Origin: Thalassotalea sp. 42_200_T64
GTDB taxonomy: Bacteria; Pseudomonadota; Gammaproteobacteria; Enterobacterales; Alteromonadaceae
Assembly (NCBI GenBank): GCA_002162925.1
Contig: MABC01000031.1
Span: 1-54,187 of the forward strand
DNA length: 54,187 bases
Direction: 5' to 3'
Numbering within the stretch: position 1 is the first letter of the stretch; every line of letters starts with the position of its first letter. A program made the position numbers and the translations under genes. Below are positions 1 to 54,187 of this stretch, piece by piece. The notes beneath the pieces are model-generated. The model ran no database searches. It had not been told where the DNA came from and worked only from the letters and a program-made list of their open reading frames with translations.

Positions 1-1
1 G

Positions 2-148
2 ATCGGTGACTGGGAAGAATTAGAGTCAGAGTTGGTGGCGTGGGAAACTCGCAAAAATAAAGAAAAAGCATCTATAAATTGGATGTTTAATGTTGATAAA
101 GCACGTCAAAAACTTACACATGCCTATGATCAGCTCAATCAATCATAA
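2..148 (+). CDS. IS630-type transposase, C-terminal end (cut by the window edge)
   Basis: An open frame runs in from the left edge and ends at a TAA at 146-148, giving 48 residues. The segment ASINWMFNVDKAR followed by KLTHAY resembles the extreme C-terminus of IS630-family DDE transposases, where a tryptophan-containing 'INW' stretch precedes a short helix ending the protein. The catalytic residues would lie upstream, outside the window, so it cannot be judged whether the transposase is intact. No terminal inverted repeat or TA duplication was recognised just downstream. Its presence, with the decayed integrase that follows, marks the left end of the window as accessory DNA. The family call rests on a short tail. 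Confidence 0.6.
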   Translation: MGDWEELESELVAWETRKNKEKASINWMFNVDKARQKLTHAYDQLNQS

Positions 149-551
149 TTAATGAGTCAAGGTACTAGGACGTAAATAGTTAAATTTACTAGAGCTAATT
201 GGCATTAACTAATTCAGTAATACTAGAAAGTTTGATTATGCCTCCTTGCGCACTCTTCAACAGTTTTATTAAGTGGATATTATCCGGGTTTAATCACAGG
301 TTTTATCCGTCTGTCTGACAAAAAAATAAAAAACCACTTCATTTAGTTAATAAACATCAATAAGTCAGTCACTCTAATTTTACATCGCAGGCGAAATATG
401 GATTAAATCCACATTTCACGCATTTATATTTAATGAGTTAAAATCGGTGCTTTAGTTTAACTCACCAACGACTGGTTCTCGCTCACAGCAACCTGTGAGC
501 TTTTGATTACATTACGTTAAATCACTGAGGGACTCAAGTGTCATACCCTAC
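149..551. other. Non-coding gap with three consecutive hairpins
   Basis: No credible gene is seen between the transposase tail and the integrase remnant. The right half holds three stem-loops in about 110 bases. One at 391-421 is built around TGGATTAAATCCA with flanking GCGAAAT/ATTTCaCGC pairing. One at 435-463 pairs GAGTTAAA with TTTAACTC. One at 481-500 pairs GCTCACAG with CTGTGAGC around CAAC and is followed by TTTT, so it could be a weak rightward terminator. Their spacing suggests the edge of a mobile element or an untranslated RNA, but nothing in the sequence settles this. Confidence 0.4.
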
Positions 552-1792
552 TTAGTAATTGATAACATCAATTACTTTACATAACTCTTTCAAAGAAAAC
601 CTGTGAGTATATCTAGCAGTAATACCAAGCCCTTGAGTTTTATCGTGACCAACTATTTCTTGTACTAACTGAGGGAGTATATTGGCCTGAATAGCCTTGG
701 TTATGAATGTATGTCGAGTCGAATGAAATACGCGTTTTTATCCTATGTCATCAATTGTTTTCACCCCTGAATATTCTAATAACTTATGATTGAACCAGTC
801 AGTAATATGTTTAGTAACAAATACTGCATTACCAAAGATAAAGCCATCATTATTATTAATGCTATCCACAAATTCTATAAAGCTAAATCTACTAACTTCT
901 GGCTTATTGGTACTAACCTAACTGCATTATCAGTTTTTAATTTTTTCTCATCTTCATTAGTTATTTGAATATAGTAGCGCTCAATGTCGGGATGAAATTT
1001 AATATTCTTCTTTTGTAGATTAACTAACTCCCCTCTTCTTGCACCAGTATAAAATGCAAGCCTTGGTAGCCAATACTGCCACATCTCACCCTTAGCAGCC
1101 ATTTTAAATGCTCTTTTGGAGTCTTGGCTGCAACTTTATGTTTGTCTGAGATAATATCTCAGCTTTGTAATACCTTCCCATGACATAGAACTATAGGGTT
1201 TTATATTTTTTCTTGGTAAGTCCGCAATTCTTGATAGATACGTTTTCAAATCACGTGTTGTTATTTGGTTAACTGGCTTATCACCAGATATGAGCAAAAA
1301 TAAATTTTTATATCTAAGATAAGAATCACGCATTTTATCGGTAAGGCCTTTGCGCTGTATTTTATATTCAATCAATTGCTCATGAGTTTCTGAAAATAAA
1401 GGGCCAACTTTTTCTTTTTTGGCTTCAATAACTGGCTCTAATTGAACTGGCTTTAATTGAATAGGTAAGTCATTTAACAGCAGTTCAAATCTAGACTCTG
1501 AAAGTTGCTTAACTAATTTATTTAAGGCGGGCTTATCGCTTCTTTTAAGTGATTTTTGATAGCTGAATTGCTTCAGTGAGTTAATTACAGGTATGAATTG
1601 ATGTAGGCGTGAATATGCCTCATTTAAACTATCAGTGCGAAGGCTAAAGCGTATTTCAGTTTTATTTATTAAACGGATTGTTTTTTCTGGTAAGCGATAT
1701 CGAAAGTAATAAGTATTACTTCTAATTTCCAGATATGAAGGTAGTTTGCGGAATACTTGAGTAGTTTGGTTATGTATCAGTTTATGTAACAT
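552..1792 (-). pseudogene. Decayed tyrosine recombinase (phage/island-type integrase)
   Basis: Reading leftward, an intact N-terminal part (1792-1136, 218 aa) carries the SYLEIRSNTYYFRYRLP motif typical of integrases with a DUF6538-like start, followed by a SAM-like core-binding region. The catalytic half is broken. The part from about 1102 to 875 contains GARRGEL with the first catalytic arginine. The frame then shifts near 875, meets a TAA at 738-740, and finally gives HSTRHTF (the HxxR box, 711-725), IVGH and the nucleophile region ARYTHRF, ending at 552. Another frame change lies near 1100-1150. All catalytic residues (R, HxxR, H, Y) can still be found but not in one frame, so the protein is dead. 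It starts 60 bases beyond the 3' end of rnpB and reads away from it, the usual position of an island integrase next to its attachment site. Confidence 0.85.
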
Positions 1793-1824
1793 TAGTGGAC
1801 ATCTCCATATTGAGATGCCACTAA
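1790..1824 (-). promoter_or_regulatory. Hairpin covering the integrase ribosome binding site and start codon
   Basis: TTAGTGG plus CATCTC (1792-1805, one bulged base at 1799) pairs with GAGATG plus CCACTAA (1812-1824): a 13-bp stem with a six-base loop. In the leftward transcript the candidate Shine-Dalgarno GGAG and the first base of the ATG lie in the 3' arm, so folding would hide the start site. Alternatively it is an operator or a recombinase arm site. The structure is seen directly; its role is inferred. Confidence 0.5.
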
Positions 1825-1851
1825 ATCATTGTTTTGCATACGCAAAAATAT

Positions 1852-2268
1852 TAGTGAGTTGGCCGTATAAGCCGGGTTCTGTTACTTCTAATATAAATAC
1901 TAAAAGCGACAATCATTCGTCTAGGCCTTAAATCGCTCTAAGGCTCAAGCAACCTACCCGGTTCCAACGCGAGCCACGCCGTACGGAACCCTATTTGGTC
2001 TTGCTCCGGGTGGAGTTTACCCTGCTGCCAACTGTTACCAGCGGCCCGGTGCGCTCTTACCGCACCCTTTCAGCCTTACCTGTGCTGCTCTTATAAATAA
2101 GAATAGCCATCGGCGGTCTTCTCTCTGCTGCACTTGTCGTGGGCTTGCGCCCCCCAGGCGTTACCTGGCACCCTGCTCAATGGAGCCCGGACTTTCCTCC
2201 CCTCAATCTGTCTATCTAACGTTTACACAGTAGATACAACGATTAAGCAGCGATTGTCTGGCCAACTC
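1852..2268 (-). ncRNA. rnpB: RNase P RNA (catalytic subunit, M1 RNA)
   Basis: This is the RNA subunit of ribonuclease P, which trims the 5' leaders of tRNA precursors with protein RnpA. Read leftward, the ends pair as helix P1 (GAGTTGGCC at the 5' end with GGCCAACTC at 1856-1864). The conserved type A blocks appear in the right order: GGGGAGGAAAGTCCGGGCTCC, the GGTAACGCC segment, the P15 region GGTAAACTCCACCCGG, and AGAACCCGGCTTATA near the 3' end. Length is about 415 nt against 377 in E. coli. The 5' end is set by homology and by the promoter just upstream; the 3' end is good to a few bases. rsmI lies immediately upstream, a common gammaproteobacterial neighbour. Confidence 0.96.
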
Positions 2269-2303
2269 GACGCGCATTCTACCTGAAAGCGGCGCAGAGT
2301 AAA
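2269..2303 (-). promoter_or_regulatory. Promoter of rnpB
   Basis: Leftward, TTTACT (2298-2303) and TAGAAT (2276-2281) are 16 bases apart. The -10 box sits seven bases before the expected rnpB 5' end. It begins just past the rsmI stop codon, so rnpB probably has its own strong promoter. Confidence 0.6.
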
Positions 2304-2305
2304 AT

Positions 2306-3157
2306 CTATTCTTTCATATCTAAGGCGATTTGATACAAGGCATTTTTCTTTACGCCATGAATTTCAGCGGCGATGGCACAAGCTTTTTTCGGTTTCATTT
2401 CACCAAGTAATAGTTTTAAGGTTTTGATTGCTACCTCGGGTATGTCATTAGGATCGATATGCGCGCCTTCAATGATCAGTACCATTTCGCCCTTCAACTG
2501 ATTTGGATCTTGATTTAACCAAGCTAAAATATTGGCGGCGGTGTCAGCATGAATGGTTTCAAAGGTTTTTGTTAACTCTCTGGCGATAACGATTTGCCTG
2601 TCACCGCCCAACACCTCATTAATGTCTTGTACGGTATCAATAGCTCGCCTTGGTGCATCGTAAAACACCATAGTTCTTGGTTCACTGGCAAGGTCGTTCA
2701 GTTTGCTTTGGCGAGCACCAGATTTTGATGGTAAGAACCCCTCAAAAGTAAATCGGTCGGTGGGCAAACCGGCAACCGATAATGCCGCAATGGCAGCACA
2801 AGCGCCAGGGACGGGAACTACTGCAAGGTTTTGCTCTCTAAGGTAACGGACCACATGAAAACCGGGATCAGAAATCAGCGGTGTACCGGCATCAGAGACC
2901 AAAGCAATACTCTTGCCTTGCTGTAGTAGCTCGGCCACATATTCTTGCCTTTGACGCTCATTATGATCGTGCAAGGATAAAGTTTTATTCTTGATATTAT
3001 AGGCCGATAACAATCTGCCGGTGTGACGGGTATCTTCACAGGCGATTAAATCGACTTGGCTTAGCACTTCTATCGCCCGTTGGCTAAGATCTAATAAATT
3101 GCCTATCGGCGTTGCAACCACATAAAAAGTGCCAGGGTTTACAGTAATTTGACTCAT
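2306..3157 (-). CDS. rsmI: 16S rRNA (cytidine(1402)-2'-O)-methyltransferase RsmI
   Basis: RsmI uses S-adenosylmethionine to methylate the 2'-OH of C1402 in 16S rRNA, in the decoding centre; with RsmH this makes m4Cm1402. The 283 residues match the usual length. The N-terminus has the family signature VVATPIGNLLDLS (13-25) followed by EDTRHTGRLL, and VSDAGTPLISDPG (88-99) forms the cofactor pocket of this tetrapyrrole-methylase fold. The gene is divergent from lpoA with about 90 bases between the starts, as in E. coli (yraL/yraM). Confidence 0.96.
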   Translation of the reverse strand: MSQITVNPGTFYVVATPIGNLLDLSQRAIEVLSQVDLIACEDTRHTGRLLSAYNIKNKTLSLHDHNERQRQEYVAELLQQGKSIALVSDAGTPLISDPGFHVVRYLREQNLAVVPVPGACAAIAALSVAGLPTDRFTFEGFLPSKSGARQSKLNDLASEPRTMVFYDAPRRAIDTVQDINEVLGGDRQIVIARELTKTFETIHADTAANILAWLNQDPNQLKGEMVLIIEGAHIDPNDIPEVAIKTLKLLLGEMKPKKACAIAAEIHGVKKNALYQIALDMKE

Positions 3158-3246
3158 AAATATTTATACCAAGTTAAAGACAGCTATTGCTCAACAGCGA
3201 GCAGGCATTTATTATAATACTAATTATATTTACGGACCAATTGCCG

Positions 3247-5182
3247 GTGACAAAAATTATCCATTCAATTAGCAAATTTCCATTATTTCTTTGTTTTTGC
3301 TTAGTAACCTTGCTTTTTGGTTGTAGCACACCAACAACTGACAAAAAAATAACACCGCCGCCAGTTCCCAACGAACAGATTGAAGTCATTGCGGAAACCC
3401 AATTAAGTGGTGATAGATTAGTTGCCAAGGCCAAAAATGAAGGAAACCAGCAAGCAATCATTTTTCTTTTACAAGCCGCAACGCAGTACATTAAAGAACA
3501 ACAATTGGCAAAGGCCCTGCATATTAGTGCGCAATTGCGAAAACTGCCTTTAACCTTAGGTCAAAACAATTATAACCAATTAAATATCGCTCAAGTATTG
3601 TTTGAATCTGGCGAAGTTGAATTGGCGGCAAAACAATTACTAGAAATTGAGACCCGTACCCCGTCTAAGCGCCATTTATTCTTATTAGCCAACATTAAAG
3701 TCCAGCAAGGCTTATTGGTAAAAGGCATTATTAGTTACCTCAATTATTACCAGCAATTCCCTTTTACCGAAACTGAGCAAGTTTACTACCTGAATTCATT
3801 GTTTGCACAATTAACGCCGTGGCAATATAAGGCATTAGAGAAATCTAGTGTAACGCATTTACCCGGCTGGCTAGCCTTTGCTAAAATCGTGGCGGAATAT
3901 GGCCATGAGTCGAAAAACTTAAATAGCAACTTAAGCAAATGGCAGCGCAGTTACCCTGCTCACCCAGCAAAGGTATTAGTAGCCAATTTAAACAGCAAGG
4001 GGGTAGAGTTCAACAGCAGTCCAATTGAAAACATAAGTGTGCTATTGCCTTTATCGGGGCGAGAAGAGTCATTAGGAAAAACCATTCAAGCTGGCATACT
4101 CGCCGCATATCAGTTACAAGATTCAAATGCAGGAAAGCAGCGCAATCTTCGCTTTTATGATAGCAATGCAAAACCGATGGACGAAATCGTTGCTAAGCTA
4201 CACCTGCAGCAACCTGATTTTGTGATCGGCCCCTTACTAAAGCAACATGTTGATGATTATTTGCTCGCCGATGGCAGCGCTCTAACCGTTGCGACTGAGA
4301 ATGACAAAGTTGCGTTAACCAATACAATCGTCAAGAAAACTAACGCAGTCTTAGTGCCAAAAGAGCACACCTGGACCACACTATTATTGAATTTGCCAGA
4401 GCAAGGGCAATTAACCGAACAACAATTTGCCCTATCCATGCTGCCAGAAGACGAGGCAAAACAAGCCGCCTTTTCATTAAGTCAAAAAGGCTTTAACAGT
4501 GCTATCATCCTCAGCCAAAATACCGCGATTGGCAAACGTATGGCAACAAGCTTTGCCCAGCAATGGCAATTACAAACTGGAACGAAGCCAAGCGTAATAT
4601 ATTACCCAAGCGGTAAACAAATGCAAACCGTGGTAAAAAAAGGTCTGGATGTTCACCTCTCCGATGAACGTATTTCCTTAATGCGCAATCGCATCAAAGA
4701 AAATCTGAAAGCAGAAGCACGAAATCGTCGTGATATCGATATGATCTATATCTTTGCTACACCCGATCAAGCAAGGTTGTTAAAGCCCTATATCGATGTA
4801 AATATTAGTCCTTTTGCCAATGCAATACCTATGTATGCCAGCTCTCGTAGCCATAATATTGACTCAAATAGTAACACCCGTCGCGACTTAAATGGCTTAA
4901 CCTTCACTGAGATCCCCTGGTTGCTCAATGCCAGGCAAGTGAATCAAAATTTGGCGATTGAAGCCAAACAACTTTGGCCAGCTCGCAGCAGTCAATTGGA
5001 ACGTATTTATGCCATGGGTATCGACAGTATGCAGTTAGTGGATAAAGTACATAATATGCAGTTAATTCCTATGTTACGCTATAAAGGTGAAACGGGTACA
5101 TTACAGATGAACGCGAACCGTATTATCAGCCGCAGTTTTTCCTGGGGTAAATACCGCTCATCGAGAGTGCAAAGTATCAACC

Positions 5183-5190
<8 letters not shown>
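3247..5190 (+). CDS. lpoA: Penicillin-binding protein activator LpoA (outer-membrane lipoprotein)
   Basis: LpoA is an outer-membrane lipoprotein that reaches through the periplasm to stimulate the transpeptidase of PBP1A. I place the start at GTG 3247, giving 647 residues with a compact lipoprotein signal and lipobox LFGC (acylated Cys about 26). An ATG at 3187 in the same frame would add 20 residues ahead of this signal and fits less well. The N-terminal part is helical and TPR-like. From about residue 260 (ISVLLPLSGREESLGKTIQ) the chain resembles the periplasmic-binding-protein fold of the LpoA C-terminal domain. It begins the lpoA-yraN-diaA-dolP cluster and overlaps yraN by 8 bases. Confidence 0.93.
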
Positions 5191-6156
<966 letters not shown>

Positions 6157-6186
6157 TTTGAACCCTTTAGAAATAGAAGTATCACC

Positions 6187-6750
6187 ATGAAAAAAATAGC
6201 CATCGCATTAATCAGTTTAACTTTACTGCAAGGTTGCGCCGTCGCCTTGTTAGCGGGTGCCGGGGCCGGTGCCGCATCGTATAATGATCGCCGTACTTTA
6301 GGCTCACAAGTTGATGACCAGTCGATTGAAGTGAAAGCCTATAGTTTGATTGCCAATGATAAGGCCCTTGATGAACAAACCAGAATCCAGGTAGTTAGCC
6401 TAAATGGCACGGTTTTGGTGGTTGGCCAGGCACTAACAGCACAATTAAAAGATAAAGTGATTAAAACGATTTCAGGAATTCAGGGCATAACTAAACTGCA
6501 TGATCAGATTCGCATTGCCCGTTTGACCACTATCGGCACACGCACCAGTGACACCTGGCTTACCACGAAAGTAAAAACAGAATTATTAGCGTCTGATAAA
6601 ATTGACGGCACCGCCATTAAAGTGGTTACCGAAGATTCTGAAGTGTTTCTGATGGGCTTAGTGAAAGGCAATGAAGCAAATGTCGCCGTAAATATTGCTC
6701 GTAATATCACTGGCGTTGCCCGTGTCTATAAGGCGTTCCAGGTAATTTAG
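6187..6750 (+). CDS. dolP: Outer-membrane lipoprotein DolP with two BON domains
   Basis: DolP (YraP) is an outer-membrane lipoprotein that binds anionic phospholipid, gathers at division sites and supports BAM function and envelope integrity. The 187 residues start with a lipoprotein signal whose lipobox LQGC acylates Cys17. A glycine/alanine-rich linker and the family motif YNDRRTLGSQVDD follow, then two BON domains (about 45-115 and 120-187), each with the conserved central glycine region. It is the last gene of the cluster and ends in a clear terminator. Confidence 0.94.
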   Translation: MKKIAIALISLTLLQGCAVALLAGAGAGAASYNDRRTLGSQVDDQSIEVKAYSLIANDKALDEQTRIQVVSLNGTVLVVGQALTAQLKDKVIKTISGIQGITKLHDQIRIARLTTIGTRTSDTWLTTKVKTELLASDKIDGTAIKVVTEDSEVFLMGLVKGNEANVAVNIARNITGVARVYKAFQVI

Positions 6751-6761
6751 AGACGAGAAAT

Positions 6762-6791
6762 AAAAAAGCCGGTCGTTAGACCGGCTTTTTT
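6762..6791. terminator. Bidirectional intrinsic terminator between dolP and sspB
   Basis: GCCGGTC and GACCGGC pair around GTTA. The stem is flanked by six A on the left and six T on the right, so it can stop rightward dolP transcripts and leftward sspB transcripts. Confidence 0.93.
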
Positions 6792-6831
6792 GTGTTCTCA
6801 GAAAAGTAATTAGCAATTACTTTTAAACAAC

Positions 6832-7239
6832 TTATTTAACGATAGATAAACTCGGCTTGCCTTTCTTTTCCGGCTTAACGGCCTCAGCGTCTTTAATGTC
6901 AGCTGAATCTGCTTCAGGATAATCAACAGCAAAAGATGAACCAACACCATTTTCTCTGGCATATATCGCGCCTACGGCTTCGAAAGGAACATATAATTGT
7001 TGCACTTTGCCACCAAAGCGAGCCGAAAACTCGATAACCTCGCCAGTCATTGAAATTGCTCCCACAGATCCAGGGGTGATATTCAAAACGATTTGGCCAT
7101 CTTCAATATATTGCTCTGGTACCATTACATTTGGGTAATTGGCATCAACGGCAATATATGGCGTTAGCTCGTTATCTAAAATCCAATCGTAAAAAGCCCT
7201 AATTAAATAGGGCTTATTTGACGTCATTGCTACAGACAT
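6832..7239 (-). CDS. sspB: ClpXP protease specificity-enhancing factor SspB
   Basis: SspB tethers ssrA-tagged proteins from stalled ribosomes, and the RseA fragment, to ClpXP. The 135 residues hold the SspB fold (KPYLIRAFYDWILDNELTPY near the N-terminus, then PEQYIEDGQIVLNI and ISMTGEVIEFSARFGG). After an acidic linker the C-terminus ends in KKGKPSLSIVK, matching the ClpX-binding tail of the family. It follows sspA by nine bases in the same transcript. Confidence 0.96.
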   Translation of the reverse strand: MSVAMTSNKPYLIRAFYDWILDNELTPYIAVDANYPNVMVPEQYIEDGQIVLNITPGSVGAISMTGEVIEFSARFGGKVQQLYVPFEAVGAIYARENGVGSSFAVDYPEADSADIKDAEAVKPEKKGKPSLSIVK

Positions 7240-7248
7240 AAACGGATA

Positions 7249-7890
7249 TTATGCTGGACGACCAAAACGTAATTCACGTTCTGATTCGGTTAATGACGCC
7301 TGGAATGAGTCACGATCAAATAAACGTAACATGTAGTTTTTCAATTCTTTACTACCTTGACCTGATAATTCAATACCAAAAGCAGGTAAACGCCATAATA
7401 GCGGAGCAAGATAACAATCCACCAGACTAAATTCTTCACTCATAAAATATGGCGCTTCATTTAACACCGGCGCAATACTTAATAAGCTCTCACGTAAATC
7501 TTGACGTGCTTTATCAGCATCTTCAGCTGAACCTGAAATAATCGTTAGTGCAAGGCTATACCAATCACTTTCAATACGATGCATCATCAAACGGCTACGA
7601 CCACGAGCTACAGGGTATACCGGCATTAATGGTGGATGTGGGAAACGCTCATCCAAATATTCCATGATGATTTTAGCTTCATAAAGAGCTAATTCACGGT
7701 CAATTAAAGTAGGGACGGTTCCGTATGGATTTAAGTCGATTAAATCTTCAGGTAAGTTATCCATTTCGACTAAATGAATATCAACACCTACGCCTTTTTC
7801 AGCTAAGACGATACGAGTTTGGTGACTATACATATCATCATCGTGTGAAAACAGAGTCATTACCGAACGTTTGTTGGCGGCTACAGCCAT
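7249..7890 (-). CDS. sspA: Stringent starvation protein A (GST-fold RNA polymerase-associated factor)
   Basis: SspA binds RNA polymerase holoenzyme and alters promoter choice during starvation and acid stress. The 213 residues (E. coli 212) have a thioredoxin-like N-terminal half (RSVMTLFSHDDDMYSHQTRI, NPYGTVPTLIDREL) and a helical GST C-terminal half. A longer frame begins at 7935, but the ATG at 7890 has GGAGG at good distance. The longer start would also lie upstream of the likely -10 box at 7922-7927, so the shorter form is chosen. Confidence 0.96.
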   Translation of the reverse strand: MAVAANKRSVMTLFSHDDDMYSHQTRIVLAEKGVGVDIHLVEMDNLPEDLIDLNPYGTVPTLIDRELALYEAKIIMEYLDERFPHPPLMPVYPVARGRSRLMMHRIESDWYSLALTIISGSAEDADKARQDLRESLLSIAPVLNEAPYFMSEEFSLVDCYLAPLLWRLPAFGIELSGQGSKELKNYMLRLFDRDSFQASLTESERELRFGRPA

Positions 7891-7916
7891 ATATCCTCCA
7901 AAGAGTTTGTCAAATC

Positions 7917-7940
7917 GTTGTATTATACAATACAACTATG
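7917..7940 (-). promoter_or_regulatory. sspA promoter region with a perfect 8-bp inverted repeat on the -10
   Basis: TATAAT (7922-7927, read leftward) is a consensus -10. It is embedded in GTTGTATTATACAATACAAC (7917-7936), whose two 8-base arms pair perfectly around four bases. A weak -35 (TTTGCA or TTGCAC) lies 15-16 bases upstream. The dyad could be an operator or merely the start of the transcript. Confidence 0.5.
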
Positions 7941-7994
7941 TAGTGCAAATTTTGCGACAAAGTCATAACTAACATTTTAATTGTATTAGTTACA

Positions 7995-8045
7995 ACAAAG
8001 GGGCTATCTACTAATATCACTTACCAGTGACAAAAGTATAGCCCC
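7995..8045 (-). terminator. Terminator of the petABC operon
   Basis: Leftward, GGGGCTAT (8038-8045) pairs with ATAGCCCC (8000-8007), with an inner TCACT/AGTGA stem, followed by TTTGTTG. It lies just beyond the petC stop and before the sspA promoter. Confidence 0.65.
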
Positions 8046-8071
8046 AAATTTATGATCTTAAGATAAAAATA

Positions 8072-8821
8072 TTAGTGCACGTCGCGCCAATATTCTTTCT
8101 TCAATAAGTAACTAAAGATAAATAGGATCACTAAGAAACCCAGTACCCAGTAACCTAAGCGGTGACGCTCAAGTTTACTTGGTTCACCGGTATATTCTAA
8201 AAAGTTAACTAAATCGCGAACCATTACGTCGTATTCAGCAGGCGTTAATTCGCCCGGCTGAGTAAGAACAAGATCCGAATTAGCAAGCGGGTGTTGTTCT
8301 TTCGTTGGTAATTTCAACATTGCTTTCGCGTCCGCTGTTAACTCTTGAACACCCTGCAACTGTTGGAATACATGTGGCATGCCTACATCTTTAAATGCCG
8401 TATTGTTAACGCCAAATGGACGTTCACTGTCGCTGTAAAAAGAACGAAGGTAGGTGTATAACCAGTCGCTACTTCTAAAACGAGTCACCAATGTTAAATC
8501 TGGTGGTGCAGTACCAAACCAGGCAGCAGCTTCTTTTTTCGGCATAGTATTGGTTATATGATCACCAGGCTTTTCACCGGTGAACATTAACGTGGCAATG
8601 CCTTCTTCTTCATCGATGTCTAAATCAGCGAAAGTACGATTGTAACGTTGATATTGAAGTTGATGACAACCTAAACAATAGTTTACATATGTGCTTGCAC
8701 CGTTACGTAAAGATTGTTTATCAGTAATATCATTGTTGGCGTGATCTAATGGAGCACCACCACCCGATGCTAATACCAGACTAGGCACTAGCGTTAATAG
8801 AGCAATTATTATTTTTTTCAT
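8072..8821 (-). CDS. petC: Cytochrome c1 of the bc1 complex
   Basis: Cytochrome c1 takes electrons from the Rieske protein and passes them to a soluble cytochrome c in the respiratory bc1 complex. The 249 residues start with a Sec signal (cleavage near LVLASG). The covalent haem site is CLGCH at 49-53, the likely axial methionine lies in the MPHVFQQL region, and a single C-terminal membrane helix (YWVLGFLVILFIFSYLL) precedes KKEYWRDVH. The start codon overlaps the petB stop by one base (8821), so the two are coupled. Confidence 0.96.
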   Translation of the reverse strand: MKKIIIALLTLVPSLVLASGGGAPLDHANNDITDKQSLRNGASTYVNYCLGCHQLQYQRYNRTFADLDIDEEEGIATLMFTGEKPGDHITNTMPKKEAAAWFGTAPPDLTLVTRFRSSDWLYTYLRSFYSDSERPFGVNNTAFKDVGMPHVFQQLQGVQELTADAKAMLKLPTKEQHPLANSDLVLTQPGELTPAEYDVMVRDLVNFLEYTGEPSKLERHRLGYWVLGFLVILFIFSYLLKKEYWRDVH

Positions 8822-10086
8822 TATTTAGTTACCCTTTCTGGAACTGGCTTGGTGTTCTCATTATTAGAGTAGAACCAAAGCGCAATGAAGAAACCAAAAT
8901 AACCAAGCGTGGCAATTCGACCAATCAAGTTTGCAAGTTCCGATGCAGGCATCGTACCTAATACACCTAACACGATGAAACAAACAGTAAACTGAACCAA
9001 GTTAACAAAGTGTGCCTTGCTGCGGAAGCGGAACGATTTAACGGTGCCGCGATCGAACCATGGCAGCGCAAATAACATACCGATAGCCGCGAACATGCCT
9101 AACATCCCGATTAATTTATCTGGGATAACTCGTAAAATGGTGTAGAACGGACCAAAATACCATACTGGCACTATGTGCTCCGGAGTTTTCAAACCATTGG
9201 CAGGTGTAAAGTTTGGCGCCTCAAGGAAGTAACCACCACCTTCTGGAGCAAAGAACATTACCCAGCAAAACAGTATTAAGAAGCCAACAACACCCATAAT
9301 GTCTTTCACTGAATAGTAAGGATGGAATGGTATCGCATCAACAATATCGTACTTATCTGTATAAACTTTATGGAAGGCAAATTTACTTTTCTCGCTGTCA
9401 GCAACTGACCCTTTCTTCTTCTTAATGTCGGTACCTTCAGGGTTATTAGAGCCCACTTCGTGTAACGCTAAGATGTGCAAGAACACAAGAATAACCAATA
9501 CCAGTGGTAAAGCAATAACGTGCAGAGCAAAGAAACGGTTTAACGTTGCACCAGAGATAACATAGTCACCACGGATCCAAGTCGTTAAGTCATCGCCAAT
9601 CACAGGTATTGCGCCAAATAATGAGATAATTACCTGTGCGCCCCAGTAACTCATGTTACCCCAAGGCAATAAGTAACCCATGAATGCTTCAGCCATCAAT
9701 ACTAGGTAAATCAACATACCAAATATCCATAGCAATTCACGTGGTTTTTGGTATGAACCGTACATTAGGCCACGGTACATGTGCAAATAAACAACGATGA
9801 AAAACGCCGATGCACCAGTTGAATGCATGTAACGTAATAGCCAACCGTAATCGACATCACGCATGATGTATTCAACAGAAGCAAACGCCCCTTCACCCGA
9901 AGGTTCATAGTTCATTGTTAACCAGATACCGGTCACGATCTGATTTACCAGTACTAACATGGCTAGTGAGCCAAAGAAGTACCAGAAGTTAAAGTTTTTC
10001 GGTGCTGGATACTGAGCTAAATGCTTGTTCCATGCATCGGTAACCGGTAAACGCTTGTCGATCCAAGCCATAAAATTAGCTAACAT
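8821..10086 (-). CDS. petB: Cytochrome b of the bc1 complex
   Basis: The membrane subunit that holds haems bL and bH and the two quinone sites of the Q cycle. The 421 residues give about eight membrane helices. The haem-ligand histidines lie in LRYMHSTGASAFFIVVYLH and in FALHVIALPLVLVILVFLH, each pair 13-14 residues apart. The PVWYFGPFYTILR segment corresponds to the conserved Qo-site 'PEWY'-type motif, here with V in place of E. It overlaps petA by one base upstream and petC by one base downstream. Confidence 0.96.
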   Translation of the reverse strand: MLANFMAWIDKRLPVTDAWNKHLAQYPAPKNFNFWYFFGSLAMLVLVNQIVTGIWLTMNYEPSGEGAFASVEYIMRDVDYGWLLRYMHSTGASAFFIVVYLHMYRGLMYGSYQKPRELLWIFGMLIYLVLMAEAFMGYLLPWGNMSYWGAQVIISLFGAIPVIGDDLTTWIRGDYVISGATLNRFFALHVIALPLVLVILVFLHILALHEVGSNNPEGTDIKKKKGSVADSEKSKFAFHKVYTDKYDIVDAIPFHPYYSVKDIMGVVGFLILFCWVMFFAPEGGGYFLEAPNFTPANGLKTPEHIVPVWYFGPFYTILRVIPDKLIGMLGMFAAIGMLFALPWFDRGTVKSFRFRSKAHFVNLVQFTVCFIVLGVLGTMPASELANLIGRIATLGYFGFFIALWFYSNNENTKPVPERVTK

Positions 10087-10676
10087 TACGCATCTCCTTT
10101 GCCGATACCAATAATTAAGGTACCTGCCGTTGGGAATGAATGCTCTGGGACCACTAAATTAAGTGGTGCCGGAACACCGGCAAAAACGCGACCAGCCATA
10201 TCAAATTTAGAACCGTGACATGGACAAAAGAAACCGTAATCTACGCCTTCAACCTGCTCAGAAAAGTCGCCTTTTTGATACGTTGGAGCACAACCTAAGT
10301 GAGTACAAACACCTTCAGCAACCAAATACTCAGGATTAATAGAGCGATATTGATTAGTAGCGTAGGTTGGTTGTTGTTGTTCAGCAGATTGCGGATCACG
10401 TAACTGATCTTCATGACCGCCAAGGCTGTCAATAATTTCCTGGCTACGACGTACAATATACACTGGCTTGCCACGGTATTCCGCTCGAATTAACTGACCA
10501 GTAGCAATCTTGCTTACATTTACTTCAACTGGAGCGCCGGCAGCTTTCGCTTTGGCACTTGGATTCCAGGAAGCAATGAATGGCACAGCAGCACCTGCAA
10601 CGCCTACCGCACCAACTACCGAAGTAGCAGCGGTCAGGAAACGTCGACGGCCGTTGTTCACGGGCGCATTGCTCAT
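10086..10676 (-). CDS. petA: Rieske iron-sulfur subunit of the bc1 complex
   Basis: This subunit oxidises ubiquinol at the Qo site and reduces cytochrome c1. The 196 residues begin with a twin-arginine signal-anchor (RRRFLTAATS, 10-19) and a membrane helix. The 2Fe-2S ligands are CTHLGC (124-129) and CPCHGS (151-156), with the two cysteines and two histidines all present. It is the first gene of petABC; GGAG lies upstream of the ATG and no gene overlaps its promoter side. Confidence 0.97.
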   Translation of the reverse strand: MSNAPVNNGRRRFLTAATSVVGAVGVAGAAVPFIASWNPSAKAKAAGAPVEVNVSKIATGQLIRAEYRGKPVYIVRRSQEIIDSLGGHEDQLRDPQSAEQQQPTYATNQYRSINPEYLVAEGVCTHLGCAPTYQKGDFSEQVEGVDYGFFCPCHGSKFDMAGRVFAGVPAPLNLVVPEHSFPTAGTLIIGIGKGDA

Positions 10677-11153
10677 TTCATTTCTCCAATATTAAATAGA
10701 CACATTTTTAGAATTTGTTTTTATATAACAACATTTTACGTTGCAGTTCTGACTGCACCTTGTATTTTATTAGTAAACGTAAACCAAAGATGACAAAAGG
10801 CAGTAAAAAATTTTGTCTATGATAATGAATTGGGCGTTTTTTTACAAGATAAAACCTTACCTTAACTGCGCTTATTTTGGAGTAATTCGGGCATTTTATT
10901 GCGCTATCGCAAAGTTATGGTCAATATCGTGAATTATGAAGAATTGGGTGGGAAATTGAGATCTGGGGTAAGTATAATTTTGACATAATTTCATCGTTGA
11001 AGGAAAACCCTCCCTTTCCCCATCCATGGTGCGGGAGGATAAGCACAAGCAGTCCAATCCACAACTTAATATAAATACAAAATTGGCTTGAGCCTAATAG
11101 ACGCCGATCTACTGCCATCCATGGCAGGTCGGCATACCTTCATCCATGAAGGT
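10677..11153. other. Gap between petA and the rplM-rpsI operon, holding the petABC promoter region and three repeat hairpins
   Basis: About 480 bases without a credible gene. The part nearest petA is AT-rich and should hold the leftward petABC promoter; a TGCAGT/ACTGCA hairpin lies there (about 10741-10756). The far half carries three stem-loops that share the core CATCCATG: CCTCCC/GGGAGG around 11009-11038, CTGCCATCCATGGCAG at 11112-11127 (extended by GCCGATC/GGTCGGC) and ACCTTCATCCATGAAGGT at 11136-11153. These belong to the dispersed hairpin family seen again at 12448 and 54032. A 65-codon frame across them looks like chance. Confidence 0.6.
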
Positions 11154-11184
11154 AAAAAAAAACCGACGCAAGCGTCGGTTTTTG
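11154..11184. terminator. Terminator of rplM-rpsI
   Basis: AACCGACGC (11161-11169) pairs with GCGTCGGTT (11172-11180) around two bases. There is an A run on the left and a T run on the right, so it acts on leftward rpsI transcripts and possibly in both directions. Confidence 0.9.
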
Positions 11185-11215
11185 TACACGATAAGTTGAT
11201 ACCCGAAGGTAAATA

Positions 11216-11608
11216 TTAACGTTTTGAGAATTGTGGACGTTTACGCGCTTTGTGTAAACCAACTTTCTTACGTTCAACTTTACGAGCATCACGAGTTACG
11301 TAACCAGCTTTACGTAAACCTGAACGTAAAGTTTCGTCGAACTGCATTAATGCACGAGTGATACCGTGACGGATTGCACCGGCTTGACCAGAAATACCAC
11401 CACCAACTACAGTGATGTTAAGGTCAAATTTCTCAACCATTTCAACTAACTCAAGTGGTTGACGAACAACCATACGAGCTGTTGGACGACCGAAGTATAC
11501 TTCGATGTCACGATTGTTAATTGTGATTGCACCGTTACCAGCTTTCATAAACACACGAGCTACAGAGCTCTTGCGACGACCAGTACCGTAATATTGATTA
11601 TCAGCCAT
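11216..11608 (-). CDS. rpsI: 30S ribosomal protein S9 (uS9)
   Basis: S9 binds the head of the 30S subunit, and its C-terminal tail reaches the P-site tRNA. The 130 residues equal the E. coli length. The [15 protein letters not shown] start, the [14 protein letters not shown] segment and the basic tail ending [11 protein letters not shown], whose last lysine-arginine contacts tRNA, are all intact. It follows rplM after three bases and ends at a strong terminator. Confidence 0.98.
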
Positions 11609-11611
11609 TGT

Positions 11612-12040
11612 CTATAACTCCAAAACTTTAGGTTGTTGTGCAGTATGCTTGTGCTCAGCACCAGCGTACACTTTTAATTTACGGAACATGTCACGACCTA
11701 GAGGGCCTTTTGGTAACATGCCTTTAACTGCAAACTCGATAGGACGTTCTGGCGCTTTATCAATAAGCTTCTCGAAGCTAATTTGGTTAAGGCCACCAAC
11801 GAATCCAGTGTGCGAGTAGTAAATTTTACCTTTCGCTTTGTTACCAGTTACTTTGACTTTGTCGGCATTGATAACAACGACATAATCGCCAACATCAACA
11901 CTTGGAGTGTATTCTGGTTTGTGCTTGCCACGCAAAATGCTGGCAATTTGAGTAGAGATACGACCTAAAGTTTTACCTTCGGCGTCCACTACGAACCATT
12001 CGCGTTGTACGCTGTCTGGTTTAGCTGTAAAAGTTTTCAT
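11612..12040 (-). CDS. rplM: 50S ribosomal protein L13 (uL13)
   Basis: L13 is an early-assembly protein of the 50S subunit. The start at 12040 gives the 142 residues of the family ([20 protein letters not shown]). An in-frame ATG 12 bases earlier would only add four residues. [21 protein letters not shown] and [19 protein letters not shown] are signature stretches. In E. coli L13 represses its own operon by binding the rplM leader; the long structured leader here would allow the same. Confidence 0.98.
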
Positions 12041-12052
12041 TAAAAAACCCAT

Positions 12053-12186
12053 TTTAAATAAAGTTACATAAATTAGTAATTAGTCACCCAATTACCGGTT
12101 TAAATAGGCTGCGCCATTACCCCTTCGAGTATCGAGCCCGATGCTTTTTCAAGCGTAGTAACGTTGGGAGCCGCGATTATATAGAT
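12053..12186 (-). promoter_or_regulatory. rplM-rpsI promoter and structured leader (possible L13 autoregulation site)
   Basis: A consensus TATAAT lies at 12176-12181 (leftward), so the transcript would carry an untranslated leader of about 130 bases. The leader can close with GGCT/AGCC and CGTTAC/GTAATG pairs around an inner GCTTGAAAAAGC hairpin and TCGATACTCGA. Autogenous control of rplM by L13 is known in E. coli; that this fold is the binding site is inference. Confidence 0.5.
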
Positions 12187-12590
12187 AAATGCATAAAAGA
12201 TCACCTATATTTTTAATATATAGGAAGTTTTTTTCGTTTTTTTGGCAAAAACATAAAAAAAGAGAATATACAGATCGCAACTTCGTTGCTTTCTTGCTTC
12301 GAGAAACGAAGAGCGGGGATTTTAAGTTGTGCTCACTGTCAAATATGGGGGTTCCAAATCAAGTTTGGAATGACGGTGTCTGCTTTCTAAGATTATTGGA
12401 GTATTCACGGTATTTGTTTACTTACACCACGTCATCCCTGAGGACTAGTGCATGGATGCACGTAGGTAGAACAATGCAGGAGCAATTGTCGAGCACTAGC
12501 GACATCAGGGACCTCCTAAATTCAAAACGTGCCTAGAAACAATGGCTCTTCGTTTCTCGTGTCTAGTCTCTCGTCTCTTGTTTATCGCTT
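12187..12590. repeat. Composite intergenic repeat, copy A, with a nested second repeat
   Basis: No gene is credible here; a 115-codon frame is made of repeat sequence. A left module (12331-12376) runs GCTCACTGTCAA, ATGGGGGTTCC, a TTCCAAA/TTTGGAA hairpin and TGACGG. A right module (12520-12545) is ATTCAAAAC...TAGAAACAATGG followed by a TCGTTTCTCG-type run to about 12580. Both modules recur at 17117-17260. Between them sits a second element (12431-12511): CCCTGA/TCAGGG and CTAGTGC/GCACTAG outer stems enclose GTGCATGGATGCAC and CAATGCAGGAGCAATTG. The second element is absent from the other copy. Confidence 0.7.
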
Positions 12591-13706
12591 TTAAGGCAAA
12601 TGCTCACTGGCCAAATAATCATGCGATTGCATTTCTTGCAAGCGTGATAGACAACGCCTGAATTCAAAGTTCAAGCCGCCATCACTGTATAAATTATTCA
12701 TCGCAACTTCTGCCGAAATGATCAGTTTTACGCCACGTTCATAAAACTCATCGACCATAGCGATAAATCGGCGGGCACTGTCATCACTATCACGTCCCAT
12801 TTGTTTAACGTTAGCAAGTAACACGGTGTGATAAATACGGCTTAGCTCCATATAGTCACTCTGGCTACGAGCAGTTTCACAAAGCTGATAAAAATCAAAA
12901 TGTACTAAGCCATCAGATTCCGCAATGGTGGTTAGTAATCGATTATTGATTTCGATATCTTTGCCCAGTACACCCTCTTCAACGGACAACTGTTTAAAAT
13001 ACAATGCTAAATTGTCATCTGCTTGCTGATCAATAGGGAAATGATAAATTTCTGCTTGTTCCAAAGTTCTCAAACGGTAATCAATACCACTATCGACATT
13101 TACCACATCACAGTTTTCATTAATGAGTTTTATCGCCGGTAAAAAACGTGCTCGCTGTAAACCATTACGATATAGCTCATCTGGGATAATATTTGATGTC
13201 GCGACTAAGATCACATTATGGCTAAAGAGTTCTTCAAACAGGGTACCAAGTAACATTGCATCGGTGATATCTGATACGAAAAATTCATCAAAACAGATGA
13301 TGCGGGTTTCTGCGGCGAATTTTTTAGCAATAATTTTTAGTGGGTCGGATTGCCCGGTTAAGCCTTTCAATTCTTCATGCACTCGGTGCATAAAGCGGTG
13401 AAAATGCACTCGCATTTTGTTTTCAAAAGGCAAGCAATCATAAAAGGTATCAACCAAGTAAGTTTTGCCACGACCAACGCCGCCCCAAAAGTAAATGCCG
13501 CGCACTGGATTAGGCTTATTTTTAGCGTAAGTTTTCACCCAGCCTTTTAGAACTTTTTTAAAGCCTGTTACGGCAATAGGCTTGGTTTGCAAATCATCAT
13601 ATAAACGTTGCAATTGGTTTACCGCATTTTCCTGAGCCGCATCAAAAGCAAAGCCTTCTTGAATTAAATCCTGCTGGTATTTTTGTAATGGTGTTAACTT
13701 GATCAT
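12591..13706 (-). CDS. zapE: Cell division protein ZapE (AFG1-like ATPase)
   Basis: ZapE is an ATPase that joins late at the Z ring and affects its stability under low oxygen or stress; it belongs to the AFG1 family. The 371 residues contain Walker A GGVGRGKT (75-82), the conserved HFHRFMHRVHEEL that follows, and Walker B IICFDEFFVSDI. VATSNIIPDELYRNGLQR serves as the sensor region. It is transcribed toward rplM, away from zapG, the arrangement also found in E. coli (yhcM/yhcB). Confidence 0.95.
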   Translation of the reverse strand: MIKLTPLQKYQQDLIQEGFAFDAAQENAVNQLQRLYDDLQTKPIAVTGFKKVLKGWVKTYAKNKPNPVRGIYFWGGVGRGKTYLVDTFYDCLPFENKMRVHFHRFMHRVHEELKGLTGQSDPLKIIAKKFAAETRIICFDEFFVSDITDAMLLGTLFEELFSHNVILVATSNIIPDELYRNGLQRARFLPAIKLINENCDVVNVDSGIDYRLRTLEQAEIYHFPIDQQADDNLALYFKQLSVEEGVLGKDIEINNRLLTTIAESDGLVHFDFYQLCETARSQSDYMELSRIYHTVLLANVKQMGRDSDDSARRFIAMVDEFYERGVKLIISAEVAMNNLYSDGGLNFEFRRCLSRLQEMQSHDYLASEHLP

Positions 13707-13888
13707 CGCTTTTACTAATTAATTGTCTTATATCATTGAAAAATTACAATTATTGAACACGTTTGTGGTGTGTAATTGTAAAATTAGCGCTATTATAAAA
13801 GAATAAAACTATGTTTGGCATCTTTATCTTATTTCGATCGACATAGTAATAAATTTCCCTCATTCATTATATTCATAAGGTAACTACT

Positions 13889-14341
13889 ATGGAATTTCTT
13901 TATCTTTTCATCGGTGCTGTCATTGGCACCATGGCCGGATTTTTTTTCAGCAATAAAATGTCGGCTTCAGAACAAGATTATAAGCGCCTTGAACAAGAGG
14001 CCTCTGAGAATAAAACGAGTCTCGAGAATTATCAGCAAGAAGTCGCAACTCATCTCGCCAGTTCAGCGCAATTACTTAGCCAAATGAATGAAACCTGTGC
14101 AACGGCAATGGCACAAATGGAAAAGAGCACACTACTGTTACATAAGGCGACCAATGAAACGAAAGCAATGCCTTTTTTCTCCGAAGAGGTAGAAGCTCAA
14201 ATGCGTACCAGCCCAAGCAAGTTGAAAGCAGATCAGCCTCGCAAGAAGGAGAATATCACTGAAGCGCCTAGAGATTACTCTGCAGATCCAAGCGGATTAT
14301 TTAATGACGAGAAACAAGTTGTTACAAATAGCCCAAGCTAA
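13889..14341 (+). CDS. zapG: Division/envelope protein ZapG (YhcB, DUF1043)
   Basis: A 150-residue inner-membrane protein of the YhcB family, which takes part in coordinating envelope growth and division. One N-terminal membrane helix (FLYLFIGAVIGTMAGFFF, residues 3-20) is followed by a long cytoplasmic coiled coil (about 25-110) and a polar, probably disordered tail. AAGG lies upstream of the ATG. It stands between zapE and degQ, its usual location. Confidence 0.9.
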   Translation: MEFLYLFIGAVIGTMAGFFFSNKMSASEQDYKRLEQEASENKTSLENYQQEVATHLASSAQLLSQMNETCATAMAQMEKSTLLLHKATNETKAMPFFSEEVEAQMRTSPSKLKADQPRKKENITEAPRDYSADPSGLFNDEKQVVTNSPS

Positions 14342-14501
14342 TTTAGTATTAAATTAGGAACTTTCTACTTACTCTTGACTCTTTAATAGCTAGTGCGATA
14401 TAAAAATGATTCACCGTTATCTTGCGCTGAATCATTGTTTTAACATGCTATTTACCCATTACCTATCATTTAATAGTTGTAATATTTGGAGTCTCGACAG
14501 A

Positions 14502-15869
14502 ATGATTAAAAAATCAAAATTTACCGCCACAAAAATATCCGCTACCGCTTTAATTATCGGCTCATTAAGCCTTTTCCCGCTATATTCTAATGCCGCTATT
14601 CCCATGCAAGTTGATGGTAAAGAATTACCTTCACTAGCGCCCATGCTTGAGTCTGCTACTCCTGCTGTAGTAAGTATTTCTGTTGCCGGCACCCATGAAG
14701 TAAAACAGCAAGTGCCAGACGCCTTTAAATTTTTCTTCGGTCAACGTCGTGGCCAGCAAGCGCAGGAAAGACCATTTCGCGGTTTGGGCTCAGGCGTAAT
14801 TATTGATGCTGATAAAGGTTTTATCGTCACCAACAATCATGTTATCGATGAAGCTGATGAAATCCTAATCAACCTCAAAGATGGAAGACAATTCGAAGCA
14901 AAAAAAATCGGTACGGATGCTCAAAGTGACATTGCCTTGTTACAAATTAAAGCTGAGGATTTAACGGCAATCAAAATCGCAGATTCCGATTTATTGCGCG
15001 TTGGTGATTTTGCCGTTGCTATTGGCAGTCCATTCGGCTTAGGACAAACGGTGACTTCCGGAATAGTCAGTGCCCTTGGTCGTAGTGGTTTAAACATAGA
15101 GCAACTGGAAGATTTTATTCAAACCGATGCCGCAATTAACAGTGGTAACTCTGGTGGAGCTTTGGTGAATTTAAGAGGCGAGCTTATTGGCATCAATACA
15201 GCCATTTTAGGCCCAAGTGGTGGAAATGTCGGTATTGGCTTTGCCATCCCGTCGTCAATGATGCGAAATTTAGTGAATCAAATCATCGAATATGGTGAAG
15301 TTCGTCGTGGCGTGTTGGGCATTACCGGCAATTCAATTAATGCCGAACTGGCCAAAGCGATGGATTTAGACATTAACCAGGGTGGTTTCGTCAGTCAGGT
15401 GGCCCCAGACTCTGCCGCCGAAGAAGCCGGAATAAAAGCTGGTGATATTATTATTGAGGTAAACGATCGTAAGGTAAGATCGTTTAATGAATTACGCGGC
15501 AAAATAGGTTCTATTGGTGCCGGTAAAAAGGTTGAACTTACTTTACTTCGAGATGGCGATGAAAAAACCGTAGAAGTCACTTTAAAAGCCGCGCCTGATG
15601 CCAACATAGCAGCCGTTAACTTACACCCAATGTTAAAAGGAGCCAAATTAAGCTCCAATGAGCAAGGGTCTGGGGTAGTGGTAAACGATGTTGACGCCAA
15701 TTCCCCCGCTGCCGCGGTAGGCTTGCAAAAAGGCGATGTCATTGCTGGTGTTAACCGTTCTAGAATTAAGAATTTAGCCGCCTTGCGTGGTGCCCTTGAA
15801 CAAATTCAGGGTGTGGTCGCGTTAAATATAGTGCGTGGCAATACCGAGCTATATCTGATGATGCGCTAG
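14502..15869 (+). CDS. degQ: Periplasmic serine endoprotease DegQ (HtrA family)
   Basis: DegQ degrades or refolds damaged proteins in the periplasm. I use the ATG at 14502, preceded by GGAG, instead of an ATG at 14406; it gives 455 residues and a clean signal peptide ending near SNAAIP. The triad is H113 (TNNHVID), D143 (QSDIALL) and S217 (GNSGGAL). Two PDZ domains follow (about 255-345 and 365-455). Pairing with degS downstream is typical; DegQ is preferred over DegP because of this neighbourhood and the short regulatory loop. Confidence 0.94.
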   Translation: MIKKSKFTATKISATALIIGSLSLFPLYSNAAIPMQVDGKELPSLAPMLESATPAVVSISVAGTHEVKQQVPDAFKFFFGQRRGQQAQERPFRGLGSGVIIDADKGFIVTNNHVIDEADEILINLKDGRQFEAKKIGTDAQSDIALLQIKAEDLTAIKIADSDLLRVGDFAVAIGSPFGLGQTVTSGIVSALGRSGLNIEQLEDFIQTDAAINSGNSGGALVNLRGELIGINTAILGPSGGNVGIGFAIPSSMMRNLVNQIIEYGEVRRGVLGITGNSINAELAKAMDLDINQGGFVSQVAPDSAAEEAGIKAGDIIIEVNDRKVRSFNELRGKIGSIGAGKKVELTLLRDGDEKTVEVTLKAAPDANIAAVNLHPMLKGAKLSSNEQGSGVVVNDVDANSPAAAVGLQKGDVIAGVNRSRIKNLAALRGALEQIQGVVALNIVRGNTELYLMMR

Positions 15870-15898
15870 ACAGTACTGATTTAATTTGTTGTAACTGA

Positions 15899-15922
15899 GG
15901 GGAATGTTCATTCCCCTTTTTT
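15899..15922 (+). terminator. Terminator after degQ
   Basis: GGGGAAT (15899-15905) pairs with ATTCCCC (15910-15916) around GTTC and is followed by six T. degS therefore probably has its own promoter. Confidence 0.9.
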
Positions 15923-16038
15923 ATTTTCAGCATAACTGTGTTTTGAATTGGCCTGTTAAGCCTTTGTTAACCGTTCAAAAAGTGCTACTCTTTATAACAG
16001 TTACCCGTTGCAATCTTTAACTCAAACAGTCATTCATT

Positions 16039-17097
16039 TTGAAATTAATTCCTGCTCTTACTTACATTCTTCGCGCTACCAGTTACGGCTTGTTAACTGC
16101 GGTGGTGCTACTCATTTTAGTGCCTGACTTACGCGAAGGTAATAATTTATCTTTCAATATATTTAAACCCAAAGAAGATAAGGTTAAACCCTTTTCGTTT
16201 TCAACTGCCGTGGCACGTGCGGCTCCCGCGGTGGTTAATATATATTCGGAAACGATAGAAACCCACAGACGCTACCAAAACAGGGCGATTCAACGGGTAA
16301 AATTAGGCTCAGGGGTGATCATGGATACGCGTGGTTACATTCTGACCAATTACCATGTAGTGAAGAACGCCGATTTAATCACGGTCGTGCTGCAAAACAG
16401 CACCGAATTAAGTGCTGAATTGATAGGTTCCGATGAACTAACCGATTTGGCGGTACTGAAAGTTCATGCCAACAATTTACCTGTGATCCCCGTAGATGGG
16501 AACCTGTTACCTTTAGTGGGAGATGTGGTACTTGCCATCGGCAATCCACTCAATCTTGGTCAAACCATAACCCAGGGGATTATTAGTGCAACCGGTCGTA
16601 GTGGCCTGGGCAATACCAGTTACCGGCAATTTTTACAAATGGATGCCGCCATTAATGATGGTAATTCAGGTGGTGCTTTAGTAAACAGTAATGGCGATCT
16701 CGTTGGTATTACTACCGCAAAATTTAACCGTATTGATCCACAAATGAATATTCAGGGGATATTCTTTGCGGTGCCTTATGAACTTGCCGCGAAGGTAATG
16801 ATTGAATTGATCAGTGATGGTCGTGTGGTTCGAGGTTGGCTTGGGGTAAGTTCGCAACAATATAACCCGCAACTTAAGGGGTTTGTTATTGGTGATATAA
16901 CCAAGGGTAGTCCCGCCGATGTAGCAGGTTTATTGAAAAATGATGTGGTTTATAAAATTAACGATAAAGAAATTGCGAGCATTAACAACGCCCTAGATAT
17001 CGTTGCAGAGACGGATCCAGGAGTCATATTGAATTTTTCAATCTATCGTCAGAACCAGCCAATGACAATACCGGTTAAAATCGTGGAATATAAATAA
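16039..17097 (+). CDS. degS: Site-1 protease DegS of the sigma-E stress pathway
   Basis: DegS senses C-termini of misfolded outer-membrane proteins through its PDZ domain and cuts the anti-sigma factor RseA, starting the sigma-E response. The 352 residues start with a membrane anchor (GLLTAVVLLILVPDL, 17-31). The triad is H106 (LTNYHVV), D136 (DELTDLAVL) and S210 (DGNSGGAL), with one PDZ domain (about 255-350). The start codon appears to be TTG at 16039; no ATG lies nearby in frame. Confidence 0.94.
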   Translation: MKLIPALTYILRATSYGLLTAVVLLILVPDLREGNNLSFNIFKPKEDKVKPFSFSTAVARAAPAVVNIYSETIETHRRYQNRAIQRVKLGSGVIMDTRGYILTNYHVVKNADLITVVLQNSTELSAELIGSDELTDLAVLKVHANNLPVIPVDGNLLPLVGDVVLAIGNPLNLGQTITQGIISATGRSGLGNTSYRQFLQMDAAINDGNSGGALVNSNGDLVGITTAKFNRIDPQMNIQGIFFAVPYELAAKVMIELISDGRVVRGWLGVSSQQYNPQLKGFVIGDITKGSPADVAGLLKNDVVYKINDKEIASINNALDIVAETDPGVILNFSIYRQNQPMTIPVKIVEYK

Positions 17098-17106
17098 AAG
17101 CAGCGA

Positions 17107-17262
17107 GCAGCCAAAAGCTCACTGTCAAGCATGGGGGTTCCGTTTTTCAACGGAATGACGGCATACTTTATAAATATAGCGTCATAATAACGCCGTCATA
17201 TTCAAAACTTGCATAGAAACAATGGTTTCTCGTTTTTCGTTTTTCGTTTTTCGTTTTTCGAA
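17107..17262. repeat. Composite intergenic repeat, copy B, ending in a 7-base tandem repeat
   Basis: The left module (17117-17161) matches the one at 12331 except that its hairpin is TTCCGTT/AACGGAA in place of TTCCAAA/TTTGGAA: both arms changed together. The right module (17200-17225) matches 12520-12545 at 24 of 26 bases. It is followed by 4.3 copies of CGTTTTT (17231-17260). The middle differs wholly from copy A. Confidence 0.75.
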
Positions 17263-17280
17263 GCTAAGCAGAACATAACA

Positions 17281-17306
17281 AAGGTTGCTTATCGCAACCT
17301 TTTTTA
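17281..17306 (+). terminator. Terminator between degS and murA
   Basis: AAGGTTGC (17281-17288) pairs with GCAACCTT (17294-17301), and the T run goes on to 17306. The T run favours stopping rightward transcripts; the leftward side has only TTTGTT, so use by murA is less certain. Confidence 0.75.
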
Positions 17307-17329
17307 TAGTCTGAATAATTAAACCAATT

Positions 17330-18604
<1,275 letters not shown>

Positions 18605-18616
18605 CTATCTATTATT

Positions 18617-18874
18617 TTAAGATGGCATATTAAACATTTTTTCACGCTGCCACTGGGCATTGGTGAAGGTTTTGATGGTTACCGCATGGATCTGCCCCTG
18701 ATTAATGGCATCGACCAGAGGTGCATATACGGTTTGTTGTTTCTTTACTCGACTCATTTCGTCAAACATATCGGCAACGGCGATTACTTTGCATTGTGAA
18801 CCATCAAAAGTAACGTGTAATTCATCTAAAGTTAGCTGTTGGTTAAGAAGGTTCTCAATATCAGTTACTTCCAC
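18617..18874 (-). CDS. ibaG: BolA-family protein IbaG
   Basis: IbaG (YrbA) is a small BolA-like protein that binds iron-sulfur clusters with monothiol glutaredoxin and affects acid tolerance and envelope properties. The 85 residues match the family: a helix, then DELHVTFDGSQCKVIAV with the cysteine of the cluster site, and HAVTIKTFTNAQW near the C-terminus with the conserved histidine. The position between mlaB and murA is the standard one. Confidence 0.93.
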   Translation of the reverse strand: MEVTDIENLLNQQLTLDELHVTFDGSQCKVIAVADMFDEMSRVKKQQTVYAPLVDAINQGQIHAVTIKTFTNAQWQREKMFNMPS

Positions 18875-18916
18875 AATTTTGCTCCATTGTTAATTAATTG
18901 GTTTGGCCATAGTAGA

Positions 18917-19222
18917 TCAGCCGGAGATAGGTAGTAGTTTATCAACACCACTTAGTTTTGCGAGTTTAACCAATTCTATAGGTGGTTGTGAATAGCTTAT
19001 TTGAATTTGTTTTTTCTCGGCAAACTCAAACAACGCCAGTAGCCAGGCAAGACCTGCGGTATCAATTTTGACAATGCCTGATAAATCAATCTCTTGATTT
19101 GTTGCTTTGGTCAATTTAGAGAAATTTTTCTCTTGTTTACCGGCAATACTCTGCCGCGTTAATTGTCCGGAAATCGTTGGCTTTTCTTCCGCAAAAGTTT
19201 GAATAGTAAAGTGAGTTGGCAA
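18917..19222 (-). CDS. mlaB: STAS-domain subunit MlaB of the phospholipid ABC transporter
   Basis: MlaB is the cytoplasmic STAS protein that binds and stabilises the MlaF ATPase. The 101 residues give one STAS fold with the signature IDLSGIVKIDTAGLAWLLAL; the threonine of DTAGL is the position shown to matter in E. coli MlaB. It starts two bases after mlaC. Confidence 0.93.
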   Translation of the reverse strand: MPTHFTIQTFAEEKPTISGQLTRQSIAGKQEKNFSKLTKATNQEIDLSGIVKIDTAGLAWLLALFEFAEKKQIQISYSQPPIELVKLAKLSGVDKLLPISG

Positions 19223-19224
19223 AA

Positions 19225-19914
19225 TTATTCACCTGTCTCTTGTGCTTTAAGTTTTGCGTCTACATCTCTATCTTGCTTAAACACAATTTTTCGGCCACTT
19301 TTTTCTTTTAGCATTTTAGTCACTTCGGCCACGCCATTCTGTGCCAAAATACTGCGTAATTCTTTTTGTTTGGCATCGAGTAAGCTAATGCCTTCAGCAA
19401 CCAAGTCAAACGCTTGCCATTCATTGGTTTTACTGTTTTTACGTACTTTAAATTTAATATTAATCGGGGGGCGATTGTCATCGATGATATCAATACCCAC
19501 CATAATAATTTTTTTCTTGCCAATTTTTTTCGCTGGCTCAAATTCAACTCGTTGTTGCTCATATAAGGTAAAAACTTGCGCGTACGAAGTGATTAAATAT
19601 TCTTTAAAGGCGATAATAAACGCTTTAATATCGTCTTTAGAAGCCGCTTTTCGATAGTTACCAAGTACCTTTAAAGCCGCATATTGATAAAATATATGCG
19701 GCATCAATTCTTCACGAACAATATCTTTAAGTAGCTCTGGGTTGGCTTTAATTTGCTGATGTTCACGGGCAAATCTATCAAAAGTAACTTTTGATACTTC
19801 TTCAATCATCACGTAAGGGTTGGTTTTATCCACTTCAACAGCGAAAGCGGCGTTGAAAGTGCTAAACCATGCCAATAAAAATAACGAAAACGTCACAAAT
19901 AATTTCTTCATCAT
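19225..19914 (-). CDS. mlaC: Periplasmic phospholipid-binding protein MlaC
   Basis: MlaC shuttles phospholipid between the outer-membrane MlaA complex and MlaFEDB in the inner membrane. A frame opens at 19983, but two adjacent ATGs at 19914 and 19911 have AAGG upstream and produce a proper signal peptide (KKLFVTFSLFLLAWF, cleavage near AAFA). The earlier start would overlap mlaD. The mature part has the Tol-Tol-Ttg2 (MlaC) features YALKVLGNYRKA and FKVRKNSKTNEWQAFDLVAEGISLL. Confidence 0.94.
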   Translation of the reverse strand: MMKKLFVTFSLFLLAWFSTFNAAFAVEVDKTNPYVMIEEVSKVTFDRFAREHQQIKANPELLKDIVREELMPHIFYQYAALKVLGNYRKAASKDDIKAFIIAFKEYLITSYAQVFTLYEQQRVEFEPAKKIGKKKIIMVGIDIIDDNRPPINIKFKVRKNSKTNEWQAFDLVAEGISLLDAKQKELRSILAQNGVAEVTKMLKEKSGRKIVFKQDRDVDAKLKAQETGE

Positions 19915-19945
19915 GTAAACCTTGCTGATATTCCCTTTGCTGAAC

Positions 19946-20422
19946 TTAATCTTCAGAATCCTGACTAAATAAAAACTGTCCAATCAATTCTTCTAACACT
20001 AAAGCCGGTTTAGTGTCTTCAATAAAATCACCTGGCTGTAAAACTCCAATATCTAACTCTTCATCTAAAAAGCCCGGATCCAAGCCCAGATATTGCTCAC
20101 CCAACAACCCTGCGGTTAATATTGACACCGATGTTGCTTCGGAAAAGTTATCATAGTTGCTATATATCTCTAAGGTAACAATTGGCATATAGTCTTCCTG
20201 ATCAAGTTTGATATTCTCAACCCGACCAACGACAACCCCACCCACTTTAATTGGCGAACGAACTTTCAAACCGCCAATATTATCAAACTTTGCATATAAC
20301 TGATACGTTTCGCCATTGCCGGCGATACCGGCATTAGCCACTTTTAAGGCAAGCATTAAAATAGCCGCAATACCAATTGCAACAAAAAGGCCAACCAACA
20401 ATTCAATTTTTTTCGACACCAT
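19946..20422 (-). CDS. mlaD: MCE-domain protein MlaD of the phospholipid ABC transporter
   Basis: MlaD is anchored in the inner membrane and forms a hexameric ring that passes phospholipid between MlaE and MlaC. The 158 residues have an N-terminal membrane helix (LLVGLFVAIGIAAILML, 8-24) followed by one MCE domain (about 38-117) with KFDNIGGLKVRSPIKVGGVV and TAGLLGEQYLGLDPG. A short hydrophobic C-terminal helix (VLEELIGQFLFS) corresponds to the segment that lines the ring pore. Confidence 0.96.
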   Translation of the reverse strand: MVSKKIELLVGLFVAIGIAAILMLALKVANAGIAGNGETYQLYAKFDNIGGLKVRSPIKVGGVVVGRVENIKLDQEDYMPIVTLEIYSNYDNFSEATSVSILTAGLLGEQYLGLDPGFLDEELDIGVLQPGDFIEDTKPALVLEELIGQFLFSQDSED

Positions 20423-20468
20423 GTCAAACCACCACTTTTTCTATTTTCATCGATATAATATCGATAGC

Positions 20469-21248
20469 TTAATTTGTAAACATTAATGCGGTTAAAATAA
20501 AATCTAAACCCAGCACTATTAAAGAAGATTGCACCACAGTTGCTGTCGTAGCCCGACTAATCCCCTCGGAAGTAGGTACACAGTCATAACCTTTGTAAAC
20601 GGCAATCCAGGTAATGACAAAGGCAAAAACGACAGATTTAATTACCCCGTTTAACACATCATTGCTCCAATCGACTTCCGCTTGCATCACCGACCAATAA
20701 GTCCCTGAATCAACACCTAGCCAGTCAACGCCAACCAGATGACCACCAAGGATAGCAACGGCTGCAAATATTGCGGATAACAGCGGCATACTAATTAAGC
20801 CAGCCCAAAAGCGCGGTGCAATGACTCGCCTGAGTGGATCCACCGCCATCATTTCGAGACTGCTTAACTGCTCTGTTGCTTTCATTAAGCCAATTTCAGC
20901 GGTTAACGCTGAGCCAGCACGACCAGCAAAAAGCAATGCCGTGACGACAGGGCCTAACTCTCGTATTATCGATAATGCCACCATAGGCCCTAAACTTGCC
21001 TCTGCGCCGTACCCTACCAGTATAGTGTATCCTTGCAGCGCAATAACCATACCGATAAAGGTACCCGATACTATGATGATCAAGAGCGATAAAACGCCGA
21101 CCGAAAACAGCTGATTCATCAATAACGGCCAACCTTTTTTCGGGTTTGGCACCTGCACTATGGCTGACAATAACATCATCATCGCCCGGCCAAGGCCAGC
21201 AATGATATAGATGGTGTTATGGCCTAAACTTTGTATTTTTTCCAACAT
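20469..21248 (-). CDS. mlaE: Permease MlaE of the phospholipid ABC transporter
   Basis: MlaE is the membrane subunit of the Mla transporter that keeps outer-membrane lipid asymmetry. The 259 residues give five or six membrane segments of the MlaE/permease family. Family motifs include [36 protein letters not shown] cut at that point by a coupling-helix region ([13 protein letters not shown]), and the C-terminal [14 protein letters not shown]. It overlaps mlaF by one base. Confidence 0.96.
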
Positions 21249-22051
21249 TAAGGATCTTCTCCTAATAATTGGCTTTTGTATGACTGTGCCGGATAATGAA
21301 ATGGCACAGGACCATCAGCTTCACCTTGAATAAATTGCTGCACCAACTCAGATTTCATCTCACTAATTTGCTCAGGCGTCCCCTGACCAATAATTTTTTG
21401 TTCGGCAACAATATAAATGTAATCGGCGATACTCATTACCTCAGGGACATCATGAGAGACAACGACTGAAGTTAAACCTAAGGCATCGCTTAAATCGCGA
21501 ATAAGCCGTACCACAACGCCCATCGAGATAGGGTCTTGCCCGGCAAATGGCTCATCATAGAGAATGAGTTCCGGATCAAGCGCTATCGCTCGAGCAAGTG
21601 CGGCTCTACGTGCCATGCCACCCGATAATTCACCCGGTTTTAAATGCATAGCACCACGTAAACCCACCGCTTCGAGTTTCATCATTACCATTTTTTCAAT
21701 GAGATTTTCCGGCAAACGACTGTGTTCACGCATTGGAAATGCCACATTTTCAAATACTGACATATCGGTGAATAAGGCCCCCGACTGAAATAACATGCTC
21801 ATTTTTTTGCGCAATGTATATAGCTTTGAACGTGAAAGGCTTGGAATATCTTGCCCGGCAAACAGTATTTGCCCGCTATCAGGCTTTAATTGGCCGCCAA
21901 TAAGTCTCAGCAAAGTAGTTTTGCCGATACCACTTGGGCCCATAATTGCGGTGACTTTTCCTTTGGGAATATTTAAGCTTATATCATCATAGATACAGCG
22001 CTCTTCCCTGTAAAAGCTTAAATTTTTAATCTCTACCAGATTTTCAGACAT
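21248..22051 (-). CDS. mlaF: ATPase MlaF of the phospholipid ABC transporter
   Basis: MlaF powers phospholipid transport through MlaE. In 267 residues it has Walker [10 protein letters not shown] (about 38-46), the ABC signature [16 protein letters not shown], Walker [14 protein letters not shown] and the switch histidine in VVSHD. The C-terminal tail past residue 240 is where the family contacts the neighbouring subunit and MlaB. It leads the run mlaFEDCB-ibaG-murA. Confidence 0.96.
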
Positions 22052-22564
22052 ATAACGTATTGAGAATTCGTATCATTATCGATCAGATTCTACCTTAGCT
22101 CATTGATAACTGCATTATAAATTAGTAAGCAATTGTTAATAACTTATATTTTTCAGCATAACGTTCTATTTTTTAGAATGTTGTATGCCGTTCCATCACA
22201 ACCTTAAGCATCAGGTTAATTTTGTTAATAATTTATACTTGAGTGTTAATAAATATACAAAGTAATCGGCTTCTATGTGAGGTTATGCCCATTGTACTAT
22301 TCGAACCACATAGAATTTGTATGAAATTGTAACTTTGAATGAAAATTTAACCCCTCAATTGCAAAACCCCTGATTTCTTGGAGCATAAATCGAATAATAT
22401 TGGCTTAATTGTTAAAATTATCGGTCAAAGCAGGCTTTAGCTCTTTTCATTTGCTGTATTAACGGCGACAATTTGGCGCTATCATTCAAGGTCCGCAATG
22501 AAAACTTATTTGAACTATGCCTTGTCGTTCGAATTAGGGTCTTGATAAACATTGGAAATATTAA
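22052..22564. other. 513-base divergent gap between mlaF and yrbG with two strong hairpins
   Basis: No convincing gene is seen. The gap must hold both the leftward mla promoter and the rightward yrbG promoter. It contains a stem of GCATA-ACGTTCTA with TAGAATGTTG-TATGC (22156-22188). A second stem pairs TTCTATGTG-GGTT with AACC-CATAGAA (22271-22315). Neither is followed by a T run, so they are not obvious terminators. They may be protein-binding dyads, a small RNA, or remnants of a repeat. Confidence 0.45.
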
Positions 22565-23542
22565 ATGCTGCTCGAAATAATAATACTGTTAACCTCATTA
22601 GTTGTTCTTGTTTACAGTGCCGATAAATTTGTCTTTGGCGCGGCGGCCATAGCTCGTAATTTTGGCATTGCCCCGATGATCATCGGTTTAACCATAGTGG
22701 CCATTGGCTCATCGGCACCGGAAATGGTTGTTGCTGCATCAGCTTCTCTACAAGGGGCGCCAGATACGGCCATTGGTAACGCTATCGGCTCAAACATTAC
22801 CAATATCGCTTTGGTACTTGGTATCACCGCAATTTTTAAACCACTTATGGTTTCATCATTAACACTTAAACGCGAAGTGCCGCTATTGTTACTGATCACG
22901 TTTATTGCCAGCTACATGCTCTTTGATCTGAATTTCACCTTAACTGAAGGGGTGATTTTAATGACGGGCTTTTTTGTGTTTATTATTACTTTGCTTGTTG
23001 TCACCTTGAGGCAAACCAAAAATAAAAAAGCAGACGATCCTTTATTAGTTGAAGCGGAAATGGAATTACCAAAAAACGTTGCTTCTGGCACCGCCATTTT
23101 CTGGCTAATATTCGGTATTATATTGCTGCCATTAAGCGCAAATTACCTGGTTGATTCCGCCACCGTGATCGCCAAAGCGTTCGGCATCAGCGACCTGGTT
23201 ATTGGTTTAACCATTATCGCCATTGGCACCAGTTTGCCGGAGCTTGCCGCCAGCATCATGAGCTTGATTAAAAAAGAAGATGATTTGGCCCTGGGTAATA
23301 TCATCGGCTCAAATATCTTTAATATTTTAGCCGTATTGGCACTTCCGGCGTTAATTGCACCGGGCGCTGTTGATGCTGAAGTTGCATCCAGAGACATCCC
23401 TTATATGTTGGGAATAACATTTTTGCTGTTTCTGTTGTGTTTTAGTTTAAGTGGTCAATTTAGGATCACCCGCTTAAAAGGCGCCGTATTGTTAATTGGC
23501 TTTATTGTCTATCAATATCTAATCTTTAGTCAGCTTGCTTAA
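22565..23542 (+). CDS. yrbG: Calcium/sodium antiporter family protein YrbG
   Basis: An inner-membrane cation/Ca2+ exchanger of the CaCA family. The 325 residues give ten membrane helices in two inverted halves, each with an alpha repeat: GSSAPEMVVAASASL plus GNAIGSNITNIALVLG in the first, GTSLPELAASIMSL plus GNIIGSNIFNILAVLA in the second. The acidic residues of both repeats, which bind Ca2+, are present. It heads the run leading to kdsD as in E. coli; the link to LPS genes is positional only. Confidence 0.93.
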   Translation: MLLEIIILLTSLVVLVYSADKFVFGAAAIARNFGIAPMIIGLTIVAIGSSAPEMVVAASASLQGAPDTAIGNAIGSNITNIALVLGITAIFKPLMVSSLTLKREVPLLLLITFIASYMLFDLNFTLTEGVILMTGFFVFIITLLVVTLRQTKNKKADDPLLVEAEMELPKNVASGTAIFWLIFGIILLPLSANYLVDSATVIAKAFGISDLVIGLTIIAIGTSLPELAASIMSLIKKEDDLALGNIIGSNIFNILAVLALPALIAPGAVDAEVASRDIPYMLGITFLLFLLCFSLSGQFRITRLKGAVLLIGFIVYQYLIFSQLA

Positions 23543-23556
23543 AAGAGAGAATATCA

Positions 23557-24531
23557 ATGCCTCACGCTAGTGAATTTAAAAAACTTGCCGCGCAAGTGAT
23601 CGATATCGAACAGCAAGCGGTGGCAAATCTGCATAATCATATTGACGACGAATTCGCCAAAGCCTGCCAATTAATGTATTCCTGCACTGGCAGGGTTATC
23701 GTCATAGGCATGGGGAAATCTGGCCATATTGGCGGTAAAATAGCGGCCACATTGGCAAGCACCGGCACCCCGGCTTTTTTTGTTCATCCCGGCGAGGCCA
23801 GCCATGGTGATTTAGGCATGGTCACCAAAGAAGATGTAGTATTAACCATTTCTTACTCAGGCGAAACCGGTGAAGTATTAGCCATATTGCCGGTAATTAA
23901 ACGCATTGGCGCGAAACTCATTGCGATGTCGGGTAATGCCAAATCGACGATGGCGAAGTTGGCCGATGTGCATATTTGTGTTGATGTGCCGATAGAGGCT
24001 TGCCCGTTAGGGTTAGCGCCAACATCTAGTACCACCGCAACCCTGGTCATGGGCGATGCGTTAGCCGTTGCCTTATTAAATGCCAAAGGGTTCACCGCCG
24101 ACGATTTTGCTCTATCTCATCCTGGTGGCAGTTTAGGTAAGCGCTTATTATTGCGTTTGTCTGATATCATGCACTCAGGAGAGCGTTTGCCACAAATAAA
24201 TGAAACGGCATTAATCAAAGAGGCACTGGTAGAGATGTCCAGTAAAGGCCTGGGCATGACGGCAGTGGTAAATTCTGCAGGCATTTTAACCGGTCTGTTT
24301 ACCGACGGTGATTTAAGACGTATCCTGGATGAAGAGATCAATATCCATCAAGATAGTATTAGCACTGTGATGACCAAGCAACCTGTGGTGGCATCGGCTG
24401 ATATGCTTGCTGCAGAGGCGTTAAAAGCGATGGAAGATAAAAGCATCAATGGCCTGATCATCGTCGATGACAAGCAGCAGCCCATTGGCGCGATGAACAT
24501 GCATGATATTTTAAAAGCGGGAGTACTATAA
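23557..24531 (+). CDS. kdsD: D-arabinose 5-phosphate isomerase KdsD
   Basis: KdsD converts ribulose 5-phosphate to arabinose 5-phosphate, the first step of Kdo synthesis for LPS. The 324 residues carry an N-terminal SIS domain (about 38-170) with GMGKSGHIGGKIAATLASTG and SYSGETGEV, the conserved HPGGSLGKRLL, and then two CBS domains (about 205-262 and 272-324). It is followed at once by kdsC. Confidence 0.96.
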   Translation: MPHASEFKKLAAQVIDIEQQAVANLHNHIDDEFAKACQLMYSCTGRVIVIGMGKSGHIGGKIAATLASTGTPAFFVHPGEASHGDLGMVTKEDVVLTISYSGETGEVLAILPVIKRIGAKLIAMSGNAKSTMAKLADVHICVDVPIEACPLGLAPTSSTTATLVMGDALAVALLNAKGFTADDFALSHPGGSLGKRLLLRLSDIMHSGERLPQINETALIKEALVEMSSKGLGMTAVVNSAGILTGLFTDGDLRRILDEEINIHQDSISTVMTKQPVVASADMLAAEALKAMEDKSINGLIIVDDKQQPIGAMNMHDILKAGVL

Positions 24532-24532
24532 A

Positions 24533-25102
24533 TTGCCTGATAGTCCGAAAACTATGACCAACACCTTGTATGGCCAAATAGAACAAGCAATATTCGAGCA
24601 GGCCAAGCAAATTAAGTTATTGGTTTGTGATGTAGACGGCGTTTTCTCCGATGGCCGCATCTATCTTGGCAACGACGGTGAAGAGTTGAAAGCGTTTAAT
24701 ACCAAAGATGGTTTTGGCATAAAAGCATTAGGCCAAAGCGGTGTTGATGTTGCAGTGATCACCGGCCGTAAATCCAACATTGTTGAAAAGCGTATGGCGG
24801 CGCTCGGGGTTAAGTTTATTGTGCAAGGGGAAGAAGATAAATTGCCGGCATTGCAAACCATTGCGCAAAAATTGGGACTAAGCCGTTCTGAAATTGCCTA
24901 CATAGGTGACGACGTACCCGATTTACCTTGCATTGAGTACGTAGGTTTAGGTGTTGCGGTCAATGATGCCCATCCACTAGTTAAGCGAGGAGCGAATTAT
25001 ATCACATTCACTAATGGTGGTTATGGCGCAGTGCGAGAGCTGTGTGATTTAATTATGCAAAGTCAAAATACCTTACACCTGGCCAAAGGCAGCAGTATAT
25101 GA
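24533..25102 (+). CDS. kdsC: 3-deoxy-D-manno-octulosonate 8-phosphate phosphatase KdsC
   Basis: KdsC removes the phosphate from Kdo-8-phosphate. The 189 residues hold the HAD core: LLVCDVDGVFSDGRIYLG with both nucleophile aspartates, ITGRKSNIVEKR, and YIGDDVPDLPCIEYVG. The likely start is TTG at 24533 with GGAG nine bases upstream and one base after the kdsD stop; an ATG at 24554 lacks a ribosome binding site. It overlaps lptC by four bases. Confidence 0.95.
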   Translation: MPDSPKTMTNTLYGQIEQAIFEQAKQIKLLVCDVDGVFSDGRIYLGNDGEELKAFNTKDGFGIKALGQSGVDVAVITGRKSNIVEKRMAALGVKFIVQGEEDKLPALQTIAQKLGLSRSEIAYIGDDVPDLPCIEYVGLGVAVNDAHPLVKRGANYITFTNGGYGAVRELCDLIMQSQNTLHLAKGSSI

Positions 25103-25665
25103 GTCGACTGCATATTGTTTCAACGATTGTTTTTCTAATGGCATTGTCGGTATATGGGTATATCCAGTGGCAAAAATCGAATGAAACTGCGGTCAGCGTT
25201 ATTGATTCTGAGGATCTACCCGATTTTATCGCAAAGTCACTCAATACAAATAAATATGACAGTGAGGGCAACCTTACGCACACTATTTATGCAGAGCAAA
25301 TGGCGCACTACGGTGAAAGTAATGAAACTTTATTTCAACAGCCGCAATATACTATTTACCCTAAAGATGGCTCTGCCGCCTGGCACCTTTCGGCAAATAG
25401 CGGGAATTTAACTAAAGATAATATCTTACTGCTGCGTGATCGAGTAAGATTGATTTCTGAAGACAAGCACAGCTTTATCTCTGAGATACACGCGAAAGCA
25501 ATAACCGTAAATTTAAATGACAATATCATTACATCAGAGCAAACCATCTTACTAAAAGGTGACGATTTTACAATGTACGGCTCTGGTTTGCATGTTGATA
25601 TCGATACAACCAAAATGACATTAAGTGAACATGTACAGACAATTTTTAAAAAACATGCCTCATAA
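25099..25665 (+). CDS. lptC: LPS export protein LptC
   Basis: LptC is the bitopic inner-membrane protein that takes LPS from LptBFG and hands it to LptA. In 188 residues it has one N-terminal membrane helix (IVSTIVFLMALSVYGYIQW, 5-23), then the beta-jellyroll LptC domain with the family pattern GNLTHTIYAEQMAHYG...TLFQQPQ and a C-terminal half of repeating strands. It overlaps kdsC by four bases and lptA by 11. Confidence 0.94.
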   Translation: MSRLHIVSTIVFLMALSVYGYIQWQKSNETAVSVIDSEDLPDFIAKSLNTNKYDSEGNLTHTIYAEQMAHYGESNETLFQQPQYTIYPKDGSAAWHLSANSGNLTKDNILLLRDRVRLISEDKHSFISEIHAKAITVNLNDNIITSEQTILLKGDDFTMYGSGLHVDIDTTKMTLSEHVQTIFKKHAS

Positions 25666-26215
25666 GCTGATCCTGGGCATTGTATTAACCTTTCCTCTGA
25701 GTTCAGTAATGGCGGCCCAGGTTGATTTTGAGCAAGAAATAGTAATTATTGCAAAAAAACAATCGAGCGACTTAAAAAACAAAGTTGCCAGTTATATGGA
25801 AGATGTCAAAATCACCCAGGGGACACTGTCGATTGAAGCCGATCTGGTGCAAGTGAGCAATCAGCCCAATGGCGTGCACAAAATTTATCTGGCCAAAGGA
25901 AAACCTGCACGCTTTAGTCAAATTCTTGATGATGGCCAGAAAATAGAATTACAAGCCAACGAAATAAGTTATTCGCCAGCAACGCAAATCATTACCATCA
26001 AAGGTAATGCTTCAGTGAGTCAAGAAGGCAGTATGGTAAAAGGTGATATTATTACCTATAACATAGCGACAGAACAGCTAAGCGCCGAAAGTAGCAGCGC
26101 GGTTACGACCATTTTGCAACCTGAACCAAAACATAAACTGGATGACAGTGCTGAAAAGCCTGATACTTTGCAAGAGTACAACGAAGTAGAGCAAGAAAAA
26201 GAACAACAATTATGA
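25655..26215 (+). CDS. lptA: Periplasmic LPS-bridge protein LptA
   Basis: LptA polymerises into the periplasmic bridge carrying LPS to LptD. I start at ATG 25655, which gives a signal peptide ([16 protein letters not shown], cleavage near VMA-A); an upstream ATG at 25625 would bury the signal ten residues in. The mature chain has the OstA/LptA strands [19 protein letters not shown] and [22 protein letters not shown] charged, glutamate-rich tail follows. It overlaps lptB by four bases. Confidence 0.94.
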
Positions 26216-26940
26216 CGGCTACGTTAAAAGCGCAACATCTGGCAAAAAGTTATTCCGGCCGTAAGGTCGTAAAAGATGTCAGTTTAACGGTCAATTCAGG
26301 TCAGATTGTCGGGCTCTTAGGGCCAAATGGTGCCGGCAAAACCACATCGTTTTATATGATTGTCGGCTTAGTAACTAGCGATCAAGGTAAGGTAACGTTA
26401 AATGAACAAGATTTAACCTTACAACCCATGCATGAACGGGCACGCCAGGGCATTGGTTATTTACCACAAGAAGCGTCAATTTTTCGCAAGCTTAGTGTGC
26501 ACGACAACATTATGGCGATTTTGCAAATCAGAAAAGATTTAGACGAACAGGCAAAACAAGAAAAACTGGACAGCCTGGTGGAAGAGTTTAACATTGGCCA
26601 TATTGTTGACAACACCGGGCAAAGCTTATCTGGTGGAGAAAGGCGCCGGGTAGAAATAGCAAGAGCTCTGGCTGCAGATCCAAAGTTCATCTTATTAGAT
26701 GAACCGTTTGCCGGGGTTGACCCTATCTCGGTTGGTGACATAAAAAAAATCATCATCCATTTAAAAGACAGGGGCATAGGGGTGTTAATCACTGATCACA
26801 ACGTGCGTGAAACCCTTGATGTATGCGAACACGCCTATATAGTAAGCCATGGTGAATTGATCGCCGAAGGTAATGCGGAACAGGTGCTCAGTAACCAACA
26901 TGTAAGAGATGTATACTTAGGTGAAAAATTCACGCTATAG
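26212..26940 (+). CDS. lptB: LPS export ATPase LptB
   Basis: LptB is the cytoplasmic ATPase of LptB2FG, which pulls LPS out of the inner membrane. The 242 residues carry Walker [10 protein letters not shown] (37-45), the Q-loop region [17 protein letters not shown] typical of LptB, the signature [16 protein letters not shown], Walker [14 protein letters not shown] and the switch histidine ITDHNVRE. lptF and lptG are not in the window, as is usual. Confidence 0.97.
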
Positions 26941-27026
26941 TTAAAGTAGTAATATTTAAAGTATAAAGTTTTCCATTTATAAATAATTAATTTTCCATAT
27001 TATAAAGTTAGGATCATTTCGACAAC

Positions 27027-28526
27027 ATGAGACCCAGTATTCAGCTCCGGATGGGGCAACATTTAACCATGACTCCACAGTTGCAACAGGCGATTAAACT
27101 GCTGCAGCTTTCTACTTTGGATTTACAACAGGAAATTCAAGAAGCATTAGATAGTAATCCATTATTAGAGGTTGATGAAAACCAGGAAAGTAGTGAAGCT
27201 AGTGATGAAAACATCGATAACCACTTAAATAATGAACAAGTTTCCACACAATCCCTAGATGGCAGTGAAGACTCACCTCCGACTAAAGATGAAATTAGCA
27301 CCTCGGAAGCGCTCAGCCAAAACGAAATTCCTGATGAGCTATCGGTTGACTCAACTTGGGAAGAAAGTTTTAGCGCCGGCACTTCAAATACCGGTCTCGG
27401 CAGTGTCAGTAATGATGATTATACCTACCAGGGAGAAACTTCCGAATCGATACAAGACCATCTTACCTGGCAAATGGAGTTAACGCCGTTTTCCGATACC
27501 GATAGAACCATAGCTACCGCCATTATCGATGCCATTAATAACAGCGGCTATCTCACCGTAAGCTGTGAAGAGATTTTGGCCAGCTTAGGTGATGCTGAAG
27601 TTGAGCTTGACGAGGTGGAGGCGGTGCTAAAACGCATCCATATGTTTGATCCGATTGGTGCAGGGGCAAAATCTATTGCTGATTGTTTACTTATTCAACT
27701 GGCTCAGTTTGATCAGGATACGCCTTATATTGAAGAAGCCAAACTGGTGATCAGTGAGCATATCGAGTTGCTAGGCAATCGCGACTTTCGTCAGATAATG
27801 CGTAAAACCAAGCTTAAAGAGCCACAGCTAAAAGAAGTCATGCAACTGATCCACTCGCTAACACCAAGGCCAGGAGACGCCATCGTTCAAAAAGATGAAC
27901 AGTATGTTATTCCCGATGTCAGTGTATTCAAAAGAAATGGTCGTTGGGTGGTTGAACTTAATCCGGATACTGCGCCGAAAATTGGTATCAATAATCAATA
28001 CGCCGCCATGGCGAAAACCTCAACATCGACTGAAGACAGTCAATTTATCCGTTCGCATTTGCAAGAAGCGAAGTGGTTTATAAAATCGCTGGAAAGTCGT
28101 AATGACACCTTATTAAAAGTTTCACATTGTATTGTTCAACAACAGCATGGTTTTTTTGAACACGGCCCTGAAGCCATGCGACCTATGGTGTTAAATGACA
28201 TTGCTGAAGCCGTAGAAATGCACGAGTCGACCATTTCAAGAGTAACCACACAAAAGTATATGCATACCCCGAGAGGAATTTTTGAACTAAAATATTTCTT
28301 CTCCAGCCATGTCAGTACGGAAAATGGCGGTGAATGCTCGTCGACAGCAATTCGTGCGATAATCAAGAAGCTGGTTGATGCTGAAATTGCAGCGAAACCT
28401 TTAAGTGATAGCAAAATAACGGAGTTATTAGCTGATCAAGGTATTAAAGTGGCAAGACGAACTATCGCCAAATACCGGGAGTCTTTAGGAATACCACCAT
28501 CTAACCAAAGAAAGAGCTTACTTTAA
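27027..28526 (+). CDS. rpoN: RNA polymerase sigma-54 factor RpoN
   Basis: RpoN directs RNA polymerase to -24/-12 promoters that need enhancer-binding ATPases (nitrogen use, motility and others). The 499 residues show region I ([20 protein letters not shown] at 7-26), an acidic region II (about 50-125), the core-binding domain, the helix-turn-helix ([20 protein letters not shown]) and the RpoN box [15 protein letters not shown] near the end. It is followed by the hpf-ptsN-rapZ-npr genes that usually accompany it. Confidence 0.98.
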
Positions 28527-28552
28527 ACTAATAAAATACGAGGATATTATTT

Positions 28553-28840
28553 ATGCAAATTAATCTATCTGGACATCATGTTGAAGTTACTAATTCGATG
28601 CGTGCTTTTGTGAATCAAAAATTTGAAAAATTAGAACGCCATTTCGATCACATAAATAATGTTTACGTGGTATTGAAGGTAGAAAAATTACAGCAAGTTG
28701 CGGAAGCAACACTGAATGTTAATAGTGGCGAAATTTTCGCCTCCGCAAATGATGCTGATATGTACGCCGCTATTGATGGATTGATAGATAAACTTGACCG
28801 CCAAGTGTTAAAACATAAGGCGAAACTTAATAATCGTTAA
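28553..28840 (+). CDS. hpf: Ribosome hibernation promoting factor (short HPF)
   Basis: HPF binds the decoding region of idle ribosomes and promotes 100S dimers in stationary phase. The 95 residues are the short HPF/YfiA domain (MQINLSGHHVEVTNSMR, then EATLNVNSGEIFASANDADMYAAIDGLIDKL), without the long-form dimerisation domain. It lies 26 bases after rpoN and three before ptsN. Confidence 0.96.
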   Translation: MQINLSGHHVEVTNSMRAFVNQKFEKLERHFDHINNVYVVLKVEKLQQVAEATLNVNSGEIFASANDADMYAAIDGLIDKLDRQVLKHKAKLNNR

Positions 28841-28843
28841 CTT

Positions 28844-29296
28844 ATGAAATTAGATTCACTTTTAAGCCTGGACAGCACCCAGTGTGCCGTGCCAGGAAAC
28901 AGCAAAAAAAATATACTTGAACAAATAAGTCATATCGCAGCCGTAAAAATAGCAAGCAGCAGCCCGAAAGAGCTACTTAACAGTTTGATCAGGAGAGAGA
29001 AATTAAGTAGTACCGGCATTGGTAATGGTATCGCTATTCCCCATGGCAGAATCGATAATTGCGAAAAACCGGTTGCGGTTTTTATCACCACAAATAAATC
29101 AATTGCCTTTGATGCCATTGATGATAAACCCGTTGATATATTTTTTGCGTTGTTCGTTCCTGAAGATCATTGCCAACAGCATTTAGAAACCTTAGCCAGT
29201 GTCGCTCGTTTCTTTAGTGATAAAGACAACTGTAAAAAAGCAAGACGCTGTCGCAGTTCTGAGCAGCTATATCAGCTAGTGTTAGATATTAAATAA
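28844..29296 (+). CDS. ptsN: Nitrogen PTS regulatory protein EIIA(Ntr)
   Basis: EIIA(Ntr) receives phosphate from NPr and regulates potassium uptake and other targets according to nitrogen status; it does not transport sugar. The 150 residues have the EIIA type 2 fold with active-site His67 in GNGIAIPHGRID. It shares a transcript with its phosphodonor npr, 900 bases downstream. Confidence 0.96.
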   Translation: MKLDSLLSLDSTQCAVPGNSKKNILEQISHIAAVKIASSSPKELLNSLIRREKLSSTGIGNGIAIPHGRIDNCEKPVAVFITTNKSIAFDAIDDKPVDIFFALFVPEDHCQQHLETLASVARFFSDKDNCKKARRCRSSEQLYQLVLDIK

Positions 29297-29307
29297 TAAG
29301 GTAGTAA

Positions 29308-30153
29308 ATGAAATTAATCATTGTGAGTGGCCGCTCAGGCTCGGGCAAGACGGTTGCTTTAAGGGTTTTAGAAGATCTCGGTTATTATTGTGTCGATAAT
29401 ATTCCGGTCAACTTATTACCAGCATTAACCCATACCGTCATTAATGACTACGACAACGTGGCGGTTTCACTCGATGTGCGTAACTTGCCTGATAACCCGG
29501 AAGATGTTAGTGAAATCATCGATTATTTGCCCAATTCAGTAGAATTAATCATCTTGTATCTGGATGCGGATAATGGCGAACTGATCCGTCGTTATAGTGA
29601 AACTAGACGTCTACACCCCTTGATCCGTAAAAATATGGCGCTTGATCAAGCGATTGACCTTGAGAAGAAATTACTCGACCCAATCGCCGGCCGAGCCAAC
29701 TTATACATAAATACTAGCCAACTCACCCCGCACCAATTAGCCGATTTAGTACGCGAGCGAGTGCTTGGCTCTAAGACCGGAAATTTGGTGTTGGTATTTG
29801 AGTCCTTTGGTTTTAAATATGGCGTGCCCTCAGATGCTGATTATGTCTTTGATGCCAGGTTTTTACCGAATCCATTTTGGGAGCAAGGTCTAAAAAAATA
29901 TAATGGTTTAGACCAGCCGGTGCAGGAATTTTTAGCAAGCCAGCCAATTGTGACAAAATTTATCTGGCAGATAAATTCATTTATGATGACCTGGTTACCA
30001 CATTTGGAAAGAAATAATCGCAGCTACCTGACTGTCGCCATCGGCTGTACCGGCGGTCAACATCGCAGTGTTTATATTGCTGAAACCCTGGCAAAACAAT
30101 TTAAAAAAGAAGATAAAGAAATACAAATTCGCCATCGCGAACTTAGTGAGTAG
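29308..30153 (+). CDS. rapZ: RNase adapter protein RapZ
   Basis: RapZ binds the small RNA GlmZ and delivers it to RNase E, so controlling GlmS and amino-sugar supply for the envelope. The 281 residues have Walker A GRSGSGKT (8-15) with VALRVLEDLGYYCVDN, Walker B-like VAVSLDVRN, and the C-terminal RNA- and GlcN6P-binding part with IGCTGGQHRSVYIAE. It is placed between ptsN and npr as in enterobacteria. Confidence 0.97.
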   Translation: MKLIIVSGRSGSGKTVALRVLEDLGYYCVDNIPVNLLPALTHTVINDYDNVAVSLDVRNLPDNPEDVSEIIDYLPNSVELIILYLDADNGELIRRYSETRRLHPLIRKNMALDQAIDLEKKLLDPIAGRANLYINTSQLTPHQLADLVRERVLGSKTGNLVLVFESFGFKYGVPSDADYVFDARFLPNPFWEQGLKKYNGLDQPVQEFLASQPIVTKFIWQINSFMMTWLPHLERNNRSYLTVAIGCTGGQHRSVYIAETLAKQFKKEDKEIQIRHRELSE

Positions 30154-30192
30154 CCTTAACTAAAATAAATTTAACGAAGACATTCAACGAAC

Positions 30193-30471
30193 ATGACAAC
30201 AATCATTGAGCAAACCGTGCTGATCGAAAACAAATTGGGTTTACATGCCCGTGCAGCCACTAAACTTGCCAAACTCAGCCAAAATTATCAAGCTCGACTT
30301 ACCCTGACACTTGAGGATAAGTCCGCCGATGCCGGTTCTATTATGGGCTTAATGTTGTTAACCGGCAGCCAGGGAAAACAGGTCCATATAAAAGCTGAAG
30401 GCGTACAGGCGCAACAGGCTTTACATGCCGTATGTCAGCTATTCTCCGACAAATTTGACGAGTCGGAATAA
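30193..30471 (+). CDS. npr: Phosphocarrier protein NPr of the nitrogen PTS
   Basis: NPr passes phosphate from EI(Ntr) to EIIA(Ntr). The 92 residues form an HPr fold with active-site His18 in NKLGLHARAATKLAK and the conserved SIMGLMLL region, where the regulatory serine of HPr would lie. EI(Ntr) (ptsP) is not in the window. It ends the rpoN run; mgtE follows after 160 bases. Confidence 0.96.
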   Translation: MTTIIEQTVLIENKLGLHARAATKLAKLSQNYQARLTLTLEDKSADAGSIMGLMLLTGSQGKQVHIKAEGVQAQQALHAVCQLFSDKFDESE

Positions 30472-30578
30472 GCCAAACAAAACAGTTATCTTGCTAAAAA
30501 GTGCTCTGACCCCTTGATTTTTTTATCAAAAAAGCTGAAAAATCACCATAGTTACGTTACACTTCTGACATAATAACA

Positions 30579-30608
30579 AACCTGAACTCATTACCCCGAT
30601 TTCAGGTT
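30579..30608 (+). promoter_or_regulatory. Hairpin in the mgtE leader
   Basis: AACCTGAA (30579-30586) pairs perfectly with TTCAGGTT (30601-30608), 22 bases before the mgtE start. No T run follows, so it is not a terminator. It could affect mgtE translation or bind a regulator; no known Mg2+ riboswitch class was recognised. Confidence 0.35.
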
Positions 30609-30630
30609 ATAAGCTTGCACAGGGTGATTC

Positions 30631-31992
30631 ATGCCAGACATATCAGAGCAAGAAATTAGCCAAAAACGTTTACTCGAAATTAATACCGCTTTAGAAAGTG
30701 GTATGTTCGTCTACGTGCGCAAAATGTTTCAGAACATGCCTGCTTATGATATCGCCTTACTGCTTGAATCTTCAACTTCGCGCAGTCGTACTATTTTATG
30801 GCAATTAACCGATGCTGATTTTCAGGGTGAAATTCTCGAAGAATTATCGGAAGAAGTACGTAAAGGCATTTTAAAGAACATGCAGCCGGAAAAGGTTGCT
30901 GCGGTTGCCGAAGGCATGGACATTGATGATCTTGCCGAAGTATTAAGAACGCTGCCCGACTCCGTTTATAATGAAGTTTTAAACTCAATGGACTCGCAAG
31001 ACAGAACGCGAGTTGAGCAAGCACTATCATACGAAGAGGATACCGCCGGCGGTATCATGAATACCGATACCATAACTCTTCGTCCTGATATCACGATTGA
31101 TGTGATATTACGTTATCTACGCTTAAAGGGTGAACTGCCAGAAGCCACTGATTCCTTCTATGTGGTTAACCGCCAGGATAAATTTATCGGTTCGGTATCC
31201 TTGGCCGCTCTCATTACCGCAAGGCCCGAACAAACAATTGGTGAAATCACCGATTACGACACCATACCAGTACCGGTAGATACTGAAGAATCGGAAGTGG
31301 CAAAATTGTTTGAACGCCATGATTGGTTCTCTGCCCCCGTTATTGATGCTGACGGCCGTTTATTAGGTCGTATCACCATTGATGATGTTATTGATATTAT
31401 TCGTGAAGATGCAGAACACTCAATGATGAGTATGGCCGGTCTGGACGATGAAGCCGATACCTTTGCCCCAGTGCTCAAAAGTACGCAACAGCGTTCAATT
31501 TGGCTGGGGGTAAACTTAATTACCGCTTTAATGGCCGTGGCGGTCTCGAGTATGTTTGAAGGCATTCTCGCAGAAATGGCGATATTAGCCGTACTTAACA
31601 CCTTAGTACCAAGTATGGGTGGCGTTGCCGGAAACCAGACGTTAACGCTGGTCATTCGTGGCATGGCACTAGGTCATATTGGTGAAAATAACTCACGTAT
31701 CATTCTTAACAAAGAAATTGCTGTCGGTTTTTTAAATGGCTTAATTTGGGCATTGTTCATTTCCGTAATTGTCGCCATCTGGAAACAAGATATTGTGCTT
31801 GGTGCCATCATTGCTTTTGCTATGCTGATGAATTTAACTGTCGCCGGTCTGGCAGGTGTTGCTACCCCGCTATTTTTGAAAAGAATAAATATCGACCCCG
31901 CTTTAGCCGGTAGTGTAATACTGACCACTATCACTGATGTGGTGGGGATATTTGCCTTCTTGGGGACGGCAACCTGGTTGTTAGGGAAGTAG
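30631..31992 (+). CDS. mgtE: Magnesium transporter MgtE
   Basis: MgtE is a dimeric, Mg2+-gated channel-like importer in the inner membrane. The 453 residues show the N-terminal superhelical domain (about 20-135, ILEELSEEVRKGILKNMQPEKVAA), a tandem CBS pair (about 140-265), the connecting helix, and five membrane helices (about 290-450). NTLVPSMGGVAGNQTLTLVIRG contains the pore signature. Closeness to npr is common in this order of bacteria. Confidence 0.95.
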   Translation: MPDISEQEISQKRLLEINTALESGMFVYVRKMFQNMPAYDIALLLESSTSRSRTILWQLTDADFQGEILEELSEEVRKGILKNMQPEKVAAVAEGMDIDDLAEVLRTLPDSVYNEVLNSMDSQDRTRVEQALSYEEDTAGGIMNTDTITLRPDITIDVILRYLRLKGELPEATDSFYVVNRQDKFIGSVSLAALITARPEQTIGEITDYDTIPVPVDTEESEVAKLFERHDWFSAPVIDADGRLLGRITIDDVIDIIREDAEHSMMSMAGLDDEADTFAPVLKSTQQRSIWLGVNLITALMAVAVSSMFEGILAEMAILAVLNTLVPSMGGVAGNQTLTLVIRGMALGHIGENNSRIILNKEIAVGFLNGLIWALFISVIVAIWKQDIVLGAIIAFAMLMNLTVAGLAGVATPLFLKRINIDPALAGSVILTTITDVVGIFAFLGTATWLLGK

Positions 31993-32266
31993 GTGAGAGA
32001 AACGAGAACATTCATCAATACGGTGTAAATTCGAATGCCTCTTTGTTAAAAGCAGAAGTAGAAAAAGAGCACCGTCATCCCATCATGCTTTTGGGTGGGA
32101 TCTCATTTAGGTTATAAAGAGGCTTTAAACGATAGAACCACAGTACGCTCGGGGAGATCCCGTGCAAAAACATCACGGGAAGACGGCGTACTTTTATGAG
32201 TTTTGGTGTCTAGGGATATTCTTTCCGTTTTTTCTAGTTCCCGTTCCTAGTTCCTCGTTCCTTCTT
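31993..32266. repeat. Intergenic repeat related to the composite element, with two strong hairpins
   Basis: The space between the convergent mgtE and pmbA genes has CCGTCATCCCA...TGGGTGGGATC as a first stem (about 32070-32101). A second, compound stem at about 32138-32195 has GTACGC/GCGTAC outside and CCCGTG/CACGGG inside. A low-complexity run of TAGTTCC/CGTTCC-like units follows to 32258. The CCGTCAT start and pyrimidine-rich tail echo the elements at 12331 and 17117, here in the opposite direction. Confidence 0.5.
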
Positions 32267-33610
32267 TTACTGTCCCGACACTTGCATTTCTTCGACAATA
32301 ATAGAGCCAGTTAAAATACTGCCGCGAGTGTCAAAATCATTACCTGTTGCCACTATCGATTTAAAGATATCTTTTAAGTTACCGGCAATTGTGATTTCTG
32401 AAACAGGGTAAGCAATTTCACCATTTTCAACCCAAAAACCGGCAGCACCACGAGAATAATCACCGTTTACAACATTCACTCCCTGACCCATCATTTCGGT
32501 AACTAACAAGCCGGTGCCCAGAGTTTTCAACATCGCCTCAAAGTCGCCGCCATTGGCAGAAATTTGCCAATTATGGATACCACCGGCGTTACCCGTTGAA
32601 GTAAGTCCTAACTTACGGGCTGAGTAGCTGGTTAAAAGATAGGTTTGCAACAAGCCATCGGTAATGATCTCTTTATCATGGGTGGCAACACCTTCGGCGT
32701 CAAAACTGCTACTGGCTAAGGCTCTCAATACATGCGGTCGCTCAGAAATACTCAAGTGCGATGAAAACACCGGCTTACCAATAGCATCGAGTAGAAAAGA
32801 CGAATTACGGTATAAATTACCACCACTGATCGCTGCAATAAAATGGCCAAATAAACTATTAGCCACATCGGCACGAAACATTACCGGCACTTTTTGGGTC
32901 TTTAACTTTTGACTGTTTAAGCGAGCGATAGCAGCGGTTGCCGATTCAATACCAACCTGCTTTGCTGACTGTAACTGCGCAAATTCACGACTTACCGTAT
33001 AACTATAATCACGCTGCATATCCTCGCCAGAACTTGCAATCATCATACAACTTAAACTGTGGCGTGTACTTGGATAACCGACCAGCTGACCATGACTGTT
33101 GCCGTACACTTTAAACCCTTCGTAACTGGCAAAATTGGCACCATCCGAATTAGTGATCTTGGCATCATATGACAACGCGCTGCTTTCAGCTTCTATCGCA
33201 ATAGCGATCGCTTGTTCCGTAGATAATTGCTGTGGATGAAACAAGTCTAAATCTTGCGGAGTAAACGCTAACAATTCTTTATCGGCAAGGCCTGAACAAG
33301 GATCGACTGAGGTATATTTAGCAATATTGACCGCCGCTTGCACCGACTGCTGTAACGCAGTTTCGCTTAAGTCAGCAGTAGAAGCCGAGCCTTTACGACC
33401 ATCTTTGTAGACCGTGATCCCTAACGCGCCGTCATTGGTAAACTCTACTGTATCCACTTCACCAAGCCGGGTTGACACACTCAGCCCTTGTTGTTTACTG
33501 ATCGATACCTCGGCATCATCAGCCCCCAGTTTTTTGGCTAACTCTAACACTTGTGCAACACTGTTTTTTACATGCCCGATGGCATCATTGATTGATTCAG
33601 CTTTATCCAT
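32267..33610 (-). CDS. pmbA: Metalloprotease subunit PmbA (TldE)
   Basis: PmbA forms a heterodimer with TldD that trims peptides inside a closed chamber; in E. coli the pair matures microcin B17 and degrades the antitoxin CcdA. The 447 residues match the PmbA/TldE subunit, which lacks the zinc motif. Recognisable parts are LSVSTRLGEVDTVEFTNDGALGI, GVATHDKEIITDGLLQTYLL and VVNGDYSRGAAGFWVENGEI. Its partner tldD lies 900 bases away across darP. Confidence 0.95.
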   Translation of the reverse strand: MDKAESINDAIGHVKNSVAQVLELAKKLGADDAEVSISKQQGLSVSTRLGEVDTVEFTNDGALGITVYKDGRKGSASTADLSETALQQSVQAAVNIAKYTSVDPCSGLADKELLAFTPQDLDLFHPQQLSTEQAIAIAIEAESSALSYDAKITNSDGANFASYEGFKVYGNSHGQLVGYPSTRHSLSCMMIASSGEDMQRDYSYTVSREFAQLQSAKQVGIESATAAIARLNSQKLKTQKVPVMFRADVANSLFGHFIAAISGGNLYRNSSFLLDAIGKPVFSSHLSISERPHVLRALASSSFDAEGVATHDKEIITDGLLQTYLLTSYSARKLGLTSTGNAGGIHNWQISANGGDFEAMLKTLGTGLLVTEMMGQGVNVVNGDYSRGAAGFWVENGEIAYPVSEITIAGNLKDIFKSIVATGNDFDTRGSILTGSIIVEEMQVSGQ

Positions 33611-33918
33611 ATTTTACATCTACAGTTATATCGGTATCGAGGGGATTATTCTTGCTAGCATAGCATATAGAACTCAATTAATTAACTCACTGTCCTCTTC
33701 AAATTTTTGATTGTTCGAGTGTTTTTGATAAGTACTGGTTTGACTGGATACTTTTGTCGATTGTTAATTTGCACATCTACTCATTTTATAAACCTGCATC
33801 TTGAATTGCAATTGCGCAAGCGCTCTGAAACCTGCATCTATATACTCGCATCTTGAGGTGGTTTGGGGTTATAATTGTTGCCTTATTTTTAGTGACCCGG
33901 CAATTTGAAGATTTAGTT
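33611..33918. other. Divergent gap between pmbA and darP with a repeat shared with the far right end
   Basis: About 308 bases with no gene. It holds promoters for both flanking genes. The segment 33793-33853 has three spaced (C)GCATCT units around TTGCGCAAGCGCTCTGAAA (33812-33830). This 19-mer recurs in inverted orientation at 53861-53879, and with flanks the match is 26 of 28 bases. Confidence 0.6.
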
Positions 33919-34437
33919 ATGGCAAAGAAGAAAGCAAAAGAGATCGATGAAGATATCATCATCGTTAGCAAAACCGAAATTAAGCAAGATATGAAAAAAA
34001 TGCAGAAATTGGGTGAGCAAATTTGTAAGTTAAATCGGAATCAGCGAAATAAATTGCCATTAAATGAAGAGATAGAAGCGGCGTTAACCATCGCCGATAA
34101 AATTCGCGGCAAGCACGATGCCTTTCATCGTAATGTACAATTTATTGCCAAGCAATTATCCGCTTCAAATCATGAAGAAATTCAATTTGAACTCGACAAG
34201 TTGAACAACAAACACTCACAAGAGTTAATTAAAGTCGCCAAACTCGAAGACATACGTGACCAGTTAATTAATCAGGGCACTGACAAAATTGAAGAGTTGC
34301 TGGCAAACTATGAAGGGTTTGAACGCCAACGTATGCGTCAGTTAGTGCGCCAAGCAGCGAAAGAAGTAAAGCAAGAAAAGCCTGGAAAAAACTTAAAAGA
34401 ATTATTTAAATATTTAAAAGATAATATTCCTTTTTAA
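33919..34437 (+). CDS. darP: Ribosome-associated protein DarP (YjgA)
   Basis: DarP binds late 50S precursors and helps the maturation of the peptidyl transferase centre. The frame opens at 33853, but ATG 33919 gives the usual start (AKKKAKEIDEDIIIVSKTE) and 172 residues. The helical chain carries the family features LGEQICKLNRNQRNKLPL and the C-terminal RMRQLVRQAAKEVKQEKPGK. It is usually beside pmbA and tldD, as here. Confidence 0.94.
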   Translation: MAKKKAKEIDEDIIIVSKTEIKQDMKKMQKLGEQICKLNRNQRNKLPLNEEIEAALTIADKIRGKHDAFHRNVQFIAKQLSASNHEEIQFELDKLNNKHSQELIKVAKLEDIRDQLINQGTDKIEELLANYEGFERQRMRQLVRQAAKEVKQEKPGKNLKELFKYLKDNIPF

Positions 34438-34459
34438 CTGTTATTTTTAAAACTAGAGA

Positions 34460-34497
34460 CAGAGTCAAATTATCGATTTGACTCTGCCCCTTTTTTT
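34460..34497 (+). terminator. Terminator after darP
   Basis: CAGAGTCAAAT (34460-34470) pairs with ATTTGACTCTG (34476-34486) around TATCG: an 11-bp perfect stem. CCCC and seven T follow, so the T run starts four bases past the stem. Confidence 0.8.
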
Positions 34498-34511
34498 ATT
34501 TCAATTTGCTA

Positions 34512-35954
34512 TTACTGAGTGCCGCCAATGGTCATTTCATCGATTTTTAAGGTCGGTTGACCAACGCCCACCGGAATACTTTGGCCGTCTTTCCCACATA
34601 CGCCAACGCCACTATCGAGCGCCAGATCATTACCGACCATACTCACTTGCTGCATTGCTTCTGGGCCACTGCCAATTAATGTCGCGCCTTTCACTGGTGC
34701 AGTTATTTCACCGTCTTCAATCAGGTATGCTTCGGCAGTGGTAAACACGAACTTGCCTGAGGTGATATCTACCTGGCCACCGGCAAAATTAGGCGCATAA
34801 ATACCTTTTTTTACCGACTTGATAATATCTTTCGGTGAGTGCTCGCCCGCGAGCATATAAGTATTGGTCATGCGTGGTAATGGCAAATGTGCATAAGATT
34901 CGCGACGACCATTACCCGTGGGTTTAACCCCCATCAAATGGGCATTATGCTTATCTTGCATGTAGCCTTTTAATACCCCATTTTCAATCAGTACATTATA
35001 CTGGCCGGGCGTGCCCTCATCATCAATGGCCACTGAACCGCGACGATCATGCATAGTGCCGTCATCGACAATGGTGCAGTGTTTTGACGCGACTTGCTGA
35101 CCGATTTTTCCAGAAAAAGCGGAAGAGCCTTTTCGATTAAAATCGCCTTCAAGACCATGGCCAACAGCTTCATGCAACAATACTCCGGGCCAACCGGCAC
35201 CTAACACTACCGGTAACATCCCGGCGGGCGCATCAACGGCAACCAAATTTACCAGCGCTTGCCTTACGGCTTCTTCTGCATATTGCTGGTAACGTGGTTT
35301 ACCACCTTCTACTTCAAAAAAGTAACTGTAGCCGACACGAGCTCCACCCCCTGAGTTTCCGCGTTCACGTTTGCCGTTATCCTCTACCAGTACAGAGCAG
35401 TTCAAGCGCACTAAAGGTCGTATATCGGTGGCAAAAGTACCATCACTGGCAGCAACCAATATTTTTTCATAAACACCTGATAAGCTAACAATCACCTGCT
35501 CAACGCGAGTGTCTTGATCTCGTGCATGAGCTTCAACATCATGCAGTAAAGTGATCTTTTGCTCTTGTGATAGAGTCGCTAACGGATCTTCGCTAGTATA
35601 CAGCGCACTTTGTTGTTGCCCTGAGAATACTTTTATCGTTTGGCTCTTGTCATCTTGCACAATACCACGGGCTGCAGAGCCTGCTTTTAATAAGGCATTG
35701 GCATTGATGTCATCCGAATAGGCAAAGCCGGTTTTTTCACCACTTATCGCTCGTACGCCGACGCCGCGTTCAATATTATACGAACCTTCTTTTACAATCC
35801 CATCTTCGAGCATCCAGGATTCATGGCTCGATGATTGAAAATATAGATCGGCAAAATCAATGTTGCGGCTGCAAATATGATCTAATACCTTGCTCAGATC
35901 TTCCTGACCGAGTTGGCTTGCGTGTAAAAGTTCTTGTTCAACCAAATTCATCAT
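34512..35954 (-). CDS. tldD: Metalloprotease subunit TldD
   Basis: TldD is the catalytic half of the TldD/PmbA peptidase. The 480 residues include the zinc motif HEAVGH (261-266; HExxxH) within [18 protein letters not shown]. Family blocks [20 protein letters not shown] and [18 protein letters not shown] lie near the two ends. It closes the leftward run that begins with mreB. Confidence 0.96.
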
Positions 35955-36147
35955 AGTTTCCGTGATAGTTTAAGTGTTCGTTGCTGTGCTACTAAGGTCT
36001 GTTGACCTTTGCTGTGCATTTTTGCAGCGTTTAGGCACCATTTTAGCACGACTGAAAATTTATTATGGGTAGAGACCGGGATATCGGTTCTCAGTTTCTT
36101 TAACAAGCCAGAATCGAAACTGGCGCTAATAAACCCTGTACCTTGCT

Positions 36148-39100
36148 TTAGCCATTATTACCCTTTTTTTCTTCACCGATTAACTCAGTCGACTCGGTCT
36201 TAGATCCAGTTTCAGGTTTCTGTTCTGGTTTCTGTTCAGATTTCTGTTCGGGTTGGGCTTGATCCGGCTTACTTTTTCCGACGTTGACGTTTCGACTCTT
36301 TCGATCAACTTCTTTCAATTTTGGCTCCGCGGTACTGCCGGTTAATTCAAAATTGATCACCGAAAACACTTCGGCTTTCTCTATCACTTGATCACCAGCA
36401 AGAATAATCACGCCGATAATTGGATTAACTACCCAAGCAGCAATAACCGGTAAACTTGAAGTCACTTTCGGCGCAAAAGCCAATTTATAATCAAGTTGAT
36501 TAGTCGTCAGGTTGGTATTGCCTTTGATGGTTAAATTGCCAGCCGAACCATTCATTTTCAGGTTATCGGTATAAACGATGCCGTTTGCTACGTTAAATGT
36601 ACCTTTAAAGTCATCATAAAACATCCCCTTGGAAAAAATATCACGAAAGTCTAAAGTTAATTTTCTGACCAAAGACTGCAAACTGAAAAGGGATAATAAT
36701 CGAGCTCCCTGGTCGCTAACATCGGCAAGGTAGCCATCATCGAGTTTGCCTTTAAACTTACCATTTAACGTCGAAAAATTGAATTGATGTGGTCCGCCTT
36801 GCCAATTAAAATTAAAACTGCTTTTCATGCCACTGTCTTTAATGCCAGACGCGATACCAAATGCGGCAATTTCTTTTTCAATATCTTTGGTACTGAGGCT
36901 ACCGGAGAGCGAGGTGATATCTACAGTATTATCTTTTTTCCAGCTGCCGCTAAGGCCAATTTTATTGCCCTTGCGCTTGGCGGTAAAAGATTTCAAACTG
37001 AGTAATTCATTAGAAGTATTTTCTAAATCAAACTTCACCTTGCCAAGGTCTAACTGCTTATAACGACAACTATCACAAGAAAACCTTATTTGTGGTATTT
37101 CCGCAGGACTAATAACTGCTAGGTCAGAACTTTCTGCGACGCTACTTTGCTCTGTTTTGCTAGTATTGGCGCCGTCGGTAGTTTGCTCAGTATTAGTAAA
37201 ATGAATATAATCGGCGTCTATTTCAATCCCTTGTTCGGCAAAGTCGTGATAAAACTTGATCCGGCTACGAACTTGCTCACCGTTTAATTGCAATAACCAC
37301 CATTGTTGCTGATTGAGTAAATTGAAATCAACATCGGTGATCATCTGTCCAAAAAAATCTACTTCATTGACATCACCACGAATTCTTTTTGGCACTTGCA
37401 ATAAAGCGGCTCCTGCAGTGTCTTCATTATTACCTATAGAATCTGGTAGTGAATCAACTATATCAAAAATAAGCTCATGCCATTGTTGATAGACAATGCT
37501 ATCCAGGCCGGTGGTAATGTGAAAACCCTTCATCGGCAATAACATTTTTTCATCACCTAAGGTCAGTTGTGCCCGTTCAAAGGTGACTTTTTGATGATCT
37601 AAATCCCCATAAAAACTTAACTTGTCACCAAATTGGGCTTTAATGGTTGATTTTAAAGAACCACCTTTGACTATGGCGGTTAAATTCTGCTGCTCACCAT
37701 GCGGTTTCAAATAGGGCGCAGGCAAAGCCAAATCGGCTTGTTCAAGGGTTGAAGAAATATCTAATTGATAACTAAATTCTCCATCTTGCGGGATCGCTAA
37801 AGCAAGGCGGCCTTGCCAATCGAGTACGCCATTGAAATAACTATGTAACGGCTGTGGTATTTGTGGACGATACGCTGCTTGCTGCCAGTTAGCTAGAAGT
37901 TCGATATTGAGTTGATAAAAATCACCTTCAGTGTATCCATCAACATTGAGTGCCATCGGCATGCCACGCCAATCAAGAGTTAAATTTTCAGTACTAATGA
38001 CTTCATTGCTAAAGCTTAACTGGCCATTGACCTTACTAAAGTCCATTGCTGGTGCGCTGAGCTTGATTTGATTACCATTTAGATTGATCAGTCCACGCGC
38101 TACGGTGTTGTCGGTATCTGCCAGCGGTACATCTAAGGCAAAGGTTCCGGTGATAGGACCTTGTGCACCAATAACATCAAGTGTTGCCCCTACACTGCCT
38201 GCCATTGGGCTCGCCAACATCAATTTATGTACGGCTTCGGCTTGTGTGGCTACAGGCACACGAACCGTTAATATTGAATCGCCACTTAATGATTCAATAC
38301 CAACAACGACATCTTTAGTTGCTGTCCCCATTAAGTCACCGTCGTAAGCGGTGATTAGCATAGAATCGTTAGTGAAATTTAAGTTTAGCTGAGCTTGCTC
38401 TATCGCAGGCCAGGTTTCGACAAAGCGATATTTTGCCCGCTCGATATCGGCATCGACGATAAAAATACCACTGTTATCCAAAAAGGGGAAGGTGCTAACC
38501 GGACCATTAACTAACACCGCAGCTTGCGTAATATCACCATGAAAAATAGCGCCGGTTAAATAGTCGACTAAACTTTTGCTCATCACCGGCAGTGGTAAAT
38601 AATATTGCGCTTTACTGACATCCCCCTGATGAATATAAGCAAATAAACTTAAGCTACCACTTTGCTGATTTTCCTGTAAAAATTGCACATCAGCAGAGGC
38701 GGATAGTTCATCAGAAACTAGTTGAATATCAGAGACTGCTAACTTCCATCCAGCATTGCCCCAATTTAGCTCAGTACGGGCAGTCAATTGATTAAACGGT
38801 ATCGGGCGCGAAAAAACGTCGGCAAAATCCAAAGCACTATCGTGCGCATCAATATCCAGCTGTATTTTGTCAGTGTCAAATAGCAGTTCACCCGAAACGT
38901 GTTCGATTCCCGGGATACCATTTGACCCTTGCCAGCCTAAATTATCGAGTAATAATTTTACTTGCACAACATTGGCTGTTTTACGCATTTGGATATTGTT
39001 AACAGCACCGCTTATTTGTAAACCTGAATATTTAGCCAGGGCCGGAAAATTGTCACTAATTACCGGAAATAATTGCCATAAATTATCTAATGAAACGCCT

Positions 39101-40119
39101 GAAATATTGGTAATAAATTCGCCATCTTTGGCCGAGCCCTGAAACTGAAGACTTGCCCATGGAGCATCATTAAAGGACACATTAAAGTTGCTTGATTGCA
39201 TGTTGAAACCGTAATCATTGTCTTGACGATACACGCTGATATCACCCGCAGGTATTTTCAAATAATGTTGTTGTTCATCACTATTCCAGGAAAACACATT
39301 TTCCCCGAGAGATACATGCATTTCGGTGGCTATGCCCTGGTCGATTTCAAGCCAGGACTGAAAATTTATTGTAGAATTAAATTGTTCTGATTTTTCTGCA
39401 AAATAATGTTCTAGCCACGCCGATAAATTAATATTACTGCCTTCTAAATAGACCTGCCCTTGTAAATCTTTTCTGTTTTCACCGGTTAGTTCCACCACTA
39501 ATTTTGCACTGTTAGTCGACACGCCAGCGATTTCAACTTTGCCAATACCTCTGTGGACATTGTCTTCATTATGCCAGGCAAGCTTATTAATAATGACGAC
39601 ATGCTCACGGGTTGGGTGTTTAAAGGTAATTTTGCTGCCCATTACTGAAAATCGATTAACCTGCTGGAGTAATAATTCTGATAGCGCGTCAATATCTGTT
39701 TCTGTTTCTGATTCTATGCTTTCACTGCTCTTAAACAAAGTCCGATTTATGGTTACTTCACCGCCGATCAAGGTTAAATTATTGGTCTTCAATTTCTGTG
39801 CTTTTATCGAACCCCAAAAATCAATGCCAATGTCAATTTCATCGATTTCAACAAAAAATGCCGCGGAATCGGACAAGATCACATCTTTAATGATTAAGGT
39901 AGGACCAAACTGCTTCCAGGCTGCTGATAAATGACCAATCTCTACCTCACCCTGATAGATTTCGTTGATGTAGTCTTCAAGATCCGTGGTAAACGTATCG
40001 GCATAAGGTAAAAATACCCGCGCAGATGTTAACAGCACAGCAAAGAGCACCAACAAAACTGCCAGGGTTTTATAGAGTCGGTTTAACCAGCTATTTAGAA
40101 AGGTCCACAACGTTTTCAC
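36148..40119 (-). CDS. yhdP: AsmA-like inner-membrane protein YhdP (phospholipid bridge)
   Basis: YhdP belongs to the AsmA-like proteins, with TamB and YdbH, thought to move phospholipid from inner to outer membrane through a long hydrophobic groove. The 1323 residues have an N-terminal membrane helix (LAVLLVLFAVLLTSARVFL, about 19-37), a DUF3971 region, and a C-terminal AsmA2 part (KLDDGYLADVSDQGARLLSLFSLQSL-like, about 1120-1260). The last 45 residues are low-complexity (repeats of EQKPE) and likely disordered. It overlaps rng by one base. Confidence 0.94.
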   Translation of the reverse strand: MKTLWTFLNSWLNRLYKTLAVLLVLFAVLLTSARVFLPYADTFTTDLEDYINEIYQGEVEIGHLSAAWKQFGPTLIIKDVILSDSAAFFVEIDEIDIGIDFWGSIKAQKLKTNNLTLIGGEVTINRTLFKSSESIESETETDIDALSELLLQQVNRFSVMGSKITFKHPTREHVVIINKLAWHNEDNVHRGIGKVEIAGVSTNSAKLVVELTGENRKDLQGQVYLEGSNINLSAWLEHYFAEKSEQFNSTINFQSWLEIDQGIATEMHVSLGENVFSWNSDEQQHYLKIPAGDISVYRQDNDYGFNMQSSNFNVSFNDAPWASLQFQGSAKDGEFITNISGVSLDNLWQLFPVISDNFPALAKYSGLQISGAVNNIQMRKTANVVQVKLLLDNLGWQGSNGIPGIEHVSGELLFDTDKIQLDIDAHDSALDFADVFSRPIPFNQLTARTELNWGNAGWKLAVSDIQLVSDELSASADVQFLQENQQSGSLSLFAYIHQGDVSKAQYYLPLPVMSKSLVDYLTGAIFHGDITQAAVLVNGPVSTFPFLDNSGIFIVDADIERAKYRFVETWPAIEQAQLNLNFTNDSMLITAYDGDLMGTATKDVVVGIESLSGDSILTVRVPVATQAEAVHKLMLASPMAGSVGATLDVIGAQGPITGTFALDVPLADTDNTVARGLINLNGNQIKLSAPAMDFSKVNGQLSFSNEVISTENLTLDWRGMPMALNVDGYTEGDFYQLNIELLANWQQAAYRPQIPQPLHSYFNGVLDWQGRLALAIPQDGEFSYQLDISSTLEQADLALPAPYLKPHGEQQNLTAIVKGGSLKSTIKAQFGDKLSFYGDLDHQKVTFERAQLTLGDEKMLLPMKGFHITTGLDSIVYQQWHELIFDIVDSLPDSIGNNEDTAGAALLQVPKRIRGDVNEVDFFGQMITDVDFNLLNQQQWWLLQLNGEQVRSRIKFYHDFAEQGIEIDADYIHFTNTEQTTDGANTSKTEQSSVAESSDLAVISPAEIPQIRFSCDSCRYKQLDLGKVKFDLENTSNELLSLKSFTAKRKGNKIGLSGSWKKDNTVDITSLSGSLSTKDIEKEIAAFGIASGIKDSGMKSSFNFNWQGGPHQFNFSTLNGKFKGKLDDGYLADVSDQGARLLSLFSLQSLVRKLTLDFRDIFSKGMFYDDFKGTFNVANGIVYTDNLKMNGSAGNLTIKGNTNLTTNQLDYKLAFAPKVTSSLPVIAAWVVNPIIGVIILAGDQVIEKAEVFSVINFELTGSTAEPKLKEVDRKSRNVNVGKSKPDQAQPEQKSEQKPEQKPETGSKTESTELIGEEKKGNNG

Positions 40120-41582
40120 TACATCATTACCACATCAAATTGCTCTTGGTTATACATGGTTTCGGTTTGCACTTTTATTTGTTTGCCAATAAACACTTCT
40201 AATTCTGCAAGGTGGTGTAATTCATCATCATTTAACCAATCGCTTACTTGTGGTGAGGCGTAAACAATGAATTTGTCAGCATCGTAAGCGCGATTTACCC
40301 GCACAATTTCTCGCAATATTTCAAAGCAGACCGTTTCTACGGTTTTTAAATTTCCACGGCCATCGCAAACAGGACATTCGCCACAAAGTATATGTTCGAG
40401 TGATTCACGGGTGCGTTTTCGGGTCATTTCCACTAAGCCAAGAGCAGAAAAATTACTGATGCTGTATTTTACTCTATCTTTCACCATCGCCACATCAAGG
40501 CTGTGTAAGACTCTGCGTTTATGTTCATTGCTGATCATATCGATAAAATCGACAATAATAATGCCACCGAGATTTCTCAATCTTAATTGCCTTGCAATCG
40601 ATTGCGTGGCTTCAATGTTGGTATTAAAGATGGTTTCTTCCAGATTTCGATGACCAACAAAGGCGCCGGTATTGATATCAATCGTCGTCATAGCTTCGGT
40701 TTGGTCGATAATCAAATAACCGCCCGATTTAAGTTCTACTTTACGTTGTAATGCCCGTTGAATTTCATTTTCAACCGCAAATAAATCAAAAACTGGCCGC
40801 TCGCCCGGGTAATATTCTATGATAGGTTTTATTTCTGGCACAAACTCTTCAGTAAATTCAATGAGTTGATCAAAAGTTAGGCGTGAATCGACACGTATGC
40901 GCTCCAGGCCACTGCCAACAAAGTCGCGAATGATCCGACAAGCCAAAAATAAATCCTGATAAATGGGTAAATTGGTTTGTTTGCGCTGTTTGCGCTCTGA
41001 TACTTTTTGCCATACCCGGCGTAAAAATTCGGCGTCGTGAGCAAGCTCTTCATCACCGGCCCCTTCGGCCACAGTACGCACAATAAAGCCGCCCTGCTCA
41101 TCACAAAATGGCAACACGATATTCTTTAAGCGACTACGCTCATTTTCATCTTCAATACGTTGCGAAACACCGGCATGAGTTGAATTAGGCATCATCACCA
41201 AATAACGTGATGCTATGGTGATATCTGTAGTTAACCGCGCCCCTTTTGTGCCAAGTGGGTCTTTTACCACTTGCACCATGATGTATTGCCCTTCATGTAC
41301 TAAAGTGCGAATATCTGGCACTTCATTTTCACTGACTTCGACATTAATGATCAATTTGCTGCGGATATCCGAAGCGTGTAAAAATGCGGCTTTGTCTAAG
41401 CCGATATCAACGAAAGCTGCTTGCATACCCGGTAATACCCGAATAATTTTTCCCAGATAAATATTGCCAACAATACCGCGCTTAGAATTACGCTCGATAT
41501 GAACTTCTTGTAATGTGCCATTTTCTATTACTGCAACTCGAGTTTCACTCGGTGTTACATTGATCAACAATTCCCCACTCAT
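40119..41582 (-). CDS. rng: Ribonuclease G
   Basis: RNase G is a single-strand endoribonuclease of the RNase E family that matures the 5' end of 16S rRNA and cuts some mRNAs. The 487 residues comprise an N-terminal S1 domain (about 37-125), the 5'-sensor region, the DNase I-like catalytic domain with DINTGAFVGHRNLEETI and IIIVDFIDM supplying the Mg2+-binding aspartates, and the zinc link CGECPVCDGRG. It lacks the long RNase E tail. maf is upstream and overlaps by four bases. Confidence 0.97.
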   Translation of the reverse strand: MSGELLINVTPSETRVAVIENGTLQEVHIERNSKRGIVGNIYLGKIIRVLPGMQAAFVDIGLDKAAFLHASDIRSKLIINVEVSENEVPDIRTLVHEGQYIMVQVVKDPLGTKGARLTTDITIASRYLVMMPNSTHAGVSQRIEDENERSRLKNIVLPFCDEQGGFIVRTVAEGAGDEELAHDAEFLRRVWQKVSERKQRKQTNLPIYQDLFLACRIIRDFVGSGLERIRVDSRLTFDQLIEFTEEFVPEIKPIIEYYPGERPVFDLFAVENEIQRALQRKVELKSGGYLIIDQTEAMTTIDINTGAFVGHRNLEETIFNTNIEATQSIARQLRLRNLGGIIIVDFIDMISNEHKRRVLHSLDVAMVKDRVKYSISNFSALGLVEMTRKRTRESLEHILCGECPVCDGRGNLKTVETVCFEILREIVRVNRAYDADKFIVYASPQVSDWLNDDELHHLAELEVFIGKQIKVQTETMYNQEQFDVVMM

Positions 41583-42214
41583 AACACACCCTTTTTATTA
41601 ATATTTTTTGCCCTAAGCAGCAATTGCTCAGTTTCATATAAGGGTAAACCAACTACCGCTGAATAACTGCCATTAATGCTTTTCACAAATTTTCCGGCAA
41701 TACCTTGTATGCCATAACCTCCGGCTTTATCTTGGGGCTCACCCGTTTGCCAATATTGTTTAATTTCCTCAGGGCTTAATTCTTTAAAATTTACCTCTGT
41801 AGAGACCACTGTTGACAACACAGCTTGTTGCTCACTAACCGCGGCATCTGTGTGCTTGATTAATTTTGCTTGTTCAGCCTTAATGATAGCAACTGCGGTC
41901 AAAACTTGATGTTGTTTATTGGATAAAGATGTAAGCATTTGCAAACAGTGTTCAAAACTTTCCGGTTTACCAAGTATGTTGCCGGCATTCACCACTACCG
42001 TATCTGAGCCTAACACCATATCGCCTGGGTTGATCTTAGCTAAATTATTCAAGCCCGCCTGGGCTTTCTCTATCGCCATGCGCTCAACAAAATGCATGGC
42101 GCTTTCGCCGGGTTCGGCAATTTCATCTATGCTTGCTGGGACTAATTCGAACCGCTGAGCAATTTGCACTAACAGTTCTTGTCTACGTGGCGATTTAGAC
42201 GCTAAATACAGCAT
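41579..42214 (-). CDS. maf: Maf-family nucleoside triphosphate pyrophosphatase
   Basis: The YhdE type of Maf protein hydrolyses dTTP/UTP and modified pyrimidine triphosphates to monophosphates, guarding nucleotide pools. The 211 residues start with the signature LASKSPRRQELL (4-15), then ERMAIEKAQAG, VLGSDTVV with the catalytic aspartate, and GGYGIQGIAGKFV. It sits between mreD and rng, the position of E. coli yhdE. Confidence 0.95.
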   Translation of the reverse strand: MLYLASKSPRRQELLVQIAQRFELVPASIDEIAEPGESAMHFVERMAIEKAQAGLNNLAKINPGDMVLGSDTVVVNAGNILGKPESFEHCLQMLTSLSNKQHQVLTAVAIIKAEQAKLIKHTDAAVSEQQAVLSTVVSTEVNFKELSPEEIKQYWQTGEPQDKAGGYGIQGIAGKFVKSINGSYSAVVGLPLYETEQLLLRAKNINKKGVL

Positions 42215-42215
42215 A

Positions 42216-42698
42216 TTATTGCACCCTAAACTGGCGTCTTATTTTACGTAATAATAAAAACACCACTGGCCAGATGGCGGCAGAAGTGAGTACCGGTTTG
42301 AGATAGCTGACGGAAAAATCAACATCAAAGATAAATCGTTGCAGCCAAAAAATAATCAAGTGATACAAGGCGGCGAGTAAGCCAATAATAAAGGACTGTT
42401 GCCATAATGAAAAATTGCGAATTTTTTGATAATTATTGGCAGTGACATATACCACTAGAGCCGTAGCAAATGCATTGATACCCAATATCGAACCCAGTAG
42501 TACATCAATAATAAAGCCAATCATCCAGGCAAACAGGACATTCACTCGATGCGGTAGTGCGATACTCCAATAAGCCACCACCAGTAATGCCCAGTTCGGG
42601 CGAAAAGCATCAACGCCAATAGGCAACGGCATAATGGTTAATATCAAAGAAATGACCAACGTAAATAAGATCACTGAATTGTTATTTTTAGCCTTCAT
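42216..42698 (-). CDS. mreD: Rod shape-determining protein MreD
   Basis: MreD is an inner-membrane partner of MreC in the elongation complex. The frame opens at 42755, but ATG 42698 with AGGTGG just upstream gives 160 residues, overlaps the mreC stop by 11 bases and starts MKAKNNNSVILFTL, placing the first membrane helix normally. Five or six hydrophobic helices follow; FRPNWALLVVAYW is a family signature. The longer form would overlap mreC by 68 bases. Confidence 0.92.
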   Translation of the reverse strand: MKAKNNNSVILFTLVISLILTIMPLPIGVDAFRPNWALLVVAYWSIALPHRVNVLFAWMIGFIIDVLLGSILGINAFATALVVYVTANNYQKIRNFSLWQQSFIIGLLAALYHLIIFWLQRFIFDVDFSVSYLKPVLTSAAIWPVVFLLLRKIRRQFRVQ

Positions 42699-43584
42699 CC
42701 GCCACCTGCCTGGTTTGCTGATTGCTCGATAATAGCTTGTCATTTTGACTTTCAACGAGCGGAGTCTGATGCGGCCAAAGCAACAATAAGTAGCGTAAAC
42801 GGTTCATCTCTACAATTGGCTGAACCCGAATACGAGCAAATTGTTTATTGGGATTTTCCGAAATGTAAGACACCGTTGCCACCGGGTAACCTTCTGGAAA
42901 CTTACCCCCTAACCCGGAAGTAACCAGTAAATCTCCCACCCGGATGTCGGTAGAATGAGCAATGTGATTGACTTCCATTTGATTAATGCTACCGGTACCA
43001 CTGGCAATTACCCGTACACCATTACGATGAACTCGCAGTGGAATGGCGTGAGTAATATCGGTGATCAGCAATACTCTGGAATTATTGGCGCCAACATGCA
43101 GAATTTGGCCAACAACACCGGTTTCGTCAATAACCGGTTGGCCTTCATAAATTCCGTCATTAATACCACGGTTAATCACAATTTGGTGTGAATAAGGATC
43201 GCTGTCGACAGCAAGAATTTCTGCCACCATTTTTTTCAACGGATTACGCAACGGTGATGCCAGCAATTTTCTTAAACGATCATTCTCTTGTTTAAGAATG
43301 TCCAACTCAAGCAACTGCTCATAAAGCATCAGCACATTCATTTTTAAGCGCTGGTTATCCAACATTAATTGTTTGTGCGAAACCAGATTATCACTAGCAT
43401 AATCCATAATTTGTTTTGGCGTGCTGGCAATATATTGTAATGGACTTACCAGCGATTGTAGGTAGCCTCGGGCAACTTCAAAGCTTGCTAGTTTATGATC
43501 GCAATAAATGAAAACGCCTGAGAGTAGCAGCGCAACAAGCATTCGTCTATGGCTGGAATAGCCATCAATAAAAATGGGTTTCAT
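42688..43584 (-). CDS. mreC: Rod shape-determining protein MreC
   Basis: MreC forms periplasmic filaments that organise PBP2 and RodA during side-wall growth. The 298 residues have a membrane helix near the N-terminus (RRMLVALLLSGVFIYC, about 13-28), a coiled coil (about 65-110) and two beta-barrel halves with GINDGIYEGQPVIDETGVVGQI and DLLVTSGLGGKFPEGYPV. It follows mreB after 150 bases. Confidence 0.96.
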   Translation of the reverse strand: MKPIFIDGYSSHRRMLVALLLSGVFIYCDHKLASFEVARGYLQSLVSPLQYIASTPKQIMDYASDNLVSHKQLMLDNQRLKMNVLMLYEQLLELDILKQENDRLRKLLASPLRNPLKKMVAEILAVDSDPYSHQIVINRGINDGIYEGQPVIDETGVVGQILHVGANNSRVLLITDITHAIPLRVHRNGVRVIASGTGSINQMEVNHIAHSTDIRVGDLLVTSGLGGKFPEGYPVATVSYISENPNKQFARIRVQPIVEMNRLRYLLLLWPHQTPLVESQNDKLLSSNQQTRQVADEG

Positions 43585-43695
43585 GATATCAGGTTAACTA
43601 AATTCCCAATTCAGAGCTATGAAATAACAAGTTAGAAAAACAACTTGCTTACTCAGTAAATTACACCAATCACTCGTAAGGTATAAATATTACAA

Positions 43696-43713
43696 AGGCA
43701 GCTGAAGCTGCCT
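43696..43713. terminator. Weak terminator or attenuator between mreB and mreC
   Basis: AGGCAGC (43696-43702) pairs with GCTGCCT (43707-43713) around four bases. Leftward the stem is followed only by TTTGTAATATT. Partial termination here would lower mreCD relative to mreB; this is inference. Confidence 0.5.
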
Positions 43714-43736
43714 GTTGTTTATTTACTGATAGGATG

Positions 43737-45078
<1,342 letters not shown>

Positions 45079-45540
45079 CTAGTACTGCAAACGCCTCGCG
45101 TCAACTTGCAGTGTTCGATTTGTTTCTACATTACCCGCAGCACAAACACCGGTTGCAGTTAAGGTAAAATATGTCAGCCCAGATTCGATAAAATCGGTGC
45201 ACTCTAAAGTCTCGATATGACAACCAATTAAGCCCGATACATTGGAAATGTCTGGTACTGTGGCCGCATTCACTACCGCACAATCCACAATTATGGAGTC
45301 TAATGGAAATAGCTGCTGCAGCCCCCATTGAGTACCGATATCTGCCGCCGCATAAGCGCGAGTACCAAAGACTTGATAAGCAACCGTTTCACTAGACGAT
45401 GTAATGATACGGACTAGCGCAGCGGCCATTAAACTGAATACCACAATCATAAAAATGGCCATGACCAAACTTGCCCCTTGCTGTTTTTTTCGAGCCAGGT
45501 TTAACTTCGGCGAAAAGTAGGCAGAACGGTTATGGCACAT
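45079..45540 (-). CDS. mshP: MSHA biogenesis protein MshP
   Basis: A minor component of the mannose-sensitive haemagglutinin type IV pilus system. The chosen ATG (45540) overlaps mshO by 11 bases and yields 153 residues; the true start is uncertain because the frame extends to 45582 and ribosome binding sites are weak. The hydrophobic stretch QGASLVMAIFMIVVFSLMAA resembles a PilX/MshP-type N-terminus without the glutamate at +5 of standard pilins. The rest is periplasmic with four scattered cysteines. Usually mshQ follows; here mreB does. Confidence 0.8.
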   Translation of the reverse strand: MCHNRSAYFSPKLNLARKKQQGASLVMAIFMIVVFSLMAAALVRIITSSSETVAYQVFGTRAYAAADIGTQWGLQQLFPLDSIIVDCAVVNAATVPDISNVSGLIGCHIETLECTDFIESGLTYFTLTATGVCAAGNVETNRTLQVDARRLQY

Positions 45541-46336
45541 TTCTAATATGCACTCCATTACTAAAAAACACACTGTCATCATTTTTCGAAAATTTAAAAT
45601 TAATCTGCACTATGGCAACACTTTGCAGTATTGAGTCGAAAACAAATGGAAAGCAACTACCGTGGCAAACATCGATATGTTCCGCCATTAATACGCCGCC
45701 AACGAGAATCGACTGGTTTATCGAGAAACCATAATTTTGATGTCGATGTAAACTGCCGCTTTGTGCGCAATAACTCACCGGCTCAGAGACGATGAATAGC
45801 CGTTCATTGGGGGATTCGGCAGCAAAGCTAAAGGCCGAATCTAACGTGATCCGCCATTTGTTACCTGCAGGCTTAGCGACACTGGTTAAGCCTATGGCTT
45901 TTTTGCTGCTCGCATGATCGTAGATGTCACTGCTATCAGTTGGGTAAACAATCACCAAATCCTTGCTGTTCGTTTGATAATCACTACTGGCTTTAACGAC
46001 ATCCAAAGTCGTTTTTTCCGCATCTGGCACCAGCGGAATATCAAGGTAAAAGCTGCTCGCCTGAATCGGGACAAACTCAAGGCACTGAGTACTACCATCA
46101 TCGATAATTCGAATGGAATTAGGCAAGGCATTTGTTAATTCTCGGTTTAACCGTTCTACGGTAAAGCGAGCATCCGAGATTAACGCATCACGGCCTGAGA
46201 CATTCTGATAAACGTTTGAACCTATTGTAATAAATCCGATAAAGCCTACTGAGATAATGCTTAAAATGGTGATCACCAGAACCAATTCAATTAAGGTGAA
46301 GCCTTGGATTGTCTTATATAGGTGGCCCTTTTTCAT
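45530..46336 (-). CDS. mshO: MSHA minor pseudopilin MshO
   Basis: A minor pilin-like protein of the MSHA pilus. It has a type IV prepilin signal (IQGFTLIELVLVITIL; cleavage before F, glutamate at +5) and 268 residues, with a PilW/MshO-like periplasmic part including SGRDALISDARFTVERLNREL. The order mshD-mshO-mshP supports the name. Its start overlaps the mshD stop by four bases. Confidence 0.88.
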   Translation of the reverse strand: MKKGHLYKTIQGFTLIELVLVITILSIISVGFIGFITIGSNVYQNVSGRDALISDARFTVERLNRELTNALPNSIRIIDDGSTQCLEFVPIQASSFYLDIPLVPDAEKTTLDVVKASSDYQTNSKDLVIVYPTDSSDIYDHASSKKAIGLTSVAKPAGNKWRITLDSAFSFAAESPNERLFIVSEPVSYCAQSGSLHRHQNYGFSINQSILVGGVLMAEHIDVCHGSCFPFVFDSILQSVAIVQINFKFSKNDDSVFFSNGVHIRNVP

Positions 46337-46914
46337 TCAAAGTTGGCCTTATAAGTCGCAAAAGTAATCGCGGTTCCAAGCGGCGTTGTCACCGTAATAG
46401 TGATAAGTTTCGCCAATAAAGCATTATCAATGGTGGCAGCATAATTATCGCTGTTGCCATCATAATTATTATCGTAAACCACGTTTACCCGGACACTAAA
46501 ACCGCGGTAGATGTCATTGATGTCACTACCTAAAGCATTTTCAAAAATATTCAAACCATGATAATCATCGACATCGTTGTATTGAGTTCTGGTTTCTGCC
46601 CCGTCTACCCCTAAGGTAAGACTGGGAGTGCAAGGTTTCCAACCGGTTTCATTGCAACGTAATACCCCGCCATTAAAATCTGATTGTTGATCAAACGCTT
46701 TTGAACTAATTTCATTGAGCAACGACTGACCTAACTCTGCCGCTCTGATCAAATGAATTTGATCAGCACTTTCTCTTTCCTTGGGCAGCATAGCCGCCAT
46801 CATGAAGGCAATCGCTACCACCATCATGGTCATGCCAATGACCAGTTCGATTAAGGTAAAACCGGCTTGCATATGGTGCCCTATAATTGCTCGGTTCAGG
46901 CGATTAACAGGCAT
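46333..46914 (-). CDS. mshD: MSHA minor pseudopilin MshD
   Basis: A minor pilin-like protein. The ATG at 46914 has GAGG upstream and gives 193 residues; the frame extends to 46962. The prepilin motif is QAGFTLIELVIGMTMMVVAI. The PilV-type continuation MLPKERESADQIHLIRAAELGQ has the typical run where QSLLNEI follows. It overlaps mshC by about 11 bases. Confidence 0.87.
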   Translation of the reverse strand: MPVNRLNRAIIGHHMQAGFTLIELVIGMTMMVVAIAFMMAAMLPKERESADQIHLIRAAELGQSLLNEISSKAFDQQSDFNGGVLRCNETGWKPCTPSLTLGVDGAETRTQYNDVDDYHGLNIFENALGSDINDIYRGFSVRVNVVYDNNYDGNSDNYAATIDNALLAKLITITVTTPLGTAITFATYKANFE

Positions 46915-47410
46915 GAATATAACCCTCACTTTCAATACAGAGCCGTGCCGTATCCGCAGCATTAGTAAATTCTATGATGCATTGAGAGGTACATTCCGAT
47001 ATTCTCCCCCAAGAATCTATGGTTAATGTTTCACTCGATTGAGAGCCGATTAATACCGTGGAACGGATAGGAATTTCAAAACCGGTATTGTCGGTATGCC
47101 AGTCTGCGGTTAATATTTTATTGCTACAATCTGTCGTACTGCCGTAGCCGGAACCATCGCTTTTGATCAATATTTGATGGCAAGATGCTGGATCAGTCTG
47201 CTGCATCGCCCTTTGCTGCTTTAAACGTAGATGGGAGATCATTTGATCGCGATATACGAACGCATCAAAACTGCTGACCCCGAACAGCTTAGGCACCACA
47301 GTGCTCGCCAAAATTGTGATAATAAGGATAACAACAATAAGTTCAACGATAGTAAAGCCTGAGACCTGCCGAGTTGCGCTTGCCATTATCTGTGGTTCAA
47401 ACCTTAACAA
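46904..47410 (-). CDS. mshC: MSHA minor pseudopilin MshC
   Basis: A minor pilin of the GspH/FimT kind, thought to prime the pilus. The motif is VSGFTIVELIVVILIITIL, with the glutamate at +5. Of 168 residues the C-terminal part holds three cysteine pairs. Two starts are possible (47410 or 47386); the first overlaps the mshA stop by seven bases. Placed right after mshA as in Vibrio and Pseudoalteromonas. Confidence 0.87.
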   Translation of the reverse strand: MLRFEPQIMASATRQVSGFTIVELIVVILIITILASTVVPKLFGVSSFDAFVYRDQMISHLRLKQQRAMQQTDPASCHQILIKSDGSGYGSTTDCSNKILTADWHTDNTGFEIPIRSTVLIGSQSSETLTIDSWGRISECTSQCIIEFTNAADTARLCIESEGYIHAC

Positions 47411-47877
47411 CCGATTAAATCGGCAGTGACATTTGGCCTATCTTCAACGGCATTACTTTCGGTATAGGTAATGATACAAGTGAACGGGTTTTGTGCACCA
47501 AGGATGCTAAAAATGCCCGTTTGTTCATCATAACGGTAATCAGAGGTATCCCAATCGATTGCAAGTAAGTCTTCGATACCTAAGCCATTGCCAGTGGTAC
47601 CTGTACCCTCACCTACAGCAGCAGCTGTCGGCCATCCGCCCGATAACGCATAAAAGTTAGAATCTACTCGAATTTCAGTATTATTTCCGCTAATTAACGC
47701 TTTAGCGTGGGCAATATCAATCGCTGCATTGATACTGCCTTGTAAGCCTTTCATCGTCGCTGCACGTGCAGCGCCAGTTAAATTGGTGAATTTGGGGGCG
47801 GCAGTTGTGGCTAAAACCCCTAAAAGTACGATGACAATGACCAATTCTATTAGGGTAAAGCCTTTGTTATTTGACAT
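47404..47877 (-). CDS. mshA: MSHA major pilin MshA
   Basis: The main subunit of the MSHA pilus, used for surface attachment and biofilm start. The very short leader MSNNK-G precedes FTLIELVIVIVLLGVLATT, a canonical class IVa pilin helix with E5. A 157-residue precursor follows with the MshA-like PKFTNLTGAARAATMKGLQGS and a C-terminal disulfide loop (Cys in FTCIITY and the last residue). It is the gene most like a major pilin in the cluster. Confidence 0.92.
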   Translation of the reverse strand: MSNNKGFTLIELVIVIVLLGVLATTAAPKFTNLTGAARAATMKGLQGSINAAIDIAHAKALISGNNTEIRVDSNFYALSGGWPTAAAVGEGTGTTGNGLGIEDLLAIDWDTSDYRYDEQTGIFSILGAQNPFTCIITYTESNAVEDRPNVTADLIGC

Positions 47878-47892
47878 AAAAAAGCCTCGATA

Positions 47893-48510
47893 CTAAATGT
47901 CATTTACCGTTATCACTACTGAGCTGGTAGCTGGTTGATATAAAAAATTAATACCAATAGATTCATCACCATCAGGGCTTTTAAATTCATCGTCAGTTTT
48001 CGCTAAAGTTTGTTTTAAATGATAAACACAACTTCGCATTGGCGCGATGCCGGTTATAGACACGAAATATTTGTAGCTAGCCGAATCGATTCCATTGAGT
48101 TCGCCAATGTTTTGCGTCACTAACGGCGGTTGTTGTAAAATATTATTCCAAATATCAACACAATCGACAAGCTCCAAGGTATCATTGGTCCCTGCTAGTC
48201 CAATGGGATAGCCTGGACGTACACCATTACTTTGGCTTTTTGTGGTGAGAATAAGATTACTGCCATCGTAATTCACCACATTATAACTACCATCCGAAGG
48301 GCGTCCTTCAACTTCCCATTGAGCTCTGGCTAATGATATTGCGCTAGCAAAGCCGCCAGCCATACCTTCGATATTTGCCTGCTGAGCTTTGTCAGTCAAA
48401 TCGATAAATTTCGGAAGTGCCGTGACCGCAAATAAACCTATCAAGACAATAACAACCACTAATTCGATTAAAGTAAACCCTTTAACCTGATGTTTTTTAT
48501 TTTTATTCAT
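47893..48510 (-). CDS. mshB: MSHA pilin-like protein MshB
   Basis: A second pilin of the locus. The leader ends KG before FTLIELVVVIVLIGLFAV (E5 present). The 205-residue chain has the MshA/MshB-type LPKFIDLTDKAQQANIEGMAGGFASAI and a cysteine pair. Larger than MshA, it probably acts as a minor subunit. It lies 62 bases after mshG; the mshF gene that often separates the two is missing. Confidence 0.85.
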   Translation of the reverse strand: MNKNKKHQVKGFTLIELVVVIVLIGLFAVTALPKFIDLTDKAQQANIEGMAGGFASAISLARAQWEVEGRPSDGSYNVVNYDGSNLILTTKSQSNGVRPGYPIGLAGTNDTLELVDCVDIWNNILQQPPLVTQNIGELNGIDSASYKYFVSITGIAPMRSCVYHLKQTLAKTDDEFKSPDGDESIGINFLYQPATSSVVITVNDI

Positions 48511-48572
48511 AACTTCCTCAAACTTAATCTATTTTAACTCTAATATAGATTGCTTAAAAATCAATGTAAAAT

Positions 48573-49799
48573 TTAGCGTTGTACCGCCGAAAACATATCC
48601 CACATAGGGGTAAAAATACCTAATGCCAGTATCAGCACCATTGTCGCCATCACCAGAATTAAAATTGGCTCAACTCGGTCTGTTAAGGTTTTGAGATCGT
48701 ATTCAACTTCTCGCTCATAATAATGTGCCACGTTCTCAAGCAACTCATCAAGTTTACCGGTTTCTTCGCCCACCGCGATCATTTGCAATACTAATGGCGT
48801 AAATAGGCCGCTTGTTCTGGCTGTACGCAGGAGTGTTTCACCGGTTTCTACATTTTTGCGCATACCGACAATCTTGTCAGTCATATAAGAATTACCGGTA
48901 GACTCAGCGATTAAATTTAACCCTGTGGTAATAGGAACACCGGCTTTGAGCACAATGGCAAAGCTATGGGAAAAACGTGCAAGTAATGCCCGTTCTATTA
49001 TCTTGCCGATAATAGGTATTACAAGTTTACGTTTATCCCAATTGTATAAGCCTTTTTCGCTAGCGACATAGCTTTTAATGGCAAACCCGCTGACGGCAAA
49101 CATAATCAGGATCAATAACCAATAATCGGTAAAAAACGTTGAACTGGTAATTAACATTTTCGTTGCCAAAGGCAAGTCCGTGTTAAATTGGCTAAACATA
49201 TCGATAAACACCGGGATCACCCAAATATTTAGCACAAACATCGCAATAACAATGGCGAAAACGACAAACATTGGGTAACGAATGGCTTGTTTGATATTCT
49301 TTTTTGTCTCTTCTTCACGCTCGATATTCTCAGCCAGTTTGGCGAAGGATTGCCCCAACAGCCCGGTATTTTCGCCAACATGGACAACAGCGACAAACAA
49401 TTGATTAAAGATATTTGGGTGCTGCGCCATCGCCGATGACAGACTAAAGCCTTTCTCCAGTTTTGCATGAAGGTCATGCATCACCCTTTGTAAAGCCTTT
49501 GACGTTGTTGTATCTGCCAACCCCTTCATTGCACTTAATGTCGGCACCCCGGAACGCATTAATGCGTACATTTGCCGACAAAACATAATCAAATCAATCC
49601 CTTTTACCGTTTTTGATTCAAACCACACAGAAAGCTTAAGATCTTTCGATACTGACGCTGTGGCAGCATTTTTGATGGTGACAGGGATGATATTTTGCTT
49701 AGTTAATTGTTCTGCCACAGCGACACTTGTGCTCGCATCAAGTGAACCTGAAATTTGTTTGCCCTGACGGTTACGACCAATGTAATGAAAAAGTGCCAT
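48573..49799 (-). CDS. mshG: MSHA inner-membrane platform protein MshG
   Basis: MshG is the PilC/GspF-like platform on which pilins are polymerised. The 408 residues carry two T2SSF domains (about 70-195 and 275-400) with membrane helices near 170-195, 220-240 and 375-395. The FCRQMYALMRSGVPTLSAM and FSHSFAIVLKAGVPITTGL repeats mark the two domains. It is ten bases downstream of mshE. Confidence 0.95.
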   Translation of the reverse strand: MALFHYIGRNRQGKQISGSLDASTSVAVAEQLTKQNIIPVTIKNAATASVSKDLKLSVWFESKTVKGIDLIMFCRQMYALMRSGVPTLSAMKGLADTTTSKALQRVMHDLHAKLEKGFSLSSAMAQHPNIFNQLFVAVVHVGENTGLLGQSFAKLAENIEREEETKKNIKQAIRYPMFVVFAIVIAMFVLNIWVIPVFIDMFSQFNTDLPLATKMLITSSTFFTDYWLLILIMFAVSGFAIKSYVASEKGLYNWDKRKLVIPIIGKIIERALLARFSHSFAIVLKAGVPITTGLNLIAESTGNSYMTDKIVGMRKNVETGETLLRTARTSGLFTPLVLQMIAVGEETGKLDELLENVAHYYEREVEYDLKTLTDRVEPILILVMATMVLILALGIFTPMWDMFSAVQR

Positions 49800-49809
49800 A
49801 ATATTTCTG

Positions 49810-51522
49810 TTAACTAATATCTATCATTTCGGCTAACCGTAAAACTTCATCAATAGTGGTTACCCCCTGCTGTGCATAATCAAAAGCGGCTAATGCTAAT
49901 GGTCTATAGTTTTTGCTTAGTTTCGCGGCCCGGGTGAATGCTTCCGTGTCTTCTCGTTTTAAAGCATCCATCATTGTGGCGTCCAGTTCTAATAATTCAA
50001 ACACCCCAACTCGACCACGGTAACCAGAATAATTACAAGACTGGCAACCAATGCCTTTAAAAAATGTGCTGTTCACATCAGATTTGGTCAGGTTTTCTAA
50101 CCAAATTTTTTCTTGTGGCTGCAACGTATGGTCAATTATACAGCTATGACAAATTCGTCTTACCAGACGTTGTGCCACAATGGCCCTTAATGCACTGCTG
50201 ATTAAGAACCCCGGCGCGCCCATGTCGAGTAAGCGAATTGCTGAAGTAATGGCATCGTTGGTATGTAGCGTTGATAACACCATGTGACCGGTTAATGCGC
50301 CACGCATACCGATTTCAACCGTTTCTGTATCCCGCATTTCACCGATCATTAAAATATCGGGATCTTGACGTAATGATGTTCTTAACACTCGAGAAAAAGT
50401 TAAGCCGATTTTTTCATTCACCTGTACCTGATTTATTCTTGGCAGACGATATTCAACCGGATCTTCGACGGTAATAATTTTCTTTTCTGGCTGATTTAAT
50501 TCAGCAAGCGCGGCATACAAGGTTGTGGTTTTACCGCTACCGGTAGGACCAGTAACCAGAACCATGCCATTTGGACGGGTGATTTGTAGACGTAGACGCT
50601 CAACCAGGGCTAACGGCAAGCCCGTTTGTTCCAACGTGATTAAACCATCGGTTTGATCGAGTAAACGCATGACCACCGATTCGCCGTGTTGCACCGGCAT
50701 AGACGACATACGTACATCAATTTCATGGCCTTTTACCCGTAGGTGAAAACGGCCATCTTGTGGCAGGCGTTTTTCTGAGATGTCCAGGCTTGCCAGCAAT
50801 TTCAGTTTTAACACCAGCGCTTTAGCAATTTTTGCCTGTTTAATAATGCTCTCTTGTAATATACCATCAACACGTTGACGAATTCGTAACTGTTCTTTCT
50901 CCGGCTCAATATGTATATCTGAGGCACGCATTTGTACCGCATCTTCGAACACCGATTGTAATAATTTATCAACCGTAGCTTCACTTGAATCATCACCAAA
51001 ATCGGCGGTGCTAAAATCGATTTCTTTGACATCAACATATTCTTCTTCAAGTTGACTGGCAAAGGATTTTATCTCTGCGGTGCGGCGATATAAATTATCA
51101 AAAGCATAAAATAATTGCGATTCGGCTACCGCGGCAATGCAAATGTCTCTGGGAGTTAAATAGCTTTCAAGCTGATCAATAGCGTTCAAATCGGCTGGGT
51201 CACTCATGCCAACCAGTACCGTATCCTCATCATACTCCAGCACCAACGCCCTTAACCGGCGGGCATGAACTTCTGGCAGTAACTCAACAACATTGGCGCC
51301 AATGAACCTTTGGGTAATATCGATAAATGGTAAATTCAATTGTTTGGCAAGAAATTGCAACAACTGGCGCTCACTGATAAAACCTAATTCGATTAATGAA
51401 GTCCCTAACTTACGATGAGTGGTATTTTGCAATTGCAGCGCGTGTTCAAGCTGGTCGTCAGAGATAATATTCTCTTCGACCAATAAATCACCCAAACGTA
51501 GCTGTAATTTTGCTATCGCCAT
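49810..51522 (-). CDS. mshE: MSHA extension ATPase MshE (c-di-GMP-responsive)
   Basis: MshE drives pilus extension and in Vibrio is activated by cyclic di-GMP bound to its N-terminal MshEN domain. The 570 residues start with two MshEN motifs (LRLGDLLVEENIIS at 9-21 and RKLGTSLIELGFIS at 38-50). The first has asparagine where the consensus glycine is expected; the second keeps glycine. The GspE-type ATPase follows: Walker A GPTGSGKT (325-332), Asp box, Walker B DPDILMIGE (387-395), His box (STLHTND) and a four-cysteine zinc site (ICHSC, CQSC). GGGAGGA lies four bases before the ATG. Confidence 0.96.
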   Translation of the reverse strand: MAIAKLQLRLGDLLVEENIISDDQLEHALQLQNTTHRKLGTSLIELGFISERQLLQFLAKQLNLPFIDITQRFIGANVVELLPEVHARRLRALVLEYDEDTVLVGMSDPADLNAIDQLESYLTPRDICIAAVAESQLFYAFDNLYRRTAEIKSFASQLEEEYVDVKEIDFSTADFGDDSSEATVDKLLQSVFEDAVQMRASDIHIEPEKEQLRIRQRVDGILQESIIKQAKIAKALVLKLKLLASLDISEKRLPQDGRFHLRVKGHEIDVRMSSMPVQHGESVVMRLLDQTDGLITLEQTGLPLALVERLRLQITRPNGMVLVTGPTGSGKTTTLYAALAELNQPEKKIITVEDPVEYRLPRINQVQVNEKIGLTFSRVLRTSLRQDPDILMIGEMRDTETVEIGMRGALTGHMVLSTLHTNDAITSAIRLLDMGAPGFLISSALRAIVAQRLVRRICHSCIIDHTLQPQEKIWLENLTKSDVNSTFFKGIGCQSCNYSGYRGRVGVFELLELDATMMDALKREDTEAFTRAAKLSKNYRPLALAAFDYAQQGVTTIDEVLRLAEMIDIS

Positions 51523-51523
51523 T

Positions 51524-51607
51524 CTATCCTCCCAAGTCCACTAATTGCTGAGCAAAAGTAAGGCTATTGGCCAGAAAAAAGGCGCAAATCGATAAAAATT
51601 TATACAC
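51524..51607 (-). pseudogene. mshK: Truncated mshK: signal-peptide stub at a deletion junction
   Basis: A frame of 27 codons starts at GTG 51607, overlapping the mshJ stop, and ends at TAG 51524-51526, one base before mshE. It reads as a signal peptide (YKFLSICAFFLANSLTFA) followed by QQLVDLGG. MshK proteins are small and secreted and, as I recall them, begin their mature part with a leucine/valine-DPTRP-like stretch, so LVD fits the first residues of MshK, after which the rest is gone. The last bases (GGGAGGATAG) are the mshE ribosome binding site. This looks like one deletion from within mshK to just upstream of mshE, removing mshL, mshM and mshN. The MshK identity is inferred from position and the signal peptide. 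Confidence 0.6.
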
Positions 51608-52277
51608 CAATAAATTCCTTTTTAGTACTTAAACTGTACATTTCAATATTCAACTTGGCTTTTTGAGAATCACTCACCGAATAATCAAATTCGTGCCAAT
51701 AAAATGGCCAGGGCAATTGTTCAACTTTTTTCAAATAATCGCGCAATTGGAAATAATTTCCTTCCAGCGAAATCCGAAAATTATGGCGATAAAGATCAAT
51801 TTGCGGTGTTTGCGTATCCTGCAATACTTTTGCCGAACGCAAGTCATCCCGAATTAAAGGCTCTGGGGCCATTGACTTAAAGGCTAGCAGCGTTACCCCT
51901 GGAGAAAGCTGCAGCATATCTTGTAAAGCGCTGCGCATTTTATCCGGTAAAATAAGCTCATCGGTTAACGAGCCTAATTCATTGTCCATGCCTTTTAATT
52001 TATTCTCAAATTGGGCGATTTGTTCATCCAAATCTTTATTAGCATCTTTTGCCAAACGTACTTGCGCTTTTTCTGATGCTAACGTTGCGGTACTATTTTT
52101 ACTTTTGAGTTGAGTAATTGAGCGCTGAAGTTTGTTCGTTTTTAATGCGTAAGTTTCGAATGCGATGGCATTAAACAATAAATAAAAAATGAAAATACCC
52201 GCGAATAAGACCATATATTTCTCTCGGTTACTCAACTTTGAGAATTTTTCAGATAATACAAACCATTGTTTTTGCAT
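51600..52277 (-). CDS. mshJ: MSHA biogenesis protein MshJ
   Basis: MshJ is the PilO/GspM-like inner-membrane protein of the MSHA alignment complex. The 225 residues have one membrane helix (YMVLFAGIFIFYLLFNAIAF, about 20-39), a coiled coil (about 45-105) and a periplasmic ferredoxin-like part with FRISLEGNYFQLRDYLKKVEQLPWPFYW, in pieces typical of PilO/MshJ. It overlaps the upstream gene by one base. Confidence 0.9.
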   Translation of the reverse strand: MQKQWFVLSEKFSKLSNREKYMVLFAGIFIFYLLFNAIAFETYALKTNKLQRSITQLKSKNSTATLASEKAQVRLAKDANKDLDEQIAQFENKLKGMDNELGSLTDELILPDKMRSALQDMLQLSPGVTLLAFKSMAPEPLIRDDLRSAKVLQDTQTPQIDLYRHNFRISLEGNYFQLRDYLKKVEQLPWPFYWHEFDYSVSDSQKAKLNIEMYSLSTKKEFIGV

Positions 52278-52882
52278 TAGTTACTTTCCTCAGCTGGGCT
52301 TTGATTAGAGCTTACAACAAATTGTGTCTCACCTTTTTCATTGATTGATAAATTAAATTGGGCAAAGTTTCTACCCGACATAAAGGCTGCACCTTCAAAC
52401 CCAGACAACCAAATAGGCACTGAATCAGCTTTAGGCGCCAAACCAGAAATACTGACATTGTCATTGTCTATTTTGATATTTTGTAAACTAATTTCACCGT
52501 GATGATTTATCGCCAATTCCGACATTATTCCGGCAAAGCCGGTGACTCGTAGTTGGGTGTGATCGGTTAATTGTCGATGCAATATTTGTTTATTTTGAAG
52601 CATAGATTTTAATGTCGACAGTTGATTGATTTTCTTTGAACTTGTCGATCGGTTATCTAAGACTTGTCGATACTGCTTAAGCTTATTTTTTAACTGCACA
52701 TTTTTTCTTTTTAACGCGATATGTTCATCGTTAAATTGAGTATGAGTAATATTCGAGTAGGCGGTATAGAGAGCAAAAATAGAAAAAAACACTGCCCAAA
52801 CTCTTACCACATTGGTCAATGTTAGCCAGGATTGAACCGCAATTAATTCGTCTTTTAGCAGGTTAATGCGGGTTTTAGTCAT
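52277..52882 (-). CDS. mshI2: PilN-like MSHA biogenesis protein (MshI2)
   Basis: A 201-residue PilN-type protein: short cytoplasmic start TRINLLKDEL (PilN binds PilM through such a motif), one membrane helix (VVRVWAVFFSIFALYTAY, about 25-42), coiled coil (about 52-95) and a periplasmic ferredoxin-like domain. Its order after the PilM-like MshI and before the PilO-like MshJ is that of the pilMNO alignment complex. In Pseudoalteromonas and Shewanella the gene in this place is called mshI2. Confidence 0.82.
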   Translation of the reverse strand: MTKTRINLLKDELIAVQSWLTLTNVVRVWAVFFSIFALYTAYSNITHTQFNDEHIALKRKNVQLKNKLKQYRQVLDNRSTSSKKINQLSTLKSMLQNKQILHRQLTDHTQLRVTGFAGIMSELAINHHGEISLQNIKIDNDNVSISGLAPKADSVPIWLSGFEGAAFMSGRNFAQFNLSINEKGETQFVVSSNQSPAEESN

Positions 52883-53795
52883 TTACCATACCCACTTTTT
52901 CACATTCTTTTAACGCACCAATACTGGCGGCACAATTTCGCAATTTCCCAAATGGCTCTGGCAATTCAATTTTTGATATTTGTACCTGAGTATTTTTCGC
53001 TAAACTTTCTATAATAAAGTCTTCATGGGTTACCGGTAATAATACTTTTATCTGGGTTACTGGCGCTTGTTTGAGTAGACGTTCAAAATAGTCCATCGAT
53101 TTTTGTATTTCAACGTTTAATGAATCGCAAATGCCTTGGCTCAGTTGTTCCCTTGAATAGCCGCCGATATCATTAAAGCCGCGTAACCGCCGAGATAAAT
53201 ATATTTCCCCTTGATTTACAATCAGTAAAAATACATCTTCAAAGGGTTGCTGACATACCATCAAGGTTGAATTTTCCTGGTCATCGACTAAATTGGCAAA
53301 GGCAAATTCATCGGTGATGATGCCTTTCAGTTCGACCTGATAGCGTTTAAAGGTATCGGTAAATTTTTTAAGGTGAGAAAGATGACTACAAACTACATTT
53401 ATTTTTTCAGCGCCTGCAACAATCACTGGTGAATCAAAATAATCGACAATCATATCGTCCGGATCAATCGGTACGATATCTTTTACCAGCCATTTTATTG
53501 CTAAGGGAATTTCATCATCGGGTAAATCGGGCTTGTTAATTTGGACACTGTGGTAATGACTAGCCGATAACACCAGATAGCCCGAACCGAGAAAGGTGTG
53601 AGTCGCTAACAGTTTGTGTAACCACTCACCGGCAGATTCTGTAGTTTCGGTGATAAACTCATCCGCTTTTCGATCTTCATCAATCCCTTTTTCGCAGGCG
53701 TAAGCTCCTACCTGGTTGCGCAAGGCAATGGCAAATCTAGCATTTGTGTTTTTTTTGGAGAAAAGTGATTTTAATCCATTTAACATCGACTTCAA
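52875..53795 (-). CDS. mshI: MSHA biogenesis protein MshI (PilM-like)
   Basis: MshI corresponds to PilM, an actin-like cytoplasmic protein that links the motor to the inner-membrane PilN/PilO pair. The 306 residues show a degenerate actin-like fold: IPLAIKWLVKDIVPIDPDDM, KGIITDEFAFANLV and LIVNQGEIYLSRRLRGFNDI. It is the first MSHA gene in the window; mshH, when present in relatives, would lie further right, but the adjacent 390 bases hold only repeats. Confidence 0.87.
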   Translation of the reverse strand: MKSMLNGLKSLFSKKNTNARFAIALRNQVGAYACEKGIDEDRKADEFITETTESAGEWLHKLLATHTFLGSGYLVLSASHYHSVQINKPDLPDDEIPLAIKWLVKDIVPIDPDDMIVDYFDSPVIVAGAEKINVVCSHLSHLKKFTDTFKRYQVELKGIITDEFAFANLVDDQENSTLMVCQQPFEDVFLLIVNQGEIYLSRRLRGFNDIGGYSREQLSQGICDSLNVEIQKSMDYFERLLKQAPVTQIKVLLPVTHEDFIIESLAKNTQVQISKIELPEPFGKLRNCAASIGALKECEKVGMVND

Positions 53796-54187
53796 TTACC
53801 TATACATAGTGATATTATTATTTTGTACAGTGTTACCCCTGTTACCATTGGAGATGCCGATTTCAGAGCGCTTGCGCAAATTTGATTGAAAGCGAGCCAA
53901 TACAGTAATTGGGTTATACTCGTCACCATTCAAAGTGCAGGATTTCAGTGGGAATTAAAAGTGATTTAGGCAAGGTATTAAATTTAGAGAATGGTTATTC
54001 TCGGCTTTGGCATCCTGCGTCGCCCTACCTTCTGCATCCATGCAGTCGCAGTTAAAATTCATAGCGCTGCATAAATCACTTTTAAACCCATCGAAGAAGC
54101 GTTTGAGCAATCCCACTTCTTCGTTCCATCTATTTGTAAGGTTAGTACACGGATGTACTATATTAGGGCAACGCAGGAGCAGTTGCC
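53796..54187. repeat. Repeat-rich gap upstream of mshI with a 131-bp inverted-repeat element
   Basis: No gene is seen. From left to right: a 19-mer (53861-53879) shared with 33812-33830; a 131-bp element (53955-54085) bounded by TTAAAAGTGATTTA and its exact complement TAAATCACTTTTAA, with CTGCATCCATGCAG (54032-54045) inside; then a further family copy in the opposite direction, GTACACGGATGTAC (54145-54158) followed by CAACGCAGGAGCAGTTG at 54169-54185. The mshI promoter should also lie here. The last repeat runs off the window. Confidence 0.7.

Follow-up and report, generated by a model that had tools for sequence, protein, structure and literature searches.

The MSHA type IV pilus locus of Thalassotalea sp. 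42_200_T64 raises the question of what becomes of a pilus machine whose own locus carries no secretin. The locus lies in a stretch of 54,187 nucleotides (the window; contig MABC01000031.1, assembly GCA_002162925.1). An earlier note on this DNA described a deletion scar between mshJ and mshE and considered a secretin encoded elsewhere, a recently dead locus or a collapsed assembly. Comparison with relatives shows that the loss of the secretin module is real, that it is old, and that the reduced locus has been maintained by selection. The filament must then use a different pore or do its work within the envelope.

The genome of the window (G000) is an 87% complete draft in 94 contigs. The relatives named most often below are the isolate Thalassotalea sp. 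ND16A (G007, 100% complete), an uncultured Thalassotalea MAG (G003, 78% complete), Thalassomonas sp. M1454 (G013) and an uncultured Thalassotalea (G012); further genomes are given by handle.

Genes retained and lost at the MSHA locus

On the minus strand the window shows the order mshI, mshI2, mshJ, a 77-bp gap, mshE, mshG, mshB, mshA, mshC, mshD, mshO and mshP, followed by mreB, mreC and mreD. Genes are named after their order in the locus and their counterparts in relatives (synteny, blastp, Pfam).

52875..53795, minus strand: mshI, 306 aa, intact; by locus order, no Pfam or NCBIfam match
52277..52882, minus strand: mshI2 (PilN-like), intact; Pfam PilN E = 0.0006, below cut-off
51600..52277, minus strand: mshJ (PilO-like by position), intact; by locus order, no informative Pfam match
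49810..51522, minus strand: mshE, extension ATPase with c-di-GMP-binding N-terminus; PF00437 E = 7e-124, PF05157 MshEN E = 1e-13
48573..49799, minus strand: mshG, inner-membrane platform protein; PF00482 in two stretches, E = 8e-57
47893..48510, minus strand: mshB pilin, intact; N_methyl PF07963
47404..47877, minus strand: mshA major pilin, intact; N_methyl PF07963
46904..47410, minus strand: mshC minor pilin, intact; N_methyl
46333..46962, minus strand: mshD minor pilin, intact; N_methyl
45530..46336, minus strand: mshO minor pilin, intact; N_methyl
45079..45582, minus strand: mshP, intact; synteny and blastp to relatives, no Pfam match

Pfam thus supports the names of MshE, MshG and the five pilins; its support for MshI2 is weak, and for MshI, MshJ and MshP it has no informative match. 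All 11 genes are open and the domains of MshE, MshG and the pilins are kept, in agreement with the earlier note, which had called the pilins, platform and extension ATPase intact. The MshE sequence is 70–95% identical to other MshE of the genus, the next family members reaching only about 40%, and it keeps the c-di-GMP motif (NF053729, E = 5e-21).

As in the MSHA loci of Vibrio, Shewanella and Alteromonadales, the window keeps the order I-I2-J-[K-L-M-N]-E-G-[F]-B-A-C-D-O-P-[Q] of intact relatives, the MshE c-di-GMP motif and the pilin N-terminal motif. It differs in having no K, L, M, N or F and in having lost nearly all of Q. No prepilin peptidase is seen among the open reading frames of the locus; a PilD-like open reading frame, named by position, adjoins pilB elsewhere in the genome. 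The MSH model described by Denise et al. (2019; PMC6668835) requires MshL and MshM. Held against that model, the locus has mshA, mshE and mshG, all present, and no peptidase, but neither mshL nor mshM.

Two smaller losses lie further along the locus.

48511..48572, minus strand: site of the missing mshF; G-F-B junctions compared by eye
45043..45063, minus strand: mshQ remnant, last codons KKEIDK and stop; 19/21 nt identical to the G013 mshQ 3′ end

In intact relatives mshF encodes about 160–172 aa. A stretch upstream of mshB that is common to the relatives (TTGATTT..CTATATTAGAGTTA) is kept in the window, and mshF is absent between it and the mshG stop codon. The mshQ gene is absent in the window genome, ND16A and G003, apart from the last codons in the window genome; ND16A keeps 14/15 nt of the mshQ end and, before it, a longer open stretch in a different frame, which could represent the start of mshQ. 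The mshQ remnants are unlike in the two genomes and show what unselected DNA looks like at this locus. A filament that has ceased to reach the cell surface would be consistent with the loss of mshQ as well.

The junction between mshJ and mshE

Between the end of mshJ at 51600 and the start of mshE at 51522 lies a gap of 77 bp, whose only content is one small open reading frame.

51524..51607, minus strand: 27-codon scar open reading frame with a putative in-frame mshK'-'mshN junction; from sequence and translation, similar stub in ND16A
51545..51607, minus strand: predicted mshK-derived 5′ part, signal-peptide-like stretch to AQQ; from position of start
51524..51544, minus strand: predicted mshN-derived 3′ part, LVDLGG and stop; from local alignment to mshN 3′ ends

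The scar reads from GTG to TAG (84 nt) and translates as VYKFLSICAFFLANSLTFAQQLVDLGG*. Its GTG overlaps the mshJ stop codon, and its own stop ends one base before the mshE ATG. The 27-codon GTG-started stub of the earlier note is therefore present as described, at a place where intact relatives carry 4,012–4,104 bp.

The two ends of the scar point to different genes. A GTG that could serve as mshK start lies at an equal offset (−8), inside the mshJ stop region, in 9/9 relatives with mshK; the second residue is F or Y in all nine and the third is K in 7/9, giving a V[FY]K start. Assignment of the 5′ part to mshK follows from this start position and the V[FY]K residues, the signal peptide being judged by inspection. 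Beyond the start, the similarity of the 5′ part to mshK DNA is not significant (p = 0.38 for the window, 0.20 for ND16A). The 3′ part, with a boundary set by inspection to within a few bases, aligns locally to the mshN 3′ ends of the nine relatives (p = 0.002 for the window and 0.03 for ND16A, from shuffles), the two alignments not being independent of each other. Crossed controls give p = 0.06–0.31, none below 0.05. These p-values come from 12 comparisons and are uncorrected; a factor of 12 is survived by the window's tail against mshN only. In its last seven codons the scar is closer to mshN than to MshK, and it thus appears to be an in-frame mshK'-'mshN fusion in which the start of mshK is joined to the end of mshN. 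The earlier view of the stub as mshK cut down to its signal peptide stands for the start, which has the same position as in the relatives, but not for the tail, which aligns to the mshN 3′ end.

That the stub merges with the mshE ribosome-binding site is also seen: GGAGG sits inside the mshN-derived 3′ part. In intact genomes the purine-rich stretch fitting this site is located within the last mshN codons, and for this reason the deletion has kept the ribosome-binding site of mshE. The periplasmic T2SSB-like domain of MshK is not present in the 27 codons of the scar; the full MshK of an intact relative (G006) weakly matches T2SSB (Pfam; E = 3e-4, below cut-off, residues 49–93).

A collapsed assembly, in which mshK-L-M-N would have been dropped from a draft contig, might be suspected from the incompleteness and fragmentation of the window genome. 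ND16A, an independently assembled isolate, also shows a 77-bp gap, with an 84-nt stub that differs from the window's at 14/84 positions, and MshL is found in neither genome. A diverged scar with an equal gap is explained neither by chance nor by a shared artefact, and the assembly explanation is barely conceivable. In the G003 MAG the mshJ-to-mshE distance is 81 bp and the junction differs from that of the other two genomes. An open frame runs from the mshK start as far as a stop codon that overlaps the mshE start, and local alignment gives no significant match to the ends of mshK or mshN; the join may or may not lie at the same places as in the other two genomes.

Search for the missing genes elsewhere in the genome

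A profile search of the whole window genome gives no MshL above the family cut-off TIGR02519. Two secretins each are found in the window genome, ND16A and G003. Those of the window genome are PilQ (TIGR02515, 528 bits) and GspD (TIGR02517, 549 bits), both below the TIGR02519 cut-off; the MshL of G006, when scored by NCBIfam, gives 164 bits for GspD and 127 bits for PilQ. For MshM, which carries an AAA domain (Pfam), the window genome yields only two paralogues of 41% and 38% identity in longer frames, compared with 76–97% identity to the G006 query for the orthologues in five other intact relatives. For MshN there is only one weak match (E = 5e-4, 24% identity, within a 917-aa frame), and in ND16A likewise only a weak match (E = 6e-6) within a much longer frame. 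Relocation of MshL, MshM or MshN was considered and rejected, none being found elsewhere in the window genome, ND16A or G003 at their respective completeness of 87%, 100% and 78%. The earlier note had mshL, mshM and mshN missing. They are absent from the locus, and the genome-wide search bears out the absence for MshL, but it returns distant matches for the other two, and mshF and most of mshQ are gone as well.

The window genome and ND16A each have five PF00437 ATPases over cut-off, which are GspE, PilB, MshE, PilT and PilU by position, length and score. The PilM, N, O, P and Q genes are clustered, and PilB/C/D-like, PilT/U-like and GspD genes are present and conserved. This T4aP system has a platform homologous to that of MSHA; it differs in having its own secretin and PilP coupler, at separate loci.

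Some intact relatives carry additional secretin frames in the neighborhood. G006 has a lone secretin of about 640 aa (L214:5035-6951) some 6 kb from its MSHA locus, and in G004 and G013 secretin matches in frames of similar size lie 4–7 kb from the MSHA loci by coordinates.

Distribution of the loss

MshJ is found in 10/15 genomes of the genus, and a true MshE in the same 10; the remaining five have neither, and loss of the whole MSHA is thus common in the genus. MshL exceeds the family cut-off in 7/10 MshE-bearing genomes, those without it being the window genome, ND16A and G003. The 4-kb mshJ-to-mshE interval with K, L, M and N is found in eight relatives, six of the genus (G004, G006, G011, G009, G013, G012, G015 and G021 make up the eight) and two from other genera of the family. 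In a ninth, G001, the interval is 2,726 bp, with mshL present and mshM absent. The MSHA locus of G001 (L078, Thalassotalea group) is also without mshF, mshB and mshQ. In G008 an mshB-like open reading frame (L190:2167-2772) lies between rplI and mreB, with other MSHA genes absent; it is 55% identical to the window's MshB, Lys replaces the usual Glu5 (GFTLIK), and it may be a picture of a decayed MSHA.

Across the family MshE is present in 317/395 genomes at E ≤ 1e-150, a cut-off set to exclude PilB and GspE, and MshL in 316/395 at E ≤ 1e-60, of which 315 exceed the family cut-off. From lists compared by eye, 312 of the 317 MshE-bearing genomes also have MshL, and four genomes have MshL without MshE. 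The five with MshE and no MshL are the window genome, ND16A, G003, G143 and G364. G143 and G364 were rejected as further secretin-less cases, as MshE lies near a contig end and an open reading frame occupies the mshN position before it. A compact mshJ-mshE junction is, as far as seen, present in 3/317 MshE-bearing genomes.

A tree of MreB, MreC, MreD, Maf, Rng and YhdP places the window genome and ND16A in one clade and G003 with G013 and G008 (support 100). The MSHA proteins likewise unite G003 and G013 (support 97), and the MSHA locus of G013 is intact. A single deletion common to all three secretin-less genomes was rejected on account of this grouping of G003 with an intact relative. The simplest reading would be two independent losses of one module in the genus. 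The scar is common to the window genome and ND16A, and the loss is therefore older than their split.

Selection on the retained genes

The age of the scar bears on the suggestion that the locus is recently dead, or dying, with intact frames merely reflecting a short time. Between the window genome and ND16A, with alignment coverage of at least 0.99, the 11 retained genes show dS = 0.23–0.39 and dN/dS = 0.086–0.287. Pooled, there are 341 changes at 6,731 nonsynonymous sites and 455 at 1,915 synonymous sites (dN = 0.052, dS = 0.286, dN/dS = 0.18). All 11 genes have dN < dS (Fisher p = 8e-6 to 1e-36). No internal stop is found in either genome, against 78–133 nonsense changes expected under neutrality over 2,884 codons. 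The 11 genes have been under purifying selection since the two genomes split. The retained msh genes of G003 are open as well.

Other systems provide a scale for the same pair of genomes. The dN/dS is 0.05–0.18 for PilM-Q, 0.05–0.06 for PilB/C/D-like, 0.04 for PilT-like, 0.10 for PilU-like and 0.01–0.20 for GspC-K; two pilins by pilB give 0.40 and 0.27. Constraint on the MSHA machine genes is thus a little weaker than on T4aP/T2SS machine genes. The msh dN/dS is higher in this pair than in G004-G006, two pairs that differ in divergence; the controls are mostly 1–3 times higher too, and mreD about 10 times.

Branch ratios were taken for each lineage against an intact relative. For the window genome against G004, mshI, I2, J, E and G give 0.89–2.03, and core and pil genes 1.17–3.83 (without mreB, for which the G004 branch is zero), on a branch that includes time before the deletion. 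For G003 against G013 the ratios are high in mshI2 (5.5), mshJ (8.5), mshA (5.2), mshO (9.5) and mshP (4.1) and lower in mshB (1.3), mshC (2.3) and mshI (2.7), with 0.99–3.5 for core and pil genes. For G001 against G012, mshI, I2, J, E and G give 2.2–3.3 and controls 0.2–2.9. Pilin branch ratios, taken as a test of surface exposure, go in both directions (mshA 3.0, mshB 3.5, mshO 0.9, mshP 0.5). For mshA, mshO and mshP, dN is lower between the window genome and ND16A than among intact species, a comparison of few pairs in which intact-pair dS is saturated and recombination is possible. Relaxed selection on the msh genes is mild at most.

A dying locus would be in keeping with the frequent loss of whole MSHA loci in the genus, with the several fast-evolving genes of G003, and with an msh dN/dS (0.09–0.29) some 2–3 times that of most T4aP/T2SS machine genes. 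It is contradicted for the window genome and ND16A, up to their split and since, by the missing nonsense changes and by dN < dS in every gene, and mshI, I2, J, E and G carry no extra branch length in the window lineage. The mshQ remnants show, at the same locus, how DNA decays when it is not selected. A dead or dying locus is accordingly quite improbable, and the proposal of a recent death does not hold for this lineage.

Possible routes of the filament

The K-L-M-N block looks like a secretin with its helpers, lost as one module. This view comes from the mshL mutant phenotype, the homology of MshN to TadD, which is needed for assembly of the Tad secretin (PMC6668835), the likeness of MshK to T2SSB and the AAA domain of MshM. 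V. cholerae loses its surface MshA pili when mshL is deleted but keeps them when mshM or mshN is deleted (PMC4624765), and in Shewanella oneidensis deletion of mshL lowers biofilm (PMC7909257).

An ancestor of the lineage lost mshK, L, M and N by an in-frame deletion, with mshF and mshQ also lost in the lineage. The genes for the inner-membrane apparatus and the filament (mshI, I2, J, E, G, B, A, C, D, O and P) stayed in place and are under selection to this day. In the proposed explanation, the platform of MshE and MshG under c-di-GMP control would still build an MshA filament. This filament would exit by a resident secretin, in the first place PilQ with its coupler PilP, GspD being the alternative, and the T4aP system would also supply PilT/PilU and the prepilin peptidase. 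MshK is the presumed coupler to the secretin; with MshK gone, PilP would have to take this role. Continued assembly of a filament and its passage through PilQ are both inferred. The explanation as a whole, with exit most likely by a resident secretin and foremost PilQ, is tentative and falls a little short of an even chance.

Sharing between systems has a precedent in PilT, and V. cholerae also has a competence T4aP (PMC9815625). Several observations argue against exit by PilQ: V. cholerae mshL mutants lose their pili, PilP and PilQ show no acceleration, and the MshL of G006 scores closer to GspD than to PilQ. With 14 taxa, the share relative to core on the secretin-less branches is 0.86 (stem of the window genome and ND16A) and 0.67 (G003) for PilP, and 0.64 and 0.59 for PilQ. 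Co-adaptation of PilP, which had the top control ratio in both secretin-less lineages (3.8 and 3.5) in a smaller analysis, was rejected when these values disappeared with 14 taxa; they were due to small comparison branches. Both V. cholerae and S. oneidensis carry PilQ. The mshL-deletion phenotypes in these two species indicate that PilQ does not rescue MshL there.

A second explanation is a filament that stays within the envelope and has taken on a new function there, e.g. as a periplasmic pseudopilus gated by c-di-GMP. The loss of the outer-membrane module along with mshQ, and the constraint on the filament and motor genes, speak for such a machine. Filaments are described to form without a working exit in Thermus lacking PilW and, as cited there, in Neisseria meningitidis lacking PilQ and the retraction ATPase (PMC13039148). 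These periplasm-trapped pili resemble the present case in having a platform without a working outer-membrane exit, but they are a defect of laboratory mutants and not a function, whereas the Thalassotalea loss is natural and maintained. MshK, possibly part of the inner-membrane subcomplex, is also missing here. An envelope-confined filament is rather unlikely, and slightly more doubtful still is the fuller proposal that a whole outer-membrane export module was shed naturally to give a c-di-GMP-controlled pseudopilus, which may have arisen twice in the genus.

A third explanation is a mixed machine: the T4aP or T2SS of the cell would use MSHA pilins as an alternative set, or MshE and MshG as a motor under c-di-GMP control. 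Both gene sets are present and the c-di-GMP motif of MshE is kept. The retention of 11/11 genes as one locus, with the mshI-I2-J set included, argues for a self-contained platform and makes a mixed machine improbable.

Loss of the MSHA secretin can be favored in some conditions, as in S. oneidensis evolved through zebrafish; that case is a laboratory missense mutation in mshL, and Thalassotalea shows a fixed loss of the whole module (PMC7909257). No report of an MSHA locus without mshL is found by title in the open-licence literature, where a prior mention may exist.

Gene-presence models in which mshL and mshM are mandatory can misjudge loci of this kind. The Thalassotalea locus is a natural experiment on whether a type IV pilus can borrow the pore of another system and whether a pilus machine without a pore can be useful. 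One carrier of the scar, ND16A, is an isolate, and both questions are therefore testable.
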